From contig NZ_JASTLC010000001.1 of assembly GCF_030499575.1 (NCBI RefSeq), positions 4,302,001 through 4,366,000 of the forward strand: DNA of 64,000 nucleotides, written 5' to 3'. This stretch comes from Streptomyces sp. DG2A-72. Lineage in GTDB: Bacteria > Actinomycetota > Actinomycetes > Streptomycetales > Streptomycetaceae. Position numbers and translations under genes: made by a program. This document shows, in pieces, positions 1 through 64,000 of this stretch; positions within the stretch are counted from its first letter, which is position 1, and each line of letters starts with the position of its first letter. The notes under the pieces are model-generated. The model was not told the DNA's origin, searched no databases, and saw only the letters and a list, made by a program, of their open reading frames with translations.

Positions 1-1
1 C

Positions 2-499
2 CTGGCCGGGCGTATCCGCGAGGAGTCCGGCGTGCCGGTGCTGCTGATCTCGGCGCGCAACGACCCGGTGGACGTGGTGATGGGCCTGGAGGCGGGCGCC
101 GACGACTATGTGACCAAGCCGTTCGACGGGCCGGTACTGGTCGCCCGGATCCGCTCGCTGCTGCGGCGGGCGGCACCCGTCGCAGCGCCGTCGCGGCCGG
201 AGGAACCGCCGGTCGAGCTCCTGCGCTTCGGCGACCTGCGCTTCTGCCCGGTCTCCCTGGCCGTGCGCAGGAACGACAAACTCCTGTCGCTGACCACGAC
301 CGAGCTGAAGCTGCTCAAGGAGTTCACGACCTCGCCCGGCACGGTGTTCACCCGGGACCTCCTCCTGGAGCGGGTCTGGGACTACGCCTGGTCCGGCGAC
401 ACCCGGGTGGTGGACGTCCATGTGCAGCGGCTGCGCGCCAAGATCGGCCGGGAGCGGATCGAGACGGTGCGCGGCTTCGGCTACAAGCTGCGCGTGTGA
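2..499 (+). CDS. OmpR-family response regulator (5'-truncated by window edge)
   Basis: This is the C-terminal part of a two-component response regulator, a cytoplasmic transcription factor activated by phosphorylation. The reading frame is open from base 2, so the start and the phosphoacceptor Asp lie upstream of the window. The remaining receiver segment keeps the conserved switch Ser in LLISARND and the invariant Lys in DYVTKPF. A winged-helix effector domain follows, with the typical ending VHVQRLRAKIG and VRGFGYKL. Its stop overlaps the GTG of the sensor kinase gene (GTGTGA), so the two are one operon. The family call is secure; the signal sensed is unknown. Confidence 0.93.
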   Translation: MAGRIREESGVPVLLISARNDPVDVVMGLEAGADDYVTKPFDGPVLVARIRSLLRRAAPVAAPSRPEEPPVELLRFGDLRFCPVSLAVRRNDKLLSLTTTELKLLKEFTTSPGTVFTRDLLLERVWDYAWSGDTRVVDVHVQRLRAKIGRERIETVRGFGYKLRV

Positions 500-1716
500 G
501 GCGGACCGGATCCGTGAACGTCGGTACGAAGGTCGCCCTCGCCGTGGCCGCCGCGGCCATGACGGTGGCGGCGGCGGTCGGCGTCCTGGTCCACCACCTC
601 ACCTCCGAGAGACAACTGGACACGGCACGCTCGGAGTTGGACCGGCAACTGGTGACCGCCGCATACGACTACGCGGCCGCCCGCACCTCGCCGGCCCGGA
701 TCAACCCGCCGGGTCTGCCGGAACCGGTCGGCGAGGCCGTGCGGGGCGGGGTCCGGGTGACCTACCTCCAGGACGGCGCGCGTCCGGTGCTGTGGGCGGC
801 GACCCGGGTCTCGGACCGTGAGGTGCTCACGGTGTCGCGGTCCTACGCGCCGGAGGCCCGTGCGCTGGCCTCGCTGGACCGGACCCTGGGCGCGGTGGGC
901 GCGATCGCCACCGTCCTGGTCTCCCTGGCGGGCCTGTTCCTCGGGGTGCGGATGGGGCGCCGGGCGACCGCCGCGGCCCGCACCGCCGAACGCGTCGCGA
1001 ACGGTGATCTCGACGCCCGGGTGCACCCCGGCGGCCGGGACGAGATCGCGCGCCTGTCCGCCGCCGTCGACACCATGGCGGACGCGCTCGGCGCCCGGCT
1101 GGAGGCGGAACGCCGGGTGACCGCGGACATCGCGCACGAGCTGCGCACCCCGGTCGCGGGCATGTCGACGGCGGTCGGCCTGCTGCCGCCGGGCCCCGCC
1201 ACGGACCTGATCGTGCGGTCCGTGCGGAACCTGCGCGGGCTGGTCGAGGACGTCCTCGAAGTGGCCCGCATGGACGCCCAGGTGGCGACCGTGGAGACGG
1301 AGGAGCGGCAGGTGAGCGCGATGGTCCGGCGGGCGGTGGCCGGACTGGAGCGGGTGGAGGTGCGGGTGCCGGCCGACGCGACGGTGACGACGGACCCGCG
1401 CCGCGTCGAGCGGATCCTCTCCAACCTCGCCTCCAACGCGCTGCGGCACGGCGCCCCGCCGGTCGAGATCGAGGTGGACGGCCCGGTCGTCCGCGTACGC
1501 GACCACGGTCCCGGCTTCCCGCCCGACCTCTTCGCGGTCCTGCACACCTCCGGCCCCCAGCGCTTCCGTACGAGCGCGCCGGGGGCCGGGACCGGTCTGG
1601 GCCTGACGATCGCGGTCGGCCAGGTGCGCCTCCTGGGCGCCGTCCTGACCTTCCGCAACCATCCCGAGGGCGGGGCGGAAGCCGTGCTCAGGCTGCCGGA
1701 CCGGCCTTCAGGCTGA
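496..1716 (+). CDS. Sensor histidine kinase (HAMP, HisKA, HATPase)
   Basis: A membrane sensor kinase of 406 residues, partner of the response regulator whose stop codon it overlaps. There is a first membrane helix at about residues 9-30, an extracytoplasmic loop of about 100 residues, a second helix at about 131-152 and a HAMP linker. The H-box DIAHELRTP has its phosphorylatable His near residue 213, followed by the N-box NLASNALRHG near 310 and glycine-rich DHGPGFP and GTGLGL loops of the ATPase domain. The GTG start is fixed by overlap with the upstream stop. Its 3' end overlaps the convergent barstar gene by 29 bases. The ligand is not evident. Confidence 0.93.
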   Translation: MRRTGSVNVGTKVALAVAAAAMTVAAAVGVLVHHLTSERQLDTARSELDRQLVTAAYDYAAARTSPARINPPGLPEPVGEAVRGGVRVTYLQDGARPVLWAATRVSDREVLTVSRSYAPEARALASLDRTLGAVGAIATVLVSLAGLFLGVRMGRRATAAARTAERVANGDLDARVHPGGRDEIARLSAAVDTMADALGARLEAERRVTADIAHELRTPVAGMSTAVGLLPPGPATDLIVRSVRNLRGLVEDVLEVARMDAQVATVETEERQVSAMVRRAVAGLERVEVRVPADATVTTDPRRVERILSNLASNALRHGAPPVEIEVDGPVVRVRDHGPGFPPDLFAVLHTSGPQRFRTSAPGAGTGLGLTIAVGQVRLLGAVLTFRNHPEGGAEAVLRLPDRPSG

Positions 1717-1975
1717 GGCGTCCCTCCTTCCCGACGGCGTCGACGATCGCCAGGAAGGTCGAGAGCTGCCGCGGATCCTCGTCCGCGAGGAGTTGGTCGG
1801 CGTCGTGGACGACGACCGTGACGGGGCCGGACTCGACCACGCTGAACAGGCACTCCTCGAAGGCGTCCCAGTTGTGGCCGAAGTAGTCCGGGAAGCCGAG
1901 CGCTTCGGACCACACGGCGAACAGGTCGATGAGGGTGCGGCAACGGCCGCCACGGACCTCGGGGCCCTCGTTCAT
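1688..1975 (-). CDS. Barstar family ribonuclease inhibitor
   Basis: A 95-residue cytoplasmic protein of the barstar family, whose founding member inhibits barnase by plugging its active site. The diagnostic core is the segment with FPDYFGHNWDAFEECL, followed by a hydrophobic strand and a DADQLL helix, as in the barstar fold. Length matches the family (about 90). It lies 9 bases downstream of the secreted RNase gene on the same strand, so the pair is most simply toxin and immunity. The 3' end runs antiparallel into the histidine kinase gene. The pairing is inferred from adjacency. Confidence 0.9.
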   Translation of the reverse strand: MNEGPEVRGGRCRTLIDLFAVWSEALGFPDYFGHNWDAFEECLFSVVESGPVTVVVHDADQLLADEDPRQLSTFLAIVDAVGKEGRLSLKAGPAA

Positions 1976-1984
1976 GACGTTCTC

Positions 1985-2665
1985 CTACCAGCGGCCGAGG
2001 TAGTGGAAGGAGCCGTAGTGGTCGAACGTCGCGTACACATGGCCGTTGCGGGTGTTGCGGACGATGCGCTCCCGGCCCCGAATGCCGGTTTGGGCGTGGT
2101 TCCAGGCGTGGACGTCGTACTCGCGGTAGATATCCTGCGAGCCGTCCGCGTTGTTGGGCGTGACGTGGTGGCGCTCCTCCAGGCCCTGGATAACGTGGCG
2201 ACCGTCCCGGAACAGGCCGCCGTAGTAGATGTAGTGGTGTTCCCGCACCCGGCTGGTGCCGGTGTCGAAGTGGTACCAGGCGCGGGCGCCCTGGGTGATG
2301 TTGCCGGGCCACCCCTGTCCGGGGTATCCGCGCTCGCCCGGCGCCACGAGGTGGAACCGGTCGCCCTGGATGTTGCTGACGCCCTCGCGGCTCCAGAATT
2401 CGGCCGCGCTGGCCGCTCCCCGCCATTGCTGGTTGGAGATGCCGGCCGGCTGATCTCCGCGCGGCGGCAGGGGAGCCGGGGCCGGCGCCGGGGCGGGGCA
2501 GGTCTGGGCCGGAGCGCTGAAGCAGCTGGGGCCCTCGGCGGCGTGCGCGGTGGCCGACACGCCGACCCCGCCGATGGTGATGCTGAGCAGCATGGCCGGG
2601 ACGGCGGCCTTGCGCGCACGGTCGCGAAGGCGGGACGACAGGCTCCGCCTGGAGGATGAGGACAT
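1985..2665 (-). CDS. Secreted guanyl-preferring ribonuclease (barnase/RNase Sa fold)
   Basis: A secreted microbial RNase of 226 residues. The ATG at 2665 begins a signal peptide with a basic n-region, a hydrophobic core and a TAHA cleavage site near residue 42. A Pro-rich linker (about 53-75) follows, then the nuclease domain. At the C terminus the family catalytic residues are visible: Glu182 in YREYD, a basic residue in RERIV (about Arg200) and His216 in FDHYGSF. This is the barnase/RNase Sa arrangement of general base, Arg and general acid. The reading frame stays open far upstream, but the signal peptide and domain size favour this start. Barstar follows immediately. Confidence 0.85.
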   Translation of the reverse strand: MSSSSRRSLSSRLRDRARKAAVPAMLLSITIGGVGVSATAHAAEGPSCFSAPAQTCPAPAPAPAPLPPRGDQPAGISNQQWRGAASAAEFWSREGVSNIQGDRFHLVAPGERGYPGQGWPGNITQGARAWYHFDTGTSRVREHHYIYYGGLFRDGRHVIQGLEERHHVTPNNADGSQDIYREYDVHAWNHAQTGIRGRERIVRNTRNGHVYATFDHYGSFHYLGRW

Positions 2666-2818
2666 GGTGGTTCCCTGGTCTCTTCTCGGATGTCCGCCGG
2701 GGGCGGGGCGCCCCGGCGACCCCAAGAAGACCCTTCGGACGTCTCGGTGGTCCGGCGGCCGGATCACACATGGCCGCCGGAAAAGACGTACGGCTGTTAC
2801 ACGGACGCGGTACGCCGA

Positions 2819-2860
2819 CACGAAAGGGCGGCCCCGCCGAAGCGGGGCCGCCCTTTCGTG
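2819..2860. terminator. Strong bidirectional hairpin terminator
   Basis: A perfect 19-bp inverted repeat (2819-2837 with 2842-2860) closes a CGAA tetraloop. It lies 12 bases past the stop of the PTS IIC gene on the minus strand and upstream of the RNase gene, so it probably ends PTS transcription. The outer pairs contain AAA/TTT, giving a short U tract in either direction. Confidence 0.8.
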
Positions 2861-2871
2861 GTCGTACGGAC

Positions 2872-4047
2872 TCAGCCGGCGACGGACACCTTCCGGCGGA
2901 TCCTGACCGCGGGGCTCGCGGCGCGTGCGGCGGGCTGCCCGCCGAGGCTCTTGAGGGCGACGGCCGTCGCGGCGGTGACGACGGCGCCCGCGGCGACGGC
3001 GAGGACGAGGAGCAGCGGCTCGCCCGTCTCGCCGAGGGCGAGGAAACCGCCGTAAGGGACGGTGGTCGTCGTACCGAAGGTCATGGTCAGGGCGCCGGTG
3101 ACGGCTCCGCCGGCCATGCCCGCCGGGATCACCCGCAGCGGGTCGGCCAGCGCGAAGGGGACGGCGCCCTCGGGGATGAAGGCGGCGCCGAACAGCCAGG
3201 CGACCTTGCCGTAGGCCCGTTCGGGCCCGGTGAAGACCCTGCCGCGGACGAGGGTGGCAAGGCTCATGCCGAGCGTGGGCACCATGCCGGCCGCGACCAC
3301 GGCGGCCATCATGGTCATGTCGGTCGGGTTGAACTTCGAGGGGTCGGGCCCGCTGATGCCCACGGTGCCGAAGGCGATGGCCGTCTTGCCGATCGCGCCG
3401 CCGAGGTCGCAGCAGACCATCGCGCCGAGAAGCACGCCGACCAGAACGAGGTGGTGGAACTCCAGCCACACCAGTTTCCCGTGCAGCCAGCCGCTCAGGG
3501 CGGTCAGCCGCCCCGCGACGAACGCGATGATCACCGCGGCGGTGACCAGGGAGGCCAGCAGAGGGACCAGCGCGGTCGAGGCGATGTCACGCAGCGCCGA
3601 GGGGACGGGAATCCGTTGCAACGCCAGGGTGGCCGCGCCCGCGACCAGGCCGGCCAGCAGACCGGCGAGGATGCCGCCCTGGGCGCCCATGGCGGCCATG
3701 CCGCCCAGGATGCCGGGAATGAGCGCCGGTCTGCCGGCCATGCCGTAGGCGAGGTGGCCGGCCACGGCCACGGGCAGGAAGCTCAGGCCGCTGGCGCCCA
3801 GCCTGAGCAGCAGCGCGGCCCAGGTGTGGGGCTGGGTCCAGTCGGCGGCAGCCAGGATCTGGTCAGCCGTGTCGGTGAGGTCCGGGCCCGAGATGACGAG
3901 GGCGAGGACGCTCATCGTCGCCGCGATCGCGGTGAAGGGGGCGAACCAGGGGACGCCGGCGGCCAGCCAGCGGCCGGTCCTGAAGCCGAAGGGCGGCGTC
4001 GGTACGGTGTCCTGTTTCGGACGGACGGGCTTGCGGGGGTGGGACAT
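2872..4047 (-). CDS. Stand-alone fructose-type PTS permease IIC domain
   Basis: An integral membrane protein of 391 residues that matches the EIIC domain of the fructose-family phosphotransferase system, which carries a sugar while it is phosphorylated by EIIB. It has eight to ten hydrophobic segments and the family signature IPEGAVPFALADPL near residues 287-300. Fructose permeases of this family commonly fuse IIA, IIB and IIC. Here there is no IIA or IIB domain in the protein and none in neighbouring genes. It therefore depends on EIIB from elsewhere, or has another role. Strong terminators bracket it, so it is monocistronic. Confidence 0.85.
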   Translation of the reverse strand: MSHPRKPVRPKQDTVPTPPFGFRTGRWLAAGVPWFAPFTAIAATMSVLALVISGPDLTDTADQILAAADWTQPHTWAALLLRLGASGLSFLPVAVAGHLAYGMAGRPALIPGILGGMAAMGAQGGILAGLLAGLVAGAATLALQRIPVPSALRDIASTALVPLLASLVTAAVIIAFVAGRLTALSGWLHGKLVWLEFHHLVLVGVLLGAMVCCDLGGAIGKTAIAFGTVGISGPDPSKFNPTDMTMMAAVVAAGMVPTLGMSLATLVRGRVFTGPERAYGKVAWLFGAAFIPEGAVPFALADPLRVIPAGMAGGAVTGALTMTFGTTTTVPYGGFLALGETGEPLLLVLAVAAGAVVTAATAVALKSLGGQPAARAASPAVRIRRKVSVAG

Positions 4048-4101
4048 GGTGGCTCCAGACAGGGAGGGGGATGCGCCTCCGGGGCGCGGGGGATGCCGGG
4101 C

Positions 4102-4135
4102 GGATGCCGGCCGCTTCGGGAGGCGGCCGGCATCC
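4102..4135 (-). terminator. Hairpin terminator after the S1 protease gene
   Basis: A perfect 13-bp stem, GGATGCCGGCCGC at 4102-4114 paired with 4123-4135, has an 8-base loop. It begins 40 bases beyond the minus-strand protease stop. It could also lie in the leader of the PTS IIC gene, but its distance from the protease stop fits termination better. Confidence 0.6.
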
Positions 4136-4174
4136 CGGTGCCCGGGAGGCGTACTCCGGGCCGGTGCCGGACGG

Positions 4175-5446
4175 TCACCTGGTGACGACTTCGACTCCCA
4201 GGTCCTGCCTGATGGCCTCGATGTTCACGCCGACCATGTACTCCGTCGAGCAGTGGCAGGGACCACCGGCCAGCCACGTCACGCCTGAGTGCCCGCCGAC
4301 GATCCAGGCCCCGGACTCGGTGTCGTCCGTCGTGTAGATGGGGGCACCGGAGTCACCGCCCTTCGTGACCTTCCCGTTGTCGTAGCGCGGCCAGTTCGTG
4401 CCACCTCGGTCGTAGAGGAAGCCCTTGCCGTCCCTGATGCAGTCGGAGCCTCCCGAGTAGCAGATGCTGTACCTGGTGTTGGAGATCGGGTGGCCGCAGT
4501 GGTTGAACGACACGGAACCGCTCACGCAGACCCGCCTCCCGTGTTCGGGCGCCTCGGTGCCGTGCACGAACATCGACGACCTGCTGGAGGCCGTGCCGCC
4601 GGTGAACATGAAGCCGTCGTAGGGATGGGCCGTGTTGCCGGACAGCAGCTCGGTGTCGATGTTGCGGTCGCGCCGCGTGACCTGTCCGACCCAGTTGCCG
4701 AAGCTGTCGTTCTCCCTGCGGCTGTAGACGTGCGTCAGATTGCTGAAGCAGTGCCCCGCGGTCGTCATGTAGAGGTGGCCGGTGGCCCGCTGCCTGACGG
4801 CGAACCCGGCCGTGCACTTGAAGGCCTGGGTGCCCAGGGTCCCGATCAGCGCGGCTCCGCCCCAGAACGGCTGGGCATCGGCGAACCGGCCGGTCTGGGG
4901 TTCGAGGCGGGCCTGCTGTACGTCGACGGCGCCCGGGTAGGCGCTGCGCAGCGACTTCGTGACGGAGGCCGGGGCGTCGGTCAGCACCGTCACCTTGTCG
5001 GTCTTGGCGTCGTACGAGGTGGCCACGCCGTACTTGTCGGCGTCGCTGCTCCACGCGCGGGACGTCACCGTCTTCTGGATCTTGTCCAGGGCACCCTTGC
5101 TGAACTGGCTGGTCCGGACGGTCGTCACCGTGTCCGACGGCAGCAGTGACTGGACCTTGGTCTTCTCTGCGGCCGAGGTGCCGGCGGCCAGCCTCAGTAC
5201 CGTGCCGGAGTCCGCGACGCCGAGCGCGGAATGGGTGTCGGCGATCTTGTTCAGTTGCTTCCACTGGTTCTGGCTGGGCTCCACCGATGTCTCGGCGGAG
5301 GTGGCCGAGCCCGCGGACACGGCCGCCGGGCCGGTGGCCGCCGCCAGGGCGACGGCCGGCGCGCCCACCGCCAGCACACCTGTGACCGTCGCCGTGAGCG
5401 CCAGCCTGATCAGGCTGTTTCTCGTACGCACTGCTCCTCGTTTCAC
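4175..5446 (-). CDS. Secreted trypsin-like serine protease (family S1)
   Basis: A secreted protease of 423 residues. The N terminus is a long signal peptide ending near LALAAA at about residue 36. A propeptide-like region of about 150 residues follows, then a chymotrypsin-fold domain. The catalytic triad is visible: His in TTAGHCF (about 231), Asp in RNIDTELL (about 263) and Ser in KGGDSGAP (about 365). Many Cys residues in the second half suggest disulfides. The start is uncertain: GTG at 5446 gives the full signal peptide, and GTG at 5431 (preceded by GAGGAG, rather close) would also keep it. A terminator follows. Substrate specificity cannot be read from the sequence. Confidence 0.88.
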   Translation of the reverse strand: MKRGAVRTRNSLIRLALTATVTGVLAVGAPAVALAAATGPAAVSAGSATSAETSVEPSQNQWKQLNKIADTHSALGVADSGTVLRLAAGTSAAEKTKVQSLLPSDTVTTVRTSQFSKGALDKIQKTVTSRAWSSDADKYGVATSYDAKTDKVTVLTDAPASVTKSLRSAYPGAVDVQQARLEPQTGRFADAQPFWGGAALIGTLGTQAFKCTAGFAVRQRATGHLYMTTAGHCFSNLTHVYSRRENDSFGNWVGQVTRRDRNIDTELLSGNTAHPYDGFMFTGGTASSRSSMFVHGTEAPEHGRRVCVSGSVSFNHCGHPISNTRYSICYSGGSDCIRDGKGFLYDRGGTNWPRYDNGKVTKGGDSGAPIYTTDDTESGAWIVGGHSGVTWLAGGPCHCSTEYMVGVNIEAIRQDLGVEVVTR

Positions 5447-5773
5447 TCAAGGGGAGTCGGAACGTGCGTCAAGAAACCAAGGCTGTGTAACAGTGGCCGG
5501 GCCGTCGGATCACAGCGTCCGATCGGAAACGATGGCCCTATGTTCTCGACCCAGCGACGAAGACCACAGGGACGGAGACGTGTTCTCCGGCGTCCTCAAG
5601 GTAGTGGCCCCGTTCCCGGTGGAGATCGACCTCGGGCAGGTCTGACCAGGCGCCGCTCGGCAGCCAACAGCGCGTGAGCGATGCGTGAGCGGACGGTCCG
5701 ACACAGGGCGGCATGAGCCGGATCAACCGCGCGGCAGCGCCGGGCACCACGGGCAGAGGTGGGGGGCTGTGCG
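5447..5773. other. Intergenic stretch without a convincing gene
   Basis: This 327-base gap holds the upstream region of the minus-strand protease. No frame in it has a start, ribosome site and recognisable domain. Base composition stays high in GC, and the following kilobase is decayed, so part of it may be old coding sequence. Confidence 0.5.
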
Positions 5774-5929
5774 ATGCCCGCGAAGGATGAGCCGGCCCGG
5801 TGTCGGTACGAGAAGCTGGTCGACCGCTTGGAGGGCCTGAAGGACGTCCGTCGTGCTGCACGCGAGGCGGGCCGTCGTCTCGGCTGGCAACCGATGACCC
5901 ACGTCGTCGACGCCAGACTCTTCGTGTAG
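5774..5929 (+). CDS. Small charged protein, unrecognised
   Basis: A 51-residue frame opens with ATG at 5774. It encodes a basic and acidic helical segment (KLVDRLEGLKDVRRAAREAG) and ends RLFV. I do not recognise it. It overlaps the next larger frame, and the frame resumes after its TAG with ATG at 5930, so it may be the front of a decayed gene. There is no strong Shine-Dalgarno sequence. It lies in the segment carrying an integrase remnant. Confidence 0.25.
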   Translation: MPAKDEPARCRYEKLVDRLEGLKDVRRAAREAGRRLGWQPMTHVVDARLFV

Positions 5930-6297
5930 ATGCAAGTACGGTCGACCTTCGCCGCCCCACCTTTGCTGAAGAGCCTGCGCAGCATGCCGGAAATCTGTCG
6001 AGCCCGACCCTGCAGCGGCTCTACCCCGGCTACTACGACCACGACCGGGTCTGTCCACGCTGCGCCGAACCACTGATCCACGTCGGCTCCGCCTTCGCGG
6101 CACCCAAGAGGCGGGACACCGCCGCCTGGCGCACTCTCTCCGTGCTGCTGCACGCCGGTGTGCGCTTCCACAAGAGCTGTTGCGGCGGCCCCGGCTACCG
6201 CCCACGCACCCTCAGCGAGGTGCGCGAGCGGATGGCCTACGCCCGGGCCACCGGAGAACCATTCGCTCAGGCATTGGTCCGCCGCGACCTGCCCTAG
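5800..6297 (+). CDS. Unrecognised protein with a Cys/His cluster, probably degraded at its 5' end
   Basis: The frame from GTG 5800 to TAG 6297 is 165 codons. Its first third looks like frame noise. From about 5950 onward it is protein-like, with RLYPGYYDHD, a CPRC pair, a further FHKSCCGG and a helical ending SEVRERMAYARATGEP. The CxxC with later HxxxCC could bind a metal. No clear start sits just before the protein-like part, which suggests the true N terminus is lost or frameshifted. No function is assigned. Confidence 0.35.
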   Translation: MSVREAGRPLGGPEGRPSCCTRGGPSSRLATDDPRRRRQTLRVDASTVDLRRPTFAEEPAQHAGNLSSPTLQRLYPGYYDHDRVCPRCAEPLIHVGSAFAAPKRRDTAAWRTLSVLLHAGVRFHKSCCGGPGYRPRTLSEVRERMAYARATGEPFAQALVRRDLP

Positions 6298-6652
6298 CAG
6301 CCCGAGCAGGGGGCGTTCCGCCGCGCCGCCGAGCGACCCCTGCTGTCATACACAGCACGCATAAGGCGCACATCACGCTGCGCGATCCTCCAGGACGGCC
6401 ACGGCCTGGGCAGCCTTGCGGGCCTTCTTCCTCCGCCTTCTCCAGCTTGGCCTTCGCCTTGGCCAGTTGCTTGGAGCGGCGCTTGTGCATCTTCTTCGAG
6501 ACCTTGTGGCCCAGCATCGTCTGTACGACGTTGACGTCCGCGCCGCTGGCAATGGCGAGCGATGCCGCCGTATGGCGCAGCGTGCGCCTCAACGATGTGC
6601 GCCCGGCAGGCATCCCGGCACGGAACCGAGTGCCGTACTGCACCGGCTCCAC
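6212..6652 (-). pseudogene. Tyrosine recombinase (phage/ICE integrase) C-terminal remnant
   Basis: The first 50 codons (6503-6652) match the catalytic C-terminal part of tyrosine integrases: LRRTLRHTAASLAIASGAD followed by VVQTMLGHK. The active-site Arg and His of LRHT and the His of GHK remain. Directly after GHK the sequence switches to a Lys-rich tail (KKMHKRRSKQLAKAKAKLEKAEEE) unlike integrases, and the catalytic Tyr is missing. The N-terminal 250 or so residues are absent. A good AGGAGG precedes the GTG at 6652, but the product cannot recombine DNA. It marks the scar of an integrated element. Confidence 0.7.
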
Positions 6653-6715
6653 AGCGACCTCCTGCGGTACACCGCCGCTCAGTAGCCACGGCGCCCATCA
6701 GGCGCGGCACGGATC

Positions 6716-6750
6716 AGGGGCCCGATCCGGGATGTGGATCAGGCCCCTGG
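6716..6750 (-). terminator. Two-part hairpin after the chaplin-like gene
   Basis: CAGGGGCC (6716-6723) pairs with GGCCCCTG (6743-6750). Inside it GATCC (6725-6729) pairs with GGATC (6737-6741). It lies about 40 bases past the minus-strand stop at 6789 and is a likely terminator. Confidence 0.6.
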
Positions 6751-6788
6751 GGTTCCGCGTGCCCCCTACTCCACTGAAGAGGCGCGAC

Positions 6789-7067
6789 CTAGAAGGCGCT
6801 GTTGTCGCAGCCCATGGTCGAGCCCACGTGGGTGTGCTGACCGCCCGAGTTGCCCTCGCCGTTGAGCGCGTTGCCCAGCACGCCGTTGAGGATGCCGACC
6901 TGGCCGAGGACGTCGACGTTCAGGTCGTGCGACTTGCAGTGCGAGCTCTGCATGACGCTCTTACCGCCGTGCCCGTCCTTCCCGTTGGCGGTGGCGGTGC
7001 CGGCGCTCAGGATCCCGACGCTGCCGAGAGCGACGACCACGACGGCAGCCTTGTGAAGCTTGTGCAT
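6789..7067 (-). CDS. Small secreted chaplin-like protein
   Basis: A 92-residue precursor with a signal peptide (MHKLHKAAVVVVALGS, cleavage near TATA-N at about 27). The mature part is short and Gly/Asn/Ser-rich with a hydrophobic centre (LNVDVLGQVGILNGVLGN) flanked by two Cys residues. That layout recalls chaplins, the amphipathic aerial-hypha coat proteins of Streptomyces, but the spacing and residues do not match a standard chaplin domain. It is better called a chaplin-like small secreted protein. The upstream region to 7250 is AT-richer than the surroundings, as is common for promoters. A hairpin terminator follows. Confidence 0.7.
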   Translation of the reverse strand: MHKLHKAAVVVVALGSVGILSAGTATANGKDGHGGKSVMQSSHCKSHDLNVDVLGQVGILNGVLGNALNGEGNSGGQHTHVGSTMGCDNSAF

Positions 7068-7273
7068 GTCATCTCCGGAAGTGAGGTGTGGTGTGTGCGA
7101 TCCGCGACAGATCGACTTCGTACAGTTACGGGAGATTAGTATGAAAAATGACTATAGAAACCAGCGACGCGCCGTGAAGTGCGATCCAGCGAGGAAGCAC
7201 CCGGACAGCCCCGAGCCGGGCGCACACTGGAGGCATAGGACCGTGCGTCATGAGCCGGACCCGGAGGTGGGCC

Positions 7274-7705
7274 ATGAGCACCCTCGAAGAGCACATCGAT
7301 GTCGGAGTCCCGGTGGACAGGGCCTGGGACAGGCTGCACCGGGTGGAGGACTATCCGCGCTTCGTGGCGGGAGTGCATGGTGCCCGTCCGGAGGCGGAGG
7401 GGCGCGCGCATCTGGATGTCGAAGCCGGCGGGCGGGCCCGGGAGTTCGCGGCCGAGGTCTCCGACCACGGCGACGAACGCGTGATGGAGTGGCACACCAC
7501 GGGCGCCGCGGAGCTGACGGGTTCCTTCTCGCTGCAGCCGATCGACCAGGACCACACCCGGGTCCAGGCGCGGCTGGAGTACGACCCCGGCACGATCAGG
7601 GAGATCTTCGGCGGGCCGAGAGGATTCGCCCAGGCGAACGCGATCGAGCGGCTCGTCCGCAGTGATCTGGAGTCCTTCAAGGAGTACGTGGAACGGGAGC
7701 AGTGA
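7274..7705 (+). CDS. SRPBCC (polyketide cyclase/dehydrase-like) family protein
   Basis: A 143-residue protein of the START/SRPBCC helix-grip fold, which binds hydrophobic ligands in a central cavity. The start MSTLEEHIDVGVPVDRAWDRL is typical, with the conserved VEDYPRFV segment and a C-terminal amphipathic helix (AIERLVRSDLESFKEY). ATG 7274 is chosen because GGAGGTGG precedes it by 3-10 bases; an upstream ATG at 7250 lacks this. It is followed after 43 bases by a PP2C gene on the same strand. The ligand is unknown. Confidence 0.82.
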   Translation: MSTLEEHIDVGVPVDRAWDRLHRVEDYPRFVAGVHGARPEAEGRAHLDVEAGGRAREFAAEVSDHGDERVMEWHTTGAAELTGSFSLQPIDQDHTRVQARLEYDPGTIREIFGGPRGFAQANAIERLVRSDLESFKEYVEREQ

Positions 7706-7748
7706 GCGACAGGACAGCGGTGGACGCGGCGGGCGGTGACGGTGTCAC

Positions 7749-8501
7749 ATGCCGTACGTCGCCGTGAGTGCGCTGAGTCATCCGGGGCTGTTGCGGGACC
7801 GCAACGAGGACAGTCTCGTCGTCGGCCCGTGGACCCTGTGCGCCACGGTCACCGAGAACCCGCAGACCCTGGCCTTCCCGCTGGGCACACCGCTCGTCGT
7901 CGCCGTCGCCGACGGACTCGGCGGACATCCGGGCGGTGAGGTGGCCAGCGCTCTGGTCGTACGCCAACTCGCGGCAGTTGGTCCGGCACTGAGCGACGAG
8001 GACGCCGTACGCAGCGCCCTGAGCACCTGCAATCGCGCCGTGTACGAGGCGGCCGGCGGCGACGAGGGCGGCGAACTCGCCACGATGGGGACGACGGTGG
8101 CCGGCGCCGTCGTACAGCCCGATGCGCTGCTCGTGTTCAACGTGGGCGACAGTCGCGTCTTCGCCGCCTCCCCCGACGGGCTGCGTCAGGTGAGCGTCGA
8201 CGACAGCGGGCCGCTCGAACCCGGGCAGCGCACCACGTCCCTCGTCACCCAGTGCCTGGGCGGCAGCCCGACCTATCGCGCCGTCCGCCCCCATGTGACG
8301 TCCGTGCCCCTGTCCCCCGGCGACCGCTACCTCATCTGCACGGACGGTCTGACCGACCCGGTACCGACGGACGTTCTCGACAAGGTGATGCGGGAACACG
8401 ACGACGGACGGGCCGCGTTCGAACTGTGGAAGGCCGCGATCGAGGCCGGCGGCCCCGACAACATCACGCTGGCGGTCGTACGGATCGGGGACGACGAGTA
8501 G
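7749..8501 (+). CDS. PP2C-family serine/threonine protein phosphatase
   Basis: A 250-residue cytosolic PPM/PP2C phosphatase, a metal-dependent enzyme that removes phosphate from Ser/Thr. The motifs appear in order: RDRNEDS (motif 1), VAVADGLGG (motif 2), GTTVAGAVV, FNVGDSRVF, LICTDGLTD and GPDNITLAVV. The metal-binding Asp residues of ADGLGG, CTDGLTD and PDNIT are intact. It has no membrane segment or extra domain. No Ser/Thr kinase gene is adjacent, so its partner lies elsewhere. Confidence 0.92.
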   Translation: MPYVAVSALSHPGLLRDRNEDSLVVGPWTLCATVTENPQTLAFPLGTPLVVAVADGLGGHPGGEVASALVVRQLAAVGPALSDEDAVRSALSTCNRAVYEAAGGDEGGELATMGTTVAGAVVQPDALLVFNVGDSRVFAASPDGLRQVSVDDSGPLEPGQRTTSLVTQCLGGSPTYRAVRPHVTSVPLSPGDRYLICTDGLTDPVPTDVLDKVMREHDDGRAAFELWKAAIEAGGPDNITLAVVRIGDDE

Positions 8502-8551
8502 ACACGAGCAGCACGTCCCCGCACCGCGCGTGATCCACCACCGCCCGCACG

Positions 8552-8695
8552 ATCGCGGCCATCGCCCTGCACCACCAGGCCCTCCGCCGGCACCAGTTGC
8601 TGGACCCGCTGACCGACCCCAGCCATGACTGGCTGCAGATGGACAACCGCTCCCGCCTGGGCCGCGCCTATCTGGCGACGGGCGAAGTCCCATAG
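8552..8695 (+). pseudogene. Possible TPR-protein 3' fragment
   Basis: An open frame without a start runs to TAG at 8695. It reads as a helical, TPR-like segment (HHQALRRHQLLDPL, then NRSRLGRAYLATGEVP). Codon use is like a real Streptomyces gene (GC-rich third positions). I treat it as the stub of a lost gene between the PP2C gene and the glycoside hydrolase. Evidence is thin. Confidence 0.25.
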
Positions 8696-8696
8696 T

Positions 8697-10337
8697 TCAG
8701 GCGCTTGCGCAGACCGCCCCATTGAGCCTGAACGACGTCGGCGCCCTATTCGCAGCCCCCTTGCTCCCCGTGAACCCGACCGTCACCGAACCCGCCGCCG
8801 GGATGGTGGACGTGTACGACGCGGGCGAGACCGTCACCGCGCCCGCGTTCTGAGTCGCCGTTCCGCCCCACATGTTGGTGACGGTCTGCCCGTCGGCGAA
8901 CGTGAAGGCCAGGCGCCACCCGCTCAGCGGCGTCGTGCCGGTGTTGCGGATCACGATCTCGCCCTGGAAGCCGCCCGGCCACTCGTTGACCGCCCGGTAG
9001 CCGACCGTGCAGCCCACTCCCGTCGCCTCGTCCGTCGTGACGCTCACCGTCGCCGAGCGTGCCGAGCGGTTGCCGGCGGCGTCGCGGGCGTGGACGGCGA
9101 AGGTGTACGCCGTGTCGGGGGTGAGACCGGTGAGGGTGACGGTGTTCGTACTCGAAGCAGCGACCGGCAGCTCGGACGTCCCCTCGACCCGGACGACGTC
9201 GTACGCGGTGACGGCAACGTTGTCCGTGGCGGCGGGCCAGGAGAGGGTGACCGACGTGGAGGTCACGGAGGATGCCGTCGGAGTGCCGGGGGCCGTCGGG
9301 GCCTGGGTGTCGGGCCCCGTGCCGCCGAAGATCGTGGCCTCCTTCGACGTCTGGACGATGCCGTTGGCGCCGTTGAAGATGCGCTGGCCCCAGGAGCTGA
9401 GCCGAGCCGGGTCGAAGTCGATCGCCAGGTCGAGGATGGGGTCGGTGTTGCCGCTCCAGGACCAGGCCAGGTAACCGAGGTCGAGTTGTTCGGCCGCCGC
9501 CATCATCGTGCCCTCGTCGGGATCGCCGTACTGGTCGGGAGGGCCGCCGAACTCCCCTATCAGGATGGGCAGTCGGGCCGTCACGAAGGCGTTCAGGTAG
9601 TCGGTGATCTCCTGTGCCGTGTCGTAGACGCTGTACATGTGGATGGAGAAGATCAGGTTGCCGGTGGGATCGGCGTCGTACACGGTCTGGGCGTTCGCAC
9701 GCATCACGCCCTGCCAGTCCTGGCCCCAGTTGGGCGCGTCCACCATGATCGTGTGCTCGAATCCGGCAGACCGCAGCTTCTGTACGGCGGCGACGGTCGG
9801 GGCGGTCCAGCCTGCGGGGTTGGTGTTGCCCCAGGGCTCGTTGCCGATGTTGATGATGACGTAGTTCTCCTGGCCTGCCAGGACGCCCTTCAGGCCGATC
9901 CAGTAGTCGGCCGCCGAGTCGAGCGTGGCGGCCGCGGCCTCCTCGCCGTAGCCGGTGGTGTCGTGCACCTCCAGCACGCAGATCAGCCGGTTGGCCTTGC
10001 AGTTCGCGACGACGGCGGCCACGTCCTCGGCGCTGTTGCGCGTCCAGCGGTGGCCGTTGGAGAGGACGACCCGGACGGTGTTGGCGCCGAACGCCTTGAT
10101 GTCCGCCAGGGACTGCGTCTCGCCGGGGTACCAGGTGTGGGCGTGGTTCACGCCGCGCATGACGAAGTCGTTGCCGTTGCCTTCGAGCAGACGGCCGTCG
10201 CTGATGTGGAGGCCGGTGGCCCGGGCGCCGGGCGGCTCCGCGTGGGCGGGGGCCGTGCCGAGGGCCAACAGGCCCACGAGGAGGGCCAGTAACGCGGCGA
10301 CAGGACTCTTTCTCTTCGTGCTTCTCGTAGTTCTCAC
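8697..10337 (-). CDS. Secreted GH5 glycoside hydrolase (mannanase/cellulase-like) with FnIII and CBM2
   Basis: A secreted enzyme of 546 residues that cleaves internal beta-1,4 linkages of mannan or cellulose. After a signal peptide ending TAPAHA come the GH5 catalytic barrel (about 40-320), with the acid/base Glu in NIGNEPWG and the nucleophile Glu in LIGEFGG, a fibronectin III module (about 345-430) and a C-terminal family 2 cellulose-binding module. GTG 10337 is preferred because GGAG lies 6 bases before it; an ATG at 10379 would prepend 14 unlikely residues. The barrel start DGRLLEGNGNDFVMRGVNHAHTW resembles bacterial beta-mannanases of GH5. A CebR-type operator lies 54 bases upstream, implying induction by cellulose or mannan breakdown products. 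Confidence 0.9.
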   Translation of the reverse strand: MRTTRSTKRKSPVAALLALLVGLLALGTAPAHAEPPGARATGLHISDGRLLEGNGNDFVMRGVNHAHTWYPGETQSLADIKAFGANTVRVVLSNGHRWTRNSAEDVAAVVANCKANRLICVLEVHDTTGYGEEAAAATLDSAADYWIGLKGVLAGQENYVIINIGNEPWGNTNPAGWTAPTVAAVQKLRSAGFEHTIMVDAPNWGQDWQGVMRANAQTVYDADPTGNLIFSIHMYSVYDTAQEITDYLNAFVTARLPILIGEFGGPPDQYGDPDEGTMMAAAEQLDLGYLAWSWSGNTDPILDLAIDFDPARLSSWGQRIFNGANGIVQTSKEATIFGGTGPDTQAPTAPGTPTASSVTSTSVTLSWPAATDNVAVTAYDVVRVEGTSELPVAASSTNTVTLTGLTPDTAYTFAVHARDAAGNRSARSATVSVTTDEATGVGCTVGYRAVNEWPGGFQGEIVIRNTGTTPLSGWRLAFTFADGQTVTNMWGGTATQNAGAVTVSPASYTSTIPAAGSVTVGFTGSKGAANRAPTSFRLNGAVCASA

Positions 10338-10390
10338 TGCGACTCCAGATGAATGAATGAGCGTGAGCAACGTGAGCATCGACAGAAACG

Positions 10391-10404
10391 TGGGAGCGCT
10401 CCCA
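10391..10404. promoter_or_regulatory. CebR operator (perfect 14-bp palindrome)
   Basis: The sequence TGGGAGCGCTCCCA is identical to the consensus binding site of CebR, the LacI-type repressor of cellulose use in Streptomyces, which cellobiose or cellotriose releases. It lies 54 bases upstream of the glycoside hydrolase start. A second LacI-like palindrome, AAGCGCTT at 10443-10450, lies about 40 bases further upstream. Confidence 0.88.
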
Positions 10405-10543
10405 TAAACCCACTAGGACAGGAACACGTCAAGACATCGCGCAAGCGCTTTCCCGAACGCCCCCGCATGCACGCCGAGTTGACCTACGTTGGTGACCTGA
10501 TCACCACACCGATCACCCGCACTCCCGAGGAGGAGGGTCTGCC

Positions 10544-11311
10544 GTGTCGGACTCCACGACCAAGCCGCACTCGGCCCGCTTCTGGAACTACTTCGTCGGC
10601 GGCAAGGACCACTACCCGGTCGACCGGGAGATCGGGGACCACATCAAGGAGATCTTCCCCGGCCTCGTCGACGTGGCGGTCACCAGCCGGCACTTCCTGG
10701 GGCGCGCCGTCCGCCACCTCGCCGGTGAGCAGGGCGTACGGCAGTTCCTGGACATCGGCACCGGCCTGCCGACCGCCGACAACACGCACGAGGTGGCCCA
10801 GCGCGTGGCACCGGACGCCCGGATCGTGTACGTCGACAACGACCCGATCGTGCTGACCCACGCCAACGCCCTGCTCACGAGCACACCCGAAGGCAGGACC
10901 ACCTATCTGGACGCCGACCTGTACGACCCGAAGGGCATCCTGGAGGCCGCCGCGGGCACACTCGACTTCTCTCGGCCGGTCGCCCTGATGATCCTCAACA
11001 CCCTCGGCCATGTCGCCGAGTACGAGCAGGCGCGCGGGCTGGTGCGTGAGCTCATGGCGGACCTTCCGCCGGGCAGCCACCTCGTGATCAGCGACAGCAC
11101 CGCCACCAGCGAGGGCATGATCGCCGCGTCGGAGGCGTACAACGCGAGCGGCGCGGTGCCGTACCACGTACGCGGCGTCGAGGAGATCGCCGGGTTCTTC
11201 GACGGTCTGGAACTCGTGGAGCCGGGCATCGTCCAGGTGACCGAGTGGCGCCCGGAGTACGGTGACCCGGTCGCCGTCGACGCCTACTGCGGGGTGGGGC
11301 GCAAGTCGTAG
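10544..11311 (+). CDS. SAM-dependent methyltransferase of the DUF574 type
   Basis: A 255-residue protein of the actinobacterial SAM-dependent methyltransferase family long called DUF574 (Methyltransf_19). It begins with the family hallmark ARFWNYFVGGKDHYPVDRE, has a nucleotide-binding loop FLDIGTGLPT and an acidic turn VYVDNDPIV, and ends ECR-like VTEWRPEYGDPVAVDAYCGVGRK. GTG 10544 follows a GAGGAGGAG ribosome site. Substrate unknown. Its last 28 bases overlap a decayed MFS gene on the other strand. Part of the 3' end is repeated at 18546-18621. Confidence 0.9.
   Translation: MSDSTTKPHSARFWNYFVGGKDHYPVDREIGDHIKEIFPGLVDVAVTSRHFLGRAVRHLAGEQGVRQFLDIGTGLPTADNTHEVAQRVAPDARIVYVDNDPIVLTHANALLTSTPEGRTTYLDADLYDPKGILEAAAGTLDFSRPVALMILNTLGHVAEYEQARGLVRELMADLPPGSHLVISDSTATSEGMIAASEAYNASGAVPYHVRGVEEIAGFFDGLELVEPGIVQVTEWRPEYGDPVAVDAYCGVGRKS
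11229..11304 (+). repeat. 76-bp direct repeat, left copy
   Basis: Bases 11229-11304 are identical to 18546-18621. The repeat is the 3' end of the methyltransferase gene. Similarity continues more loosely on the right for about 90 bases (MFS C-terminal codons). It bounds the 7.3-kb segment between the copies. Confidence 0.9.
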
Positions 11312-11417
11312 AGCCGCGGCGCCAGCGCCCCCGTAACGCCGAGCGACGCTACCGCCATCAGCGTCATCGCGGTGGCAGGCGAAGTCAGTTGAAGACCGCC
11401 CAGATCGGCAGCCCCGG
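11284..11417 (-). pseudogene. MFS transporter remnant with internal deletion
   Basis: On the minus strand this frame carries the last residues of an MFS exporter (QLTSPATAMTLMAV and the end LRPTPQ), clearly paralogous to the intact gene at 18601-19806. At 11391 it jumps directly to a 27-base stretch identical to 19480-19506 of that gene, so some 750 bases have been deleted. Nothing recognisable follows. From 11418 to 11702 I see no gene. Confidence 0.8.
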
Positions 11418-11702
11418 GCGTTCGTTCGGCTGCTGGCACCACGGTCCGCCGAGTGCATGAGTCGCGCAGACCCCGCCCATCCGCCACGGATGAAGCGGAC
11501 GAGCGGGGCTGGTTCAGGGCCGGTCAGCCTGTCTGGTGCTGGTGGCTTCGTGGCCGTCGCGGCGGCGGGCTACCCGGTGGATCTGGGCCCGGTGTCGGCG
11601 GCGTCGCGTCTACCCTCATGGGCGTGTTCCCCTCCTCTCCTGGAGTCGGGAGCCGGGCGTCTCGACCACTTGACCTTTGCGAGAGTGAGAGTGGTCGGGG
11701 CG

Positions 11703-11903
11703 TCATCCCGTGTGTGACGGCCGCAGTGTCCGGCTCTCACCCTCGGGGGCACAAACGGGGCAGATATCCACACCAGCCAGAAGCGAGATCATCTGCTGGT
11801 CACGGTGCACCCGGCAGTGCCTTCGGCCCCGTACCTGGTCTATCTGCCGTTCGTCCTCGGCGAGTTGCCTCGGGGTCATAGGGCCGTATCCGTTAGCGGC
11901 CAT
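11703..11903 (-). CDS. Small protein with HC...CPVC motif, unrecognised
   Basis: A 66-residue protein beginning MAANGYGPMTPRQLAEDERQ. It has a helical N-terminal half and a possible zinc site made by HCRVH and DICPVC. ATG 11903 is chosen because AGGAG lies 5-9 bases before it, overlapping the stop of the 30-residue gene upstream; a GTG six bases earlier is the alternative. The tight spacing (8 bases) says the two small genes are one transcript. Function unknown. Confidence 0.55.
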   Translation of the reverse strand: MAANGYGPMTPRQLAEDERQIDQVRGRRHCRVHRDQQMISLLAGVDICPVCAPEGESRTLRPSHTG

Positions 11904-11911
11904 GGACACTC

Positions 11912-12004
11912 CTAGTTGTTGTCGTCCGGGGGCGGGGTGGGCGGGTCATCGTCGGGCTTCGGCACGGGCGGCCAAGTCCTGACGACTCCGAGGTTGCTGC
12001 GCAT
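11912..12004 (-). CDS. 30-residue acidic, proline-rich peptide
   Basis: A very short gene: ATG 12004, then RSNLGVVRTWPPVPKPDDD, a Pro/Asp tail and TAG. An excellent ribosome site (GGGGAGGTG) precedes the ATG by a few bases, and the stop is followed at once by the ribosome site and start of the next gene. These features, rather than similarity, support it as real. Role unknown; it could be a leader or a partner of the downstream product. Confidence 0.5.
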   Translation of the reverse strand: MRSNLGVVRTWPPVPKPDDDPPTPPPDDNN

Positions 12005-12220
12005 GGCACCTCCCCTCTGCGCATGTGCCGACTTCGGTCAAAGCCGGTCATCGGGCTTGCAACCGCCTCAGGCTCGGCCTGTCCAAGGGTGGGACCGGAG
12101 GCGGGGTTCTTGGTGCCCTCTACCGTCGAAGCTCCGCAAGGCTCCGGCGGGGAGAGGCGTTTGGGGGTACGCCCCTGACGTTGCGGTCGCCATGGGACGC
12201 CTCACGCGGGGCGTGGCCGG

Positions 12221-12424
12221 TCAGTCACCGGACAGCGCGCGGACAATCAGGACACAAGCCAGGACGCGTGTTCCGACCGGGCCCGGGCCGACCAGGTCGA
12301 GGTGTGCGCGATGCGCCCAGATGCCCCACCTGGGGGCGGAGTTGCTCGGCTCGTGCCGAAGTAGACGGCGTCATCCGGGTCGGTGATCGGCTCGTCGCAG
12401 TGACGGAGAAGTGCACGCCCGCGC
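12221..12424 (-). pseudogene. Frameshifted small gene downstream of DUF6415
   Basis: Directly after the DUF6415 stop, one minus-strand frame reads RALLRHCDEPITDPDDAVYFGTS. About 120 bases on, a different frame reads HRAHLDLVGPGPVGTRVLA and a stop at 12221. Together they look like one small gene with a CxxxPI start of a Zn-ribbon type, broken by a frameshift near 12310. No intact frame spans both parts. The reconstruction is by eye. Confidence 0.35.
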
Positions 12425-12811
12425 TCACACGCTCCCGCTCAGGGTGTCGTAGTGACCGCACAGGGCATTCAGGGACCGGGCGAGGCGCCGGGCGAGGGCG
12501 ACACGGGCATCGAGTCCAGGCGTCGGGGTGACGGCCAGCTTGCGGCGAGCCTCGCCTACGCAGGCCATGGCGCAGTAGGACTGCACGCTGCTGAGCTTCG
12601 GGCCCGCTGCCTTCTCGACTTCGGGGATGATCAGCTCCAGGTGCCCGCGCAGGGTGAGGGTAAGCGTGTCGGCCTCATCGGCAGACGGCGGCAGGGCGTC
12701 CGGTGCGTCGTCCGGGCCGAGCAGTCGGCGCACGGTGGCGCGCATCGCGGCGATGTCCAGCGGGGCCTGATCCTGCTCTTCACCAGCCGCCGCTTGGGAT
12801 GTAGCTCGCAT
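12425..12811 (-). CDS. DUF6415 family protein
   Basis: A 128-residue protein of the Streptomyces DUF6415 family. The family body is present: LRGHLELIIPEVEKAA, then CAMACVGEARRKL and a C-terminal RLARSLNALCGHYDTL. ATG 12811 is chosen because GGAGGA lies about 10 bases before it; an ATG 69 bases upstream has no such site. The second family member in this window is at 37445-37756. Both are transcribed divergently from an XRE-type regulator. The family is annotated with natural-product loci, but its biochemical role is unknown. Confidence 0.75.
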   Translation of the reverse strand: MRATSQAAAGEEQDQAPLDIAAMRATVRRLLGPDDAPDALPPSADEADTLTLTLRGHLELIIPEVEKAAGPKLSSVQSYCAMACVGEARRKLAVTPTPGLDARVALARRLARSLNALCGHYDTLSGSV

Positions 12812-13015
12812 GGGTCGGCGCTCCTCCACAGGGTTGGCCATTCCCCAGGGCCCTGCCAGGCCGCCGGGGTTTGTCGTCACCTGAGGAAACCGGAAGTGTC
12901 CGGTGCGGCATCAGGACAGATGGAGGGCACTTTCCGACGGAGGACCGGACAGTTTCCCCACGCGGTCAGTGACGGTACGACTACCGTCAAGGGGTACGCG
13001 CAGCAGGGAGACACG

Positions 13016-14233
13016 ATGTCCAGGCAGCGGAACACCACGCTGGAGGCGCTCCTCACGGATTTCGGCTACACGCATCAGGCGCTCGCCGACGAGGTCAACC
13101 GCGTCGCCTCCGACGAGTACCGCGAACCCGCGAACTGCACCGACCGGCACGTGCGCCGCTGGATCTCCGGCCATGTCCGCTGGCCCTGGCCGCGCTATCT
13201 TCGGCCTCTGGAGCACATCTTCGGCCGCAGCCCGCAAGACATGGGATTCGCGCCGCGCACGGCGTCACCTGCTCCCACATCGGCGCGGCCGGCGCCCGCG
13301 AAGGAACAACACCCTGTGCAGCGCCGCACGTTCATCGCCGGGGCCCTCGCTGCCACCCTCGGCACCGACCAGACACCGCACCGCGGCCGTCTCGGCATGT
13401 CCGACGTCGACCGCGCCCAGAACACCATCCGCCGCCTTGACGCGCACTTCAACGGGCTCGGAGGGGGCGCCCTGGTCGAAGTTGCCGCCGACTACCTCAC
13501 ACGACTCCAGGGGGCCTTGGACCACTGCACGTACGGCGAACGCGTCGAGCGTGCCCTGACCCGGGCCGTGGCCGACGTCGCAGCCTGCGCCGGGTGGTCC
13601 GCGCACGACTGCGGTGACTATTCCCGCGCCGCCCAGTTCCGCAATGAGGCGCTCCAGGCGGCACTGCTGGCCCGGGATCCGGTCGCGGTGACCCGCGCGT
13701 GGTCTGACCTTGCCGCACAAGCCGAGCACGCCGGACGGCCCGCGGAGGCCGCACGCATCAACCGGGCCGCACTTTCGGAGCGGCACCTACGGGCCCAGCC
13801 GCTGGTCTCTTCTCTCCTGCACGCCCGGCTCGCCGACTGCCTCGCGCAGACCAACGATCCCCAGGGCATGGGCCGACAACTAGCCGCGGCCGAACGCGCC
13901 TACGACCGCGCGGACGTGGCAGGCGCCCCAAGCTGGCTTGCGTTCCTCACCCCGGCGGAACTGTCCGGGCTCGGCGCCCTCGCCCACCAGAGCGCCGGCC
14001 AGTACGCCCGCGCCGAACAGCATGCCCTGCAAACCCTCGATCTCCTTGAGGACGGATTCAACCGCAACCGCGCCTACTACGCGGTGGTACTCGCCGAACT
14101 CCAGCTGACCCAGGGCGAGTACGAGCGGGCTGCGGCCACCGCCGCGACGGTCCAGACGGACCACATCTCCAGCAGCCGCATCATGGCCCGTCTCGCGCGG
14201 GTCACCGCAGCCGGCCAAGGAGGACGTACATGA
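13016..14233 (+). CDS. XRE-like regulator with twin-Arg-like motif and TPR array
   Basis: A 405-residue protein. Residues 1-80 resemble a helix-turn-helix domain with a Trp-rich end (RWISGHVRWPWPRYL). A QRRTFIAGALAATLG stretch near 102-116 looks like the cryptic twin-Arg/hydrophobic stretch seen in this actinobacterial family. Residues 150-400 are TPR-like helices (ARINRAALSERHLRAQPL, GQYARAEQHALQTLDLLEDG). ATG 13016 has GGGAG before it. The stop overlaps the GNAT gene start by 4 bases (ATGA), so both are coupled. It is divergent from DUF6415, whose promoter it may control. Confidence 0.8.
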   Translation: MSRQRNTTLEALLTDFGYTHQALADEVNRVASDEYREPANCTDRHVRRWISGHVRWPWPRYLRPLEHIFGRSPQDMGFAPRTASPAPTSARPAPAKEQHPVQRRTFIAGALAATLGTDQTPHRGRLGMSDVDRAQNTIRRLDAHFNGLGGGALVEVAADYLTRLQGALDHCTYGERVERALTRAVADVAACAGWSAHDCGDYSRAAQFRNEALQAALLARDPVAVTRAWSDLAAQAEHAGRPAEAARINRAALSERHLRAQPLVSSLLHARLADCLAQTNDPQGMGRQLAAAERAYDRADVAGAPSWLAFLTPAELSGLGALAHQSAGQYARAEQHALQTLDLLEDGFNRNRAYYAVVLAELQLTQGEYERAAATAATVQTDHISSSRIMARLARVTAAGQGGRT

Positions 14234-14778
14234 CCACACACACCGAATTCGACCTACGGCACTACGGGCACGCGGACGCGTCCGCGATCCGCGGACTCCT
14301 CCTGGACGTCCACGACGAGGTGTACGAGGGCAGTGACGACCCACTCGCTGGGCGGGAAGAGTTCGCGAAGTTTGTCGACCATTGGTCGGCCCGTGAGGTC
14401 TTCGCGTGTGTGGTCGGCTACGACCGCGGCGAGCCGATCGGCTACGCGTACGGGGCGCCGCTGAGCGCGGCCACAACATGGTGGGCGAAGGTGATACCGC
14501 CTCTGCCTGGGGAGTTCACCGCGGAGTCCGGGGCGCGCACGTTCGCTCTGTCGGAGCTGATGGTCCGTACATCGTGGCGTGGCACTGGGGCGGCGAAGGC
14601 GATCCATGATGAGCTGCTGCGTGGCCGCGCCGAGGAGCGGGTGACGCTCTTGGTTCACAGGCAGCACCGCAAGGTTCGTGCGCTGTACGAGAGTTGGGGC
14701 TACCGCGAGGTGGGTGAGACGGTGCCGTTCGACGGGGCTCCGGAGTTGTGCGCGATGGTGCTGCGGCTTGGAGCCTGA
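14230..14778 (+). CDS. GNAT-family N-acetyltransferase
   Basis: A 182-residue GCN5-related acetyltransferase, which transfers acetyl from acetyl-CoA to an amine. The central FALSELMVRTSWRGTGAAKAIHD is motif A with an RGTGAA pyrophosphate loop, followed by LLVHRQHRKVRALYESWGYREVGE (motif B). The start overlaps the stop of the XRE-TPR gene, so it is translated with it. The acceptor substrate is unknown. The gene pair sits inside the repeat-bounded 11.2-18.6 kb segment. Confidence 0.87.
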   Translation: MTTHTEFDLRHYGHADASAIRGLLLDVHDEVYEGSDDPLAGREEFAKFVDHWSAREVFACVVGYDRGEPIGYAYGAPLSAATTWWAKVIPPLPGEFTAESGARTFALSELMVRTSWRGTGAAKAIHDELLRGRAEERVTLLVHRQHRKVRALYESWGYREVGETVPFDGAPELCAMVLRLGA

Positions 14779-14968
14779 AGAGTCGTCCCCAGACGGTCCG
14801 TCACGGCCGCACTGGGGGCTTCGCTTCTGGCTACTTTCGCTCGGCTTCACCGGCAAGCTGGGGCACCGACGGAAGCCTCTGACGAGCAGCGTTCTGGTCG
14901 ATGACGACTGTCAATCCCCACGTTCAAGCTGATCGTTTCCCACCGTTTCCCTGAGCGGCTGAGTGCGC

Positions 14969-15630
14969 TCAGTCCGTGCCGGACAGCCGATCCATGATCT
15001 CCTCGGCCTTCGGCACGAGCGCGAATCCCTTGCGCAGCACGGCAAGTTCGGGCTTCTGCCGGGATTCGTCGTCGGTGGCAGTGACGTCCCGCCGAACACG
15101 ACGCGATAGCCGCGCTCGTACGCCTGCTGCGTGGTGGTGCAGCAGGCGTAGTTGGTGAGCGTTCCTGTGACGATGACCGTGTCCCGGCCGAGGTTGCGCC
15201 GGATCGTGTCGAGCGGAGTGTCGTAGGACGCGCCGTAGGACGGCTTGCGGATCAGGACCTCGTCACTGCGGTAGCCCATCTCATCCCGCACCTCGGCGGG
15301 TTCCGTCCTGCGCCAGTCGGTGTCGGCATGCGGGAGGTGGCGCAGGGCATACGGACGGTCCAACCCGAGGTGGGTGTCGTCGAAGATGCTCCAGATCACC
15401 GGGACACCGAGATCCCGGCAGAGATGGACCAGACGTCGCAGCCGCGGAGCCATCCGGGTTGCAGCCGGTACCCAGTACGGACTCCAGCCGGGGCGGACGA
15501 ACTCGTCCTGCATGTCGATGACCAGCAGCGCGGAACGCTCAGGACAGATCCCGAAGGATGCCTGCCCCTGTTCATAAGCCTCTCGCGCCCGAGCGGTCAC
15601 CCACTCCTCGGTATAGATCACGGTCTTCAC
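14969..15630 (-). pseudogene. Isochorismatase-like cysteine hydrolase, frameshifted near its 3' end
   Basis: The first 175 codons are a normal isochorismatase-fold hydrolase: catalytic Asp in VIDMQDEF, Lys in IRKPSYGAS and Cys in TNYACCTTTQQAYERG. Near 15083-15094 the frame is lost by one base. The annotated frame continues into a meaningless tail to 14911, while the adjacent frame restores the family ending DVTATDDESRQKPELA and MDRLSGTD with a stop at 14969. One base inserted in the GGGAC region would repair it. The GTG start overlaps the CGNR gene stop (GTGA). Confidence 0.85.
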
Positions 15631-16241
15631 CCTCCCGCGTTTGTCTGCCGCCGTTGGTGACGTTCAGCCTTCGCGCGGTTTCCGCAGGTCGCCATGGAGC
15701 ACCAGCGACGTCGCCTACTCGGTGAGGGATCGAGATACAACCACGAGCATCGACCACAGGCGCCGATCTGGAAGCGTTCATCGCTGGCCAGCAGCGCTGC
15801 GCTGGCCAGGGCCACTCGTACCGCGAGGACTCGCAACCCCAGCTCGGCTACGTCGGTTACCCACGCAGGCTGAGTGCGGTATCGGTCCGACAGGTGCGCT
15901 TCACGGTGAGCAGCCGCGATGTCGACCTCGACTCGTTCGCGGACCATTGCCGGGCAGTCGGTGTCCTCGATAGCTGCCAGCAGGAAATCATGCAACGCCT
16001 CGCGCTGGGCCCGCAGGTCTGTGAGGGCATCACTCGCTTCTTCGGGGGCGCTTTCGGCGCGAGCCAGCAGGTACTCGTGCTCGGCGTTGTCGAGTATGCC
16101 GGCTGCGCGCGCCCAGTCGGCGGCGTCGGCGAACTCGCGGAGCCATTCGACGTTGCGGTCCTTCGTGCGGCCACCGACTGTGTTGACGAAGTCGAGTGCC
16201 GGGTGGCCACCGAGGAAGGACGTGGCTGTCCAGGTCGTCAA
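15627..16241 (-). CDS. CGNR zinc-finger transcription factor (ABATE domain)
   Basis: A putative stress- or ligand-responsive DNA-binding regulator. The N terminus has the ABATE hallmark FLGGHPALDFVNTVGGR. The C terminus has a CGNR zinc finger: CGRCSWLYLDPSPSRRRRWCSMATCGNR, with Cys pairs in CGRC and CSMATC. TTG 16241 is chosen because GGAGAAGG lies 3 bases before it and it yields the usual short N terminus; ATG 16307 is possible but has no ribosome site. Its stop overlaps the isochorismatase gene start. It is divergent from the alpha/beta hydrolase gene, a likely target. Confidence 0.82.
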   Translation of the reverse strand: MTTWTATSFLGGHPALDFVNTVGGRTKDRNVEWLREFADAADWARAAGILDNAEHEYLLARAESAPEEASDALTDLRAQREALHDFLLAAIEDTDCPAMVRERVEVDIAAAHREAHLSDRYRTQPAWVTDVAELGLRVLAVRVALASAALLASDERFQIGACGRCSWLYLDPSPSRRRRWCSMATCGNRAKAERHQRRQTNAGG

Positions 16242-16330
16242 GGTCCTTCTCCACACGCCATGCGACGAGTTGACAGGCAGACTCACTACCACAACCATAC
16301 TAACCATATTTTCAGCGAAAGGGGTTAGTT
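16242..16330. promoter_or_regulatory. AT-rich divergent promoter with repeated ACCATA elements
   Basis: This 89-base interval between the CGNR regulator and the hydrolase gene is markedly richer in A/T than its surroundings. It holds repeats of ACCATA (in ACCATACTAACCATATT, 16295-16311) on the plus strand. A divergent promoter with operator for the CGNR protein is the simplest reading. No experimental site is known to me. Confidence 0.4.
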
Positions 16331-17176
16331 GTGTCAGTGAAGCTGGTGGACGGGGCGTGGAGCCTGGACAACACGTTCGACTTTCGCGGCCAGAAGGTCC
16401 GCTTCGGCGTACTGGGGGAAGGCGCGCCGTTGGTGCTTCTTCACGGCACCCCGTTCTCCTCGGTGGTCTGGCGGCGTATCGTGCCGCACCTCACGCGACA
16501 CCACCGCGTGTACTACTTCGATCTGCTCGGGTACGGCCAGTCGGACAAAAGACCCGGGCAAGACGTCTCGCTGGCAGTACAGAACCAGGTCTTCACCGCA
16601 CTGCTCGACCATTGGGACCTCGATCTTCCCCACGTGGTCGGCCACGACTTCGGGGGCACCACGGCGCTGCGGACACACCTGCTCGACGGCCGCGACTACC
16701 GATCCCTGACCCTGATTGACCCGGTCGCGCTCAGTCCGCACGGATCGGCGCTCGTACAGACCGCCAGACGGCACGAAGACGCGCTGAACGAACTACCCGG
16801 ATACATCCACGAAGCGATCCTGCGCGCCTACATCGCCGGGGCGGTGCACCGCCGGCTATCCGAGCAGGAGATGAACCGCTACATCGAGCCCTGGCTGGGT
16901 GATCAGGGCCAGGCCGCGTTCTATCGCCAGATCGCACAGATGGACGACCGCCACACCGACGAGATCCAAAACCGCTACAGCGACATCCGCTGCCCGGTCA
17001 CCATCCTCTGGGGCGAGCAAGACAGCTGGATTCCGGTCGCGAGAGGCCAAACCCTCGCCAGCCGCATCTCCGGCGCAAACTTCCAAATAGTGTCAGAAGC
17101 CAGTCACCTCGTTCCCGAAGATGCCCCCGAAGCCATCGTCGCCACCGTGCTCGACTTCGTCGCTCGCGTTGCCTGA
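16331..17176 (+). CDS. Alpha/beta hydrolase with Asp nucleophile (haloalkane dehalogenase-like)
   Basis: A 281-residue alpha/beta hydrolase. The oxyanion segment is VLLHGTPFSS. The nucleophile elbow is VVGHDFGGTT with Asp near residue 105 where esterases have Ser, as in haloalkane and fluoroacetate dehalogenases and epoxide hydrolases. LLGYGQSDK is also typical of that group. The acid lies in LWGEQDSWIP and the catalytic His in SEASHLVPEDAPE. GTG 16331 follows AAGGGG. It is divergent from a CGNR regulator and may form a small detoxification unit with it. The exact substrate cannot be told. Confidence 0.85.
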   Translation: MSVKLVDGAWSLDNTFDFRGQKVRFGVLGEGAPLVLLHGTPFSSVVWRRIVPHLTRHHRVYYFDLLGYGQSDKRPGQDVSLAVQNQVFTALLDHWDLDLPHVVGHDFGGTTALRTHLLDGRDYRSLTLIDPVALSPHGSALVQTARRHEDALNELPGYIHEAILRAYIAGAVHRRLSEQEMNRYIEPWLGDQGQAAFYRQIAQMDDRHTDEIQNRYSDIRCPVTILWGEQDSWIPVARGQTLASRISGANFQIVSEASHLVPEDAPEAIVATVLDFVARVA

Positions 17177-17302
17177 ACTCGTTTCGCTGAAAGATCGCCT
17201 AACGGACACACCGCTACTTGGTACGAGTTGCCGGGATCAGAATGTCTCGCCTCCGCAGTGGGCGCCGCGCCGGCCCGGACGCCCGACGTTCTTACGAGCA
17301 CA

Positions 17303-17533
17303 TCACATCCGGTCGACCCCGAGCTGCTCGGCCAGCCGCGCCACGGCCACCGACGGTGCGGACGCCACGTCGTCCGGCACGAACCCCAACAACGGCAACG
17401 TGCACAGGGCCACGGCAAGCCCCAGCCGATCCGCTTGCCCCCGACCACGGCCGGGATTGACGAACGCCGCGTCCGCCGGAGTCAAGGTGGCTAGGTGTGC
17501 CGACCAGACAGGCGACCGCTCGCGGCGACGCAT
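17303..17533 (-). pseudogene. Tn3-family transposase N-terminal fragment
   Basis: The minus-strand frame beginning MRRRERSPVWSAHLATLTP continues with RLGLAVALCTLPLLGFVPDD and VARLAEQLGVD. This is the N-terminal (DUF4158-type) region of Tn3-family transposases. It stops after about 76 codons where nearly 1000 are expected. It begins 3 bases beyond the NUDIX stop. No terminal inverted repeats were found by eye. The rest of the interval from 17177 to 17535 holds no other gene. Confidence 0.7.
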
Positions 17534-17535
17534 CG

Positions 17536-17931
17536 TCAAAGCTGCGGCAGCACGCGGTCGAAGAACACGCGGTCGGTCTCGAAGACGGGCTGAAGCCGGG
17601 AGAACTCCTGCGGTGTGACCCAGCGTGCGTCGCTCACCTCGCCCGGATGCATAACGACTTCCTCTTCCTCGGCCTCCGCTGTCCACCAGTGCAGACGGAA
17701 CGTGCCGTCCAAGGTCTGGGACTCCCAGACCTTGGCCACGGGCGAGACCCTCAGGCCGACTTCCTCGTGCACCTCCCGGATCAGGGCTTCCTCCTGCGTC
17801 TCACCGGGTTCGAGTTTGCCGCTGAGGGGCGCCCAGTACCCCGGCAACCTGGCCAGCGGACCCCGCTGGATGACGAGCACCCGCTCTCCCCGCCGCACCA
17901 CCGCGACAATCGCCTCTCGCCGGTCCATCAC
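17536..17931 (-). CDS. NUDIX hydrolase
   Basis: A 131-residue MutT-like pyrophosphohydrolase. The Nudix box occupies residues 38-60, with the pattern G-x5-E-x7-REV-x-EE-x-G and all metal-binding Glu residues present. The preceding GYWAPLSGKLEPGE is typical of 8-oxo-dGTP-type or general nucleotide NUDIX enzymes. The start overlaps the stop of the truncated dihydropteroate synthase by 4 bases (ATGA), so the two were once an operon. Substrate unknown. Confidence 0.9.
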   Translation of the reverse strand: MMDRREAIVAVVRRGERVLVIQRGPLARLPGYWAPLSGKLEPGETQEEALIREVHEEVGLRVSPVAKVWESQTLDGTFRLHWWTAEAEEEEVVMHPGEVSDARWVTPQEFSRLQPVFETDRVFFDRVLPQL

Positions 17932-18284
17932 GCTCCTCCCTTGGCAGCTTCCAGGGCATTGAAGACGGTGAGCGCATCGTGGAGGGCGGCAACGTCATGG
18001 GTACGGATGTAATCCGCTCCGTGCCATGCCGCGTACAACTCCGCCGCCACAGTTGCCGGACCAATGCCAGGAAGGCTGGTTCCGGTGAGCGCCCGCAGGA
18101 ACGACTTGCGGGAGGGAGAGACCAGCACCGGCACGTCGAACCGGGCCTTCAACTGCTCGAGATTCGCCAGGACTCTCAGCGACGGCTCGACGCCGGTCCC
18201 CAGGAAGTAGCCCAGCCCTGGGTCGATGACCAGCACTGGCCCAGGCAGCACGAACCGGATCTCGTACACAAGCAGAGTGATCAA
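17928..18284 (-). pseudogene. Dihydropteroate synthase C-terminal fragment
   Basis: This frame matches the second half of dihydropteroate synthase (FolP), which condenses p-aminobenzoate with pterin in folate synthesis. VIDPGLGYFLG is the conserved pterin-site strand, VLVSPSRKSFLRALTG holds the Ser-Arg-Lys-Ser motif, and IRTHDV near the end binds phosphate. Only 118 codons remain of about 280. The first residues (MITLLVYEIRFVLPG) do not belong to the family. The pterin-binding N-terminal half is missing, so the product should be inactive. Confidence 0.85.
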
Positions 18285-18527
18285 TGCGGGGAAACACGCC
18301 GCTGCCGGCGCTGCTGTTCTCCCTCTCCGGGATCATGCAGGCGCTCCATCCTTTCGGGCCCGTGCCGCCAGTGGGGAGCGCGCTGATCTGGCACCAGTTG
18401 AAGGTACGACCCGGGTAGGTGCCGGGTTGCAGCCGTGGGCCGGTGGCGGCTCCTTGAAATCGCTCATCGTGAGGGTGCCACGGCTGGCACTCGGTGGCCG
18501 TGAACGAGGTGTTGTCCCAGCTGCTGA

Positions 18528-18628
18528 AGCTGGTGGAGCCCGCCGTCGTCCAGGTGACCGAGTGGCGCCCGGAGTACGGTGACCCGGTCGCCGTCGACGC
18601 CTACTGCGGGGTGGGGCGCAAACCGTAG
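18528..18628 (+). pseudogene. DUF574-type methyltransferase 3' fragment
   Basis: The plus-strand frame reads LVEPAVVQVTEWRPEYGDP and ends CGVGRKP with TAG at 18628. It matches the last 30 codons of the intact methyltransferase at 10544-11311, with 76 bases (18546-18621) identical. Upstream similarity stops abruptly; 18285-18527 contains no recognisable gene. Its end overlaps the MFS stop on the other strand, just as in the left copy. Confidence 0.85.
18546..18621 (+). repeat. 76-bp direct repeat, right copy
   Basis: This is identical to 11229-11304. See the left copy. The pair could have served for homologous recombination between two paralogous loci. Confidence 0.9.
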
Positions 18629-19806
18629 CGCTCACGCGCCTCCCGCAACCCGGGCGCCAGCGCCAGTGTCACCGCGAGCGACGTCAGCGCCATCGCCGTC
18701 ATCGCCGTTGCGGGAGACGTCAGTTGGGCCACCGCGCCCGCCAGGGACGCGCTCACGCCTTGCAGGGTGAGCATCCCGGCGGAGTGCAGTCCCAGGGCGT
18801 GGCCCGCGAGTTCGTCCGGAGTGAGGGACATCAGGCGCTCCTGCTGGACCAGGCTCGCGCCGAAGCCGACGGACGCGACGGCGATCGCCGCGGCGGCGAG
18901 CGGGAGCGCCGGGTGCAGGACGAAGAACGTGTACGGGGCGGCCAGCAGGAGCAGCAGCGGCACCCCGAGCCGCCCGCGCACCGCCCCCGGCACCAGGCGC
19001 CCGATCGTCACGTCCCCGACGAACATGCCCAGCGCGGCGCAGGCGAACAGCGTGCCCGCGTGGTCGGGGGCGTAGGAGACGAAGAGCGATTCGCAGCCGA
19101 CCACCAGGCCGTTGGGAATCCACAGGGCCAGAAGGACGTACCGGCGTGGGCGGGACGACCACAACAGGGCGTTGGTGCGCCAGGTCGCCGTCACCGAGGG
19201 TCGGCCGGACGAGCGTGGCGGACGAGCCGTCAGGCCGAGTCGGACGCCCAGCGCGGCCACGGCGTACAGCGCCGCCGAGAGCAGCAGCGCCACCCGTGGG
19301 GACAGCACCGTCAGCAGGACGCCGCCCGCCGCGTACCCGGCGATCTGCATGATCCCGTTCATCATGTTGAAGACCGAACGCCCCAGCAGATAGCCGCCCT
19401 TGGCCAGGATCTCGTTGAGCAGTCCCCAGCGGACTCCCCCGCCCAGCGATGCGATCAGCCCCTCCACGAGTACGACGACGAAGACCGCCCAGATCGGCAG
19501 CCCCGGCACCGCCAGCACCGCCGTACCGGCCGCGAAGGCGACCGAGATCCCCGCCAGCGTCGCCCTCGGCGGCATCCGGTCCGCGCCCGACAGCAGCAGC
19601 GTCGCGCCGAGCACCTGCGCCAGCGACGGGCCGAACATGCTCACCGCCGACAGCAGCGGCGACTCGGTGGCCCGGTACACGAGCGTGCCGAGCGCCAGCC
19701 CGCCCACGGTCTTCGCGACACCATTGGCGGCGGAGGTGAGGAACAACGGAGTGAACTCCGGTGTCCGGAACAGGGACTTGTAGCCGTTGGTCACGCTGTT
19801 GGTCAT
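18601..19806 (-). CDS. MFS transporter (drug/metabolite exporter type)
   Basis: A 401-residue membrane protein with about 12 hydrophobic helices, of the major facilitator superfamily type often linked to efflux. Loops between helices 2 and 3 carry GADRMPPRAT, a weak match to the MFS loop motif. The N terminus MTNSVTNGYKSLFRTPEF is cytoplasmic. It is divergent from an ArsR-like regulator with 71 bases between starts, a classic regulator-exporter pair. A decayed relative lies at 11284-11417. The exported compound is unknown. Confidence 0.88.
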   Translation of the reverse strand: MTNSVTNGYKSLFRTPEFTPLFLTSAANGVAKTVGGLALGTLVYRATESPLLSAVSMFGPSLAQVLGATLLLSGADRMPPRATLAGISVAFAAGTAVLAVPGLPIWAVFVVVLVEGLIASLGGGVRWGLLNEILAKGGYLLGRSVFNMMNGIMQIAGYAAGGVLLTVLSPRVALLLSAALYAVAALGVRLGLTARPPRSSGRPSVTATWRTNALLWSSRPRRYVLLALWIPNGLVVGCESLFVSYAPDHAGTLFACAALGMFVGDVTIGRLVPGAVRGRLGVPLLLLLAAPYTFFVLHPALPLAAAAIAVASVGFGASLVQQERLMSLTPDELAGHALGLHSAGMLTLQGVSASLAGAVAQLTSPATAMTAMALTSLAVTLALAPGLREARERYGLRPTPQ

Positions 19807-19877
19807 GCGCGGAGTCTCGGGCGCCCACGGACGCGGGAGTTATTGTTTCGCGCAGACGCGAAAGGTGGCGTACGCCC

Positions 19878-20855
19878 ATGGGCTGGTGGCAGATCAACGC
19901 CGACACCCTCGCCCGCAGCCGCTTCGTCCTCTCCCCGCTCGCCGAGACCTTCGCGAGCCTGAAGCTGCTGCACGCGGGCACGGCCGCGCACCCCGGCGAG
20001 CGGGCCTGGCTGCACGTCCATCTCCCCGCCTACCGACAGCGGTTGGACCCCGTCACCGCGCTCCTCGTCCGCTCGGGACTCGGCCGTAACTGGATCGCCG
20101 ACTTCCTCACGCCCACCCCACGTGACGGCGAAACCTTCGAGGAGGGCCTCGCCCGCGTCCGCGCGGCCCGCCCGCAGGACGCCCGCGCGCACCTGAAGGT
20201 CTCCCTCGCCGGTCCCCTCCCCACCGACCTCGACCGCGACGACCTCCCCGACCGCGCGGCCGACCTCCTGTCCTACGTCTGGACCGAGACCGTACGGCCG
20301 TACTGGCCCCGGCGCCGACGCGTCCTGGAGGCCGACGTGATCGCCCGGCTCGCACAGGTGAGCCGGGGCGGCTGGGCAGCCGTACTGGACGGACTGCGGC
20401 CCGGGACACGCTGGCTCGGCGACAGCCGGTTCCAGGTCAACCTGCACGAATATCCGCCTCGCGAGATCTCCGGCGCGGAGCTGGTGTTCGTGCCGGTCAC
20501 TCCGAAGGCGGGCTGGGTGTCCTGGGCGGAAGCCGAGCGCCGATACGCGGTGATCTACCCGTGCACGGGCGCCCTGGCCGACGTATCGGACAGGCCCCCG
20601 CCCGCGAGCCTCGGCGCGCTGCTCGGCACCGCGCGGGCCGCGCTGCTCGTCCTGCTGGACTCCCCGCTGAGCACGACCCAGCTCGTCGCCCTGACCGGCC
20701 AGGGCCTCGGCTCGATCGGCCGCCATGTGAAGATCCTGCTGGACGCGGGGCTCGTGGAACGACGCAGGGCGGGCCGGTCGGTGCTGTACTCGCGGACGGC
20801 GGCCGGTGAGGTTCTCGTCGAGGCTCAGAACGGTGCCGACACCTACCGCAGTTAG
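19878..20855 (+). CDS. ArsR-type winged-helix regulator (DUF5937-like N domain)
   Basis: A 325-residue regulator. Residues 1-230 form the actinobacterial ligand-like domain that begins WWQINADTLARSRFVLSPLAET. The last 80 residues are an ArsR-like winged helix: LLVLLDSPLSTTQLVALTGQGLGSIGRHVKIL, then a wing VERRRAGRSVLYSRT. ATG 19878 matches the usual family start. It is divergent from the MFS exporter it presumably represses. The conserved Cys pair of metal sensors is not present, so it probably senses an organic ligand. Confidence 0.83.
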   Translation: MGWWQINADTLARSRFVLSPLAETFASLKLLHAGTAAHPGERAWLHVHLPAYRQRLDPVTALLVRSGLGRNWIADFLTPTPRDGETFEEGLARVRAARPQDARAHLKVSLAGPLPTDLDRDDLPDRAADLLSYVWTETVRPYWPRRRRVLEADVIARLAQVSRGGWAAVLDGLRPGTRWLGDSRFQVNLHEYPPREISGAELVFVPVTPKAGWVSWAEAERRYAVIYPCTGALADVSDRPPPASLGALLGTARAALLVLLDSPLSTTQLVALTGQGLGSIGRHVKILLDAGLVERRRAGRSVLYSRTAAGEVLVEAQNGADTYRS

Positions 20856-20864
20856 CATCCGCTC

Positions 20865-21371
20865 ATGACTACTGACACCACCGGCAACTCCGTACTCGAC
20901 GTGGACATCGATGCGCTCCAGGGCGGTGCGGCGGACCTCGGCCAGTACAAGGGCAAGGCCGTCCTGATCGTGAACGTGGCCTCCAAGTGCGGGCTGACCC
21001 CGCAGTACGCGGGCCTGGAGCGGCTCCAGGAGCGTTACGCCGCGCAGGGCTTCACCGTGCTCGGCGTGCCCTGCAACCAGTTCATGGGCCAGGAGCCCGG
21101 CAGCTCCGAGGAGATCGCCGAGTTCTGCTCGGCGACGTACGGCGTGACCTTCCCGATGACCGAGAAGGTCGAGGTCAACGGGGACGGACGGCATGCGCTG
21201 TACGAGCGCCTGACCGGCTTCGCCGACGCCGAGGGGCACACTGGCGACATCCGCTGGAACTTCGAGAAGTTCCTGATCGGCCGGGACGGCGAGGTCGCCG
21301 CCCGCTTCTCCCCGCAGACCGAGCCGGAGTCGGCGGAGGTCGTGGCGGCGGTGGAGGCGCAACTGGCCTAA
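20865..21371 (+). CDS. Glutathione peroxidase-family peroxidase
   Basis: A 168-residue thiol peroxidase of the GPx family, reducing peroxides with thioredoxin or mycothiol as partner in actinobacteria. The peroxidatic Cys42 lies in VASKCGLTPQY. The Gln of VPCNQFMGQEPG and the Trp/Asn of RWNFEKFLIG complete the catalytic set. The sequence uses Cys, not selenocysteine. It starts 9 bases after the ArsR gene, possibly co-transcribed. A dispersed intergenic repeat follows its stop. Confidence 0.92.
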   Translation: MTTDTTGNSVLDVDIDALQGGAADLGQYKGKAVLIVNVASKCGLTPQYAGLERLQERYAAQGFTVLGVPCNQFMGQEPGSSEEIAEFCSATYGVTFPMTEKVEVNGDGRHALYERLTGFADAEGHTGDIRWNFEKFLIGRDGEVAARFSPQTEPESAEVVAAVEAQLA

Positions 21372-21375
21372 GTAG

Positions 21376-21449
21376 CGGTTCGGCAGCGCGCCCCGAAGGG
21401 GCGCGGGGAACTGCGCGACCAGCCACAACGGCGCCGCAGCCGAACGACA
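21376..21449 (+). repeat. Dispersed Streptomyces intergenic repeat, copy 1
   Basis: It begins CGGTTCGGCAGCG, contains a hairpin GCGCCCC-GAA-GGGGCGC, then GGGGAACTGCGCGACC and AGCCACAACGG. Related copies occur at 30590-30642, 49963-50020, 52555-52635 and 62227-62270, always directly after or between genes. The hairpin may act as a terminator. Confidence 0.75.
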
Positions 21450-21557
21450 ACACAGCGCGGCACTACCCGCGGAGCGCTCGGCTTCTTGACCTTGCCCCTG
21501 GGGCAAGGGTGAGCGTCCTTGTCACCGGGCGGAAGGCGCCCGGTGACGGAGGATGAC

Positions 21558-22150
21558 GTGGTGGACGACAACCTGCTCACCATCGGGGCGTTCGCCGCGA
21601 AGGCCCGGCTCTCGGCCAAGGCCCTGCGACTGTACGACCGGCTCGGACTGCTGGCCCCGGCCCACGTGGACGAGGCCAGCGGCTACCGCTACTACCGCGC
21701 CGACCAGGCCGAACGCGCCCGGCTGGTGGCCCTGCTGCGGCAGCTGGACATGCCGCGCGACTGCTCGCCGCGTACTGGGCGGACGTTGAAGCGCGAATCG
21801 CGGGGCAGCGGACGCTCGCCGTGTACCTCCGTGCACGACTGTCGGGGAGGAGCTCCGAGATGTACGGGAAGTTCGAGGTCGAGACGGCCGACGTGCCGGC
21901 GCAGGTGGTGATCACCGAGACCAGGCACACGCTGGCGGACGAGCTGCCGGCGTGGATCGGGGCCTCGCTGGGGCGCCTGGAGGCGGCCTCACGGGAGTGC
22001 GGGGGCATCACGGCGCCGCCGTTCGTCGTGTACCACTCCGAGGTGTCGATGGAGAGCGACGGGCCCGCCGAGGCCTGTGTCCCCGTCGCCGACGAGGCCG
22101 CGGCCCGGGCGTGGGCCGGGGCACAGGGGCGGACCCGCGGAACAGTGGAT
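21558..22150 (+). pseudogene. MerR-family regulator, broken by deletion and frameshift
   Basis: GTG 21558 follows GGAGGA and opens a MerR DNA-binding domain: [27 protein letters not shown], then [25 protein letters not shown]. At about 21755 the frame is lost: a segment of the coiled-coil linker is deleted. Another frame resumes [26 protein letters not shown] and continues into a GyrI-like effector domain ([18 protein letters not shown]). That domain also stops early near 22130. The product would lack a proper effector region. Confidence 0.85.
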
Positions 22151-22414
22151 CACCGTAGATGTCGAGTTTGGCGACTGCCTACAGATCGCCAGGCGCAGAG
22201 CAGGGCAGGTTTCAACCGTCTGGGTGACTCGCCCCGCGCATCCGTGCACCACACCTGGTCATCCTGACCGCTCCTGAGCTGCGGAAACACCAGTCGCACG
22301 CTCCCGGTGCCCCGGAGAAACGTCGCCGACTGGGATGCGGCGCGGCGGGGGCGGAGGATCCGGTGTGCGACGTGGCGTTTCCGGTCAAGGTGGACGCGAA
22401 GGATCGCTGAGGGC

Positions 22415-23275
22415 TCAGTCCCTCGCGGGGCCGAGCGGTCGGCCGGTGAACGCGTCCAGCAGAACCCGGTCCCCCACCGGCCGGTCCAGCTCCACCGTCC
22501 TCTCCTGGGCGTGCAGGCTGTCCTGGCACAGACCGTCGTCCGTCCCGACCACGTACCCCGACAGCACCACACTGCCGTCCGTCTCAAGTACGTCCACGGC
22601 GGGCCCGTCGTCGCAGGCTCCATGGTGGGCCACGACAGTCACCGACCGACCGTCCCCGGCCACCTCGACCACCCCGCCGAGATCCCACAGATCACCGGAG
22701 AGCCCTTCCGCGGCCGGACCGATGGGCGGCTGGGGGATCTTCGACGGGCCGATGGCGACCCGCTTGAGCGGGGTGTCGTAGCCCTCCAGCGTGAACAGCC
22801 ACGCCGGGACGGTCGCCGGACCGCGGCTGGTGGCCATCGTCGTCTCGCCCAGCTCCGCCCTGGTCACGGTGAGGCGTGGTCCGTCGCCGCTGTTACGGGC
22901 CAGGGTCTCGTACGCCTCCAGCGCGCCCGTCAGGTCCAGCGTGAGCGTCTCTCCGCTCTGCCACTTCACCTTGCCGCTCTTGCCGCCCTTGTGCGTCTTG
23001 GGCAGTTCGGCGCTCAGGGCGAAGTTCTGGGTCGCGTAGGCCTCCTTGTCGTCCGCGTCGTGCCAGCCGCCCTCGGGCGGCTGGACCGGGCCTTGCATCG
23101 GGTAGTAGCCCCTGCCGTACGCCTCGGCGGCCGCAGACCCGTCCCAGGCCTCGGCGACCCGTCCGGCGCGCTCCTTCGTCTCCGGCGCCGGGCTGTGGCC
23201 GCCGGCCGCCTCACTGCCGCAACCGACGACGGCGAACAGGACGAGCGCGATGGTCCGTGTCAGGTGTGTCCGCAT
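22415..23275 (-). CDS. Lipoprotein of unknown function
   Basis: A 286-residue protein with a lipoprotein signal: MRTHLTRTIALVLFAVVGCG, with the lipobox Cys at about residue 19. The rest is polar, beta-rich and Asp/Gly-rich, with no transmembrane segment, and is expected on the outer face of the membrane. ATG 23275 is chosen since it begins directly at the signal peptide; an ATG 30 bases earlier adds ten odd residues. I do not recognise a domain. It lies 114 bases downstream of the membrane protein gene on the same strand. Confidence 0.75.
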   Translation of the reverse strand: MRTHLTRTIALVLFAVVGCGSEAAGGHSPAPETKERAGRVAEAWDGSAAAEAYGRGYYPMQGPVQPPEGGWHDADDKEAYATQNFALSAELPKTHKGGKSGKVKWQSGETLTLDLTGALEAYETLARNSGDGPRLTVTRAELGETTMATSRGPATVPAWLFTLEGYDTPLKRVAIGPSKIPQPPIGPAAEGLSGDLWDLGGVVEVAGDGRSVTVVAHHGACDDGPAVDVLETDGSVVLSGYVVGTDDGLCQDSLHAQERTVELDRPVGDRVLLDAFTGRPLGPARD

Positions 23276-23389
23276 GGGTCCCCCAGGGCATGACGAGCGA
23301 TACACACCTGTGACGCCCGGCCCCCGGCCCGCGTTCGCCTCGTGGTCCTCCCGTTACACGCGTCCGTCGCGCGAGTCCGTTTCGCGTGA

Positions 23390-25234
23390 CTACCTCAGCT
23401 CCTCCGGGCACGGCGTCCCCCGCGGCACCCCGTACGGCGCTCCCAGCCGGTAGGTTCCCGCCTTCGGTGCCAGCAGGACCGTCCACTTGTCGCCGTCCGC
23501 GTCCTCCTCGGCCTCCATCAGGCAGCCGTTGACGTTGTCGTACGACTTCGGGCTGCCGTCGGGGCGGTCCTTGGAGGCCTCCGTCTCCTGCGGGGGCTTC
23601 AGCTTCTTGCCCTCGGCGTCGACGATGCTCAGCCACGGCGAGTACGGGATGCGGACGAGGATGCGGCCGGGCGCGGTGACCTTCATGGTCAGCTCGGTCT
23701 GCTCGGTGCGCTCGACGACGGCGTTGGGCTCGGCGAGCGGCGTCGGATCGGTGACGCGGAACAGCTGCCAGTTGGCATCGCCCCAGATCTGCTTCAGATA
23801 CGGCATGCCGCGCTGGACCAGCTCCCGCTCGCGCTCACCGCCGTCGCCGTCCGCCTTGCCCTTGGGCAGCACGACGAAGTGGACGGCCCAGCGCCTGAGC
23901 CACTCGTAGTAGTTCGCGGAGTTGAGCGTGTCGTCGTAGAAGAGGGGGTTGCGTCCCATGTCGGCCTGGCGGTTCCAGCCGCGGGCCAGGTTGACGTACG
24001 GGGCAAGCGCGGAGGCCTCGCGGTGGGAGCTGGCCGGGACCACCTCGACGCGCCCCTTCTCGGCGCCGACCTCCTGGAGTTCGTTGACGAGCGGCGCCAG
24101 CTCGCGGGCCCAGGAGGCGGTCGGGGTCGTGTTCACGACGTCGTCCACGGACTTGAAGCCGATCCACGCGTTGAAGCCGACGATGACCACGACGAGCGCG
24201 TACCACTTGCGGGAGCGCGGCACCGTGAACGGCAGCGCGGCGACCAGCGCCACTCCCGCGAACAGCATCGGCAGCCGGGTGATGTTGGAGCCGATCTGCG
24301 AGCTGATCAGCCACACCAGCAGGACCGAGAGCCCGTACACGGCGGCCGTGATCCGTACGGTCTTCCACTCGCGCGGCACGGCGGCGAAGACGAACACCGA
24401 GTACAGCAGCGGCAGCGACGCCGAGCCGACGGACATCGGCTGGGTGCCGGAGAAGGGGAACAGCCAGGCGGACACGGCGACCACGGCCGCGGGCGCGAGC
24501 CCCAGCGCCCAGGCGCCCGGCCGGCGCTTCTGCAGGAACAGCGCCACCGCCACCAGGCCCACGAACAGTCCCGCGACCGGCGACGCCATCGTGGCGAGCG
24601 CCGCCAGCGGGGCCGCGCACAGCGCCTTCACCCAGCGTTTGTAGCGCCAGCGGTACGGCCAGCAGAACACCACCGCGACCGCACCCAGCGCGAACACCGT
24701 GCCCAGCCCGAAGGTCACCCGCCCCGACGCGGCATTGCACAGAAGCGCGAACACACCCGCGAGCGCGGCCCACAGCGGGTTCTTCACCGACCGGCTGCGC
24801 AGCAGGATCAGCGTCAGCAGCCCGGCCGAGATCGTTCCCGCGATCATCATCGACGTACGGACGCCGAAGACGGACATCAGATACGGCGACACCACGCTGT
24901 ACGACACCGGGTGCATACCGCCGTACCAGGCGAGGTTGTACGCCGAGTCCGGATGCCGGCCGACGAACTCGGCCCAGGCGTCCTGTGCCGCGAGGTCGCC
25001 ACCGCTGTTCGCGAACGTGAAGAACCAGACGATGTGCAGGGCGCCGGAGAGGGCGGCGACGAACAGGACGGGGTGGCGCAGGAACCGTTCACGGAGGGTC
25101 AGGACGGCACGCTTGAGCGCCGCCGTCGCACCGCCGTGCTCAGTGTCGGCCTGCGGTGCGGGCACGCGTATTCGCGGGCCTGATCCCGGGTCCGGACCGG
25201 CGTCGTCTGCGTGTTTCGGCTCCGCAGTGGCCAC
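23390..25234 (-). CDS. Large polytopic membrane protein with extracytoplasmic C domain
   Basis: A 614-residue protein. Residues 1-50 are cytoplasmic and charged. From about 55 to 400 there are roughly ten hydrophobic helices, with a first loop rich in aromatic and acidic residues (QDAWAEFVGRHPDSAYNLAWYGGMHP). The last 220 residues are soluble and outside. The arrangement recalls GT-C type glycosyltransferases and related polymer-synthesis proteins, but I see no clear GT-C Asp motif and do not assign a reaction. It precedes the lipoprotein gene. Confidence 0.7.
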   Translation of the reverse strand: MATAEPKHADDAGPDPGSGPRIRVPAPQADTEHGGATAALKRAVLTLRERFLRHPVLFVAALSGALHIVWFFTFANSGGDLAAQDAWAEFVGRHPDSAYNLAWYGGMHPVSYSVVSPYLMSVFGVRTSMMIAGTISAGLLTLILLRSRSVKNPLWAALAGVFALLCNAASGRVTFGLGTVFALGAVAVVFCWPYRWRYKRWVKALCAAPLAALATMASPVAGLFVGLVAVALFLQKRRPGAWALGLAPAAVVAVSAWLFPFSGTQPMSVGSASLPLLYSVFVFAAVPREWKTVRITAAVYGLSVLLVWLISSQIGSNITRLPMLFAGVALVAALPFTVPRSRKWYALVVVIVGFNAWIGFKSVDDVVNTTPTASWARELAPLVNELQEVGAEKGRVEVVPASSHREASALAPYVNLARGWNRQADMGRNPLFYDDTLNSANYYEWLRRWAVHFVVLPKGKADGDGGERERELVQRGMPYLKQIWGDANWQLFRVTDPTPLAEPNAVVERTEQTELTMKVTAPGRILVRIPYSPWLSIVDAEGKKLKPPQETEASKDRPDGSPKSYDNVNGCLMEAEEDADGDKWTVLLAPKAGTYRLGAPYGVPRGTPCPEELR

Positions 25235-25371
25235 CTGAAGGCACTCCCCGTGTCCCGTCTTCTGTTCTCTTCAGGACGCGTCCCGTTCCCCGTCCGTTGC
25301 CTGCCGCGTCCCTGCGGCTTTTCCGGCCGCGTCCCGTGAGCGGTGACCTGCCCCGATTCGCGACGCTAACA

Positions 25372-25419
25372 CGTGGCCCCCCGCTCGGCTCCCGGGTGGG
25401 GGCCGAGCGGGGGGCCACG
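25372..25419 (-). terminator. Very strong hairpin terminator after the carboxypeptidase gene
   Basis: An 18-bp perfect stem (25372-25389 with 25402-25419) has a 12-base loop. It begins 23 bases after the minus-strand stop at 25442 and precedes the membrane protein gene, so it separates the two units. Confidence 0.85.
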
Positions 25420-25441
25420 GCTGGGAACGTCGCGCCCGGGA

Positions 25442-28354
25442 TCAGGCGAGGCGCGTCAGCTTGTCCGTGAAGCCCGGCTCGGCGAGGTCGGTCTGAAGCG
25501 CCACGGGCACCTCCACCGCGCCGCCCGAACCGTCACCGACGGTGAGCGTGCCCACCCTGGTGCCGGCCTTCGCGGTGTGCGGTACCTCGTCGGAGGCGAA
25601 GGACACCTTCACCTTCAGCCCGGCCCAGCCGACCGCGGAGACGTCCTTGGTGACGACGATCGGCGTCTGCCCGCCGAGCTGGTCGTCCACGTACCCGACG
25701 ACGTCGCCCTTCTTCAGGATCTTCTCCGACGTGATCGCGTCCTGGGCGGCGAGCATCGCGGTCTTGCTGACCGCGTTGACCGTGTCGATGATCGGGGCCG
25801 TGTGCTGCCCGAGGATGGCGCCGACGACGGTGACCGTCTCACCGTCGACCTCCTTGGTGGCGGCGTAGAGCAGGTTGCCGCCGGCCTTGGTGGTGGTGCC
25901 GGTCTTGATGCCGATGGCGTCGTTGTAAGGGACGAGCTTGTTGTAGTTGTTCCACCGCTGGCCCGACGGGTCGTCCCAGTAGGGCAGCTTGGTGATGTCG
26001 ACGAGCGCCTGCATCTCGACCAGTTCGTTGCCGAGCTTCACCTGGTCCTCGGCGGTGGAGACGGTGGACTCCTTCAGCCCGGAGGCGTCGGTGTACGTCG
26101 TGTTCTTCATCCCGAGTTCCTTGGCGGCGTCGTTCATCTTCTCGATGAACGCCTTCTCGGAGCCCGCGTCCCAACGCGCCAGCAGCCGGGCGATGTTGTT
26201 CGCCGACGGGATCATGATGGCCGACAGCGCCTGCTTCAGGGTGAGCGTGTCGCCCTCCTTGACGGTGTTGAGCGTCGACTCGCCGTCCTGGTTGTAGCCG
26301 CCCTCCTTCTCGGCGAGGGCGTCGACTTTGATCTTCGGCCCTTCGTCGCCGGACTTCAGCGGGTGGTCCTTGAGGACGATGTACGCGGTCATGGCCTTGG
26401 CGACCGACCCGATGGCGACCGGCTTCTGCTCGCCGAAGCTCCCCATCGTCCCTATGCCGTTGACGTCCGTCCAGCCCTGGCCCTCGCCCGGCCACGGCAG
26501 GTCGACCTTGCTGCCCTCGAAGGTGTACGAGTCCTCGGCGGTGAGCGTGAGCTCCGGCGTCGGCAGCGGACGTACAGCCTGTACGACCGCAAACACGATC
26601 GCCAGCAGCAGGACCAGCGGCGTCCAGATCTTGACCCGCCGCGCGGCCGTCCGCAGCGGCGTCTGCGGGGGCGGCGGCGTGTTCGTCAGCTCCGCCAGCA
26701 GATCCAGCGGCGGCTTCGGCGGCAACGGCTGCTGCGTCGTCCGCTCCGGCCCGACCTGCGGCACGGCACTGGTGACGTCCGGCGCGGCGGGACGCGGCTC
26801 GTCGAGCGGCTTGAGCGCGACGAACCTACTGGTGCGCTCGACGTCGGCCACGGGCTTGCGGGACTGGCCTTCATCGGGCTGGTCGGGCTTGTCGGCGTCC
26901 TTGGGCTCCGGCTTGGCCACCCCGCCCAGCTTCAGCATGGTGGTCGGCTGATCGACGGCGGGCGCGGAGGGCCGTACGGCCTTGAAGGCAGCGGTGGGCT
27001 GGTCTACGGGGGGCTTGTCGGCCTTGGGAGAGTCGTCGGCGTCGGTGTCGTCATCGACGTCGGATCCGGCGTCCGGCTCAGCGTGGGCCTCCGGCTCGGA
27101 TTTGGCCTCGGCGTCAGCCACGGCCTCACCGTCGTCGGCATCGCCCTCAGGCTCAACGTCAGCCTCGGAATCAGCCTTGGCCTCACGGCCGGCCCCGGCC
27201 TCCGCGTCAGCGTCCGCATCCGCATCCGCATCGCCCTCGGAGTCGGCACCCGCCTCGGCATCGACGTCGCCCTCCGGCTCGGCACCGGCCTCGGAATCAG
27301 CCTTGGCCCCCGGCTCGGCGTCAGCCTCCGGCTCGGCGCCGGCCTCGGAATCAGCCTTGGCCTCCGGCTCGACATCAGCCTCCGGCTCGGACTCGGACTC
27401 GGACTTGGACTTGGAGCCAGCCACGGAATCGGCTCCGGCATCACTGTCGGCCTCGGCCTCAGCGTCGCTGCCGGCGTCCGCGTCGCCCTCAAGCTCTGAG
27501 TCAGCCCCGGAATCGGCCCCTGCCTCACTGTCGGCCTCGGTCCCGGCGTCAGCCGCCTCAGCATCACCGTCGGCGTCCGCGTCGCCCTGGGAGGCGACGC
27601 CAGTCTCGGCGTCGGCACCCGCCTCGGCATCGACGTCGCCCTCCGGCTCCGCGTCGGCCTCAGCAGCCGCCTCAGCCTCACCAGCAGCCTCGTCGCCGCC
27701 TTCGGCGCCCCCATCGACATCCCCGGAAGTCACCGCGCCCTCGGCCTCGGCCTCCGCGTCCCCCTCCGACGGCTCCTCGTCCGCGACGTCAACCCAAGCA
27801 GCCACCGCCGCCCGCAGCCGGTCGTCACCCGCGGCCTTCGCCTCGCCACCGGCGGCGTTCGCGTCGTCGTCCCCCGCGGCATTCGCCTCGCCCCCGCCGG
27901 AAATGTCCTCAGGCCCGGCAGCGCCCTCCGGGCCACCACCGCCGTCACCCCCGCCCCCGGCGACGTCCGCCTCGCCCCCGCCGGAAGAGCCCTCCGGCCC
28001 AGCAGCGCCCTTCGCACCGCCGCCGTCACCCCCACCCCCGGCGACGTCCGCCTCGCCCCCGCCGGAAGAGCCCTCCGGCCCGGCGGAGTCCGCAGCACCG
28101 TCACCCTCGCCCCCGCCGGAGGCGCCGTCGGCCTCCCGCACATCCTTCGGGAGGTCTCGTACGGAGAAGACCTTCGTCGCCGTATCCACGCCACCACGCG
28201 CCTCGGACGACGAGGACGACCCCGCGTCCCGCGCCACCGCGAGGCGCGGATCCGCGGCCTCGCTCCTGGCTTCGGGAACCGGACCCGCGCTCCCCGACGT
28301 CGGTTCTGCCGACGACTCGCGCTGCTTCGACCTGTCGGGGGACTCGCCCGCCAC
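25442..28354 (-). CDS. D-alanyl-D-alanine carboxypeptidase (S11) with giant acidic cytoplasmic extension
   Basis: A 970-residue penicillin-binding protein that trims the terminal D-Ala of peptidoglycan stem peptides. The catalytic domain (about 600-970, outside the membrane) has the Ser-Lys pair in GSVAKAM (about 648), SAN (about 718) and KTG in GIKTGTTT (about 816). A single membrane helix IWTPLVLLLAIVFAVVQAV lies near 575-593. The preceding 570 residues are cytoplasmic, extremely rich in Asp, Glu, Ala and Gly, low in complexity, and partly built from tandem repeats. GTG 28354 is chosen because GGAGGAGG lies 5 bases upstream; longer frames start without a site. Such enzymes usually have about 400 residues. 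Confidence 0.9.
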   Translation of the reverse strand: MAGESPDRSKQRESSAEPTSGSAGPVPEARSEAADPRLAVARDAGSSSSSEARGGVDTATKVFSVRDLPKDVREADGASGGGEGDGAADSAGPEGSSGGGEADVAGGGGDGGGAKGAAGPEGSSGGGEADVAGGGGDGGGGPEGAAGPEDISGGGEANAAGDDDANAAGGEAKAAGDDRLRAAVAAWVDVADEEPSEGDAEAEAEGAVTSGDVDGGAEGGDEAAGEAEAAAEADAEPEGDVDAEAGADAETGVASQGDADADGDAEAADAGTEADSEAGADSGADSELEGDADAGSDAEAEADSDAGADSVAGSKSKSESESEPEADVEPEAKADSEAGAEPEADAEPGAKADSEAGAEPEGDVDAEAGADSEGDADADADADAEAGAGREAKADSEADVEPEGDADDGEAVADAEAKSEPEAHAEPDAGSDVDDDTDADDSPKADKPPVDQPTAAFKAVRPSAPAVDQPTTMLKLGGVAKPEPKDADKPDQPDEGQSRKPVADVERTSRFVALKPLDEPRPAAPDVTSAVPQVGPERTTQQPLPPKPPLDLLAELTNTPPPPQTPLRTAARRVKIWTPLVLLLAIVFAVVQAVRPLPTPELTLTAEDSYTFEGSKVDLPWPGEGQGWTDVNGIGTMGSFGEQKPVAIGSVAKAMTAYIVLKDHPLKSGDEGPKIKVDALAEKEGGYNQDGESTLNTVKEGDTLTLKQALSAIMIPSANNIARLLARWDAGSEKAFIEKMNDAAKELGMKNTTYTDASGLKESTVSTAEDQVKLGNELVEMQALVDITKLPYWDDPSGQRWNNYNKLVPYNDAIGIKTGTTTKAGGNLLYAATKEVDGETVTVVGAILGQHTAPIIDTVNAVSKTAMLAAQDAITSEKILKKGDVVGYVDDQLGGQTPIVVTKDVSAVGWAGLKVKVSFASDEVPHTAKAGTRVGTLTVGDGSGGAVEVPVALQTDLAEPGFTDKLTRLA
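27885..28112. repeat. Tandem repeats of 84 and 81 bp inside the carboxypeptidase gene
   Basis: Units beginning GCCTCGCCCCCGCCGGAA recur at 27885, 27969 and 28050. Each encodes about 27-28 residues of Gly-rich, acidic sequence (GGGEADVAGGGGDGGG followed by GPEGSS). The near identity of the units suggests recent expansion by slippage or unequal crossing-over. Confidence 0.85.
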
Positions 28355-28594
28355 CGATGCCTCCTCCATGCGCCGCACGGAGCCTTCCGTGCGCGTACCG
28401 AACCGTGAATCGCCGCCCGGACACAGCATCCCTGCCCCTGTCCGAACCATGTACCAGTGTCCTGTGTGCGGGCTTAACCCCTGCGGTAGACGAGAACGAC
28501 ATACCTGCCGGTTCCACTACATTCCGGTCACGCGCTCTCGACAGACCAATGTGAGAGGGGTCACCCTGTCATTCATCCACGCGGGGAGGCATGG

Positions 28595-29350
28595 ATGGGC
28601 AGGAGCCGCAGAACACTTCCGGAGGAGCTTCTGCTGCTGGCACTGGACCCGACCACGGGTACCACTGCACAGCCGCAGTCGCTCGACCTTGGTCTGGCCG
28701 GAGCACAGCTAGTGGAGCTGGCGCTGGCCGGACGGATAGCCCCTGACGGGGATCGTATCGCCGTGGTGTCCCCACGGCCGACTGGAGATCCGACTCTGGA
28801 CTGCGCGTTGGAGTTGCTGCGAAGGCGCGGCGCCCCGGTGCGGGCAGTCCACTGGATTGGCGGGCCACGACTTGGGCTGCGCCAGACCTACCTCTCGCAT
28901 CTGGAGCGATGCGGCATGGTGCATGCCGTGGCGGGCCAGATGTGCGGGGTATTGCCGACGACTCGCTACCAGGCGAGTCAGACCGAGATCAGCCGGGAGA
29001 TCAGGGCCCGGCTGGACTCCGCGATCCGCACCGGCGTCCCGCCGGACCCGCGGACCGCGGCACTCGCCGCACTGGCGCACGCGGTCGGCCTCGGCAAGCA
29101 CCTGTATCCGGGTAATGAGGGACGCTCGTCCCGCTCCCGGCTACGGGATCTGATCAGGCACGACCCCATGGGCGGCCTCGTGGCGCACGCCGTGATGGAC
29201 GTCCAGAACGGCGTGGCGGCCCAGCCGCGCCGCAGCCCGGCATCGGCCGGCCGCCAGGCCGCCCCCGGTGGCAGGGCCGCACCGGAACCCGCCCGCGGTG
29301 TTCCGATGCAACCGCGTCGCGGTTCCATGACGCGTGTCGTGGCCCACTGA
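28595..29350 (+). CDS. GPP34/GOLPH3 family phosphoprotein
   Basis: A 251-residue protein of the GPP34 family, related to eukaryotic Golgi phosphoprotein 3, a phosphoinositide-binding protein. Actinobacterial members often occur near signalling genes and have no settled function. The start MGRSRRTLPEELLLLALDPTTG is the family hallmark, followed by LGLAGAQLVELALAGRI and a C-terminal RTAALAALAHAVGLGKHLYPG. A Pro/Ala/Arg-rich tail of about 45 residues follows. It lies between the carboxypeptidase and an XRE regulator. Confidence 0.87.
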   Translation: MGRSRRTLPEELLLLALDPTTGTTAQPQSLDLGLAGAQLVELALAGRIAPDGDRIAVVSPRPTGDPTLDCALELLRRRGAPVRAVHWIGGPRLGLRQTYLSHLERCGMVHAVAGQMCGVLPTTRYQASQTEISREIRARLDSAIRTGVPPDPRTAALAALAHAVGLGKHLYPGNEGRSSRSRLRDLIRHDPMGGLVAHAVMDVQNGVAAQPRRSPASAGRQAAPGGRAAPEPARGVPMQPRRGSMTRVVAH

Positions 29351-29690
29351 GCCGCAGTCCCACGACACGAGCAGCACCACCCGAACCGCCACACAACCGC
29401 ACCACGCACATCAGCGCCGCACCGCATCCCCCCGGACCCGGTACGGGAGCCGCTGGACCGCGCGGGGCAATGAGGCCGTACGTCCGGACGACGACGCGGC
29501 CTCACCGCCCCGCGCGGCCGTGCGTAGCGGCGCCCGCTTGCCGCGCCACCCGGCGCCACCGCGTCCGAACTGGCGCGTACCCGCCGTATATCCACCGTTT
29601 CCCAGCGGTAAGAAGCGCCTTGGTGGCAGTCTGCTCAGCAGCAGATACGCAAAGTGGCAATCAAGGCACGCAGCCGGAGGTGCACGTCCC
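29351..29690. other. Gap upstream of the XRE regulator
   Basis: No gene with a start and ribosome site was found in these 340 bases. One frame stays open into the XRE gene, but its residues are Arg/Pro/Ser-rich noise. The last 100 bases are somewhat less GC-rich and probably hold the promoter of the XRE gene. Confidence 0.5.
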
Positions 29691-30548
29691 GTGGCGTCCA
29701 ATGTCAATCCCACCGTCAGGCGGCGCCGGCTGGGCCAGGAGCTGCGCAGGCTCCGCGAGCTCAAGGGCATGACGGCCGAGGAAGTGGCGGAACGACTGCT
29801 GGTGTCGCAGTCGAAGATCAGTCGGCTGGAGAACGGCCGGCGCAGCATCAGCCAGCGTGACGTCCGCGATCTGTGCGGGGTCTACGAGGTGGAGGACCAC
29901 CGGATCGTCGACTCGCTGATGCAAATGGCCAAGGACTCGCGCCAGCAGGGCTGGTGGCATTCGTTCGGCGACATCCCGTACAGCGTCTACATCGGCCTGG
30001 AGACGGACGCGGCGAGCCTTCGGGTGTACGACCCGCAGGTCGTCCCCGGTCTGCTGCAGACCCGGACGTACGCGGAGGCGCTCATCGCGGGCGCGCTGCC
30101 GGAGACCGCTTCCGCCGAGGTCGAGAAGCGTGTCCAGGTGCGGCTGCGCCGGCAGGAACGAATCACCGCCCCGGACAACCCGCTGCGCCTGTGGTCCGTC
30201 CTGGACGAGGCGGCATTGCGCCGGGTGGTCGGCAACCGCACCCTGATGCGCGAGCAGTTGGAGTACCTGGTCGAGCAGTCACAGCTCCCGCACGTCACCG
30301 TGCAGGTCATCCCCTTCGACATGGGCGCCCACCCCGGCCTGAACGGGCAGTACGCGATCCTGGAGTTCCCGGACGCGGCTGATTCCAGCGTGGTCTACAT
30401 CGAGGGCGTCACCAGCGATCTGTACCTGGAGAAGGCGAACGACGTCCAGAAGTACGCGGTGATGTACGAGCATTTGCGGGCGCAGGCGCTGAACGTGGAT
30501 CAGTCCCGGCAGTTCATCGCGGACATCGCTAAGGACTACGCGCGCTGA
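29691..30548 (+). CDS. XRE-family regulator with DUF5753 domain
   Basis: A 285-residue Streptomyces regulator. The helix-turn-helix is at about residues 10-60 (RLGQELRRLRELKGMTAEEVAERLLVSQSKISRLENGRR). The remaining 200 residues form the DUF5753 domain, with PQVVPGLLQTRTYAEALI and VIPFDMGAHPGLNGQYAILEFP. GTG 29691 is set by the GGAGGTG site 10 bases upstream. In this family a DUF397 gene normally follows, and here one does at 30855, 306 bases later. Such pairs govern development or antibiotic production in several Streptomyces. Confidence 0.9.
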   Translation: MASNVNPTVRRRRLGQELRRLRELKGMTAEEVAERLLVSQSKISRLENGRRSISQRDVRDLCGVYEVEDHRIVDSLMQMAKDSRQQGWWHSFGDIPYSVYIGLETDAASLRVYDPQVVPGLLQTRTYAEALIAGALPETASAEVEKRVQVRLRRQERITAPDNPLRLWSVLDEAALRRVVGNRTLMREQLEYLVEQSQLPHVTVQVIPFDMGAHPGLNGQYAILEFPDAADSSVVYIEGVTSDLYLEKANDVQKYAVMYEHLRAQALNVDQSRQFIADIAKDYAR

Positions 30549-30854
30549 GCGCTCCGCTGGAAACGCGGTCAAAACGCGCGGGCCGGTGGGGGCTGGTCGC
30601 GCAGTTCCCCGCGCCCCTTACGCGGCGCTGCCGAACCGCAGCCGATTCCCCCAGGGCCGCTCAGACTCGCCCCTGGGCAGAAAGAGGCGCACAGTACACC
30701 TTCGCCCGGCCGGGATGGAAGCTCCATTGGAATATGCCATCCGGTCGAGTGAATGGTCGCTTCATCAGCCGATGTTGGCGAGTAGCGTCGATCACGCCAT
30801 CGGGCACACCGTTGGCGCAATCTCAGCAACATCAACTGGCAATGCGGAGCAAAC
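30549..30854. other. Gap between XRE and DUF397 genes
   Basis: It holds the dispersed repeat copy at 30590-30642 and, after 30690, less GC-rich sequence that should carry the DUF397 gene's own promoter. GGAG lies 7 bases before the ATG at 30855. No other gene is visible. Confidence 0.5.
30590..30642 (-). repeat. Dispersed Streptomyces intergenic repeat, copy 2 (reverse)
   Basis: In reverse orientation this reads CGGTTCGGCAGCG, then GGGGCGCGGGGAACTGCGCG and ACCAGCC, matching copy 1 at 21376-21449. It lies 41 bases after the XRE stop. Confidence 0.75.
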
Positions 30855-31064
30855 ATGGCAATTCGTCAGGGCGCCACGGACACGTGGACCAAGTCCTCGT
30901 ACTCCACGGGAAACGGCGCGTGCGTAGAGATCAAGTCACCGGTTCTCGCGGCCATGGCCGTCCGGGACTCCAAGGTCCCCGAGGGTCCCACGCTGGCCTT
31001 CCCGGCCGACGCGTGGAACGCCTTCGTGGCTCAGGCCGGCCGGGGAGCATTCGACCTCGGCTGA
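30855..31064 (+). CDS. DUF397 protein
   Basis: A 69-residue protein of the DUF397 family, partners of XRE/DUF5753 regulators in Streptomyces. The signatures are TWTKSSYSTGNGACVEI, VAVRDSK-type AVRDSKVP, and a C-terminal LAFPADAWNAFV. It follows the XRE gene at 29691 on the same strand. A role as a small antagonist or ligand of the XRE protein has been proposed for related pairs; nothing in the sequence proves this. Confidence 0.88.
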   Translation: MAIRQGATDTWTKSSYSTGNGACVEIKSPVLAAMAVRDSKVPEGPTLAFPADAWNAFVAQAGRGAFDLG

Positions 31065-31171
31065 TGCGGCACCGTCTCCCACAACTCCATAAGCACCACA
31101 GGAAGAGCCCTCTCGACTAGCCCGCCGTCCTTGCCGAGGGGGCTCGGCTTATCTCCCGCGCCCCCTCCCCG

Positions 31172-32011
31172 CTACCTCAGCCGGTCCACGTACATGTCCG
31201 TCCCCGGCACGGTCGGCACGAACGGCGCCACCAGCTCCACCCTCCCCAGTCCCGTCTCCCCGACCGCCGTGTCCAGCCCGGTGAAGTACTCCTCCCAGCA
31301 CTCCCGCGGGTCCGCCTGAAGGAACCACAGCAGGGTCAGCCGCGTATCGACGCCCTCGACCTGCTTCACGTACGACATGCGATCCCCCGGCAGCGGGGTC
31401 GGCCGGAAGACGGTGACCATCGCTGCCGGGGAGCCCGCGAGCCGCTTCGGCAGATGGCGTGAACGCAGCCATGCCAGCAACTCGGCCCGCTGCCCGGCCG
31501 ATTCGGCGTCGACGACCTCCACGACCAGTCCGGCGTAGGGGTGGTCGAGGGCGTGGTGGTCCCGAGGCCCGGCCGCGCCGTCCCGGTAGACCGTCGCCTC
31601 GTGGTCCTGGAACGCCGTGAAGACATGCGTACGGTCCTGGTAGACGCGGCCGTCGCGGTTGAGGCGCTTGTTGATGCCGACGGTCCACTTCATGTGGTCG
31701 TCGTAGCGGCCGTCGGTGATCCAGTACGTCGAGATGTAGCAACCGGCGGTGACCGGCTGGGCGATCGCCGACTTCTCGGGGTAGCGGAGGAGCTGGAGGT
31801 CACGGGTGGCCACCCAGCGGCGCCCTGCGTACATCCAGGGCATGGCCATCGCGCCGGCGTAGTAGTGGTCGTCCTCGTACCAGCGGTTGTAGGCGTACTC
31901 GTGGCCCGGATGCGGTTCGACCATGGTGATCAGGGCGTGGCCCGGGTGGACACCGTACGGGCCTACGGCGGCCAGCTCGGCGTACGTGTCGCTGCGGGTG
32001 TCGTCGCTCAT
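31172..32011 (-). CDS. EthD-like (dimeric alpha-beta barrel) protein
   Basis: A 279-residue cytosolic protein. The N-terminal half contains NRWYEDDHYYAGAMAMPWMYAGRRWVA, resembling EthD/DabA dimeric-barrel domains found in catabolic and polyketide pathways. The C-terminal half contains another barrel-like segment (LLWFLQADPRECWEEYFTGLD). I cannot name a reaction. It is divergent from an SDR gene across a 75-base promoter with a TetR-like palindrome. That palindrome is shared with the catabolic cluster at the end of the window, so a degradative role is likely. Confidence 0.65.
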   Translation of the reverse strand: MSDDTRSDTYAELAAVGPYGVHPGHALITMVEPHPGHEYAYNRWYEDDHYYAGAMAMPWMYAGRRWVATRDLQLLRYPEKSAIAQPVTAGCYISTYWITDGRYDDHMKWTVGINKRLNRDGRVYQDRTHVFTAFQDHEATVYRDGAAGPRDHHALDHPYAGLVVEVVDAESAGQRAELLAWLRSRHLPKRLAGSPAAMVTVFRPTPLPGDRMSYVKQVEGVDTRLTLLWFLQADPRECWEEYFTGLDTAVGETGLGRVELVAPFVPTVPGTDMYVDRLR

Positions 32012-32041
32012 GCGGTTCCCCTTTCCTGCGGTCGCCCATAC

Positions 32042-32058
32042 TCTGACGCTCCGTCAGA
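32042..32058. promoter_or_regulatory. TetR-type palindromic operator
   Basis: TCTGACG-CTC-CGTCAGA is a perfect 7-bp inverted repeat in the divergent promoter between the EthD-like and SDR genes. The same layout (TCTGAYG, a short spacer and CCGTCAGA) recurs at 63439-63457 and, less perfectly, at 63493-63511. It probably controls both directions. Confidence 0.7.
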
Positions 32059-32086
32059 TAGAGCGGAAGAGGCGGGAGGGAACGGG

Positions 32087-32872
32087 ATGTCACTGCTCGC
32101 GGGCAAGACGGTCGTCGTGTCGGGAGTCGGGGCAGGGCTCGGGCATCAGGTCGCGGCGGCCGTCGTACGGGACGGGGGCAATGCCGTGCTGGGGGCGCGG
32201 ACGGAGGCGAATCTCGCCAAGAGCGCCACCGAGATCGATCCGGACGGGGCGCACACGGCGTACCGGGCGACGGACATCACCGACGAGACGCAGTGCGAGG
32301 CCCTCTCCGGGTTGGCGCGGGAGCGGTTCGGGCGGATCGACGCGGTCGTCCATGTGGCCGCATGGGACAGCTGCTTCGGCGGTCTGGAGGATGCCGACTT
32401 CGTGACGTGGCAGTCGGTGATCGACGTGAATCTGCTGGGGTCGCTGCGGATGACCCGGGCCTGCCTTCCGGCGCTGAAGTCGGGCGGGGGCTCGGTGGTG
32501 TTCATCGGGACGCAGTCGGCGGTGGCGGCGCCCTCGGAGGTGCGGCAGGCGGCGTACGCGGCCTCGAAGGGGGCGCTGACCAGCGCGATGTACTCGCTGG
32601 CGCGGGAGTTGGGTCCGCATCGGATCCGGGTGAACACCGTGCTGCCGGGGTGGATGTGGGGGCCGCCGGTGCGGGCGTTCGTGCAATTCGCCGCGCAGAC
32701 CGAGGCGGTGCCGCAGGCGGACGTACTGAAGCGGCTGACGGATCGGATGGCACTGCCGGAACTGGCCACGGACGGGGACGTGGCGGACGCGGCGGTTTTC
32801 CTGGCGTCGGACCGGGCGCGGGCGATCACGGGACAGTCGTTGCTGGTCAATGCGGGGGAGCTGATGCGCTGA
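32087..32872 (+). CDS. Short-chain dehydrogenase/reductase
   Basis: A 261-residue NAD(P)-dependent SDR. The cofactor loop is VVSGVGAGLGHQVA. The catalytic set is Ser in VFIGTQSAVA and Tyr-Lys in AAYAASKGAL. The C-terminal ending AITGQSLLVNAGELM is that of the classical SDR type. ATG 32087 is preceded by GGGAGGGAA. It is divergent from the EthD-like gene and shares the palindromic operator. Substrate unknown, but context fits oxidation of a hydroxylated carbon compound. Confidence 0.87.
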   Translation: MSLLAGKTVVVSGVGAGLGHQVAAAVVRDGGNAVLGARTEANLAKSATEIDPDGAHTAYRATDITDETQCEALSGLARERFGRIDAVVHVAAWDSCFGGLEDADFVTWQSVIDVNLLGSLRMTRACLPALKSGGGSVVFIGTQSAVAAPSEVRQAAYAASKGALTSAMYSLARELGPHRIRVNTVLPGWMWGPPVRAFVQFAAQTEAVPQADVLKRLTDRMALPELATDGDVADAAVFLASDRARAITGQSLLVNAGELMR

Positions 32873-32904
32873 GCCGTTTTTCGGGGTTCATGTCTGTGAA
32901 CGTA

Positions 32905-32940
32905 GGTCATCAAGGAGAACATTTTTACTCTCCCTTGACC
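32905..32940. promoter_or_regulatory. Inverted repeat upstream of the symporter gene
   Basis: GGTCATCAAGGAG and CTCCCTTGACC form an imperfect inverted repeat around an A/T-rich centre (ACATTTTTA). The right arm contains TTGACC, a possible -35 hexamer. The site is about 80 bases before the symporter ATG. An operator or promoter is the likely role. Confidence 0.5.
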
Positions 32941-33020
32941 TGACGCTTGCTTGTCGTGCTCGCGTAAACGCACTCACGATGAGCGGGCCGTTCACATGGC
33001 GGACCCTGGAAGGGGGGCAC

Positions 33021-34595
33021 ATGAACAGTCTCGACTGGGCCGTGCTCATCGGCTATTTCGGTGTGATGGTCGCCATCGGCGTCTGGTCGCACAAGCGCGT
33101 GGACAACGTCAGCGACTTCTTCACGGCCGGCGGCAAGATGCCCTGGTGGCTCTCCGGCATCTCGCACCACATGTCGGGCTACAGCGCGGTGATGTTCACC
33201 GGCTACGCGGGTATCGCCTACACCTACGGCGTCACATCCTTCGTGACCTGGTCCTTCCCGATCGCCCTCGGTATCGCCATCGGGTCGAAGCTGTTCGCGC
33301 CGCGCATCAACCGGCTGCGCTCCCGGCTGCACGTCGCCTCCCCGCTCGAGTACTTGAAGAACCGCTACGACCTCAAGACCCAGCAGGCGCTGGCCTGGTC
33401 CGGGATGCTGCTGAAGATCGTGGACGTGGGCGCTAAGTGGGCCGCGATCGCGACACTGCTGTCGGTGTTCACGGGTGTGTCGCTGAACCAGGGCATCCTC
33501 ATCACCGGTTCCATCACCGCGATCTACTGCACCATCGGCGGCCTGTGGGCGGACGCGCTGACCGAACTCGGCCAGTTCGTCATCCAACTCCTCGCCGGTA
33601 TCGCGATGTTCGTCGCGGTGATCGTCGAACTCGACAACAAGGGCATCGGGTTCTTCGGCGCCTGGGACGAGCCGGCGCTCCAGGGCCACGACAAGCCGCT
33701 GGTCGGACCGTACGGAACCGTCTTCCTGCTCGCCTTCCTCTTCATCAAGCTCTTCGAGTACAACGGCGGCATGCTCAACCAGGCCCAGCGCTACATGGCC
33801 ACGCGTAACGCACACGAGGCCGAGCGCTCGGCACGCCTGTCGGCGATCCTCTGGCTGGTGTGGCCGCTCGTCCTGTTCTTCCCCATGTGGATGTCGCCGC
33901 TGCTGGTCGAGTCGCAGAAGCCGGACGGTTCCGACTCCTACGGCCTGATGACCGAACAACTCCTCCCGCACGGCCTGTTGGGCCTGGTCATCGTCGGCTT
34001 CTTCTCACACACCATGGCCATGTGCTCCTCCGACGCCAACGCGATCGCGGCCGTCTTCACCCGTGACTGCGCGCCGGTGATCTGGCGCAGGGCACGGAGC
34101 TGGAGCCAGGGTCAGGGCCTGCGCGTGGCCCGCGTGGCCACGGTCGTCTTCCTGGGCCTGTCCATGGCGGCGGCCACCCAGGTCAACTCCCCGACCTTCA
34201 AGGACATCATCACGGTCGTGATCAAGTGGGTGGCCGGACTGATGGGCCCGATGGCGATCCCGATGATGCTGGGCCTGCTGCGCCCGTTCCGCCGCTCCGG
34301 CCCGACCGCCGCGCTCACCAGCTGGGCCATGGGCCTGTTCGCCTTCTGGCTGGTCAACTACCCGATCAACTGGAACGTCGAGGGCGGCGTCCCGCTCCAG
34401 TACCAGGTGTCGATCCCGCTGGCGGTGTCGCTGGTCCTGTACATCCTCATCGGCTTCGTGAAGCCGGAGGACACCCCGGAGCGGCTCGCGATCATCGAGA
34501 AGATCAACACGGACGGGGACGGGGCGGCGGCCGCCACGGTACCGGCTCCGGCGGGAGCGGGGGACGACGTGGTGCGTACGACGGTGAAGGACTGA
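33021..34595 (+). CDS. Sodium:solute symporter (SSS family)
   Basis: A 524-residue transporter with about 13 membrane helices, of the SSS family that imports solutes with Na+. Typical parts are the first helix LDWAVLIGYFGVMVAIGVWSHK, the FFTAGGKMPWWLSGISHHMSGYSAVMFTGYAG segment of helices 2-3 and SHTMAMCSSDANAIAAVFTRD near helix 8. ATG 33021 is placed after GGAAGGGGGG; an upstream ATG at 32979 has no site. The solute is not evident; related actinobacterial proteins are annotated for sugars or myo-inositol. Confidence 0.88.
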   Translation: MNSLDWAVLIGYFGVMVAIGVWSHKRVDNVSDFFTAGGKMPWWLSGISHHMSGYSAVMFTGYAGIAYTYGVTSFVTWSFPIALGIAIGSKLFAPRINRLRSRLHVASPLEYLKNRYDLKTQQALAWSGMLLKIVDVGAKWAAIATLLSVFTGVSLNQGILITGSITAIYCTIGGLWADALTELGQFVIQLLAGIAMFVAVIVELDNKGIGFFGAWDEPALQGHDKPLVGPYGTVFLLAFLFIKLFEYNGGMLNQAQRYMATRNAHEAERSARLSAILWLVWPLVLFFPMWMSPLLVESQKPDGSDSYGLMTEQLLPHGLLGLVIVGFFSHTMAMCSSDANAIAAVFTRDCAPVIWRRARSWSQGQGLRVARVATVVFLGLSMAAATQVNSPTFKDIITVVIKWVAGLMGPMAIPMMLGLLRPFRRSGPTAALTSWAMGLFAFWLVNYPINWNVEGGVPLQYQVSIPLAVSLVLYILIGFVKPEDTPERLAIIEKINTDGDGAAAATVPAPAGAGDDVVRTTVKD

Positions 34596-34616
34596 CTCCG
34601 ACGCGGCCGGCGCAGG

Positions 34617-35758
34617 TCAGGCGCGCGGGTACCGGGCGATCCAGCCCGGGGCCGAGCCGGCAGGCCCATGAAGAGCAGGCCCCTGCGTCATCTCCATGGC
34701 GAAGTCGTCGGCGAGTTCCAGGATCGTGGGACGGCCCTCCAGCTCGGCCAGCCAGGCCGGGGGAGGGCCGTTTCGCCGTGCAGGGCGCCCAGCAGCCCGC
34801 CGGTCAGCGCACCGGCCGCACCCGAGGGGCCGGCCTGGTTCACGGCGAGGCAGAGCCCGTGCCGTACGTCCTCCCCCACCAGCGCGCAGTACACGGACGC
34901 GGCCAGCAGCCCGTCCGCCGTCCCGTCCCCCGCCAGCTCCTCCACCCGCGAGGGCGAGGGCATGCCCTGCCGTACGGCGCCCAGGGCGTGCTGGAGCGAG
35001 TCGGAGACGGGCTCGTGCCCGGGCCGGGCGGCGAGCAGCGCGAGGGCCCGCTGCACGGCGCCGTCGAGGGTCTCGCCGCGGGCCAGGGAGTGCACGATCA
35101 CGGCGTACGCGCCCGCGGACAGATAGGCGGCCGGATGACCGTGCGTCTGCGCCGCGCACTCCACGGCGAGCTGCACGACCAGCTGCGGCTCCCACCCCAC
35201 GAGCAGCCCGAACGGCGCGGAACGGGCGGCGGCCTCGGGCCCGGTCTCGCCGGGATTCTTGGGAGAGTCGAGCGTCCCCATGGCCTCATCCCCGAACCCG
35301 AGGAGCAGCGAGCGCGCCGGATCACGCCGGGCGTACAGCCACTCCTCCCGCGCCAGCCACCCATCATCCTTCCGCCGCTCGTCGGGCCCCCAGTCCCGCT
35401 GGGTCGCCGCCCATCGCAGATACGCCCGGTGCAGATCGGTCGGCGGATGCCAGGCGCCGGTGTCGCGGCGCACCTGGGCGCGTATCAGCCCGTCGACGGA
35501 GAAGAGGCTGAGCTGGGTGAGATGCGTGACGGCGCCCCGCCGCCCGAACCCGACGGCAAGATCGACGATCCCCTCGGCGCCGTACGCCTCCCGGATCTCC
35601 TCACTCCCGAGCCCGTCGACGGGCGCACCCAGCGCATCCCCCAGCGCCGCCCCGAGCAGCGTCCCACGCACCCGGCTACGGAAGTCCTGCTGCTCGGCAC
35701 GTCCCCAGACGGCCCCGGCTGTCGCACCCACCAAGACCTCCGTTGGTATCGCCCGCAC
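34617..35758 (-). pseudogene. ADP-ribosylglycohydrolase family protein with 3' frameshift
   Basis: Minus-strand codons 1-330 encode an ADP-ribosyl-glycohydrolase (DraG-like) protein, with GTLLGAALGDALGAPV (metal-site region) and ALTGGLLGALHGETALP. In a run of five G (34759-34763, plus strand) the frame slips. The uninterrupted frame ends with a nonsense tail at 34688. The alternative frame continues with the family ending PAWLAELEGRPTILELADDFA and stops at 34617. One more base in the homopolymer restores the gene. It may be a true mutation or a sequencing error. Confidence 0.85.
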
Positions 35759-35852
35759 GTACGACAGCTCAGCACTGTAATCGAACGGGGACGGTGGGTT
35801 CAGGGGGCGGATCGGTATGCGGGGTGTGACCTGGGTCGTCCGGGGTGGTCAG

Positions 35853-36215
35853 TCATGGGCGGGGGTCGCGCAGCCCCGCCTCCGCCTCGGCGGCCTCTCG
35901 GATGGCCCGGATCTCGTCGATGGCCTGCGCCGGATCCTGCTTCCCTTCCTCCACGATCCGCTCCAGCTCACGCAGCCGGGCGGCTCGCTCCGGATACCGT
36001 TCGATAGCCACGAACACGGCCCAGGAGTGCACGAAGGCTCGTAGCGGGGCGAGGGTCTGCGTCTGCTGCGCGTTCGTGGTGGCCTCGAAGAGGTGTTGCG
36101 TCAGGGCAGGGATCTGGCTCGGCGCGATGCGCGCGACCGCAGCCCGCAACCTGTCCGGGGTCAGCTCGGGCATGGGGATCAGCGGTCCGTACGGGCCGTC
36201 GGTCAGGCTGCTCAT
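35853..36215 (-). CDS. Small helical protein in DUF6415 operon, unrecognised
   Basis: A 120-residue protein, mostly helical and charged: MSSLTDGPYGPLIPMPELTPDRLR, then LRAFVHSWAVFVAIERYPERA and RELERIVEEGKQDPAQAIDEIRAIREAAEAEA. The Ala/Glu-rich end may form a coiled coil. ATG 36215 overlaps the stop of the methyltransferase by 4 bases, so it is the last gene of that operon. I do not recognise the family. Confidence 0.65.
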   Translation of the reverse strand: MSSLTDGPYGPLIPMPELTPDRLRAAVARIAPSQIPALTQHLFEATTNAQQTQTLAPLRAFVHSWAVFVAIERYPERAARLRELERIVEEGKQDPAQAIDEIRAIREAAEAEAGLRDPRP

Positions 36216-36868
36216 GCCTCGGCACGCACCAAAAGCGTGCCAACGTGGCCCGGTGTGGGAGCGTCGATGACCTGAGCCACGACATCGCGGAAGCCCGCAC
36301 CCGACAGCAGGCTCTTCCACCGCCGCGGCGTGTAGCTGTACCGGTACGTGTACATCGGCTTGCCGGCGAAGCCGCCCTTGTACATGCCCTGCGGGCCGTA
36401 CGCGCCGGGAATGGCAGGCGGCTGCGAGAAGGCGAACACGCCCCGCGGCCTGAGCCGTTGGTGGACGAGGGGCAGCAGGTGGAGCGGGTCGGCGAACCAG
36501 GCGGCGCCGAAGATCGAATAGATCGCGTCGTAGGTCTGGTCGGTGCGGCGCAGATATTCGATCGCCTCGCCTTGGTGGAAGACGGCACCGGTCGAGGCCC
36601 ACTTCTCGCTGGTCTTCTTCACCATGAGTGGCGAGAGGTCGACACCATGGGCCGTGATGCCACGCTCGGCGAGGTAGGCGACCGCGCGGCCGGTTCCGCA
36701 GCCGATCTCCAGCACCTTGGCGGGGGCTTCGCCGAGCAGCTCGGCACCGGGGCCGTGTCCGGCGTACTGCGTCCAGCAGAACGTGGGCTCGGCATCCTCC
36801 TTGAAGGCGGACTTGGCGTAGGCGTTCCAGACGTCGGTCTCGATGACGAGGTCATGACGTACGGACAA
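36212..36868 (-). CDS. Class I SAM-dependent methyltransferase
   Basis: A 218-residue methyltransferase. Motif I is KVLEIGCGTGRAVAYLAERG (about 50-70), followed by VDLSPLMVKKTSEKW and AIYSIFGAAWFADP. The C terminus has RWKSLLSGAGF, typical of small-molecule methylases. Start at ATG 36868. The stop overlaps the next gene. It is in one operon with DUF6415, a 161-residue conserved protein and a small helical protein. The substrate is unknown and could be a peptide or small metabolite made by this operon. Confidence 0.85.
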   Translation of the reverse strand: MSVRHDLVIETDVWNAYAKSAFKEDAEPTFCWTQYAGHGPGAELLGEAPAKVLEIGCGTGRAVAYLAERGITAHGVDLSPLMVKKTSEKWASTGAVFHQGEAIEYLRRTDQTYDAIYSIFGAAWFADPLHLLPLVHQRLRPRGVFAFSQPPAIPGAYGPQGMYKGGFAGKPMYTYRYSYTPRRWKSLLSGAGFRDVVAQVIDAPTPGHVGTLLVRAEA

Positions 36869-36944
36869 AACGGTGTTCCTCTGCGTAAGCGACCCAGCCC
36901 CGTCCCTCGGGGCGGCGAAAGGACGGGGCGACTGTAGCGGTCGG

Positions 36945-37430
36945 TCAGTGGCTGTCGGGGACCTTCTCGTCGCACGGGCCGCAGTCCGAGGCGTCGACCT
37001 CCCACAGCTCCATGTCGATTTCGAAGCCGTTGTTCCGGATGATCTCGGCGGTCCGCATGACGATGCCGTCGCGACGGCGCCTCACCAGTGGGGCGTGGTG
37101 CTTGTACCGGCCACCGTTGTACATCTCGCACAGGGCGAAGTAGACGGGCGTGTCGAGGATGACCTGATGCACGCCGATGTCGACGGTGCAGCCGGGGCCC
37201 ATGTCGACGCCAGGATTCTCCATCGCGGTAATCAGGTACGCGATGCCCTGATCGAGGATCCGCTCGGCAAGGCTGCGGACGGCGACGCTGTCGCGCAGCA
37301 GCAGTCGCACTTCACGCTCCCACAGGTCCATGTCCTCGTCGGGGACCAGGAGCGGCTCACATTCCTGAACCGCGTTGAGGATGGCTCGTGTGTCGCGGGT
37401 CTTGGACCGGGTCTCTACTGCTGTGGCCAT
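36945..37430 (-). CDS. Conserved Streptomyces protein resembling glycine-rich-domain-type (GRDP) sequences
   Basis: A 161-residue protein. It contains ILDQGIAYLITAM, then GCTVDIGVHQVILDTPVYFALCEMYNGGRYKHHAP and a C-terminal DASDCGPCDEKVPDSH. The H-x-x-I-L-D-T-x-x-Y-x-x-x-C arrangement resembles GRDP/DUF1399 repeats. That assignment is tentative. The final CGPC could bind metal or act in redox chemistry. It lies 14 bases after the DUF6415 gene and before the methyltransferase, in the same operon. Function unknown. Confidence 0.6.
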   Translation of the reverse strand: MATAVETRSKTRDTRAILNAVQECEPLLVPDEDMDLWEREVRLLLRDSVAVRSLAERILDQGIAYLITAMENPGVDMGPGCTVDIGVHQVILDTPVYFALCEMYNGGRYKHHAPLVRRRRDGIVMRTAEIIRNNGFEIDMELWEVDASDCGPCDEKVPDSH

Positions 37431-37444
37431 CTTGACCTGCCCTT

Positions 37445-37756
37445 CTATGAGTTGAACGTCTCGTAGTGGTCGAGCAGAGCATTCAGAGACCGCCCGAGTC
37501 GTCGGGCGTACGCGATACCACCGCTCAGACCAGGGCGGGCCTCGATGCCGAGCTTCCTCCGCGCCTCACCGATGCACGCGAGTGCGCAGTGCCGCGGGAT
37601 GTCGTCCCGGTCGCGCCGTACAGCCGCTGCCTCGACTTCAGGGATGGCCAGTTGGAGGTGAACGCGAAGCGTACTGATGTAAGTGCGCATCGTCCGGAGG
37701 TCGAGTACAGGTGGATCCTTCACGTCGGTGCCGTGCGAGTCGCTGGTTTTGACCAT
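37445..37756 (-). CDS. DUF6415 family protein
   Basis: A 103-residue DUF6415 protein: LRVHLQLAIPEVEAAA, then CALACIGEARRKLGI and RRLGRSLNALLDHYETF. It is the first gene of a four-gene minus-strand operon (DUF6415, GRDP-like, methyltransferase, helical protein). The upstream region is shared with a divergent DUF6879-type gene and contains three ATGTTCTCG repeats. Compare the member at 12425-12811. Confidence 0.75.
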   Translation of the reverse strand: MVKTSDSHGTDVKDPPVLDLRTMRTYISTLRVHLQLAIPEVEAAAVRRDRDDIPRHCALACIGEARRKLGIEARPGLSGGIAYARRLGRSLNALLDHYETFNS

Positions 37757-37796
37757 GAACAGGACGTTAGAAAGCCGAGGTTGACGTCGGCCACGC

Positions 37797-37837
37797 GATG
37801 TTCTCGAATGTTCTCGCAGTCTGGCTGAATGTTCTCG
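37797..37837. promoter_or_regulatory. Three direct repeats of ATGTTCTCG in a divergent promoter
   Basis: ATGTTCTCG occurs at 37798-37806, 37808-37816 and 37829-37837 (spacing 10 and 21 bases, i.e. about one and two helical turns). The last two extend to GAATGTTCTCG. The phase suggests cooperative binding by one regulator, plausibly the XRE protein at 38696. Confidence 0.6.
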
Positions 37838-37930
37838 GTTCGTCTCTCGCAAGGGAAGGCACGCTGTAGCGAAGGGACTTGAGGCTTGGTGATGCTGTGG
37901 GTGATGAGTCCGACACCGAGGGAGACGACC

Positions 37931-38683
37931 ATGCCGCGACGGCTGCGCTTCAACGGCACCGACAGCAAGAACGGCGGATGCCCTGCCGTTCACGAAGACC
38001 TCGACACCGGCGAGATCGTCGTCCAGGGGGCACCGCTCTCCGAACCGGAGGACATCGCCCAGCTGCAGCACTTCGGCGTGGGCGACACTGCGGTGGTCGT
38101 ACCACGCGAACTACTCGTCCATCACGGCCCCAAGGAGGTCACCCGAGTGCCCGAACTGATCGGCTTGGAGGAGTTCGGCCGGCTCTTCGAGAACTTCGAG
38201 CACACTGCCTGGCACCTTGAGACACGGGGCGGTTACGCATCGGACCGGGAGGACGCCTCGTACGCGGCGTTCGTCGAGACCGGCACGGCCACGTGGGACC
38301 TCGACAGCGACTGGTGCGCGAACATCCGCCGACAGACGTCACAGGGCAAATACGTGGGGCGTGTGCGCGTCGTCGACAACCCGCCGACCGAAGGACAGCT
38401 CTTCCTGCTGGACTACGCGAAGTGCAACGCCGCCACAGGCGAGGACGTGCGCAACCTGTGGCGCGCGGACGCAGAGCGCTTGCGCTTGCCCTCGGAGGAC
38501 TTCTGGATCTTCGACAGCAGGTTGGTCGCTCTGCTCCGCTTCGACGATGTCGACACCTTGCTCGACGTCGAGGTGGTCACAGAGCCCGCACGGGTCCTGC
38601 GCTACTGCCAGGTACGCGACACCACGATGCATCACGCGGTCCCCTACGACCGGTTCGCAGCACAGTTGGCCGTAAACGACTAG
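37931..38683 (+). CDS. Fusion of small XRE-associated protein with DUF6879 domain
   Basis: A 250-residue protein. Residues 1-65 (RLRFNGTDSKNGGCPAVHED, then TAVVVPRELLVHHGP) match a small Streptomyces protein usually encoded alone. Residues 75-250 are a DUF6879 domain (FGRLFENFEHTAWHLETRGGY, GKYVGRVRVVDNPPTEGQLFLLDY and FDSRLVALLRFD). The two are usually separate neighbouring genes; here they form one frame with no stop between them. ATG 37931 follows GAGGGAG. It ends 12 bases before the XRE/DUF5753 gene, its usual partner. Confidence 0.78.
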   Translation: MPRRLRFNGTDSKNGGCPAVHEDLDTGEIVVQGAPLSEPEDIAQLQHFGVGDTAVVVPRELLVHHGPKEVTRVPELIGLEEFGRLFENFEHTAWHLETRGGYASDREDASYAAFVETGTATWDLDSDWCANIRRQTSQGKYVGRVRVVDNPPTEGQLFLLDYAKCNAATGEDVRNLWRADAERLRLPSEDFWIFDSRLVALLRFDDVDTLLDVEVVTEPARVLRYCQVRDTTMHHAVPYDRFAAQLAVND

Positions 38684-38695
38684 CGAGAGGTACTG

Positions 38696-39547
38696 GTGAG
38701 CACGGACTTTCAGCAGGCTCGGGAGGCTCTCGGAGCACGCCTTCGGGAACTACGGCTCTCGGCTCCTGAAGGCCGACTCACCGGTCCGCAACTCGCCCTC
38801 CGGCTCGACTGGCCGCACTCCAAGATCTACAAGCTGGAGAACGGCCGTCAGACCGCAACCACCGAAGATCTGCGTGCCTGGGCCGAAGGCGTCGACCAGC
38901 CGCAGGCCTTCGACGAACTGGACGCCCGCCTCAAGGGCTTCGAGTCCCACATACGCTCATGGCGCCGCCAACTGGCGGCAGGCCACCGGCCGGTACAGGA
39001 CAGCTGGAATGCGGAGATCGCCCGGTCCAGCCTCATCCACGCCTGGGAAGAAGCCGTCGTCCCCGGCATGTTGCAAACGGCCGACTACGCGCGGCACATC
39101 TTCCTGCGGTACGCCGACCTCCAGAACTCCGTTCGCGACACCGACGCGGCGGTCCGCGCACGAATGAAGCGGCAGGAGTGGCTGTACCAAGGGGGCAAGA
39201 AGTTCCACGCCCTTGTATGGGAGGCCGCGTTGCACGCCCGGATCTGTCCACCGTCGACACTCGCCGGCCAGCTCGACCGACTCGCGGGTGTCATCGGTAT
39301 GGACACCGTGGAACTCGGGATCATCCCTCTCGGCGCACCGCTCAAGATCCCGGCGGCCAACGGCTTCTGGGTCCTCGACGACAGACTCGTGATCGCCGAG
39401 GACTGGCACGCGGAACTGTGGCTCGACGACGCGGACAGCATCACGACGTACCTCCGGGTCTGGGACACGCTGCGCGAGTCCGCGGTGTACGGGGCCGATG
39501 CCCACAACGTGATCAACCACGCCCGGCAGGCGCTGAACCCGCGCTGA
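38696..39547 (+). CDS. XRE-family regulator with DUF5753 domain
   Basis: A 283-residue regulator. HTH at about residues 10-55 (LGARLRELRLSAPEGRLTGPQLALRLDWPHSKIYKLENGR). DUF5753 follows, with EEAVVPGMLQTADYARHIFLRYADL and ELGIIPLGAPLKIPAANGFWVLDDRLVIAEDW. GTG 38696 is preceded by GAGAGG. It is 12 bases after the DUF6879 fusion gene and is co-transcribed with it. The divergent DUF6415 operon is a likely target. Confidence 0.9.
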   Translation: MSTDFQQAREALGARLRELRLSAPEGRLTGPQLALRLDWPHSKIYKLENGRQTATTEDLRAWAEGVDQPQAFDELDARLKGFESHIRSWRRQLAAGHRPVQDSWNAEIARSSLIHAWEEAVVPGMLQTADYARHIFLRYADLQNSVRDTDAAVRARMKRQEWLYQGGKKFHALVWEAALHARICPPSTLAGQLDRLAGVIGMDTVELGIIPLGAPLKIPAANGFWVLDDRLVIAEDWHAELWLDDADSITTYLRVWDTLRESAVYGADAHNVINHARQALNPR

Positions 39548-39560
39548 CATTCCAGGCTTC

Positions 39561-40409
39561 CTACGCCGCCGAACGGGACGTACGGCAGTCGCGGCAGCGG
39601 CCTGGCTGGTGCGCGCGGAAAGCGCGGTCGCAGCCGTCGCAGTTCTGGAAAGGGTCGGGGCGAGCGGCCTCCAGCGCGGGCTCGGAGGGCGGCGGCAGGA
39701 GCGGAGGCAGAAGGGCGGTGAGGCGGTGGGCCAGGAAGCCCGCCGGATGACGTACGCCTTCCGGCGGCAACCCTGCGGACAGCGTTCTCTGTACGTCGTC
39801 GGGGGCGACGCCTCGCTCCAGCCAGGCGACCACGGCGGGGGTGAGGCGGCGTACGTCGAACTCGGCGAGGTGAAAACGGGGATCGCGGGTGCGGAGGCCT
39901 ACCAGGACGTTGCGGGCGGTGCGATGGCCGTGCAGAACAGGTGCGGTCGGGATGGGCAGGGGTGCGGCGGTCGGGGCCGGATGTTCCGGCTCCTTGAGGT
40001 CCGGGGCCGGTTCGTGGCGGCGGCTCGGTGCGGGGTTGGCCGCGCGGGCGGGGTGCAGGTGCGGCTTGTTGTACGAGGTCGTGCGGGTCACGATCCGTCC
40101 CGACGGCAGCCGTTCCTTGGTGCGGGACAGATAGCCGTGCTCCTCCAGCTCCCGCAGGGCCGAGGCGATCCGCGTCTCGCCCTCGGGGAACTTGACGGCG
40201 AGGACCTTGATGCCGACGAGGGCTCCGGTCGGGAGCGACTGGATGTGGGTGGCCAGACCGATCGCCGTCAGTGACAGATCGGGGTGCTGGGCCAGGTGGT
40301 TTCCGACGACGGTGAACTCCTCGTCGTGGCGTTTGTCCACGTGGGTAACTCCGAGGTGGGAACGGGCGGACCGGGAGCGCGGGTGCGCGCTAAAGTGCTG
40401 CTCAGTCAT
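39561..40409 (-). CDS. Helix-turn-helix/DnaD-like protein
   Basis: A 282-residue protein. Residues 30-130 form a winged-helix region of the replication-initiator/MarR kind (LSLTAIGLATHIQSLPTGALVGIKVLAVKFPEGETRIASALRELEEHGYLSRTKER). A Pro-rich linker (about 125-165) leads to a C-terminal domain with RRLTPAVVAWLERGVAPDDVQRTL and a zinc site CDGCDRAF...CRDC near the end. Such proteins are common in Streptomyces accessory regions. Role likely DNA binding. Confidence 0.75.
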   Translation of the reverse strand: MTEQHFSAHPRSRSARSHLGVTHVDKRHDEEFTVVGNHLAQHPDLSLTAIGLATHIQSLPTGALVGIKVLAVKFPEGETRIASALRELEEHGYLSRTKERLPSGRIVTRTTSYNKPHLHPARAANPAPSRRHEPAPDLKEPEHPAPTAAPLPIPTAPVLHGHRTARNVLVGLRTRDPRFHLAEFDVRRLTPAVVAWLERGVAPDDVQRTLSAGLPPEGVRHPAGFLAHRLTALLPPLLPPPSEPALEAARPDPFQNCDGCDRAFRAHQPGRCRDCRTSRSAA

Positions 40410-40651
40410 TGGGAAGGTCTCTGCTTCCTGAGTGATCAGGCCCTCGTCCGGGATGCCAGTCCCGGCGGGGGCCGATTTCGTGCGTACGGATGTCTACGGG
40501 ACTGACGTTGCACGAACAACTCACCGACACGCCAGCCGAATTGATCGCGATCACCCGTGCGGGTGACCCGGGTGCGGTGCGTGACGGGCTGGGTGGGGTG
40601 GGTTTGGTTCTTTCCCCAGTTCTTTGGTCTTTGGCGTCGAGCCCGTCCGGG

Positions 40652-41104
40652 TCACTGGTGCACGCGATCCGGTGTCAGTTCGGCCCACACCGTCTTGCAG
40701 TTCGCCGGTGCCTCTTCGATGCCCCAACGGTCCGCGTACGCCGCCACGATCCGCAGGCCCCGGCCCGACTCCGCGTCACTGTCCACCGCGTCCGGGATCC
40801 GCGGGAGCCGGTCGCCGCGGGCGTCGGTGACCTCGATACGGAGGGTGCCGTCGGCGAGCAGCCAGAGCGCCAGTCGGAAGTCCCTGCCCTTGACGTGCCC
40901 GTGGAGCACAGCGTTCGACACCAGCTCGGCCACGACATGCACCGCGTCCTCGAAGGGCACTCCCCAGTCGTCGAGTTGGCGCTCGGTCAGCAGCCGCGCG
41001 AGTCGAGCACCTCTTCGAGTAGCGGACAGCTGAACCGTGAAGTGCTGCCTGGGGACGGTGACTTGGGGGAGGGATTTCTGGCTCATGTCACCCAGCGTGG
41101 CCAC
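40652..41104 (-). CDS. ATP-binding protein, RsbW/SpoIIAB-like HATPase
   Basis: A 150-residue single-domain HATPase of the anti-sigma-factor kinase type. The N-box is AVHVVAELVSNAVLHGHVKG, followed by RIEVTDARGDRLP and the G-box AESGRGLRIVAAYADRWG. GTG 41104 has AGGA just upstream; ATG 41086 is the alternative. It is divergent from an XRE/DUF397 pair. HATPase, XRE and DUF397 genes frequently occur together in Streptomyces; these have been linked to sporulation control, but their mechanism is unclear. Confidence 0.85.
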   Translation of the reverse strand: MATLGDMSQKSLPQVTVPRQHFTVQLSATRRGARLARLLTERQLDDWGVPFEDAVHVVAELVSNAVLHGHVKGRDFRLALWLLADGTLRIEVTDARGDRLPRIPDAVDSDAESGRGLRIVAAYADRWGIEEAPANCKTVWAELTPDRVHQ

Positions 41105-41199
41105 TCGTTCCTACGCTGAACAGCAACGACTCCGGTACCGCGCGTGACTGTCCGGATGCCCGTCGGGGTCGTACGGCTCGTACGTCGGGAGGGGATGAC

Positions 41200-42009
41200 G
41201 TGGAGGACGAGGAAGCCGCGGCCGTACTCAAGACCGTAGGCCGCCAGATCAAGATGTGGCGAGAGGCCGCCGGGATGAGGCAGACGGAACTCGGGACGGC
41301 GATCGGGTACGGCGAGGAGATGGTCTCGTCGGTGGAGCGGGGGCGGAGGGTTCCGAGGCCGGATTTCCTGGACAAGGCCGATGAGGTGCTCGGCGCGGGC
41401 GGCAAGATCTCCGCGATGAAGAAGGACGTGGAGGAGGCTCGGTATCCGAAGAAGGTGCGGGATCTGGCGAAGTTGGAGGATGAGGCGGTTGAACTGGGGG
41501 CATACGCGAACCATTACGTGCACGGGCTGTTGCAGACGCCGGACTACACGCAGGCGCTCTACACCATGCGGCGCCCCTCGTACACGGAAGACGAGGTCGA
41601 CCGGCATGTCAGCGCACGTATTGCGCGCCAGAGCGTCTTCGAGCGTGTGCCACGGCCGACGCTCACCTTCGTCCAGGAAGAGGTGACACTGCTCCGGCCG
41701 ATCGGCGGCAAGATGGTGCTGCGCGAACAACTCGAACGTCTGTTGGAGATCGGTCGGTTGCGGCACGTCGAGATCCAGGTGATGCCCACGGACCGTGACG
41801 ACCACGCAGGTATGGGCGGGCCCATCCGGTTGCTGAAGCTCCGGGACGGCAACACGGTGGCTCACGAGGAGGGACAGACCTACAACCGCCTGATCAGCGA
41901 TCCCAGAGAGGTGCAACTCCTTGAGTTGCGCTATGGGATCATCCGAGCCCAGGCTCTTACTCCTCGAGAGTCATTGGCCCTTATCGAGAAGGCACTTGGA
42001 GAGACATGA
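41200..42009 (+). CDS. XRE-family regulator with DUF5753 domain
   Basis: A 269-residue regulator. HTH at about residues 13-60 (GRQIKMWREAAGMRQTELGTAIGYGEEMVSSVERGRR). DUF5753 follows with YANHYVHGLLQTPDYTQALYTMRRP and VEIQVMPTDRDDHAGMGGPIRLLKLRDG. GTG 41200 lies after GGGAGGGGA. Its stop overlaps the DUF397 gene by 4 bases. It is divergent from an RsbW-like HATPase gene. Confidence 0.9.
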   Translation: MEDEEAAAVLKTVGRQIKMWREAAGMRQTELGTAIGYGEEMVSSVERGRRVPRPDFLDKADEVLGAGGKISAMKKDVEEARYPKKVRDLAKLEDEAVELGAYANHYVHGLLQTPDYTQALYTMRRPSYTEDEVDRHVSARIARQSVFERVPRPTLTFVQEEVTLLRPIGGKMVLREQLERLLEIGRLRHVEIQVMPTDRDDHAGMGGPIRLLKLRDGNTVAHEEGQTYNRLISDPREVQLLELRYGIIRAQALTPRESLALIEKALGET

Positions 42010-42185
42010 ACCTGAACTGGTTCAAGAGCAGCTACAGCAGCAACGAGGGCCCCGACTGCATCGAGGTCGCCATATCCCCCACCGACGCCACCGTCCACGT
42101 ACGCGACTCCAAGGACAAGAACGGCGCGCGGCTCGCGTTCACGGACGCCTCGTGGGCGAAGTTCGTGTCGTTCGCGGGGCGCTGA
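42006..42185 (+). CDS. DUF397 protein
   Basis: A 59-residue DUF397 protein: NLNWFKSSYSSNEGPDCIEVA, then TVHVRDSKDKNGARLAFTDASWAKFV. ATG 42006 overlaps the upstream XRE stop (ATGA), so both are translationally coupled. The 3' end is convergent with the large TPR gene, 3 bases apart. Confidence 0.9.
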   Translation: MNLNWFKSSYSSNEGPDCIEVAISPTDATVHVRDSKDKNGARLAFTDASWAKFVSFAGR

Positions 42186-42188
42186 GCA

Positions 42189-44909
42189 TCAGTCGAGCGC
42201 ATCGCGGATATCGTCACGCCCAGCGAGGATCTCGCCCAAGCGCGCGGCGAAGTCGGCCCGTTCGGCGACTGGGAGTTCGCGGAACCTTTGGAGCGTCTCG
42301 GCCATGTCGTCCGGGAAACCCCAGGCCGTCGGCTCCCGATCCAGGTCGTGCGGTTCCGACAGCGTGGTCTCCAACCAGTCCCGGAGCCTGGAGAGGTGAC
42401 TCCACGCCTCTTCGTTCAGCAGGCGTCGCGCCTCAACGCGGAAACGAATGGATTGCGCCACCCAGTGATCAGGGTCGAGCTCCAGAGCCCGCTGGACATC
42501 CGCGGACGCATTCTCACGTGAACCGAGTGTGCGGTGCACGCTCGCTCTCTGCCAGAGCGCCCAGACGTACTCCGGGTCGAGTTCGAGTGCACGGTCCAAG
42601 TCTGGGAGTGCCTCCGCCGGATTTCCCATCCTGGCTCGGCAGACACCGCGACTCGCATATGCCGAGGCGTACTCGGCATCGAGAGCGATAGCCCGGTCGT
42701 AGTCAGTGAGGGCCTGCTCGTGACGGCCGGCGCCAGTGAGTGCGTCACCTCGCTCGCAAAGCACCCAGGCCGCATCGGGGCCCAGGGCGACGGCGCGGTC
42801 CAGATCGGCAAGGCGCCGCTCCGAGTCACCGTGCCACCGCCACACCCGCGCCCGGCGTACTAAGGCCCATACATAGCCCGGATCCAGTTCCAGGGCTCGG
42901 TCCAGATCCGAGACTGCCCCGTCCTGGTCACCGAGCAGCAGCCTGGCAACTCCGCGGGAGGCCCACGCAACCTTTCTCGCCGGATCGAGTCCGATCGCTC
43001 TGCCCAGATCCCTCACGGCGGCTTCATAGTCGCCCGTCAGACGGTGGTAGTCACCGCGCAGGCTCAAGGTCCTGGGTTTGTCCGGGGCCAACTCGTCGGC
43101 TCGGTCCAGGTCTGCAACGGCACCGGGATAGTCACCCTGGTGTGCTCGCGCGATGGCCCTGCCTTCATACGCCGACGGTGATGCTGGATCGAGTTCGAGG
43201 GCCCGATCAAACTCGATCGCCGCTGCGGCGTGATCCCCTGCGGTGCCGAGCTCGACGCCCCGCAACGTGTACGCCTTCGCCCGTCCCCGTGCGTCCAGGC
43301 GGCCCTTCGCCAGCAGCAGTCCCAGTGCTTCGAGAGCGCCACCCCTTTCCAACGCCCCCAGCAGGTCGTTCCCCCAGGCCCCGACCTCCCCCGCGTCCGC
43401 GTCCTCCCCCACCTGCACCAGCGCCTGCGACCATCGCCGCGCCACCACATCGCCCTCGCCGCACGCATCCACGAGATCCCGAAGCACTCGCGAGAGAGCA
43501 GCCCGGGGCTTCGCGCACAGCAGGTGATACACCTCGGCGAGTCGGAGCTCACCCCACGCCTCGTCTCTCCACAACTCCTCCGAACCCAGGTCGGCTTCGG
43601 CTTCCGCACGCCATCGGCCGAACACGTCGGCAAGCCGCGTGTGCCTGTCTGACCATCCGCGAGGCGAGCGCAGCCGCTGCATGCGGAGCATCGGCGCTCG
43701 AACAACGTCGTGATACTGCAGCCGCTTCCCGCCCCCGCCGAGGAACGGCATGCCCCTCAGCCATGCCAAGAGCGCGTCGGCATCCTTCTCGGGACAGTCC
43801 ACGATTGCCCGGAACACGTCCGCGTCCAGCCACCGCGGCAGCGCACAAGCGAGGGCGACACCCCGGCGCACCGGATCCGGCTCCCATCTCAGGAACCGCT
43901 CCACCGCGTCCACGCTCGGATCCCCAACCCCGTCCGGGTCGGCCGGACCGGTCTCGGCGAGGGTCGACACCAGCACCGGCAGCCCGCCCGTGAGACGCAG
44001 CACCTCCGCGACGACCGACTCCTCCCGCACCCCCTTGTCCGCCAGCAGCCCGCGCGCCTCGGCCTCTGTGAAGGGGCCCAGCGGGATGTCCTCCATGAAG
44101 TCGGCGAATCCGCCCCAGCGGGCGGTGTCGAACGGCTGCTGACCGGCGGTCACCACCACCACGTTGGCGGCGAGGACGCCGTACCGATCGGTCGTCATCA
44201 CCTCGTGCAGCCAACGGTCAAGGAACAGCCCGGTCCGCTCGTAGGTGTCGAAGAACAACACGATCCACGGTGCTGTGGAAGCGGCGTCCGACAACTCGGC
44301 CAGCAGCGCCGGGGTGAGGACGCTCTCGGGGGACAGCACGATCTGCACGTCCCGCTGGCTGCGGAAGCGCGCGCTGAGACCGGCACGTAGCCGGTCGGCG
44401 CCCTGGGCGAGACGGTCAGCGTCCATAGCTCCGGCGAAGGGGCCGGCGCCGGGTACCAGTCCGAGCCCAGCGAGGCCGAGCCGGACCGTCGTCGCTGTCA
44501 CCGCCGAGGGTCCCTCAGGCTCGAGGTCCAGCGTGGCCACCGTCGCCTCAGCTTCGTGCCGCCGCTCCCGGTGTGCGTCCAGCAGCCGGTCGAGTTCCTT
44601 GAACCTGTGTCCCTGGACGGCGAGTTGGCGGCTGATCGCCGCCATCGCCTCCGGCACGCTCCCGGCGTTCTCGTCGATGTACGCCGTGAGGGCGCCACGT
44701 TCACGGGCGATGTGCTCCAACTCTCGTACCAGGAAGGTTTTCCCGACTCCCGCATTGCCGTGCGCGTGGAACAGGAACCGATGCCGCTCGTCCTCCGGCC
44801 CGAGGTCGAGGTTCCGTCGGAACGTGGCCCGCTCATCGCTCCGCCCTACGAACCCGGCCCGACTGCGCTGCCGGATCAGCTCCTGCATCGACGGCCGAGT
44901 CGGCCTCAT
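42189..44909 (-). CDS. P-loop NTPase (STAND-like) with C-terminal TPR array
   Basis: A 906-residue cytosolic protein. The N-terminal ATPase has GFVGRSDERATFRRNL, a Walker A-like HGNAGVGKTFLVRELE (about 50-65), a Walker B-like APWIVLFFDTYERTG (about 215) and a downstream VVVVTAGQQPF sensor region. A helical section (about 330-480) follows, then about 8-9 TPR units (AIEFDRALELDPASPSAYEGRAIARAHQGDYPGAV and similar). ATG 44909 is chosen after GGTGGAGCGG. Architecture fits signal-sensing STAND proteins, where repeats bind a trigger and the ATPase oligomerises. No effector domain is recognised at either end. Confidence 0.85.
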   Translation of the reverse strand: MRPTRPSMQELIRQRSRAGFVGRSDERATFRRNLDLGPEDERHRFLFHAHGNAGVGKTFLVRELEHIARERGALTAYIDENAGSVPEAMAAISRQLAVQGHRFKELDRLLDAHRERRHEAEATVATLDLEPEGPSAVTATTVRLGLAGLGLVPGAGPFAGAMDADRLAQGADRLRAGLSARFRSQRDVQIVLSPESVLTPALLAELSDAASTAPWIVLFFDTYERTGLFLDRWLHEVMTTDRYGVLAANVVVVTAGQQPFDTARWGGFADFMEDIPLGPFTEAEARGLLADKGVREESVVAEVLRLTGGLPVLVSTLAETGPADPDGVGDPSVDAVERFLRWEPDPVRRGVALACALPRWLDADVFRAIVDCPEKDADALLAWLRGMPFLGGGGKRLQYHDVVRAPMLRMQRLRSPRGWSDRHTRLADVFGRWRAEAEADLGSEELWRDEAWGELRLAEVYHLLCAKPRAALSRVLRDLVDACGEGDVVARRWSQALVQVGEDADAGEVGAWGNDLLGALERGGALEALGLLLAKGRLDARGRAKAYTLRGVELGTAGDHAAAAIEFDRALELDPASPSAYEGRAIARAHQGDYPGAVADLDRADELAPDKPRTLSLRGDYHRLTGDYEAAVRDLGRAIGLDPARKVAWASRGVARLLLGDQDGAVSDLDRALELDPGYVWALVRRARVWRWHGDSERRLADLDRAVALGPDAAWVLCERGDALTGAGRHEQALTDYDRAIALDAEYASAYASRGVCRARMGNPAEALPDLDRALELDPEYVWALWQRASVHRTLGSRENASADVQRALELDPDHWVAQSIRFRVEARRLLNEEAWSHLSRLRDWLETTLSEPHDLDREPTAWGFPDDMAETLQRFRELPVAERADFAARLGEILAGRDDIRDALD

Positions 44910-45017
44910 CCGCTCCACCCCCGTAGCCCGTCTGCCTGAATTCTGGCAGAGGCCCGAGCCCTCCGGGACAGCCACTCATCGATTGACTTCGGAACACATT
45001 CCGAAGTACCGTGGACC

Positions 45018-45479
45018 ATGTCCACTCCCACGGTCGCCTTCTCCGAGCTCTCGAAGAACTCGAAGCGTGTCGCCGAAACGCTCGACCGGGCTCAGCGCGT
45101 CCACATCACGCGTCGTGACGGCGAGGACCTCTACCTGACGACCGCACGCCACGATCAGCAGCGCGAGGAAACGGCGGACATCACGGCCCGTCTGCTCGCC
45201 GCCCTCGTCCGCAGCGATGCCGGTGAGCGGGCCATACTGCGCGCGCTGCCTTCGGTCTTCCCATGGGTCCGTCATCTGTCGGCGGACGAGTTGAAGCAGT
45301 TCGTCGCCGAGCTGATCGACGCCACGTACGACGCGGCCCAGTTGGACGTCCACGCCAATCTCCACCGAGTCGTCGTCGAATGGCGCGCGACGGCCCGCAT
45401 CCTCGCCGACCCCGAGCTCACCGCGCAGCTCACCCGCCGGCTGCCGGACGAGGACCACGGCGAGGTGACGGCCCCGTGA
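45018..45479 (+). CDS. Phd/YefM-like antitoxin
   Basis: A 153-residue protein. The first 60 residues have the Phd/YefM fold (VAFSELSKNSKRVAETLDRAQRVHITRRDGEDLYL), which binds DNA and recruits the toxin. The rest is a longer-than-usual helical extension (AILRALPSVFPWVRHLSADELKQFVAELIDATYDAAQ). The stop overlaps the GTG of the toxin gene (GTGA). It is divergent from the STAND-TPR gene. Confidence 0.85.
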   Translation: MSTPTVAFSELSKNSKRVAETLDRAQRVHITRRDGEDLYLTTARHDQQREETADITARLLAALVRSDAGERAILRALPSVFPWVRHLSADELKQFVAELIDATYDAAQLDVHANLHRVVVEWRATARILADPELTAQLTRRLPDEDHGEVTAP

Positions 45480-45829
45480 GCCCTAAGCGTGGCGACGACG
45501 TCGCCCCACCGCCCGTGGGCGGGGAATGGCGCCTGCGATTCGCGACGAACGAGGCGGCGAAGGGTTGGGGCGAGCTGGGCGCGGAGGCGCCAGGGAACAC
45601 CCGGCGCTGCTTCGAGACACTGCGCAGCGACCCCATGTCCCGGACGGACCCCGACCGTCAGCACCGGCTGCGGGGGCGTTTGGCCACAGGCCACCTCGGC
45701 GGTCAGGAGTATCCCCAGTGGGAGTACGAGGTGACGGCAGGTGGTCGCGTGCGCTACCTCGTCGACGAGGAGCGCCGCACCGTCCATCTCGTGTACGCAT
45801 CCACCCGCCACCCCAAGGACACCGACTAG
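45476..45829 (+). CDS. RelE/ParE-like toxin
   Basis: A 117-residue basic protein of the RelE/ParE fold, normally a ribosome-dependent mRNA endonuclease or gyrase poison. Recognisable parts are RFATNEAAKGWGELGAEAPGNTRRCFETL, RQHRLRGRLATGHL and a C-terminal YEVTAGGRVRYLVDEERRTVHLVYASTRHPK. GTG 45476 overlaps the antitoxin stop, so expression is coupled. The catalytic residues cannot be assigned with confidence. Confidence 0.8.
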   Translation: MSPKRGDDVAPPPVGGEWRLRFATNEAAKGWGELGAEAPGNTRRCFETLRSDPMSRTDPDRQHRLRGRLATGHLGGQEYPQWEYEVTAGGRVRYLVDEERRTVHLVYASTRHPKDTD

Positions 45830-45922
45830 TTCGTCCGGGTTGCCCCAACTCCGCTTCCGGGGAAATCGTTTCGGGCTCGATTGAGCTGGAACACAGTGGC
45901 CCGCCCCGGAAGGATGACCTTC

Positions 45923-46432
45923 ATGACGACAACACCCCCACGGACCTCACGCAGCGCCCTCCACCTCACCGCCACCCTCCTCACCGCGAGCGTCGCGCTC
46001 TACATAGCGCTCGTCGCCTTCGGGAACATCACCGACTTCGGGACGAACCAGCAGTTCGTGCGGCACGTCCTGGCGATGGACACGACGTTCAAGGACGACG
46101 ACCTGATGTGGAGAGCGATCACCAGTAAGGGACTTCAGGACACGGCGTATGTGGTGATCATCGTCTGGGAGACGGTCGCCGCGCTGGTGCTGCTGTACGG
46201 CACGTGGCTCTGGTTCCGCCGCGACGACGCCCGCGCCCGCCGCTTCTCGACGTACGGCCTGCTGATGGTGCTGCTGCTCTTCGGCGCCGGGTTCATCGCG
46301 ATCGGCGGTGAGTGGTTCTCGATGTGGCAGTCGGCGGACTGGAACGGGCTCGATGCGGCGACGCGAGCCTTCGTGTTCAGCGGGATCGTGCTGCTCGTCG
46401 TGCAGCTGACCGGCGCACGGAGTGAGTCATGA
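45923..46432 (+). CDS. DUF2165 membrane protein
   Basis: A 169-residue integral membrane protein with four hydrophobic helices (ALHLTATLLTASVALYIALVAFGNITDF, AYVVIIVWETVAALVLLYGTWLW, YGLLMVLLLFGAGFIAIGG and VFSGIVLLVVQLTG). The NITDF...FVRHVLAMD loop is typical of DUF2165. ATG 45923 follows GGAAGG at good spacing. Function of the family is unknown. Its stop overlaps the next small gene. Confidence 0.8.
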   Translation: MTTTPPRTSRSALHLTATLLTASVALYIALVAFGNITDFGTNQQFVRHVLAMDTTFKDDDLMWRAITSKGLQDTAYVVIIVWETVAALVLLYGTWLWFRRDDARARRFSTYGLLMVLLLFGAGFIAIGGEWFSMWQSADWNGLDAATRAFVFSGIVLLVVQLTGARSES

Positions 46433-46692
46433 CGGACGGGACCGGGACGACACCACGCGTGGTGGCCGTCAACCGCCGCACCGAGCAGGCCCCCGACAGC
46501 CCGCCGGCCGGGCCGGGGCCTCGGCACCGGGCGCTCGACGCCTGGGTGGGCCGGTGGATCAACCAAGGCGACAGCGTTCGTTCCACCGTGGTGTTCAGCG
46601 ACGATCACGGCGTCCAGACGGTCCTGCACGAGCGCACCGACGACGGGACCACCTACCGGCCCTCCATCCGATCGGCTAGGACCGTGCCCTAG
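46429..46692 (+). CDS. Internally deleted DUF1579-like protein
   Basis: An 87-residue frame. Residues 30-50 (RHRALDAWVGRWINQGDSV) match the start of DUF1579-like proteins. Residues 52-75 (TVVFSDDHGVQTVLHERTDDGTTYRPS) match their C-terminal end. The middle, some 80-100 residues in normal members, is missing without loss of frame. ATG 46429 overlaps the DUF2165 stop. The product is probably not functional. It ends overlapping the convergent gene by 4 bases. Confidence 0.55.
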   Translation: MTDGTGTTPRVVAVNRRTEQAPDSPPAGPGPRHRALDAWVGRWINQGDSVRSTVVFSDDHGVQTVLHERTDDGTTYRPSIRSARTVP

Positions 46693-47240
46693 TCAACGAC
46701 GACCACCGTCGTCCCCGTCGACCCGAACGTCCACACCGCCGACCCGTCGGCCTCGCGCATCCGGATGCCGCCGGTCTGGGTGCCGGAGGCCGGCGGGGGT
46801 GAGGAGCCGTCGACTGCGTTGGAGAAGGCGATGTTGAGGCCGGACTTGGTGGCGAAGTAGACGATGTTCTCGATCGCCACCCCGTCCGAGCCGGTCGTCG
46901 CGTCGCGGCGGGAGACGACGGAGTAGCTGCCGGGGTCGGGGGCGACCGTCCCCGGCCATACGGCGAACGTGCGGCGGGCGGCATCGCTCGCGTCGACCAG
47001 CCACACCCGCCGCTGCCCGAGGGAGTAGACGATGCGCCGGCCGGTGCCGGAGGCGTCCGGTACCGCGGCCGGCGCGGAGGCGGTGGGGCTGGGCTGGGTG
47101 CCCCCCGAAGCCGACGCCGACGGGCTCGGACGGGCCGTCGCCGTGGGACGCGGGCCCTTGTCGGCCTGGACGGCCAGGGCGGCGACCACAGCTATCGCTC
47201 CCACCGTCAGACCGGTCACCCAGACCTTCGGGGCTGGCAC
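46689..47240 (-). CDS. Secreted or membrane-anchored protein, unrecognised
   Basis: A 183-residue protein. A membrane helix (VWVTGLTVGAIAVVAALAVQ) at the N terminus is followed by a Pro/Ser/Ala-rich linker (about 30-65). The last 115 residues form a beta-rich domain (RIVYSLGQRRVWLVDASDA, YSVVSRRDATTGSDGVAIENIVYFATKSGLNIAFSNAVDG). It is expected outside the membrane. No family is recognised. It lies 63 bases upstream of the fbiC stop on the same strand. Confidence 0.65.
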   Translation of the reverse strand: MPAPKVWVTGLTVGAIAVVAALAVQADKGPRPTATARPSPSASASGGTQPSPTASAPAAVPDASGTGRRIVYSLGQRRVWLVDASDAARRTFAVWPGTVAPDPGSYSVVSRRDATTGSDGVAIENIVYFATKSGLNIAFSNAVDGSSPPPASGTQTGGIRMREADGSAVWTFGSTGTTVVVVD

Positions 47241-47303
47241 GGGTACGCATCTCCTCAGCTCACCGACAGGGTCGGATCATCGTACTGCGAGAGCTCTGCC
47301 CCC

Positions 47304-49889
47304 TCAGTCCAGCACCGGCAACAGCTCCGGCAGATGACCGTCCGACGCCTGAGCCGCCCGCTGCCGCTCCTGAGGCACCTCCCCGTAGAGCGTCGTACGC
47401 GGCTTCGCCGGGCGGCCCGCCGCCTCCGCCACGGCCACCAGGTCACGTACCGACTTGTACGAGCCGTACGACGACCCCGCCATCCGCGAGATCGTCTCCT
47501 CCATCAGCGTGCCGCCGAGGTCGTTCGCGCCCGAGCGGAGCATTTCCGCCGCGCCCTCCGTGCCCAACTTCACCCAGCTCGTCTGGATGTTGGGGATGTG
47601 AGGGTGGAGCAGGAGGCGGGCCATCGCCGTCACCGCTCGGTTGTCCCGCATGGTCGGGCCCGGGCGGGCGATGCCCGCCAAGTACACCGGCGCATTGGTG
47701 TGGATGAACGGCAAGGTCACGAACTCCGTGAAGCCGCCCGTCCGTTGCTGGATCCCGGCCAGGGTGCGCAGGTGGCCCAGCCAGTGGCGCGGCTGGTCCA
47801 CATGGCCGTACATCATCGTCGACGAGGACCGGATGCCGACCTCGTGCGCCGTCGTGATCACCTCGATCCAGGTCGCCGTCGGCAGCTTGCCCTTCGTCAG
47901 GATCCAGCGGACCTCGTCGTCGAGGATCTCCGCCGCCGTGCCCGGGACGGAGTCGAGGCCCGCTTCCTTCGCCGCCGTCAGCCACTCGCGGATCGAAAGC
48001 CCGGTCCGGGTCGCGCCGTTGACCACCTCCATCGGCGAGAAGGCGTGCACATGCATGCCGGGGACGCGGTCCTTCACCGCCTTCGCGATGTCGAAGTACG
48101 CCGTGCCGGGCAGGTCCGGGTGGATGCCGCCCTGCATGCACACCTCCACCGCCCCCACGTCCCACGCCTGCTGCGCCCGGTCCGCGACCTGCTCCAGCGA
48201 CAGCGTGTACGCGTCCGCGTCCGAGCGGCGCTGCGCGAAGGCGCAGAAACGGCAGCCCGTGTAGCAGACGTTGGTGAAGTTGATGTTCCGGGTGACGATG
48301 TACGTGACGTCGTCGCCGACCACCGACTTGCGTACGTCGTCGGCGACCTGGCACAGCGCGTCCAGCGCCGGACCGTCCGCGTGCAGCAGCGCCAGCGCCT
48401 CCTCGTCGGTCAGCTTCGTCGGATCGTCCGCCGCCGTCGCCAGAGCGGCGCGTACGTCCGTGTCGATCCGGGACGGCACCATGCCCGGCGCCGCCGCCTC
48501 GCGCAGGGCGCCCCAGTCGCCGTACACCTCGTCGAAGTCGTCGCGGCGGTCGGACGTACGGCCCTCGGTGTCGATGGACGTGTGCAGATCCGTACGGCCG
48601 GAGGGGACGAACACCTCCTCGGGCTCCTGCCAGGGGTGCCCCTCGACCACGGCGTCCCGGCGCGCCAGCCCCGTCTCCGGGTCGGCCAGCGCGCGGACGT
48701 GCGGGCGCAGCCGCGGGTCCAGCCAGGGCTCGCCGCGCTGCACGAACTCCGGGTAGACGCAGAGGCGTTCGCGCAGTTCGAAGCCGGCAGCACGCGAGCG
48801 CTCGGTAAGTTCCTCGATCTGCGGCCAGGGACGTTCCGGGTTGACGTGGTCGATGGTCAGGGGCGACACCCCGCCCCAGTCGTCGATTCCGGCGCCGATC
48901 AGCCGCTCGTACTCGGAGTCGACCAGGTTCGGCGGCGCCTGCAGACAGGCCGCCGGGCCCATGATGTGCCGGGCCACCGCCACCGTCGCGACCAGTTCGT
49001 CCAGCTCCGCGTCCGGCATGCCCCGCATCGCGGTGTCCGGCTTGGCGCGGAAGTTCTGGATGATCAGTTCCTGGATGCCGTGGTACGACCGCGATACGCG
49101 GCGCAGCGCGAACAGCGACTCGGCGCGCTCCTCGTATGTCTCGCCGATGCCGATGAGGAGTCCCGACGTGAAGGGGACCGACGACCGCCCCGCGTCCTCC
49201 AGCACCCGCAGCCGTACGGCGGGTTCCTTGTCCGGGGAGCCGTAGTGCGGCCCGCCCGGCTCGGACCACAGCCGCGTGGCCGTCGTCTCCAGCATCATGC
49301 CCATGGACGGGGCGACCGGCTTCAGCCGCTGGAAGTCGGTCCATGACATGACCCCGGGGTTGAGGTGGGGCAGCAGCCCCGTCTCCTCCAGGATGCGGAT
49401 CGATATGGCCCGGACGTACGCGATCGTGTCGTCGTAGCCGTGCGCGTCGAGCCATTCCCGCGCCTCCGGCCACCGCTCCTCGGGCTTGTCGCCGAGGGTG
49501 ATGAGGGCTTCCTTGCAGCCGAGGGCGGCACCTCGGCGGGCGATGTCGAGGACCTCGTCCGGGGACATGAACATCCCGTGTCCGGCCCGGCGCAGCTTGC
49601 CCGGGACGGTCACGAACGTGCAGTAGTGGCATTTGTCCCGGCACAGCCGGGTGAGGGGGATGAAGACGCTCTTCGAGTAGGTGATGACCCCGGGGCGGCC
49701 GGCCGCCTCGAGGCCCGCGTCCCGCACCCGGGCGGCGGACGCGGTGAGGTCGTCGAGGGCCGCACCGCGAGCCTGGAGCAACACCGCCGCCTCGTCGACG
49801 TCAAGGGCGACGCCGTCCCGGGCGCGTTTGAGGGCGCGACGCATGGAGTTCTCGGTGGGGCCGGTTCCGGAGCTCACGGAGGTCGTCAT
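47304..49889 (-). CDS. fbiC: FbiC: 7,8-didemethyl-8-hydroxy-5-deazariboflavin (FO) synthase
   Basis: An 861-residue fusion of CofG and CofH, two radical-SAM enzymes that make FO, the chromophore of coenzyme F420, from tyrosine and 5-amino-6-ribitylaminouracil. The N-terminal CofG half has the Cys motif CRDKCHYC at residues 83-90. The CofH half has [10 protein letters not shown] near residue 540. Both ligate 4Fe-4S clusters. Length matches actinobacterial FbiC. F420-dependent oxidoreductase families are encoded nearby (50045-50890, 58064-58456). Confidence 0.97.
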
Positions 49890-49962
49890 CCTTCGAGCAT
49901 ACGGAGGGGCTCCGCCGGTTCAGCGGGGACGGGGGGCAACGGTTCGTGGACCACTGCGGGCT

Positions 49963-50020
49963 CGTCGTGGCTGGTCGCGCCCACGCGGCGGAGCCGCATA
50001 TCCAATACAGCCCCGCGCCC
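49963..50020 (-). repeat. Dispersed Streptomyces intergenic repeat, copy 3 (reverse)
   Basis: Read in reverse it has GGGGCGCGGGGCTGTATTGG, TGCGGCTCCGCCGCGTGGGC and GCGACCAGCCACGACG. It matches copy 4 at 52555-52635 closely. It lies between the LLM gene and fbiC. Confidence 0.75.
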
Positions 50021-50044
50021 CTGGGTTGGCAGCCATCCCCTCGG

Positions 50045-50890
50045 CTACAGGTACTCGGCATACCCGTCCAGCACCCGCAGAACCTCCGCCTCCCCCGCCG
50101 GAGGCAGTTGCACCACGACCTCCTCGATACCCAGGTCGGCATAGTGCGCCAGCTTGCCCGAGGTCGGATAGACCGCGTACGGCACGACCTGGAGCCCCGC
50201 CGGGTCGCGGCCCGCGTCCGCCCAGGCGGCCCGCAGCCGCGGCATCGACTCCGACAGGCCCCGCCCCCCGATCGGCATCCACCCGTCGGCGTACTCGCAG
50301 ATGTGCGTGAAGAGCTTCGGCCCCGCGGCGCCCCCGACGAGCGTGCGCGGACCGACCACCGGGCCGCGCGGCTTCTGTACGGGCTTGGGGTAGGCGTGAC
50401 TCGCCCGCACACCCCCGAACTCACCCTCGTACGCGGTCGGTTCCTCCGCCCACAGCGCCCGCATCAACGCCATACGGTCCCGGACGAGTTCCCGGCGGGT
50501 CCGCCACTCCACCCCGTGGTCGGCGGCCTCCTCCACGTTCCAGCCGAAGCCGAGCCCGAGCGTGAATCGGCCGCTCGACAGATGGTCGACCGTCGCGATC
50601 TGCTTGGCCAGGTCGATCGGGTCGTGCTGGGCCACGAGCGTGATGCCGGTGCCGAGGCCCAGGCGGTCCGTCACGGCCGCGGCCTGGCCCAGCGCGACGA
50701 AGGGGTCGAGCGTACGGCCGTACTCGGGCGGCAGCTCCCCGCCCGCCGGGTACGGGGTGACCCGCTCGACGGGGATGTGCGTGTGCTCGGGCAGATACAG
50801 CCCGGCATAGCCCCGCTGCTCCAGCTCGCGGGCGAGCCGGGTCGGGGTGATCGTCTCGTCGGTGAGGAAGATCGTGACGGAGAGGCGCAT
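50045..50890 (-). CDS. LLM-class F420-dependent oxidoreductase
   Basis: A 281-residue luciferase-like TIM-barrel oxidoreductase of the F420-using type. RLSVTIFLTDETITPTRLARELEQRGYAGLYLPEHTHIP opens the barrel, followed by RLGLGTGITLVAQHDPIDLAKQIATVDHLSSGRFTLGLGFGWN, the family signature. ATG 50890 is chosen as the normal family start. It lies 155 bases downstream of fbiC's promoter region, on the same strand. Substrate unknown. Confidence 0.87.
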   Translation of the reverse strand: MRLSVTIFLTDETITPTRLARELEQRGYAGLYLPEHTHIPVERVTPYPAGGELPPEYGRTLDPFVALGQAAAVTDRLGLGTGITLVAQHDPIDLAKQIATVDHLSSGRFTLGLGFGWNVEEAADHGVEWRTRRELVRDRMALMRALWAEEPTAYEGEFGGVRASHAYPKPVQKPRGPVVGPRTLVGGAAGPKLFTHICEYADGWMPIGGRGLSESMPRLRAAWADAGRDPAGLQVVPYAVYPTSGKLAHYADLGIEEVVVQLPPAGEAEVLRVLDGYAEYL

Positions 50891-51023
50891 GGCCCATCTG
50901 TACCGCGACGGACCCCGAATGTCCATACCGACCAGTCGGCATCCACACGGCTCTCACTGTCGGATGTCTGCGGATTCCCCTTCCTTGTACGGCAGTTCAC
51001 GTCCGAAGGCCAGAGTTCCGCGC

Positions 51024-52535
51024 ATGTGCGAAGACGACCACGGCATCGGCAGACGCGCGCTGTTCGTGACGGGAGCCGCCGCCGCGCTTACGTTGGGAAG
51101 CGTGAGCTTCGCCTCGGCCGCGGACGGCCGGACCCAGGAGACGCAGACGGTACGCGGCACCCTGCCCACCGGATCGCCCGACTTCGTCTACCTGCCGCTC
51201 GAAGTCCCGTCCGGCGTACGGGAGATCAAGGTCGCGTACACCTACGACAGACCCTCCGTCCCGGCCGGCACCCCCGGCAACGCCCTCGACATCGGCATCT
51301 TCGACGAACGCGGCACCGAGCTGGGCGGCCGTGGCTTCCGGGGCTGGTCGGGCGGGGCGCGCACGGAGTTCTTCCTCCGCGCGGACGACGCCACGCCCGG
51401 CTACATCCCGGGCCCGATCCGCCCCGGCACGTGGCACATCGCGCTCGGCCCGTACACGGTGGCGCCGCAGGGTCTGCCGTACGAGATCACGATCACGCTG
51501 TCCTACGGCGAACCGGGCGCCGTCGTCGAGCCGGCGTACCCGCCCTCGCGGGCGAAGGGGCGGGGCCGGGCCTGGTACCGCGGGGACTGCCATCTGCACT
51601 CCTGGTACTCCGACGGCCGCCGCACCCCGGCTCAGATCGCGGCGCTCGCGCGGGCGGCGGGGCTGGACTTCATCAACACGTCGGAGCACAACACGCACTC
51701 GGCGCACGCGCATTGGGCCGAGGAGGCGGGCGACGACCTGCTGATCATGCTGGGCGAGGAGGTGACTACGCGGAACGGGCATCTCGTCGCCCTGGGGACG
51801 GACCCCGGCACCTTCGTCGACTGGCGCTACCGCGCCCGCGACAACCGGTTCGGCCGGTTCGCCCGGCAGATCCGCCGGGCGGGCGGTCTGGTGGTGCCCG
51901 CCCATCCGCATGCCACCTGCATCGGCTGCAACTGGAAGTTCGGGTTCGGTGAGGTGGACGCGGTGGAGGTGTGGAACGGGCCGTGGACGCCGGACGACGA
52001 GGTGGCGCTGGCGGACTGGGACGGGATGCTGGTGGCGTCCGTGCGGTCCGAGGGCCGGGGGTGGGTCCCGGCGATGGGGAACAGTGACGCGCACCGGGAT
52101 CCGGACGTGGTCGGGCACCCGCAGACCGTTGTCCTCGCCGACGAACTGAGCCGGGGGGCGATCCAGGAGGGCATCCGGGCGGGGCGGTCGTACGTCGCCG
52201 AGTCCCGGCATGTCTCGGTGGCCTTCAGCGCGTCGGGCGGGCGCGGTGAGCACGCGGGGATCGGCGAGCGGCTGGAGGTCGGCCGTGACACGCCGGTGAC
52301 TGTCCGCGTGGACGTCACCGGCGCGCCACGCTGCACGGTCCGGCTCGTCACCGACCAGGGGGTGCTGTTCACGAGCGCGCCGTTGCCGGTGTCGGGGGCG
52401 GGGAGTGTGGAGTGGCGGACCACGCCGTCGTATGCGGCCTATGTGCGGGTGGAGCTGCGGCACGAGACGGTGATCGGGCCGCTGCCGGGGGCGTTGGCGG
52501 CGTTCACGAACCCGGTCTTCCTGGGGCGGGGCTGA
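51024..52535 (+). CDS. CehA/McbA-family metallohydrolase with PHP domain
   Basis: A 503-residue exported hydrolase. A Tat-like signal (GRRALFVTGAAAALTLGSVSFASA) is followed by a beta-sandwich (about 40-165) and a PHP domain with RGDCHLHSWYSDGRRTP, FINTSEHNTHSAHAHW and VVPAHPHATCIGCNW, which provide His/Asp metal ligands. GNSDAHRDPD completes the site. A further beta domain ends the protein. The family includes carbaryl-hydrolysing CehA and carbamate hydrolases, but natural substrates are mostly unknown. Confidence 0.87.
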   Translation: MCEDDHGIGRRALFVTGAAAALTLGSVSFASAADGRTQETQTVRGTLPTGSPDFVYLPLEVPSGVREIKVAYTYDRPSVPAGTPGNALDIGIFDERGTELGGRGFRGWSGGARTEFFLRADDATPGYIPGPIRPGTWHIALGPYTVAPQGLPYEITITLSYGEPGAVVEPAYPPSRAKGRGRAWYRGDCHLHSWYSDGRRTPAQIAALARAAGLDFINTSEHNTHSAHAHWAEEAGDDLLIMLGEEVTTRNGHLVALGTDPGTFVDWRYRARDNRFGRFARQIRRAGGLVVPAHPHATCIGCNWKFGFGEVDAVEVWNGPWTPDDEVALADWDGMLVASVRSEGRGWVPAMGNSDAHRDPDVVGHPQTVVLADELSRGAIQEGIRAGRSYVAESRHVSVAFSASGGRGEHAGIGERLEVGRDTPVTVRVDVTGAPRCTVRLVTDQGVLFTSAPLPVSGAGSVEWRTTPSYAAYVRVELRHETVIGPLPGALAAFTNPVFLGRG

Positions 52536-52554
52536 GCGGGCCGGGCGAAGCCGG

Positions 52555-52635
52555 CTGCGGTTCGGCAGCGCCCCAAAGGGGCGCGGGGCTGTATCAATGT
52601 GCGGCTCCGCCGCGTGGGCGCGACCAGCCACGACG
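52555..52635 (+). repeat. Dispersed Streptomyces intergenic repeat, copy 4
   Basis: It begins CTGCGGTTCGGCAGCG, then GCGCCCC-AAA-GGGGCGC hairpin, GGGGCTGTATCAATGTGC, GGCTCCGCCGCGTGGGCGCG and ACCAGCCACGACG. Copies 1 to 3 and 5 share these blocks. It lies 20 bases after the CehA/McbA stop and probably helps terminate transcription. Confidence 0.78.
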
Positions 52636-52748
52636 GCGAGTCCATCGGCGTCGCGGCCGACGCCACCCCGGCCGTCCTCGGCTTCACCATGGCGAGCCAC
52701 ATCCTCGGCCGCGCGGTCCTGACCGCCACCGCCGAGACGCCCGCCTGA
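52636..52748 (+). pseudogene. Short coding-like remnant
   Basis: An open frame without a start reads GESIGVAADATPAVLGFTMA, then HILGRAVLTATAETPA and TGA at 52748. Codon use is like a normal gene. It follows directly on repeat copy 4. I do not recognise the parent gene. Confidence 0.3.
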
Positions 52749-52848
52749 CGCCCGGCATGTCCCGGCTCATCGAGCCCGTCGCGGAGGTCGGCCGTCCGAA
52801 GTGAGCCGCCCCCTTCACGGGCCGCCGCGGGTACCGAAGAATCGCCGT

Positions 52849-54285
52849 ATGTCCTCCCGAGACCCGGTCCGGGGCCGGTCCCGGCGGGAGGCCCTGGCGC
52901 TGACGGCCGCGGGGACGGTGCTGGCCGCCGGGTGCACCTCCGGTCGGTCACCGAGCCCCGGTCCCCGTCCCAGCGTCAGCCGCAGCAAGACGGCGGCCCG
53001 GCTCCCCCTGGTCCTGGCCGTCCATCCCACCCGGGCACCTGGACTCGCCGCCGACGCAGGGCTGGTGACGGACCTGCGGGACGGCGGGAGCGTGACCTGG
53101 GAGCAGCTCGGTGGGCAGGGCGGGCGGGCCCGGGTCGTCCGCGGGGCGCCCGGGTCCGACCGGGAGGCGGTGACGGCCGTACGAGACGACCCGGACGCCA
53201 TCGCCGTCGTACGGGCCGACGCGCTGGACCCGAGCGTGGCCGCGTTGCCGGTCGGCGGCCGGGACCCGGTGACGGAGCCGGGCCGCTATCCGGTGACCGT
53301 GGCCTCGGAGAAAGGGCCGGACACGGTCGTCGCCACGCTCTGGACCGGCGACATCATGCTCGGCAGGCGGGTCGGTGAGGGGATCGCGCGGGCCGGGGAT
53401 CCCGGAATGCCGTTCGCGCGGACGCGGCGACGGCTGGCGGCGGCAGATCTGACCGTCGGGAATCTGGAGTGCACCCTGTCCCGCGCCGGGGAGCCGACCC
53501 AGGGCGGCGACTCCTTCGCCGCCGACCCCGCCGTGCTCGCGGGCCTGCGCAGGGCGGGCTTCGACGTTCTCACCCTCGCCAACAACCACCTCGGCGACTT
53601 CGGCCCGGAGGCACTGCGGCGGACGGTGCGGGCGGTGCGCGAGGGGGGCTTCGCGGCGACCGGGGCGGGCGAGAACCTGGCCGCCGCCCGGGAACCGGCG
53701 ATCGTACGGGCGCGGGGCGTGCGCTTCGGGATCCTCGCCTTCAACGCGATCGGCGAGACACCGGCGGCGGGCCAGGCGACGCCGGGTGCGGTGCGGGTTC
53801 GGATGGACCCACGGACGGGCCCGCTGAACACGTCCGACCTGGCGGCGTTGGAGGCCTCGGTGCGTGACCTGCGCGGGCAGGTGGACGTCGTGGTCGTCTG
53901 CCCGCACTGGGGGCAGCAGTACACGCACCGCCCCGGCGAGGACCAGCACACCGTCGCCCGGCGGCTCGTCGACGCGGGCGCGGACGCGGTGGTCGGCTCG
54001 CATCCCCACTGGGTGCAGGGCATGGAGCTGTATCGGGACCGGCTCGTCGCGCACTCGCTCGGCAACTTCGTCTTCGACATGGACTTCTCCCGCCAGGTCC
54101 GGCAGGGCGTGGTGCTGGAGCTGGTGTTCTGGGGAGCGCGGGCGATGGCGGCGAGGCTGCTGCCGGTGCGGATCGGGGAGGGGCATGTGCCGTATTTCCT
54201 GGGGGCCGGGAGCGGGGAGGCGCGCGAGATCCTGGCGGATGTGTGGCGGACGAGCGCAGAGCCGTACTCAGCGGGCGTTGTGTGA
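52849..54285 (+). CDS. CapA-family (poly-gamma-glutamate synthesis-like) lipoprotein
   Basis: A 478-residue protein. The N terminus has a twin-Arg/lipobox signal (RSRREALALTAAGTVLAAGCTSG). A middle part of about 130 residues precedes a CapA metallophosphatase-like domain with TLWTGDIMLGRRV, TVGNLECTLS, TLANNHLGDFG, VVCPHWGQQYTHRP and VVGSHPHWVQGMEL. These carry the Asp/Asn/His metal-site residues of the family. CapA is part of PGA capsule synthesis in Bacillus, but isolated actinobacterial homologues have unknown roles. ATG 52849 is chosen; GTG 52801 is possible. It overlaps the convergent NmrA gene by 18 bases. Confidence 0.83.
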   Translation: MSSRDPVRGRSRREALALTAAGTVLAAGCTSGRSPSPGPRPSVSRSKTAARLPLVLAVHPTRAPGLAADAGLVTDLRDGGSVTWEQLGGQGGRARVVRGAPGSDREAVTAVRDDPDAIAVVRADALDPSVAALPVGGRDPVTEPGRYPVTVASEKGPDTVVATLWTGDIMLGRRVGEGIARAGDPGMPFARTRRRLAAADLTVGNLECTLSRAGEPTQGGDSFAADPAVLAGLRRAGFDVLTLANNHLGDFGPEALRRTVRAVREGGFAATGAGENLAAAREPAIVRARGVRFGILAFNAIGETPAAGQATPGAVRVRMDPRTGPLNTSDLAALEASVRDLRGQVDVVVVCPHWGQQYTHRPGEDQHTVARRLVDAGADAVVGSHPHWVQGMELYRDRLVAHSLGNFVFDMDFSRQVRQGVVLELVFWGARAMAARLLPVRIGEGHVPYFLGAGSGEAREILADVWRTSAEPYSAGVV

Positions 54286-55137
54286 GTGCGGGGCCGTGAA
54301 GGCGTCGGCGTGCTCCGTGGCCCACTGGCCGAAGGTGCGGGCCGGGCGGCCGGTGACCTTCTCGACGGTGTCGACGACCGTGCGGCCCACCTCCGGGGTG
54401 TTCCCGTACGCCTCGAGCAGGAAGCCGATGACGTCCTCCGGGTGGCCCGCCGCCCGCCACTGGGCGACTGCCTCCTCCTCGGTCAGCTCGACCAGGGCGA
54501 TCTCCCGGCCACAGGCCGCAGCAAGCTTCGCCACCTTGTCGCCGACGGTCAGCAGTTCGGGGCCGGTGATCACGTACTCCTGGCCCCCGTGCCCCTCCTC
54601 GGTGAGCGCGACCGCGGCGACGGCGCCGATGTCGCCCTCGTGCACCATGGCGCTCAGCCGGGAGACGAACGGCTCGCGTACCACGCCCGAGGCCATGATC
54701 CCGTCCGCCCACTCCAGGGCGTTGGCCATGAACTCGACCGGCATCAGCACGGTCCAGTCCACACCGTCGTCGGCGCGCACGGCGTCCTCCAGCAGCGACG
54801 GCCCGCCGCCGTGCAGCACCGTGACCCGGCGTACTCCGGCCGCGCGGGCCAGCTCCAGGATCCGCGGGCCGGTCTCCAACGGAGCGAAGTAGGGCCCGCC
54901 GAAGGTGATCAGGTGCAGGCCGGTGACGCCCGACAGAGCCGGGATCAGGCTGTCGGGTTCGGTCAGGTCGCCCTGAACGACCTCGACACCGGCCGGGAAG
55001 GCGGCCCTGGCCGGGTCCCGGGTGAGGGCGCGGACCGCGTGGCCGCGGGCGAGCAGTTCGGCGACGACCTGGCGGCCGACGGTTCCCGTGGCGCCGGTGA
55101 CAAGGATCTTCTGCGTCTGTGTGCTGTTCTGCGTCAT
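54268..55137 (-). CDS. NmrA-like NAD(P)-binding reductase
   Basis: A 289-residue atypical short-chain reductase. The glycine motif is KILVTGATGTVGRQVVAELLARGHAV at the N terminus, followed by VEVVQGDLTEPDSLIPAL. There is no classic Tyr-x3-Lys pair in the expected place, fitting the NmrA/QOR2 group of quinone reductases or sensors. ATG 55137 starts after GGTCG; an upstream GTG adds 14 residues. Inverted repeats at 55150-55186 lie in its promoter. Confidence 0.85.
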   Translation of the reverse strand: MTQNSTQTQKILVTGATGTVGRQVVAELLARGHAVRALTRDPARAAFPAGVEVVQGDLTEPDSLIPALSGVTGLHLITFGGPYFAPLETGPRILELARAAGVRRVTVLHGGGPSLLEDAVRADDGVDWTVLMPVEFMANALEWADGIMASGVVREPFVSRLSAMVHEGDIGAVAAVALTEEGHGGQEYVITGPELLTVGDKVAKLAAACGREIALVELTEEEAVAQWRAAGHPEDVIGFLLEAYGNTPEVGRTVVDTVEKVTGRPARTFGQWATEHADAFTAPHSHNAR

Positions 55138-55149
55138 GGAACGACCGTA

Positions 55150-55186
55150 GGAAGCCTTGCGGTCAACTTGCGTCCGCAAGGCTTCC
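55150..55186. promoter_or_regulatory. Inverted repeats in the NmrA gene promoter
   Basis: GGAAGCCTTGCGG (55150-55162) pairs with CCGCAAGGCTTCC (55174-55186), a perfect 13-bp inverted repeat. Nested in it is CTTGCG-TC-CGCAAG, and a further CTTGCG lies at 55157-55162. The repeats start 13 bases upstream of the ATG. An HxlR- or TetR-type operator is likely; a hairpin in the mRNA leader is the alternative. Confidence 0.6.
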
Positions 55187-55189
55187 CTG

Positions 55190-55345
55190 CCAGAGGTGAC
55201 CAGAGATCGCTACAGGGCGCGGGCTGTCTCCCCGCTGCAAGAGCCCGTAGACCGTCTGCCACGGACCGTACTCCGCAGGCAGATCCCGCCACGGAGCACC
55301 GCTTCTCGCACGCCGGCGGATCCCGTCGGTCACCGCCTCCGACAT
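55190..55345 (-). pseudogene. IS5-family transposase fragment (DUF4096)
   Basis: The minus-strand frame SEAVTDGIRRRARSGAPWRDLPAEYGPWQTVYGLLQRG is the N-terminal DUF4096 domain of IS5-type transposases (normally VDGIRWRVRTGAPWRDLPPEYG). It is about 45 codons long, then loses similarity. The DDE catalytic domain is absent. No terminal repeats are visible. Confidence 0.8.
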
Positions 55346-55381
55346 ACCGACGGCCTGCCCAACGCCGCGAGGCAGCGCCGC

Positions 55382-56233
55382 TCACGTCCCCGACGGCCGT
55401 GGCTGCTCCGGCGGAACCGAGCTCTCGGCAACCGCCATCCACTGGTCCAGGTCGGTCTGGGTGAACTCTGCCCACGGTGGGATTCCGGGGAGCTGGCGGA
55501 GGAGGTCGTAGGCCTCGGGGATCTGGGCTCCGCGGAGGACCGGGCAGTGGCAGCCGGCGATGACCTCGGCGTCCAGGTGCTGGAAGTCGGTGACGACCGT
55601 CCCGAACTTCTGGGTGTCCAGCAGGGCGACCCAGGGGGAGACCAGCCTTCCGCCGAAGAACTGGCCGTCGCGGAATTCGTCTGGCGACAGCGCCGCCGTT
55701 TCGGGCACAGGGGTCGGCACGTTCATGGCGAAGGTGTCCACGGCCCACAGGACGTTGGCCTTCGGGTCGAAGAGGGCGCGGGTTGTGGGGTTGTCGTACA
55801 GGGGCGGTCGCTTGGCGACCAGGGTGCGATCGCCCACGTCGATCGTGTCGCCGTCGGTCATGAAGCGGCACCGGTTGATGGGAGTCTCCCACTCCTCGGC
55901 CATGCGGCCGATGGAGAACCATGTCGTCAGCAGGGTCGCGTTCGGGCATTCCGCGAGGACCGCCAGGAGGTTGCCGGCGTGGTCGCGGTCGTCGTGGGTG
56001 AGGAAGATCCACCGTACGTCCAGGGGATCCACGACGGACCAGGCTGCCTCCAGCCACTGGGAGCGCACCGCGGGCGCCCCGGTGTCCACGAGGACCGGTT
56101 CGGTTCCCCGGATCACCATCGAGTTCATCGGGAAGTGGCCGACCGGCGGGGCCTCGAGGGCCCACGGGATGACGAACGTCTCCTCGGCGATCTTGTACGG
56201 CTGCAGAAGGCTGAAACTCTCGATGGTTGTCAT
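55382..56233 (-). CDS. Metallo-beta-lactamase fold hydrolase
   Basis: A 283-residue MBL-fold protein. The metal motif is LTHDDRDHAGN (His-x-Asp-x-Asp-His), resembling the diiron site of flavodiiron-type proteins more than the HxHxDH of true beta-lactamases. Further ligands are GCHCPVLRG (His) and AVDTFAMNVP (Asp). The start MTTIESFSLLQPYKIAEETFVIP and PMNSMVIRGTEPVLVDTG are typical. No flavodoxin domain is attached. A possible role in oxygen or NO chemistry is inference only. Confidence 0.82.
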   Translation of the reverse strand: MTTIESFSLLQPYKIAEETFVIPWALEAPPVGHFPMNSMVIRGTEPVLVDTGAPAVRSQWLEAAWSVVDPLDVRWIFLTHDDRDHAGNLLAVLAECPNATLLTTWFSIGRMAEEWETPINRCRFMTDGDTIDVGDRTLVAKRPPLYDNPTTRALFDPKANVLWAVDTFAMNVPTPVPETAALSPDEFRDGQFFGGRLVSPWVALLDTQKFGTVVTDFQHLDAEVIAGCHCPVLRGAQIPEAYDLLRQLPGIPPWAEFTQTDLDQWMAVAESSVPPEQPRPSGT

Positions 56234-56315
56234 CGCTGCTCTCCTTAGGACGGAGTCGCCGCAGCGTCCATGAATCCAGTGCAGCCCCGTGCCGGGCTGT
56301 CGTCAAACGCAGAAC

Positions 56316-57323
56316 TCAGCTGTCGCTGTCGAAGGCGATGTGCAGATGATCCCGGTGCACCCGGTCGGAGAAGAACCCTCCGCCCCCGAGCAGCCGCGGC
56401 CCGCCGATGTTGTACGCCCCGGCCCGCGCCGCCGCCCGCATGAACCCGTCGATGAGCGAGTCGGGAGTCTCCGGGTCGATCACCGTCTTCCCGTCGACCG
56501 CCCACACGTCGAACGCACGCATCCGCGTGTGATCGCTGAGCCGGTTCGTCCCGAAGACGTTCCGCGGGTGCCCGGTGTGCACGACGCTCACATCGATCTC
56601 GTACGTCTCCGCGAGCGCGAGCAGCGCGCGCAGCGCCCTGGGCCGCAGCTGACCGGCCCGTACGTCGGCGTCGGCCGCGGGCGGGAGGTGGATGCGGTCA
56701 TGGCCGACGACCTGCTCGATCAGCGCGCCGGGCCGGGCGAGGGGCGGCGCGGGACGGGACGGATACAAGGCGCCGACCTGCCACCCTCCGGGCGACCGCC
56801 CCAGCCGTACGTCGACGGTGGCGCCCCCGGCCCGGACCGTGCCGTCGTCCGCACGCCCCCACTGACGCATCGCGACGAGAACACTGGCCCGGGTGGCGAG
56901 CAGCCCGCCGTACTGCGCGGCGATGACACGGGCGGTGGCCTCGGAACCGGCGTCGAGGAGGGGCCCGGCCTGTTCCACGAGCCCAGGAGCGGAAGCGGAG
57001 GGCACACCCTGCGCCTTCGCCCTCCGCCTCGCGGACCCGGTTCCGTCCTGCCCACGGGGCCAGGTACCGAGGGCTTCGAGAAGCCGTACGGCGTTCCGCT
57101 TGGCCTGGGGTTCGACCTCGGTGCGGACGAGGGGCCAGGGGGAGGCGGAGGGGAGCGGGGTTTCGGTCGGCGTCGGCGTCGGAGGCACCGAGGCCGGCGT
57201 CCGGGAAGGCGTGCCCGAGGGGCCGGGCTTCTCGCCGGCCTCCTCCTCAGAGGTACATCCGACGAGCCCCAGCCCGGCAGCGGCGGCGGCCAGGAGGAGG
57301 GTCCGCCTCGCGGGTTCGGTCAC
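56316..57323 (-). CDS. Lipoprotein with M15-like peptidase domain
   Basis: A 335-residue lipoprotein. A signal peptide with lipobox Cys near residue 23 (LGLVGCTSE) is followed by a Pro/Thr/Ser-rich linker (about 30-65). The C-terminal domain has VVHTGHPRNVFGTNRLSDHTRMRAFDVWAVDG and a final FFSDRVHRDHLHIAF. The SDHTRMRAFD and RDHLHIAF elements correspond to the His/Asp and HxH zinc ligands of M15-type (VanY/DacA-like) murein peptidases. It is expected on the outer face of the membrane. Confidence 0.78.
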   Translation of the reverse strand: MTEPARRTLLLAAAAAGLGLVGCTSEEEAGEKPGPSGTPSRTPASVPPTPTPTETPLPSASPWPLVRTEVEPQAKRNAVRLLEALGTWPRGQDGTGSARRRAKAQGVPSASAPGLVEQAGPLLDAGSEATARVIAAQYGGLLATRASVLVAMRQWGRADDGTVRAGGATVDVRLGRSPGGWQVGALYPSRPAPPLARPGALIEQVVGHDRIHLPPAADADVRAGQLRPRALRALLALAETYEIDVSVVHTGHPRNVFGTNRLSDHTRMRAFDVWAVDGKTVIDPETPDSLIDGFMRAAARAGAYNIGGPRLLGGGGFFSDRVHRDHLHIAFDSDS

Positions 57324-57371
57324 TTCATCAGGGTGCCGGTGAGGGCAGAGGGGGTGTCAAGACGGGACGAC

Positions 57372-57443
57372 TCAGTCCAGCACCTGGGGATCGCGGAAGT
57401 AGTAGACGACGGTCACACCCATACCGGGTGTGTGCGTGTACAC
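57372..57443 (-). CDS. Tiny 23-codon frame after the DUF6247-like gene
   Basis: GTG 57443 opens YTHTPGMGVTVVYYFRDPQ and ends VLD with TGA at 57372. It has codon use like a gene but no ribosome site and no family I recognise. It could be the tail of a former toxin partner of the gene at 57447-57746. Included with low confidence. Confidence 0.2.
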   Translation of the reverse strand: MYTHTPGMGVTVVYYFRDPQVLD

Positions 57444-57446
57444 GAT

Positions 57447-57746
57447 TCAAGTACCGGTTCCTCCGGTCCGCGCGTCTTCGAGAGCCGCCATGATCTCGGG
57501 CGAGTTCCTGATCAGCACCCTGTGGCGGTAGGCCCGGACCACGGCCGCGGCGCCTGCGAAGTCATTCGTCGGAGAGGCTCCTATGGCGGCGGCCAACTCC
57601 TCCTCGAACCGCTCCCGGTCTCCAGGAAAGCCATAACGGCTGAGCGCACTGCGCAGGTCGTCCACCGTCCGGATGTCCGGGAGGGGCATCTCTCCCCAGC
57701 CGTGCTCGGGCTGTGCGCTCATGATCTGCTCCTGATGAACGGGCAT
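57447..57746 (-). CDS. DUF6247-like small protein
   Basis: A 99-residue acidic protein: MPVHQEQIMSAQPEHGWGEM, then RTVDDLRSALSRYGFPGDRERFEEELAAAIGAS and VVRAYRHRVLIRNSPEIMAALED. The pattern resembles DUF6247, small actinobacterial proteins often found as a possible antitoxin-like partner. ATG 57746 has GGGAGGTGGAG just upstream, so it is preferred over longer frames. The family call is tentative. Confidence 0.55.
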   Translation of the reverse strand: MPVHQEQIMSAQPEHGWGEMPLPDIRTVDDLRSALSRYGFPGDRERFEEELAAAIGASPTNDFAGAAAVVRAYRHRVLIRNSPEIMAALEDARTGGTGT

Positions 57747-58063
57747 GGCTCCACCTCCCAGCATGGTCCTGCTCACCACGCCCCCGTCCCGACTCCGTAC
57801 TCGGCCCACAGCAGCTTGCCGCCTCTTCGGCGTCGGCGCGTTCCCCGGATCGGGCCAGTCCGTCAACTACCTGCACAGCCCGGTACCGCAGCTCGACACC
57901 GCACCACTCGACCAGTTCCACCACCACTGAGGTTGATGTAGTCGATGCGCGCACTGGGGCATGGACCGGCGGCAGCGTAAGGCTTCCCCTGCACCCTGCC
58001 GCCCGTCTCCTGAGGGCAATGATGGAGTCCCTTCGCCGACCCGACACAGGAGACCCGGAAACA
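57747..58063. other. Gap between small protein and nitroreductase genes
   Basis: No intact gene is visible in these 317 bases. On the minus strand (about 57770-57900) short pieces in different frames are gene-like, such as GGKLLWAEYGV, which suggests the 3' end of a lost gene. The last 60 bases serve the nitroreductase gene; AGGAG lies 12 bases before its ATG. Confidence 0.4.
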
Positions 58064-58456
58064 ATGCCCCGTCACTCCGAACGCAAATACCGGGCCGTCA
58101 CCGCGGTCCAGCGTCACCTCAACCGCGTCATGCGCCGCCTGCCCACCCACACGCTCCTGGAGACAACCGGCCGCACCTCCGGCCTCCCCCGCCGCACCCC
58201 CATCGGCGGCCGCCGCGTCGGCGACTCCTTCTGGCTGGTCTCGGAGTTCGGGGAGCGGTCGCAGTACGTCCGCAACATCAAGGCGAACCCGAGGGTGCGG
58301 GTCCGGATCCGGGGCCGCTGGCACGACGGCACCGCGCATCTCCTGCCGGACGACGACGCGGTGGCCCGGCTGCGGAGCCTGCCCCGGATGAACAGTGCGG
58401 CGGTACGGGTGGTGGGGGCGGAGTTGCTTACGGTGCGGGTGGATCTGGAGGAGTGA
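58064..58456 (+). CDS. Deazaflavin (F420)-dependent nitroreductase family protein
   Basis: A 130-residue split-beta-barrel protein of the Ddn/FDR-A type, which uses F420H2 to reduce quinones or nitro compounds. Typical parts are LLETTGRTSGLPRRTPIGG, SFWLVSEFGERSQYVRNIKANPRVRVRIRGRWHDGTAHLL. ATG 58064 is chosen; ATG at 58022 is an alternative. fbiC in the window provides the cofactor pathway. It overlaps the convergent gene by 29 bases. Confidence 0.83.
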   Translation: MPRHSERKYRAVTAVQRHLNRVMRRLPTHTLLETTGRTSGLPRRTPIGGRRVGDSFWLVSEFGERSQYVRNIKANPRVRVRIRGRWHDGTAHLLPDDDAVARLRSLPRMNSAAVRVVGAELLTVRVDLEE

Positions 58457-58946
58457 GGGGCCTCGCCGGACGCCGGCCCTCCGCCGTCGGACGGACGCCC
58501 ATGTCCGCCCGCATCGCCTCGCGGGCACGGACCAGCGCGTTCTTCGCCGGGTTGGTGTACACCTGGCAGCTTTCCTCCGTGGTGCAGCTACCGTCGCCGA
58601 CCTTGGTCCGGAACGTGCGCACGAGACGGAAGTACTCAAGCGCCGGCTCCAGTACCTCTTTGGGGGCGAAGAGCTCCAGCTGATACCGGAGTCGGTAGCA
58701 GTGCATGAACACCCGCCGACTCTCCTGAAAGCGCCTCGTGCCGACGGTCGAGGTGTCCACGGAAAGGATCACCAACTCGTTGCGGGCCTGGGTCAGCTCA
58801 GCAAGGTAGGCCGCATAGAGGTCGCGTCGCGTGTTGCGCCACTCGGCCGCGACGTCACGGTGGTCCTTGCGCGCCTCCACCCACAGCGCAGTCATCAACG
58901 CGATGGCTGCTCCGACGAGCGTCGCCACAAGTGTCGTCCACTCCAT
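58428..58946 (-). CDS. Membrane-anchored helical protein, unrecognised
   Basis: A 172-residue protein with an N-terminal membrane helix (EWTTLVATLVGAAIALMTALWVEA) and a long helical cytoplasmic part (KDHRDVAAEWRNTRRDLYAAYLAELTQARNELVIL, FAPKEVLEPALEYFRLVRTF). ATG 58946 begins at the membrane segment. A Pro/Arg-rich tail ends it. Similar small proteins are common in Streptomyces; no function is known to me. Confidence 0.65.
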   Translation of the reverse strand: MEWTTLVATLVGAAIALMTALWVEARKDHRDVAAEWRNTRRDLYAAYLAELTQARNELVILSVDTSTVGTRRFQESRRVFMHCYRLRYQLELFAPKEVLEPALEYFRLVRTFRTKVGDGSCTTEESCQVYTNPAKNALVRAREAMRADMGVRPTAEGRRPARPLTPPDPPAP

Positions 58947-59009
58947 CGCCCCACGATAGGAGGAAACGACATGGCATGCACACGGCACGAAAATGTCTAC
59001 GCCCGATCC

Positions 59010-60461
59010 TCACCCCGGCCACACGATCGCCTGCACCTCGCTGTACGCATGCAGGGCATACGACCCCACATCCCGCCCCACCCCGCTCTTCTTGAACCCC
59101 CCGAACGGCGCCTCCATGTTCCGCCCGACGGTGTTCACGCCCACCCCGCCGGCCCGCAGTTGCCGGGCCACGCGGAATGCCCGGGCCACGTCGGACGACC
59201 AGACGTAGTCGATCAGGCCGTAGTCGCTGTCGTTGGCGAGGGTGATCCCCTCTTCCTCCTCGTCGAAGGGGATGACACACACGACCGGGCCGAAGATCTC
59301 CTCCCGGGTCACGCGCATCGGAGAGGTGCAGTCCGCGAGGAGGGTCGGGGGGACGTAGAAGCCGCGGTCGTACGGGGGGCGTTCGCCGCCCGTCACCACC
59401 GTGGCCCCCTCCTTGCGGCCCAGCTCGACGTACGACTCCACCCGTTCCCGGTGCTCAGCCGAGATCACCGGCCCGACGACCGTCCCGGGCTCCCTCGGGT
59501 CACCGACCGTCAACCGGCCCGCATAGCCCGCCAGTTGCTCGACCAACCGGTCGTACACGCCGCGCTGCGCCAGCACTCGCGTCGGTGCCGTGCAGATCTG
59601 GCCGCTGTAGAAGGAGAAGGTGGTCCCGATGCCGGCCACCGCCGAGCCGAGGTCCGCGTCGTCGAAGACGAGCGCCGCGCCCTTCCCGCCCAGCTCCATC
59701 AACTGGCGTTTCATGTCGCGCCCGCACACTTCGGCGATGCGCTGTCCTACGGCGGTGGAGCCGGTGAAGCTGACCATGTCGACGTCCGGGGAGGACACGG
59801 CCGCCTCGCCCACCTCCACCGAACGGCCGCAGACCACGTTCACCACGCCCGCCGGAACGCCCGCCGCCGCCAGCGCCTCGGCCATCCGGAACACCGACAG
59901 GGGGTCCTGCGGGGCGGGTTTGACGACGACCGTGTTGCCCATGGCCAGCGCGGGGGCGATCTTGCCCGCCGGGTTGGCCCAGGGGTTGTTGTAGGAGGTG
60001 ACGCAGGTGACGACGCCGACGGGTTGGCGTACGGCAAGGGCGCCCATCACCGCCGCCCTGCCCATCGGACCCGCCTCGTTGATCTGCGGCGGGATCGCCC
60101 ACTCCGCCGGCTCGACCTTCGCGTACCGCCGGAAACGCGCCGCGCCGACGCCGACCTGCATGCCGTACGCCGTCCCGGTCGTCGCCCCCGTCTCCGCCTG
60201 CGCCAGCCGGGCATACGGCTCCAGGTGCCCGCGGATGATGTCCGCCGCCCGGCCCAGCACGACCGCCCGCTCCTCCGGCGTCGTACGCGACCACGGACCG
60301 AAGGCCTCGCGGGCCGCGGCGGCAGCCGCGTGCACCTGATCCCGCGAGGCCTCCGGCGCCCACCCGACGGTCTCCTCCGACGCCGGGTCGATCACCTCGT
60401 AGTGGCCGCCGTCCGGCTCGACCCACCGGCCACCGATGAACAGCCTCTGGCCATCGGTCAC
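59010..60461 (-). CDS. Aldehyde dehydrogenase
   Basis: A 483-residue NAD(P)-dependent aldehyde dehydrogenase, last gene of a minus-strand catabolic cluster. The catalytic Cys lies in YSGQICTAPTR and the general-base Glu in LMELGGKGAAL. The cofactor part has VVVKPAPQDPLS and SFTGSTAVGQRIAE. GTG 60461 overlaps the amidohydrolase stop (GTGA), so the genes are coupled. The substrate is probably an aldehyde produced earlier in this pathway. Confidence 0.92.
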   Translation of the reverse strand: MTDGQRLFIGGRWVEPDGGHYEVIDPASEETVGWAPEASRDQVHAAAAAAREAFGPWSRTTPEERAVVLGRAADIIRGHLEPYARLAQAETGATTGTAYGMQVGVGAARFRRYAKVEPAEWAIPPQINEAGPMGRAAVMGALAVRQPVGVVTCVTSYNNPWANPAGKIAPALAMGNTVVVKPAPQDPLSVFRMAEALAAAGVPAGVVNVVCGRSVEVGEAAVSSPDVDMVSFTGSTAVGQRIAEVCGRDMKRQLMELGGKGAALVFDDADLGSAVAGIGTTFSFYSGQICTAPTRVLAQRGVYDRLVEQLAGYAGRLTVGDPREPGTVVGPVISAEHRERVESYVELGRKEGATVVTGGERPPYDRGFYVPPTLLADCTSPMRVTREEIFGPVVCVIPFDEEEEGITLANDSDYGLIDYVWSSDVARAFRVARQLRAGGVGVNTVGRNMEAPFGGFKKSGVGRDVGSYALHAYSEVQAIVWPG

Positions 60462-62188
60462 TTGGTGCCCACCGTGCTCGTGTCCCGCCCGGACCGCAGC
60501 ACCTTCCCCGGCACCGCCCCCGTCACCACGTCGTCCCGGATCGCCTCGACTCCGTTGACCCACACGGCCCGCACCCCGAGCGCCTTGGAGTCCAGCCGCG
60601 GACTGTCACCCGGCAGGTCGTGCACCAGAGTGGCTTTGCCGGCGTCGATCCGTTCCGGGTCGAAGAGGACGAGGTCCGCATGAAAGCCCTCCGCCACCCG
60701 GCCCCGCTCCCGCAGCCCGAACAACCGCGCCGGATCATCGGTCAGCATCTTCACCGCCTGCTCAAGGCCGGCCAGCTTCCGGCCGCGCAGACAGTCCCCG
60801 AGGAACCGGGTCGTGTACGGCGCCCCGCACATCCGGTCCAGATGCGCCCCCGCGTCCGACCCCCCGAGCATCACGTCCTCGTGCTGCCAGGCCTCGGCCC
60901 GCATCGCCCAGGACGCCGGGTCGTTGTCGGTCGGCATCGGCCAGAGCACCGTACGCAGCTCGTCCGCCGCACAGATCTCCACCAGGCACTGGAAGGCGTC
61001 CTGCCCGCGTTCCGCCGCGATGTCCTCCACGACCCGCCCGCTCAGCCCACGGTTCGCCTCGCTGTACGTGTCGCCGATGACGTACCGCCCGAAGTTCGTC
61101 AGCCGCCGGAAGACACCTGCCTCCTTGCTGCCCGCCCGCTCCAGCATCTCCGCCCGCACATCGGCATCCCTGAGCCGCGCGATCCGCTCCGGCACCGGCA
61201 GCCCCAGAATCGGCCCCCACCCGGGGATGAGGTTCAGCGCGCAGAAGGTTCCGAGGGACATGTTCATCGGCGTGAGGATGGGCATCGTCAACGCCACCAC
61301 CCGCCCGCCCGCCTTCCGCGCCCGTTCACTCGCGACCAACTGCCTCGGCACGCGCTCAGGGACGGAGGAGTCGATCGTCAGCACATTCCAGTTCAACGGC
61401 CGCCCCGCCGCCGCGCTCATCTCCACGAACAGATCGATCTCGGCATCACTGAACTGATCCAGGCACCCGGCCACGATCGCCTCGATCTGCGTACCCTCGT
61501 GCTCCCCGACCGCCTGGGAGAGCGCCAGCAACTCGGCAGGCTTCGCATGCCGGGAGGCGACGGGCTGCCCGTCCCCGTCGGAATGGGTGGAGGACTGCGT
61601 GGTCGAGAATCCCCACGCACCCGCGTCCATCGCCTCGTGGAACAGGCGGAGCATGGCGGCGAGTTGGTCTTCGGACGGCTGACCGCCGACAGCATCCGGC
61701 CCCATCACATACCGCCGCAGCGCACAATGCCCCACCATGAAGCCCGCGTTGACGGCGATACGACCTTCGAGCGCATCGAGGTAGTCCCCAAAAGAACTCC
61801 AACTCCACGGCGCCCCCTCCTCCAGCGCCACCAGCGACATGCCCTCGACCTTGGACATCATCCGGCGCGTGTAGTCGGCATCGTCCGGCCGGTCGGGGTT
61901 GAGGGGCGCGAGCGTGAATCCGCAGTTGCCGGCAGCGACCGTGGTCACCCCGTGGTTCAGGGACGGGGTGGCGTACGGATCCCAGAACAACTGGGCGTCG
62001 TAGTGCGTGTGGGGATCGACGAACCCGGGCGCGAGAACGAGCCCGGCGGCATCCTCACTGGTCCGAGCCTCCTCGGTGACGGTACCGATGACGGCGATAC
62101 GACCGTCTCGTATGCCGACATCGGCAGTGAAAGCAGCCGCACCGGTCCCATCGACGACGGCCGCACCTTTGATGACGTGATCAAGCAT
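60458..62188 (-). CDS. Amidohydrolase of the N-acyl-D-amino-acid deacylase type
   Basis: A 576-residue amidohydrolase (family 3). The metal motif is FVDPHTHYDAQLFWDP (HxH). Next are HGVTTVAAGNCGF and, near residue 145, FMVGHCALRRYVMG. A late Asp lies in GGSDAGAHLDRM. These are D-aminoacylase-type features. It hydrolyses an amide or ester bond; the true substrate is not known. It is coupled to the aldehyde dehydrogenase and follows the LLM gene. ATG 62188 lies after GGAGGTGA. Confidence 0.88.
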   Translation of the reverse strand: MLDHVIKGAAVVDGTGAAAFTADVGIRDGRIAVIGTVTEEARTSEDAAGLVLAPGFVDPHTHYDAQLFWDPYATPSLNHGVTTVAAGNCGFTLAPLNPDRPDDADYTRRMMSKVEGMSLVALEEGAPWSWSSFGDYLDALEGRIAVNAGFMVGHCALRRYVMGPDAVGGQPSEDQLAAMLRLFHEAMDAGAWGFSTTQSSTHSDGDGQPVASRHAKPAELLALSQAVGEHEGTQIEAIVAGCLDQFSDAEIDLFVEMSAAAGRPLNWNVLTIDSSVPERVPRQLVASERARKAGGRVVALTMPILTPMNMSLGTFCALNLIPGWGPILGLPVPERIARLRDADVRAEMLERAGSKEAGVFRRLTNFGRYVIGDTYSEANRGLSGRVVEDIAAERGQDAFQCLVEICAADELRTVLWPMPTDNDPASWAMRAEAWQHEDVMLGGSDAGAHLDRMCGAPYTTRFLGDCLRGRKLAGLEQAVKMLTDDPARLFGLRERGRVAEGFHADLVLFDPERIDAGKATLVHDLPGDSPRLDSKALGVRAVWVNGVEAIRDDVVTGAVPGKVLRSGRDTSTVGTK

Positions 62189-62226
62189 GGGCTCACCTCC
62201 TGGAGCTACGGTGACCTGACCTACCT

Positions 62227-62270
62227 AGGGGCGCGGGGAACTGCGCGACCGGCCACAACGGACCCGCAGA
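62227..62270 (+). repeat. Dispersed Streptomyces intergenic repeat, copy 5 (partial)
   Basis: It reads AGGGGCGCGGGGAACTGCGC, GACCGGCCACAACGG and CCCGCAGACG, matching the right half of copy 1. It sits between the LLM gene and the amidohydrolase gene. Confidence 0.7.
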
Positions 62271-62282
62271 CGCCAACGAACC

Positions 62283-63401
62283 TCAGGCCGCCCTCCGGAA
62301 CCGCGTAGTCCGATGCACCGGATCCGTATCGATCTTCGGAATCACGTGCTCCCCAATAAGCCGAATCGTCCGCAACGTCTCCTCCTTCGGCACCCCCACC
62401 GGCAACCCGAAGCTCAACTGATCCGCCCCCGCCTGCTCCCACCGCTTGCACTGCGTGAGCACCTCGTCCGGATCCCCGCAGATCAGCAGCTCCTCCTCGA
62501 TGAGGACCTCGACGAACTCCGCGGTGTACTCCGGCAACGTCTCCGGCCACACGGGAAACCCTTCCGGCCGCGGAAACGTGTCGTGGTACCGGAACACCAG
62601 CGAGGGCAGATAGTGCAGCCCCCCGTTGACCGCAATCTCGATCGCCTCGGCATGCGTAGGCGCACAGATAGCGGTGGTCGTCACCATCACGTTGTCGTTG
62701 ACGAAGTCCCCGACCGGCTCCGCATCCACCACCGCCGTCTTGTACTGCTCCAGCACCCACTCCATGTCGGAGACCTTCTGCACGCTGAACCCGAGCACAC
62801 CGAGCCCCTTGCGGGCAGCCATCGCATACGACGGAGGAGAGCCCGCCGCGTACCACATCGCGGGGTGGGACTTGCCGTACGGCTTCGGCAGGACCTTCCG
62901 CGGCGGCAGCGACCAGTGCTTGCCCTGGAAGCCCACATACTCGTCCTGGAGCCACATCTTCGGGAACTCGGCGATGGTCTCTTCCCAGATCTCCTTGGTG
63001 TAGTTCATATCGGTCACGCCCGGTATGAACCCCAGGATCTCGTGCGACCCCGCCCCCCGCCCGCTGCCGAACTCGAAGCGGTTCTGGGAGAGATGGTCGA
63101 GCATGGCCACCTTCTCGGCGACCTTGACCGGGTGGTTGACCTGGGCGAGGGGATTGAAGATCCCGGAGCCGAGATGGATGCGCTCGGTCGCGTGGGCGAG
63201 GTACCCCAAGAACACGTCGTTGGCGGAGAGGTGCGAGTACTCCTCCAGGAAGTGGTGCTCGGACGCCCACGCGTACTTGAAGCCGGACCGGTCCGCCTGG
63301 ATGACGTACTCGGTCTCCTCCATCAGCGCCTTGTGCTCGGCCAGCGGGTCGGTCTCGGCGCGCTTGCCCACGTATCCCTGTACAAAGAGCCCGAATTCCA
63401 A
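62283..63401 (-). CDS. LLM-class flavin-dependent monooxygenase
   Basis: A 372-residue bacterial-luciferase-like oxidoreductase. Barrel parts are MEFGLFVQGYVGKRAETDPLAEHKALMEETEYVIQADRSGFKYAWASEHHFLEEYSHLS, then RIHLGSGIFNPLAQVNHPVKVAEKVAMLDHLSQNRFEFGSGRGAG. The SEHHF motif and QVNHP loop are typical of FMN-dependent monooxygenases in catabolism. ATG 63401 follows GGAGGTT-like sequence. Two TetR-type palindromes lie in the upstream region, so this gene probably starts the operon. Confidence 0.88.
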   Translation of the reverse strand: MEFGLFVQGYVGKRAETDPLAEHKALMEETEYVIQADRSGFKYAWASEHHFLEEYSHLSANDVFLGYLAHATERIHLGSGIFNPLAQVNHPVKVAEKVAMLDHLSQNRFEFGSGRGAGSHEILGFIPGVTDMNYTKEIWEETIAEFPKMWLQDEYVGFQGKHWSLPPRKVLPKPYGKSHPAMWYAAGSPPSYAMAARKGLGVLGFSVQKVSDMEWVLEQYKTAVVDAEPVGDFVNDNVMVTTTAICAPTHAEAIEIAVNGGLHYLPSLVFRYHDTFPRPEGFPVWPETLPEYTAEFVEVLIEEELLICGDPDEVLTQCKRWEQAGADQLSFGLPVGVPKEETLRTIRLIGEHVIPKIDTDPVHRTTRFRRAA

Positions 63402-63438
63402 GGAGGTTCACCGTCCCCGGTCTGGAATGCTGTGGATT

Positions 63439-63457
63439 ATCTGATGGGCCGTCAGAT
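63439..63457. promoter_or_regulatory. TetR-type palindromic operator upstream of the LLM gene
   Basis: ATCTGATGGGCCGTCAGAT is a near-perfect inverted repeat (8 of 9 pairs). It lies 38 bases before the LLM start and matches the operator at 32042-32058 in sequence and spacing. Confidence 0.7.
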
Positions 63458-63492
63458 CGCTGACTGTGGCACCGTACGCATGAGCCGTCAAT

Positions 63493-63511
63493 AGCTGACG
63501 GCAAGTCAGAT
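63493..63511. promoter_or_regulatory. Second operator-like site at the end of the SDR gene
   Basis: AGCTGACGGCAAGTCAGAT reads in reverse as ATCTGACTTGCCGTCAGCT, matching the site at 63439-63457 in layout with weaker symmetry. It covers the stop codon of the SDR gene. A tandem operator for the LLM promoter is the likely role. Confidence 0.55.
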
Positions 63512-64000
63512 AACGGATACGCCCGCCAGCCACCCGCCGTCGATCACGAACGGCTGCCCGGTGATGTACGACGAGTCCGCACAGGTCAGGAACAGCGCCA
63601 GCCGTGCCACCTCCTCCGGCTTCCCGATCCGGCCGAGCGGCACGAGCTTGCGGTAGAGCCCGTCGAGCGCCCTCGACGTCTCCTCGGCGTCCGCTCCGGG
63701 ATCCAGCAGCCCCGGGTTGGACATCGCGGTGTCGATGGCGCCGGGACACATGGCGTTGACCCGGATGCCGCGGGGCGCCAGCTCCAGGGCGGCGACCCGG
63801 GTGAGGCCGAGGATGGCGTGCTTGGTGGCGGAGTACGTCCCGACGGCCGCCATGCCGGTCACCGCGGTGTACGAGGCCGTGTTGACGATCGTGCCGCCGT
63901 CGGCCATCTCGGGCGCGACGGTCTTGATACCGAGGAAGCAGCCGACCTGGTTCACCCGCACGACCTGCATGAACTCGTCGAGGGGCGTGTCGACGAGGGA
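63506..64000 (-). CDS. Short-chain dehydrogenase (5'-truncated by window edge)
   Basis: The last 164 codons of an SDR, open to the window edge. The catalytic Ser-Tyr-Lys set is seen in [12 protein letters not shown] and [36 protein letters not shown] and [16 protein letters not shown] are typical of 3-alpha/20-beta-hydroxysteroid-type SDRs. The N-terminal cofactor loop is outside the window. It belongs to the catabolic cluster with the LLM monooxygenase, amidohydrolase and aldehyde dehydrogenase. Confidence 0.9.

Follow-up and report, generated by a model that had tools for sequence, protein, structure and literature searches.

Imiditides and pamtides are two-gene RiPP clusters made up of a precursor and a PIMT homologue (PMC13001092, PMC10787088), and they are the described type nearest to the cassette analysed here, which lies in a 64-kb window (the whole stretch of DNA under analysis). 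Their methyltransferase is of the PIMT/PCMT type and carries an extra C-terminal domain and a WXXXGXP motif. As in those clusters, a precursor-like protein (here the GRDP-like protein) is encoded next to a methyltransferase, and further primary modifying enzymes are lacking; both types are frequent in Streptomyces and have a conserved Asp, and conserved cysteines occur in the cysimiditide subgroup. However, no PF01135 was found among the 14 Pfam families matched by the methyltransferase at E ≤ 1, and the WXXXGXP motif was absent (0/39). The proposed GRDP precursor also differs in having a folded ~130-aa domain, and relatives of this protein adjoin kinases instead. Since the methyltransferase is not PIMT-like, identity with the imiditides and pamtides was rejected.

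NHLP and Nif11 leaders are used with many enzymes. The GRDP-like proteins resemble proteusins in that one long, here putative, leader family would accompany several modifying enzymes, and a methyltransferase working on precursor cysteines would be a feature shared with PtyS, a proteusin S-methyltransferase acting on precursor cysteines (PMC11285071). Unlike in the proteusins, the GRDP-like domain has no Pfam match to such leaders, and the genes recurring next to GRDP include neither a lanthionine synthetase nor a radical SAM enzyme. The kinase partners of GRDP relatives recall class IV (LanL) and class V (LxmK) lanthipeptide kinases, but the matches are partial and far below curated cut-offs (LanL, best NCBIfam match of one kinase partner, 52 bits against a cut-off of 650; LxmK, second match of one APH partner, 21 bits against 315), no cyclase was noticed, nor any lyase near the LanL-like and APH kinase partners, and the window's own cassette has no kinase.

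WhiJ/BldB (XRE-DUF5753/DUF397) loci of Streptomyces (PMC10364602, PMC6262351) are a further point of comparison. WhiJ9 is reported to bind three direct repeats and to activate iosA, the divergent gene (PMC10294661), and pairs of DUF397 and DUF5753 proteins have been described close to graspetide clusters (PMC13097080). Our locus is similar in having an XRE-DUF5753-type regulator and a divergent gene with three direct repeats between them, but a DUF6879 fusion replaces DUF397 and the divergent genes include GRDP and the methyltransferase. The first-pass annotation had regarded the set as a cassette of no known function adjoining its own regulator, and this view has held: it has a recurring core, and no description of it was found in the open-licence literature. 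In that literature, the phrase "glycine-rich domain-containing protein", the NCBI name for GRDP relatives such as P0123, gave no bacterial subject by title among the matches listed and no co-mention with either Streptomyces and methyltransferase or "biosynthetic gene cluster"; no mention of DUF6879 was found, and the sole mention of DUF6415 was in work on spiders.

Gene content and recurring core of the cassette

All six genes of the first-pass annotation are present where it had placed them (Table 1), and its three phased repeats are exact copies. The tight spacing ascribed to the four minus-strand genes holds for a 14-bp gap and a 4-bp overlap (methyltransferase/DUF6247), but the remaining interval, of 76 bp, is looser and contains a hairpin. 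Similarly, the GRDP-like protein was said to end in CGPC; the motif is present, but 12 to 9 residues ahead of the C-terminus. The DUF6879 protein, for which the ATG at 37931 was judged the best start, had been called a fusion, and its N-terminal part indeed matches (E 3e-9) a small protein that has a gene of its own in 18 of the 81 loci.

Table 1. Features of the cassette, with positions in the window.
Feature	Position	Strand	Remarks
DUF6247 protein	35853-36215	minus	120 aa; PF19760, E 2e-6, 28.5 bits (cut-off 26.9)
Class I SAM-dependent methyltransferase	36212-36868	minus	218 aa; TTG start; PF13489 and others; proposed tail modifier
GRDP-methyltransferase gap	36869-36944	minus	GC-rich hairpin; possible attenuator
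GRDP-like protein	36945-37430	minus	161 aa; folded domain at residues about 14-144, then C-terminal tail
Tail coding region DASDCGPCDEKVPDSH	36948-36995	minus	last 16 residues before stop; proposed core/modified region
DUF6415 protein	37445-37756	minus	103 aa; PF19979, E 9e-23; first gene of the minus-strand set
Three direct repeats ATGTTCTCG	37798-37837	plus	at 37798, 37808 and 37829, set 10 and 21 bp apart; by analogy, likely operator of the XRE regulator
DUF6879 protein with fused N-terminal small-protein module	37931-38683	plus	250 aa; PF21806, E 4e-50
XRE HTH + DUF5753 (WhiJ-type) regulator	38696-39547	plus	283 aa; PF13560 and PF19054 above cut-off

The GRDP-like and methyltransferase genes were adjacent in all 80 loci fetched (the top-ranking 80 among 130 confirmed ones), and the recurring unit is these two genes. 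In the same 80 loci, DUF6415 stood upstream of the pair in 3 and DUF6247 downstream of it in 1; both are accessory and lie outside the conserved core. Since homologues of the four genes are thus seldom found together, which the first-pass annotation itself had named as evidence against its set, the four-gene block was rejected as a conserved unit. DUF6415 is sporadic beside GRDP genes (5/100 in tail class 1a, 3/14 in class 5, 1/21 in class 7 and 0 in the remaining classes), although weak members may escape detection because the model was built from 4-5 sequences; it also adjoins the GRDP gene of phage Kromp.

Among the 45 largest gene clusters of the best 80 loci, no enzyme family besides the methyltransferase recurred near the cassette, and with the pair, regulators and small proteins excluded, no cluster placed over 7 of its members inside 3.5 kb; clusters were named by eye from genes called by script with a GC3 heuristic, and near counts are slightly low because a single anchor served all loci while 11 start elsewhere. 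A leader protease and/or an exporter nearby is common in RiPP clusters, though not universal. By eye, no protease was noticed near the cassette and no exporter recurred close by in these 45 clusters; an ABC-transporter-like cluster, so named by eye, occurred in 16 loci, 3 of the 20 members being closer than 3.5 kb.

Approached from the methyltransferase, 30 loci were kept from 121 Streptomyces genomes, a set that excludes many weaker matches. A Cys-tailed GRDP frame was found in 25 of these (counting a partial frame in L281), a broken one in 1 (L273) and none in 4 (L265, L272, L288, and L291). No natural GRDP-methyltransferase fusion occurred among the best 120 of 663 matches. The methyltransferase fold is generic: its VIA-align listing holds class I enzymes of many substrates, including N-terminal peptide methyltransferases and, at rank 50, the RiPP enzyme CgnL, and since the matched enzymes act on many substrates, the structure match names no single one.

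The GRDP tail and its neighbouring gene

A sequence search without any tail pattern gathered 200 relatives of the GRDP-like protein at E ≤ 1e-3. The protein had no Pfam or NCBIfam match at E ≤ 1, its profile no relative among PDB sequences at E ≤ 10, its model no Foldseek match under E 1 (best, E 2.4), and GRDP proteins had no match in PHROGs. The Pfam label PF27765 is shown for GRDP relatives. Relatives such as P0123 carry the motif [GA]-W-H-x-F-x-L-H-T, in which the window protein has V for W. In the AF2 model the helical domain is confident and the C-terminal tail is not (tail pLDDT block means of 46 and 34); the protein is predicted to consist of a helical domain followed by a disordered tail.

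The tail consensus is C-[SG]-P-C-D-x-K-x-P-D-S-H. Across 81 loci, amino-acid identity was 0.947 in the last 12 residues, 0.76-0.77 in the domain and 0.63 in the linker, the tail value being favoured because one of the two locus-search patterns, D[AG][SA][DNE]C[SG]PCD, lies inside the tail (PDSH is in neither). Codon identity in the tail was 0.86 at third positions and 0.96 at first and second positions. When the measure was repeated on 120 proteins gathered without a tail pattern, the corresponding values were 0.926, 0.80, and 0.63, and all 120 proteins ended in PDSH.

More distant relatives keep the domain but bear other Cys tails, and the neighbouring gene changes with the tail. After GRDP rows scoring <90 were dropped (11/233) and duplicates removed (222 rows to 213), tail class matched the adjacent gene in 181 of 184 cases over six classes, which are regular expressions composed after the tails had been inspected and drawn from related genomes that are not independent. 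CxPC..PDSH tails adjoin a methyltransferase (92/92), as do other CxPC..H tails (15/16; in the sixteenth, L186, it lies 92 bp off on the other strand), CSASG tails an APH-fold kinase (13/13), CCGDG tails a ~122-aa protein (15/15), and QCDSDCGR tails a LanL-like kinase (17/19), while the 29 QCHxxC tails adjoin either a methyltransferase (17) or APH (12). The count leaves out 8 "other" tails and a seventh class of 21 cases with no known modifying enzyme adjacent; in this class the regular expression recovered a tiny ORF in 11/21, and inspection by eye showed one in L239, L243, and L246 as well. A later search added 12 loci, 8 of which were classed by the same expressions with a fitting partner in 8/8; three fell outside the classes with APH (L254, L259, and L260), and L252 had no partner. 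In L262, GRDP, methyltransferase and APH genes are consecutive.

Mutual information between tail and partner was 1.23 bits over the 181 cases, a value reached in 0 of 2000 shuffles, which ignore relatedness. On a domain-only tree with 53 of 140 inner branches unresolved, the five partner states call for 6 changes where 4 would be the minimum, and L222, whose locus has a methyltransferase but lacks APH, falls among six APH cases in one starred clade. Part of the covariation is attributable to shared ancestry, since 1 or 2 changes suffice for four of the seven classes. Within methyltransferase-linked tails, C-x-x-[CS] occurs in 87 of 88 distinct sequences and [DN][SGC][HP] in 85 (57 of the 88 being PDSH tails), compared with 8/26 APH-linked, 0/15 kinase-linked and 8/13 CCGDG tails for the latter motif.

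We propose, at a probability slightly better than even (about 0.55), a two-gene RiPP-like maturation module in which the folded N-terminal domain would be the leader or recognition domain of a precursor, the conserved disordered tail its core, and the tail the substrate of the downstream methyltransferase. The favoured site of methylation would be the Asp side chain in [DN]-[SGC]-[HP], giving a methyl ester and possibly, further on, an aspartimide; cysteine thiols would come second and the C-terminal carboxylate third. Counting against the proposal are the lack of a recurring exporter close by, the class 7 tails that have no such enzyme next to them, the methyltransferase loci with a broken GRDP frame or none, the near-constancy of tails within a class, the share of covariation due to ancestry and the generic methyltransferase fold; no natural fusion of the two proteins speaks for it among the matches covered. 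The tail might subsequently be cleaved from its leader.

Alternative readings, regulation and mobility

The GRDP-like protein could instead be a working metal-binding or redox protein, whose conserved domain His/Cys residues, together with the Cys/His tail, coordinate metal or close a disulfide while neighbouring enzymes act on small molecules of the same pathway and leave the tail unmodified. H88, C101, H112 and tail C150 do not vary across an alignment of 83 sequences, a tail such as CCGDGPCC has the look of a metal-binding site, and CGPC and CSPC are akin to redox motifs. Cysimiditide precursors bind zinc (PMC13001092). Taken alone, however, this account leaves unexplained both the swapping of the enzyme with the tail while the domain stays constant and the conservation of tail P, D, K, P, D, and S, and we consider it unlikely.

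Alternatively, the cassette might be a regulatory or developmental module, the tail, perhaps modified, serving the neighbouring XRE regulators as ligand or cofactor in the way that BldB paralogues act with WhiJ. XRE-type regulators reach 0.151 per kb near the cassette vs 0.020 per kb elsewhere in the loci, a density favoured by regulator profiles that derive from families originally noticed in these very loci; WhiJ-type (XRE-DUF5753) regulators and phased direct repeats between divergent genes often flank the pair, and the arrangement has its precedent in WhiJ9 and iosA (PMC10294661). DUF6879 accompanies XRE-DUF5753 close to the cassette in 41 of the 81 loci, the window's own among them. The window's regulator, having an N-terminal XRE HTH and a C-terminal DUF5753, is of the WhiJ type, and its gene has no DUF397 (BldB-like) neighbour: DUF6879 is on one side and an HTH_36 gene, on the opposite strand 13 bp past the XRE stop, on the other. 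Nonetheless, regulator types swap while GRDP and methyltransferase are constant, and 14 of 81 loci have no modelled regulator; we rate this module quite improbable. ATGTTCTCG occurs five times in the window vs 0.27 expected, a count reached in 0 of 100 shuffles; by analogy, the repeats are likely the operator of the divergent WhiJ-type XRE-DUF5753 protein, which in the preferred RiPP-like reading, too, would control expression through them. Stems of ≥7 bp were found in 77/81 GRDP-methyltransferase gaps and 61/96 control gaps, with z < -2 in 45/81 and 14/96, respectively; in that same preferred reading the hairpin may hold the methyltransferase below the level of the precursor.

A mobile conflict or lysogenic-conversion module, protecting or altering the host, e.g., against other phages, is a further alternative to which we give low odds. 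In the temperate Streptomyces phages Alvy and TrvxScott, the GRDP and methyltransferase genes adjoin each other next to the serine integrase region; both proteins have matches in 7 phage records, and GRDP relatives occur in 39 plasmid records. Spread is patchy: GRDP domain matches, some weak or partial, occur in 75 of 121 Streptomyces genomes (at least 1-7 each) and, in another actinobacterial family, in 18 of 35 genomes, copies per genome being lower bounds (at most 32 candidates per genome scored in the 121-genome survey, at most 9 in the later search). Yet PADLOC-DB 2.0.0 gave no match for GRDP, DUF6415, DUF6879 or the ~122-aa protein; the methyltransferase matched mad2 (E 6.5e-18) over residues 47-158, its SAM-binding part, and the matches for the methyltransferase, XRE and DUF6247 were generic or marginal. 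With no specific match among the cassette proteins, a known anti-phage defence system was rejected, and mobility alone is silent on function. Such a module could hold together with a RiPP-like role. The original proposal of a four-gene small-molecule biosynthetic cassette under its own regulator is very improbable: three of the four genes are closely spaced, but DUF6415 and DUF6247 rarely accompany the pair and, among the 45 largest clusters, the methyltransferase is the only enzyme family recurring nearby.

A candidate family of precursors

Our preferred reading remains that the GRDP-like protein is a precursor whose tail is modified by its neighbour, and under it the relatives would share one leader domain with different tails and different enzymes. 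Distant relatives with other tails beside other enzymes suggest, from sequence comparison, an undescribed family of enzyme-modified peptides. The candidate enzymes are the methyltransferase, APH kinase, LanL-like kinase and ~122-aa protein, and once methyltransferase plus APH. In most antimicrobial RiPPs the cores vary, unlike GRDP tails, which hardly vary within one class. Tentatively, and at somewhat less than even odds, GRDP-tail proteins may be a new and widespread actinobacterial precursor family with one leader and interchangeable enzymes, each enzyme class having a near-fixed Cys core, spread by temperate phages and plasmids; their conserved products would have intracellular or signalling roles, in contrast to diversified antibiotics.

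Should the tail prove to be what the enzyme acts on, the leader would be of a new type and the RiPP-like family around it both large and readily testable. Each tail class, with the enzyme class that goes with it, would then supply ready-made substrate-enzyme pairs, including those of the LanL-like and APH kinases, and the ~122-aa partner may be a new enzyme. In addition, the cassette would give WhiJ-type regulators a concrete candidate target operon.

A conserved two-gene unit and nearby regulators

The first-pass annotation had treated four minus-strand genes of the window as one operon. The first two gaps between them measure 14 bp and 76 bp, and the last two genes overlap by 4 bp. A search among 5.8 billion proteins returned 200 relatives of the GRDP-like protein at E ≤ 0.001, and the best 80 of 130 confirmed loci were fetched from named genomes with flanks of up to 10 kb. 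The methyltransferase gene lay directly downstream of the GRDP gene, on the same strand, in all 80, whereas DUF6415 was found upstream of the cassette in 3/80 and DUF6247 downstream in 1/80. Therefore, the proposed four-gene set does not stand as a unit, and the unit consists of the GRDP and methyltransferase genes. Clustering of 1696 predicted genes placed regulators and small proteins near this pair; in every other cluster among the 45 largest, at most 7 members lay within 3.5 kb.

DUF6879 accompanied an XRE-DUF5753 regulator near the cassette in 41/81 loci (window counted), while DUF6879 alone was present in 4/81, XRE-DUF5753 without DUF6879 in 5/81, a c4-type XRE alone in 14/81 and a c16-type alone in 3/81; none of the modelled regulator types occurred near the cassette in the other 14/81. 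Regulators numbered 0.151 per kb near the cassette vs. 0.020 elsewhere in the loci, as scored with profiles built from the same loci. The small protein fused to DUF6879 in the window is a separate gene in 18/81 loci, which bears out the earlier description of a fusion.

The three copies of ATGTTCTCG reported for the divergent promoter were also confirmed, and they are exact. The XRE proteins most similar to that of the window come from L066, L079, L064 and L058 (82-87% over the aligned part). In L058, the first and third copies are exact, 31 bp apart, and enclose a near copy; L079 has three near copies that keep this register, and L064 has two words 31 bp apart. Other XRE homologues have different repeated words in a layout that is similar by eye. 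WhiJ9 of S. venezuelae is described as binding three direct repeats between divergent genes, activating iosA and probably repressing itself (PMC10294661), and by analogy the window regulator would act on the ATGTTCTCG repeats. The repeat also occurs once each at window positions 5540 and 46864.

The gene following DUF6247 on the same strand encodes an ADP-ribosylglycohydrolase (PF03747, E 1e-55) that is also present in the closest relative, L001. Two more XRE genes near the cassette each precede a small DUF397-looking gene (small genes named by eye).

Coordinates of features in the window and in fetched loci and phage regions
Feature	Record	Position	Strand	Remark
DUF6415	window	37445-37756	minus	
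GRDP-like protein	window	36945-37430	minus	
Class I methyltransferase	window	36212-36868	minus	
DUF6247	window	35853-36215	minus	
DUF6879 protein	window	start best placed at 37931	plus	
XRE+DUF5753 regulator	window	38696-39547	plus	
Exact ATGTTCTCG repeats	window	37798, 37808, 37829		three copies
ADP-ribosylglycohydrolase	window	34688-35758	minus	
Further XRE genes	window	41200-42185; 29691-31064		
Degenerate cassette copy	L086	7366-8844		own genome, C1 about 2869865-2871343
~122-aa partner family	L088; L116; L117	7636-8028; 7402-7767; 6383-6754		
GRDP, methyltransferase, APH-fold kinase	L262	1432-3444	one strand	consecutive
GRDP and radical-SAM-like gene	L252	21-1947		
Phage cassette, Alvy	L293	7042-10229		temperate Streptomyces phage
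Phage cassette, TrvxScott	L295	1042-4229		temperate Streptomyces phage
DUF6415, class 7 GRDP, 42-aa RGF protein	L294 (phage Kromp)	3394-4541		

Constraint on the tail and the intergenic hairpin

In an AF2 model of the GRDP-like protein, residues from about 14 to 144 form a helical domain predicted with confidence, whereas the tail is of low confidence. Across the 81 loci, mean identity was 94.7% over the last 12 residues, 76-77% over the domain and 63% over the six pre-tail residues, and C150, P152, C153, P158, D159, S160 and H161 were invariant (81/81). One of the two locus-search patterns falls inside the tail; among the 120 relatives listed by the protein search, found without the tail pattern, identity was 92.6% over the last 12 residues, 80% over the domain and 63% before the tail, and PDSH formed the C-terminal end in 120/120. 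Since third positions of the tail codons were more variable than first and second positions (81 loci), the constraint acts on the protein.

In most loci the GRDP-methyltransferase gap was predicted to form a hairpin: stem length was ≥ 7 bp in 77/81, and z was under -2 in 45/81 (mean z -2.4). Other gaps of 60-100 bp in these loci, used as controls, gave 61/96, 14/96 and -0.5. An inverted repeat is also visible by eye in this gap of phage Alvy.

Tail classes, partner enzymes and mobile elements

Searches for the GRDP domain took in 148, 35, 121 and 394 genomes. The domain ends in a G-F-x-V-D-x-x-L-W-like motif, the Cys-containing tails after it differ, and across the genomes searched the adjacent gene changes together with the tail class, as sorted by expressions written after the tails were seen. 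After duplicate removal, a methyltransferase was the partner of 92/92 CxPC..PDSH tails and of 15/16 other CxPC..H tails (in the 16th, L186, it lies 92 bp off on the opposite strand). The 29 QCHxxC tails had a methyltransferase (17) or an APH-fold kinase (PF01636; 12), and CSASG tails an APH partner in 13/13. QCDSDCGR tails were paired with a LanL-like kinase in 17/19, the two misses being L207, where the contig ends after 198 bp, and L211. All 15 CCGDG tails were accompanied by a ~122-aa protein that had no Pfam match at E ≤ 0.01; its family is possibly a new modifying enzyme. For 11 of the 21 VAAxCxH (class 7) tails, matching by expression picked out an adjacent tiny ORF, and the remaining 10 yielded no partner; the eight tails outside all classes had APH (2), a methyltransferase (1), a tiny ORF (1) or none (4). 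Tiny ORFs of about 41-86 aa with an RGFxIP-like end lie directly downstream of many class 7 GRDP genes (e.g., in L225, L228, L235, L238 and L240).

Tail class and enzyme shared 1.23 bits of mutual information (n = 181 proteins), a value reached in 0/2000 shuffles, which ignore relatedness. In a tree of the domain with the tail left out, several tail classes formed single clades; therefore, descent explains part of the covariation. On this tree, the partner requires 6 changes among five states (minimum 4), with 53/140 inner branches open, and L222, with a methyltransferase and without APH, groups with six APH cases in a starred clade. A later search added 12 loci, eight of them classifiable by the same expressions, and the partner fitted in 8/8; L254, L259 and L260 have tails outside the classes and an APH partner, and L252 has no partner. 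The consecutive genes of L262 suggest that two modifications can be combined. About 0.9 kb upstream of the GRDP gene of L252 lie a radical-SAM-like gene, whose end is Cys-rich, and an ORF for a 40-aa peptide; by eye, these two resemble an adjacent but separate RiPP cluster.

The window's own genome contains four further GRDP matches: L088, whose tail is CCGDGPCC and which lacks a methyltransferase; L089, with the tail HQCHAGCHDSPK and a methyltransferase; L087, an interrupted GRDP (CGPCSPGSNCH) with a methyltransferase; and L086. The last holds the window's cassette a second time, in degenerate form: DUF6879 is shortened, GRDP is a 58-aa remnant whose tail is of the same class, and the methyltransferase has lost its N-terminal part.

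By tblastn, the GRDP-like protein matched 8 phage records, 7 of which also matched the methyltransferase (about 69% identity). The two genes are adjacent in both phage regions read, Alvy and TrvxScott, flanked by two small genes, a regulator and a serine integrase on one side and by ribonucleotide reductase on the other; the Alvy tail is of the window's class. The three genes of phage Kromp, including the 42-aa protein (PVRGFVIP end), lie side by side close to an integrase and immunity repressor. GRDP relatives were also found in 39 plasmid records, the best match having one small CDS between GRDP and methyltransferase. Seventeen uncultivated viral contigs (L296-L312) encode GRDP relatives as well.

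A possible RiPP-like mode of action

We consider it somewhat probable (roughly 0.55) that the cassette is a RiPP-like module, in which the folded GRDP domain would serve as leader, the conserved C-terminal tail as core, and the methyltransferase would act on that tail. The predicted methylation site is, in order of preference, Asp, Cys or the C-terminus. Asp is a candidate because [DN][SGC][HP] occurs in 85/88 distinct methyltransferase-linked tails (57/88 being PDSH tails; elsewhere, 8/26 APH, 0/15 kinase and 8/13 CCGDG tails) and because Asp methylation is described as leading to aspartimide in imiditide and pamtide clusters (PMC13001092, PMC10787088). Cys is a candidate because C-x-x-[CS] occurs in 87/88 of these tails and PtyS is reported to methylate precursor cysteines, and the C-terminus because of the LahSB precedent (both PMC11285071).

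Several observations count against the RiPP-like reading. No protease was noticed near the cassette, no exporter recurred close by among the 45 largest clusters, and no GRDP-methyltransferase fusion was present among the best 120 of 663 matches. In addition, class 7 GRDPs lack a known modifying enzyme next to them, and of 30 methyltransferase loci kept from 121 Streptomyces genomes, four were without GRDP, one had a broken GRDP and one a partial GRDP.

Membership in the imiditides was tested and rejected, since the methyltransferase, unlike the PIMT-type enzymes of imiditides and pamtides, had no PF01135 match at E ≤ 1, and the WXXXGXP motif of imiditide enzymes was absent from 39/39 of its relatives. 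No description of the GRDP-tail family was found in searches of the open-licence literature. Working like a RiPP cluster and belonging to a RiPP class are separate claims, and the former, at slightly better than even odds, is the best-supported explanation of the cassette.
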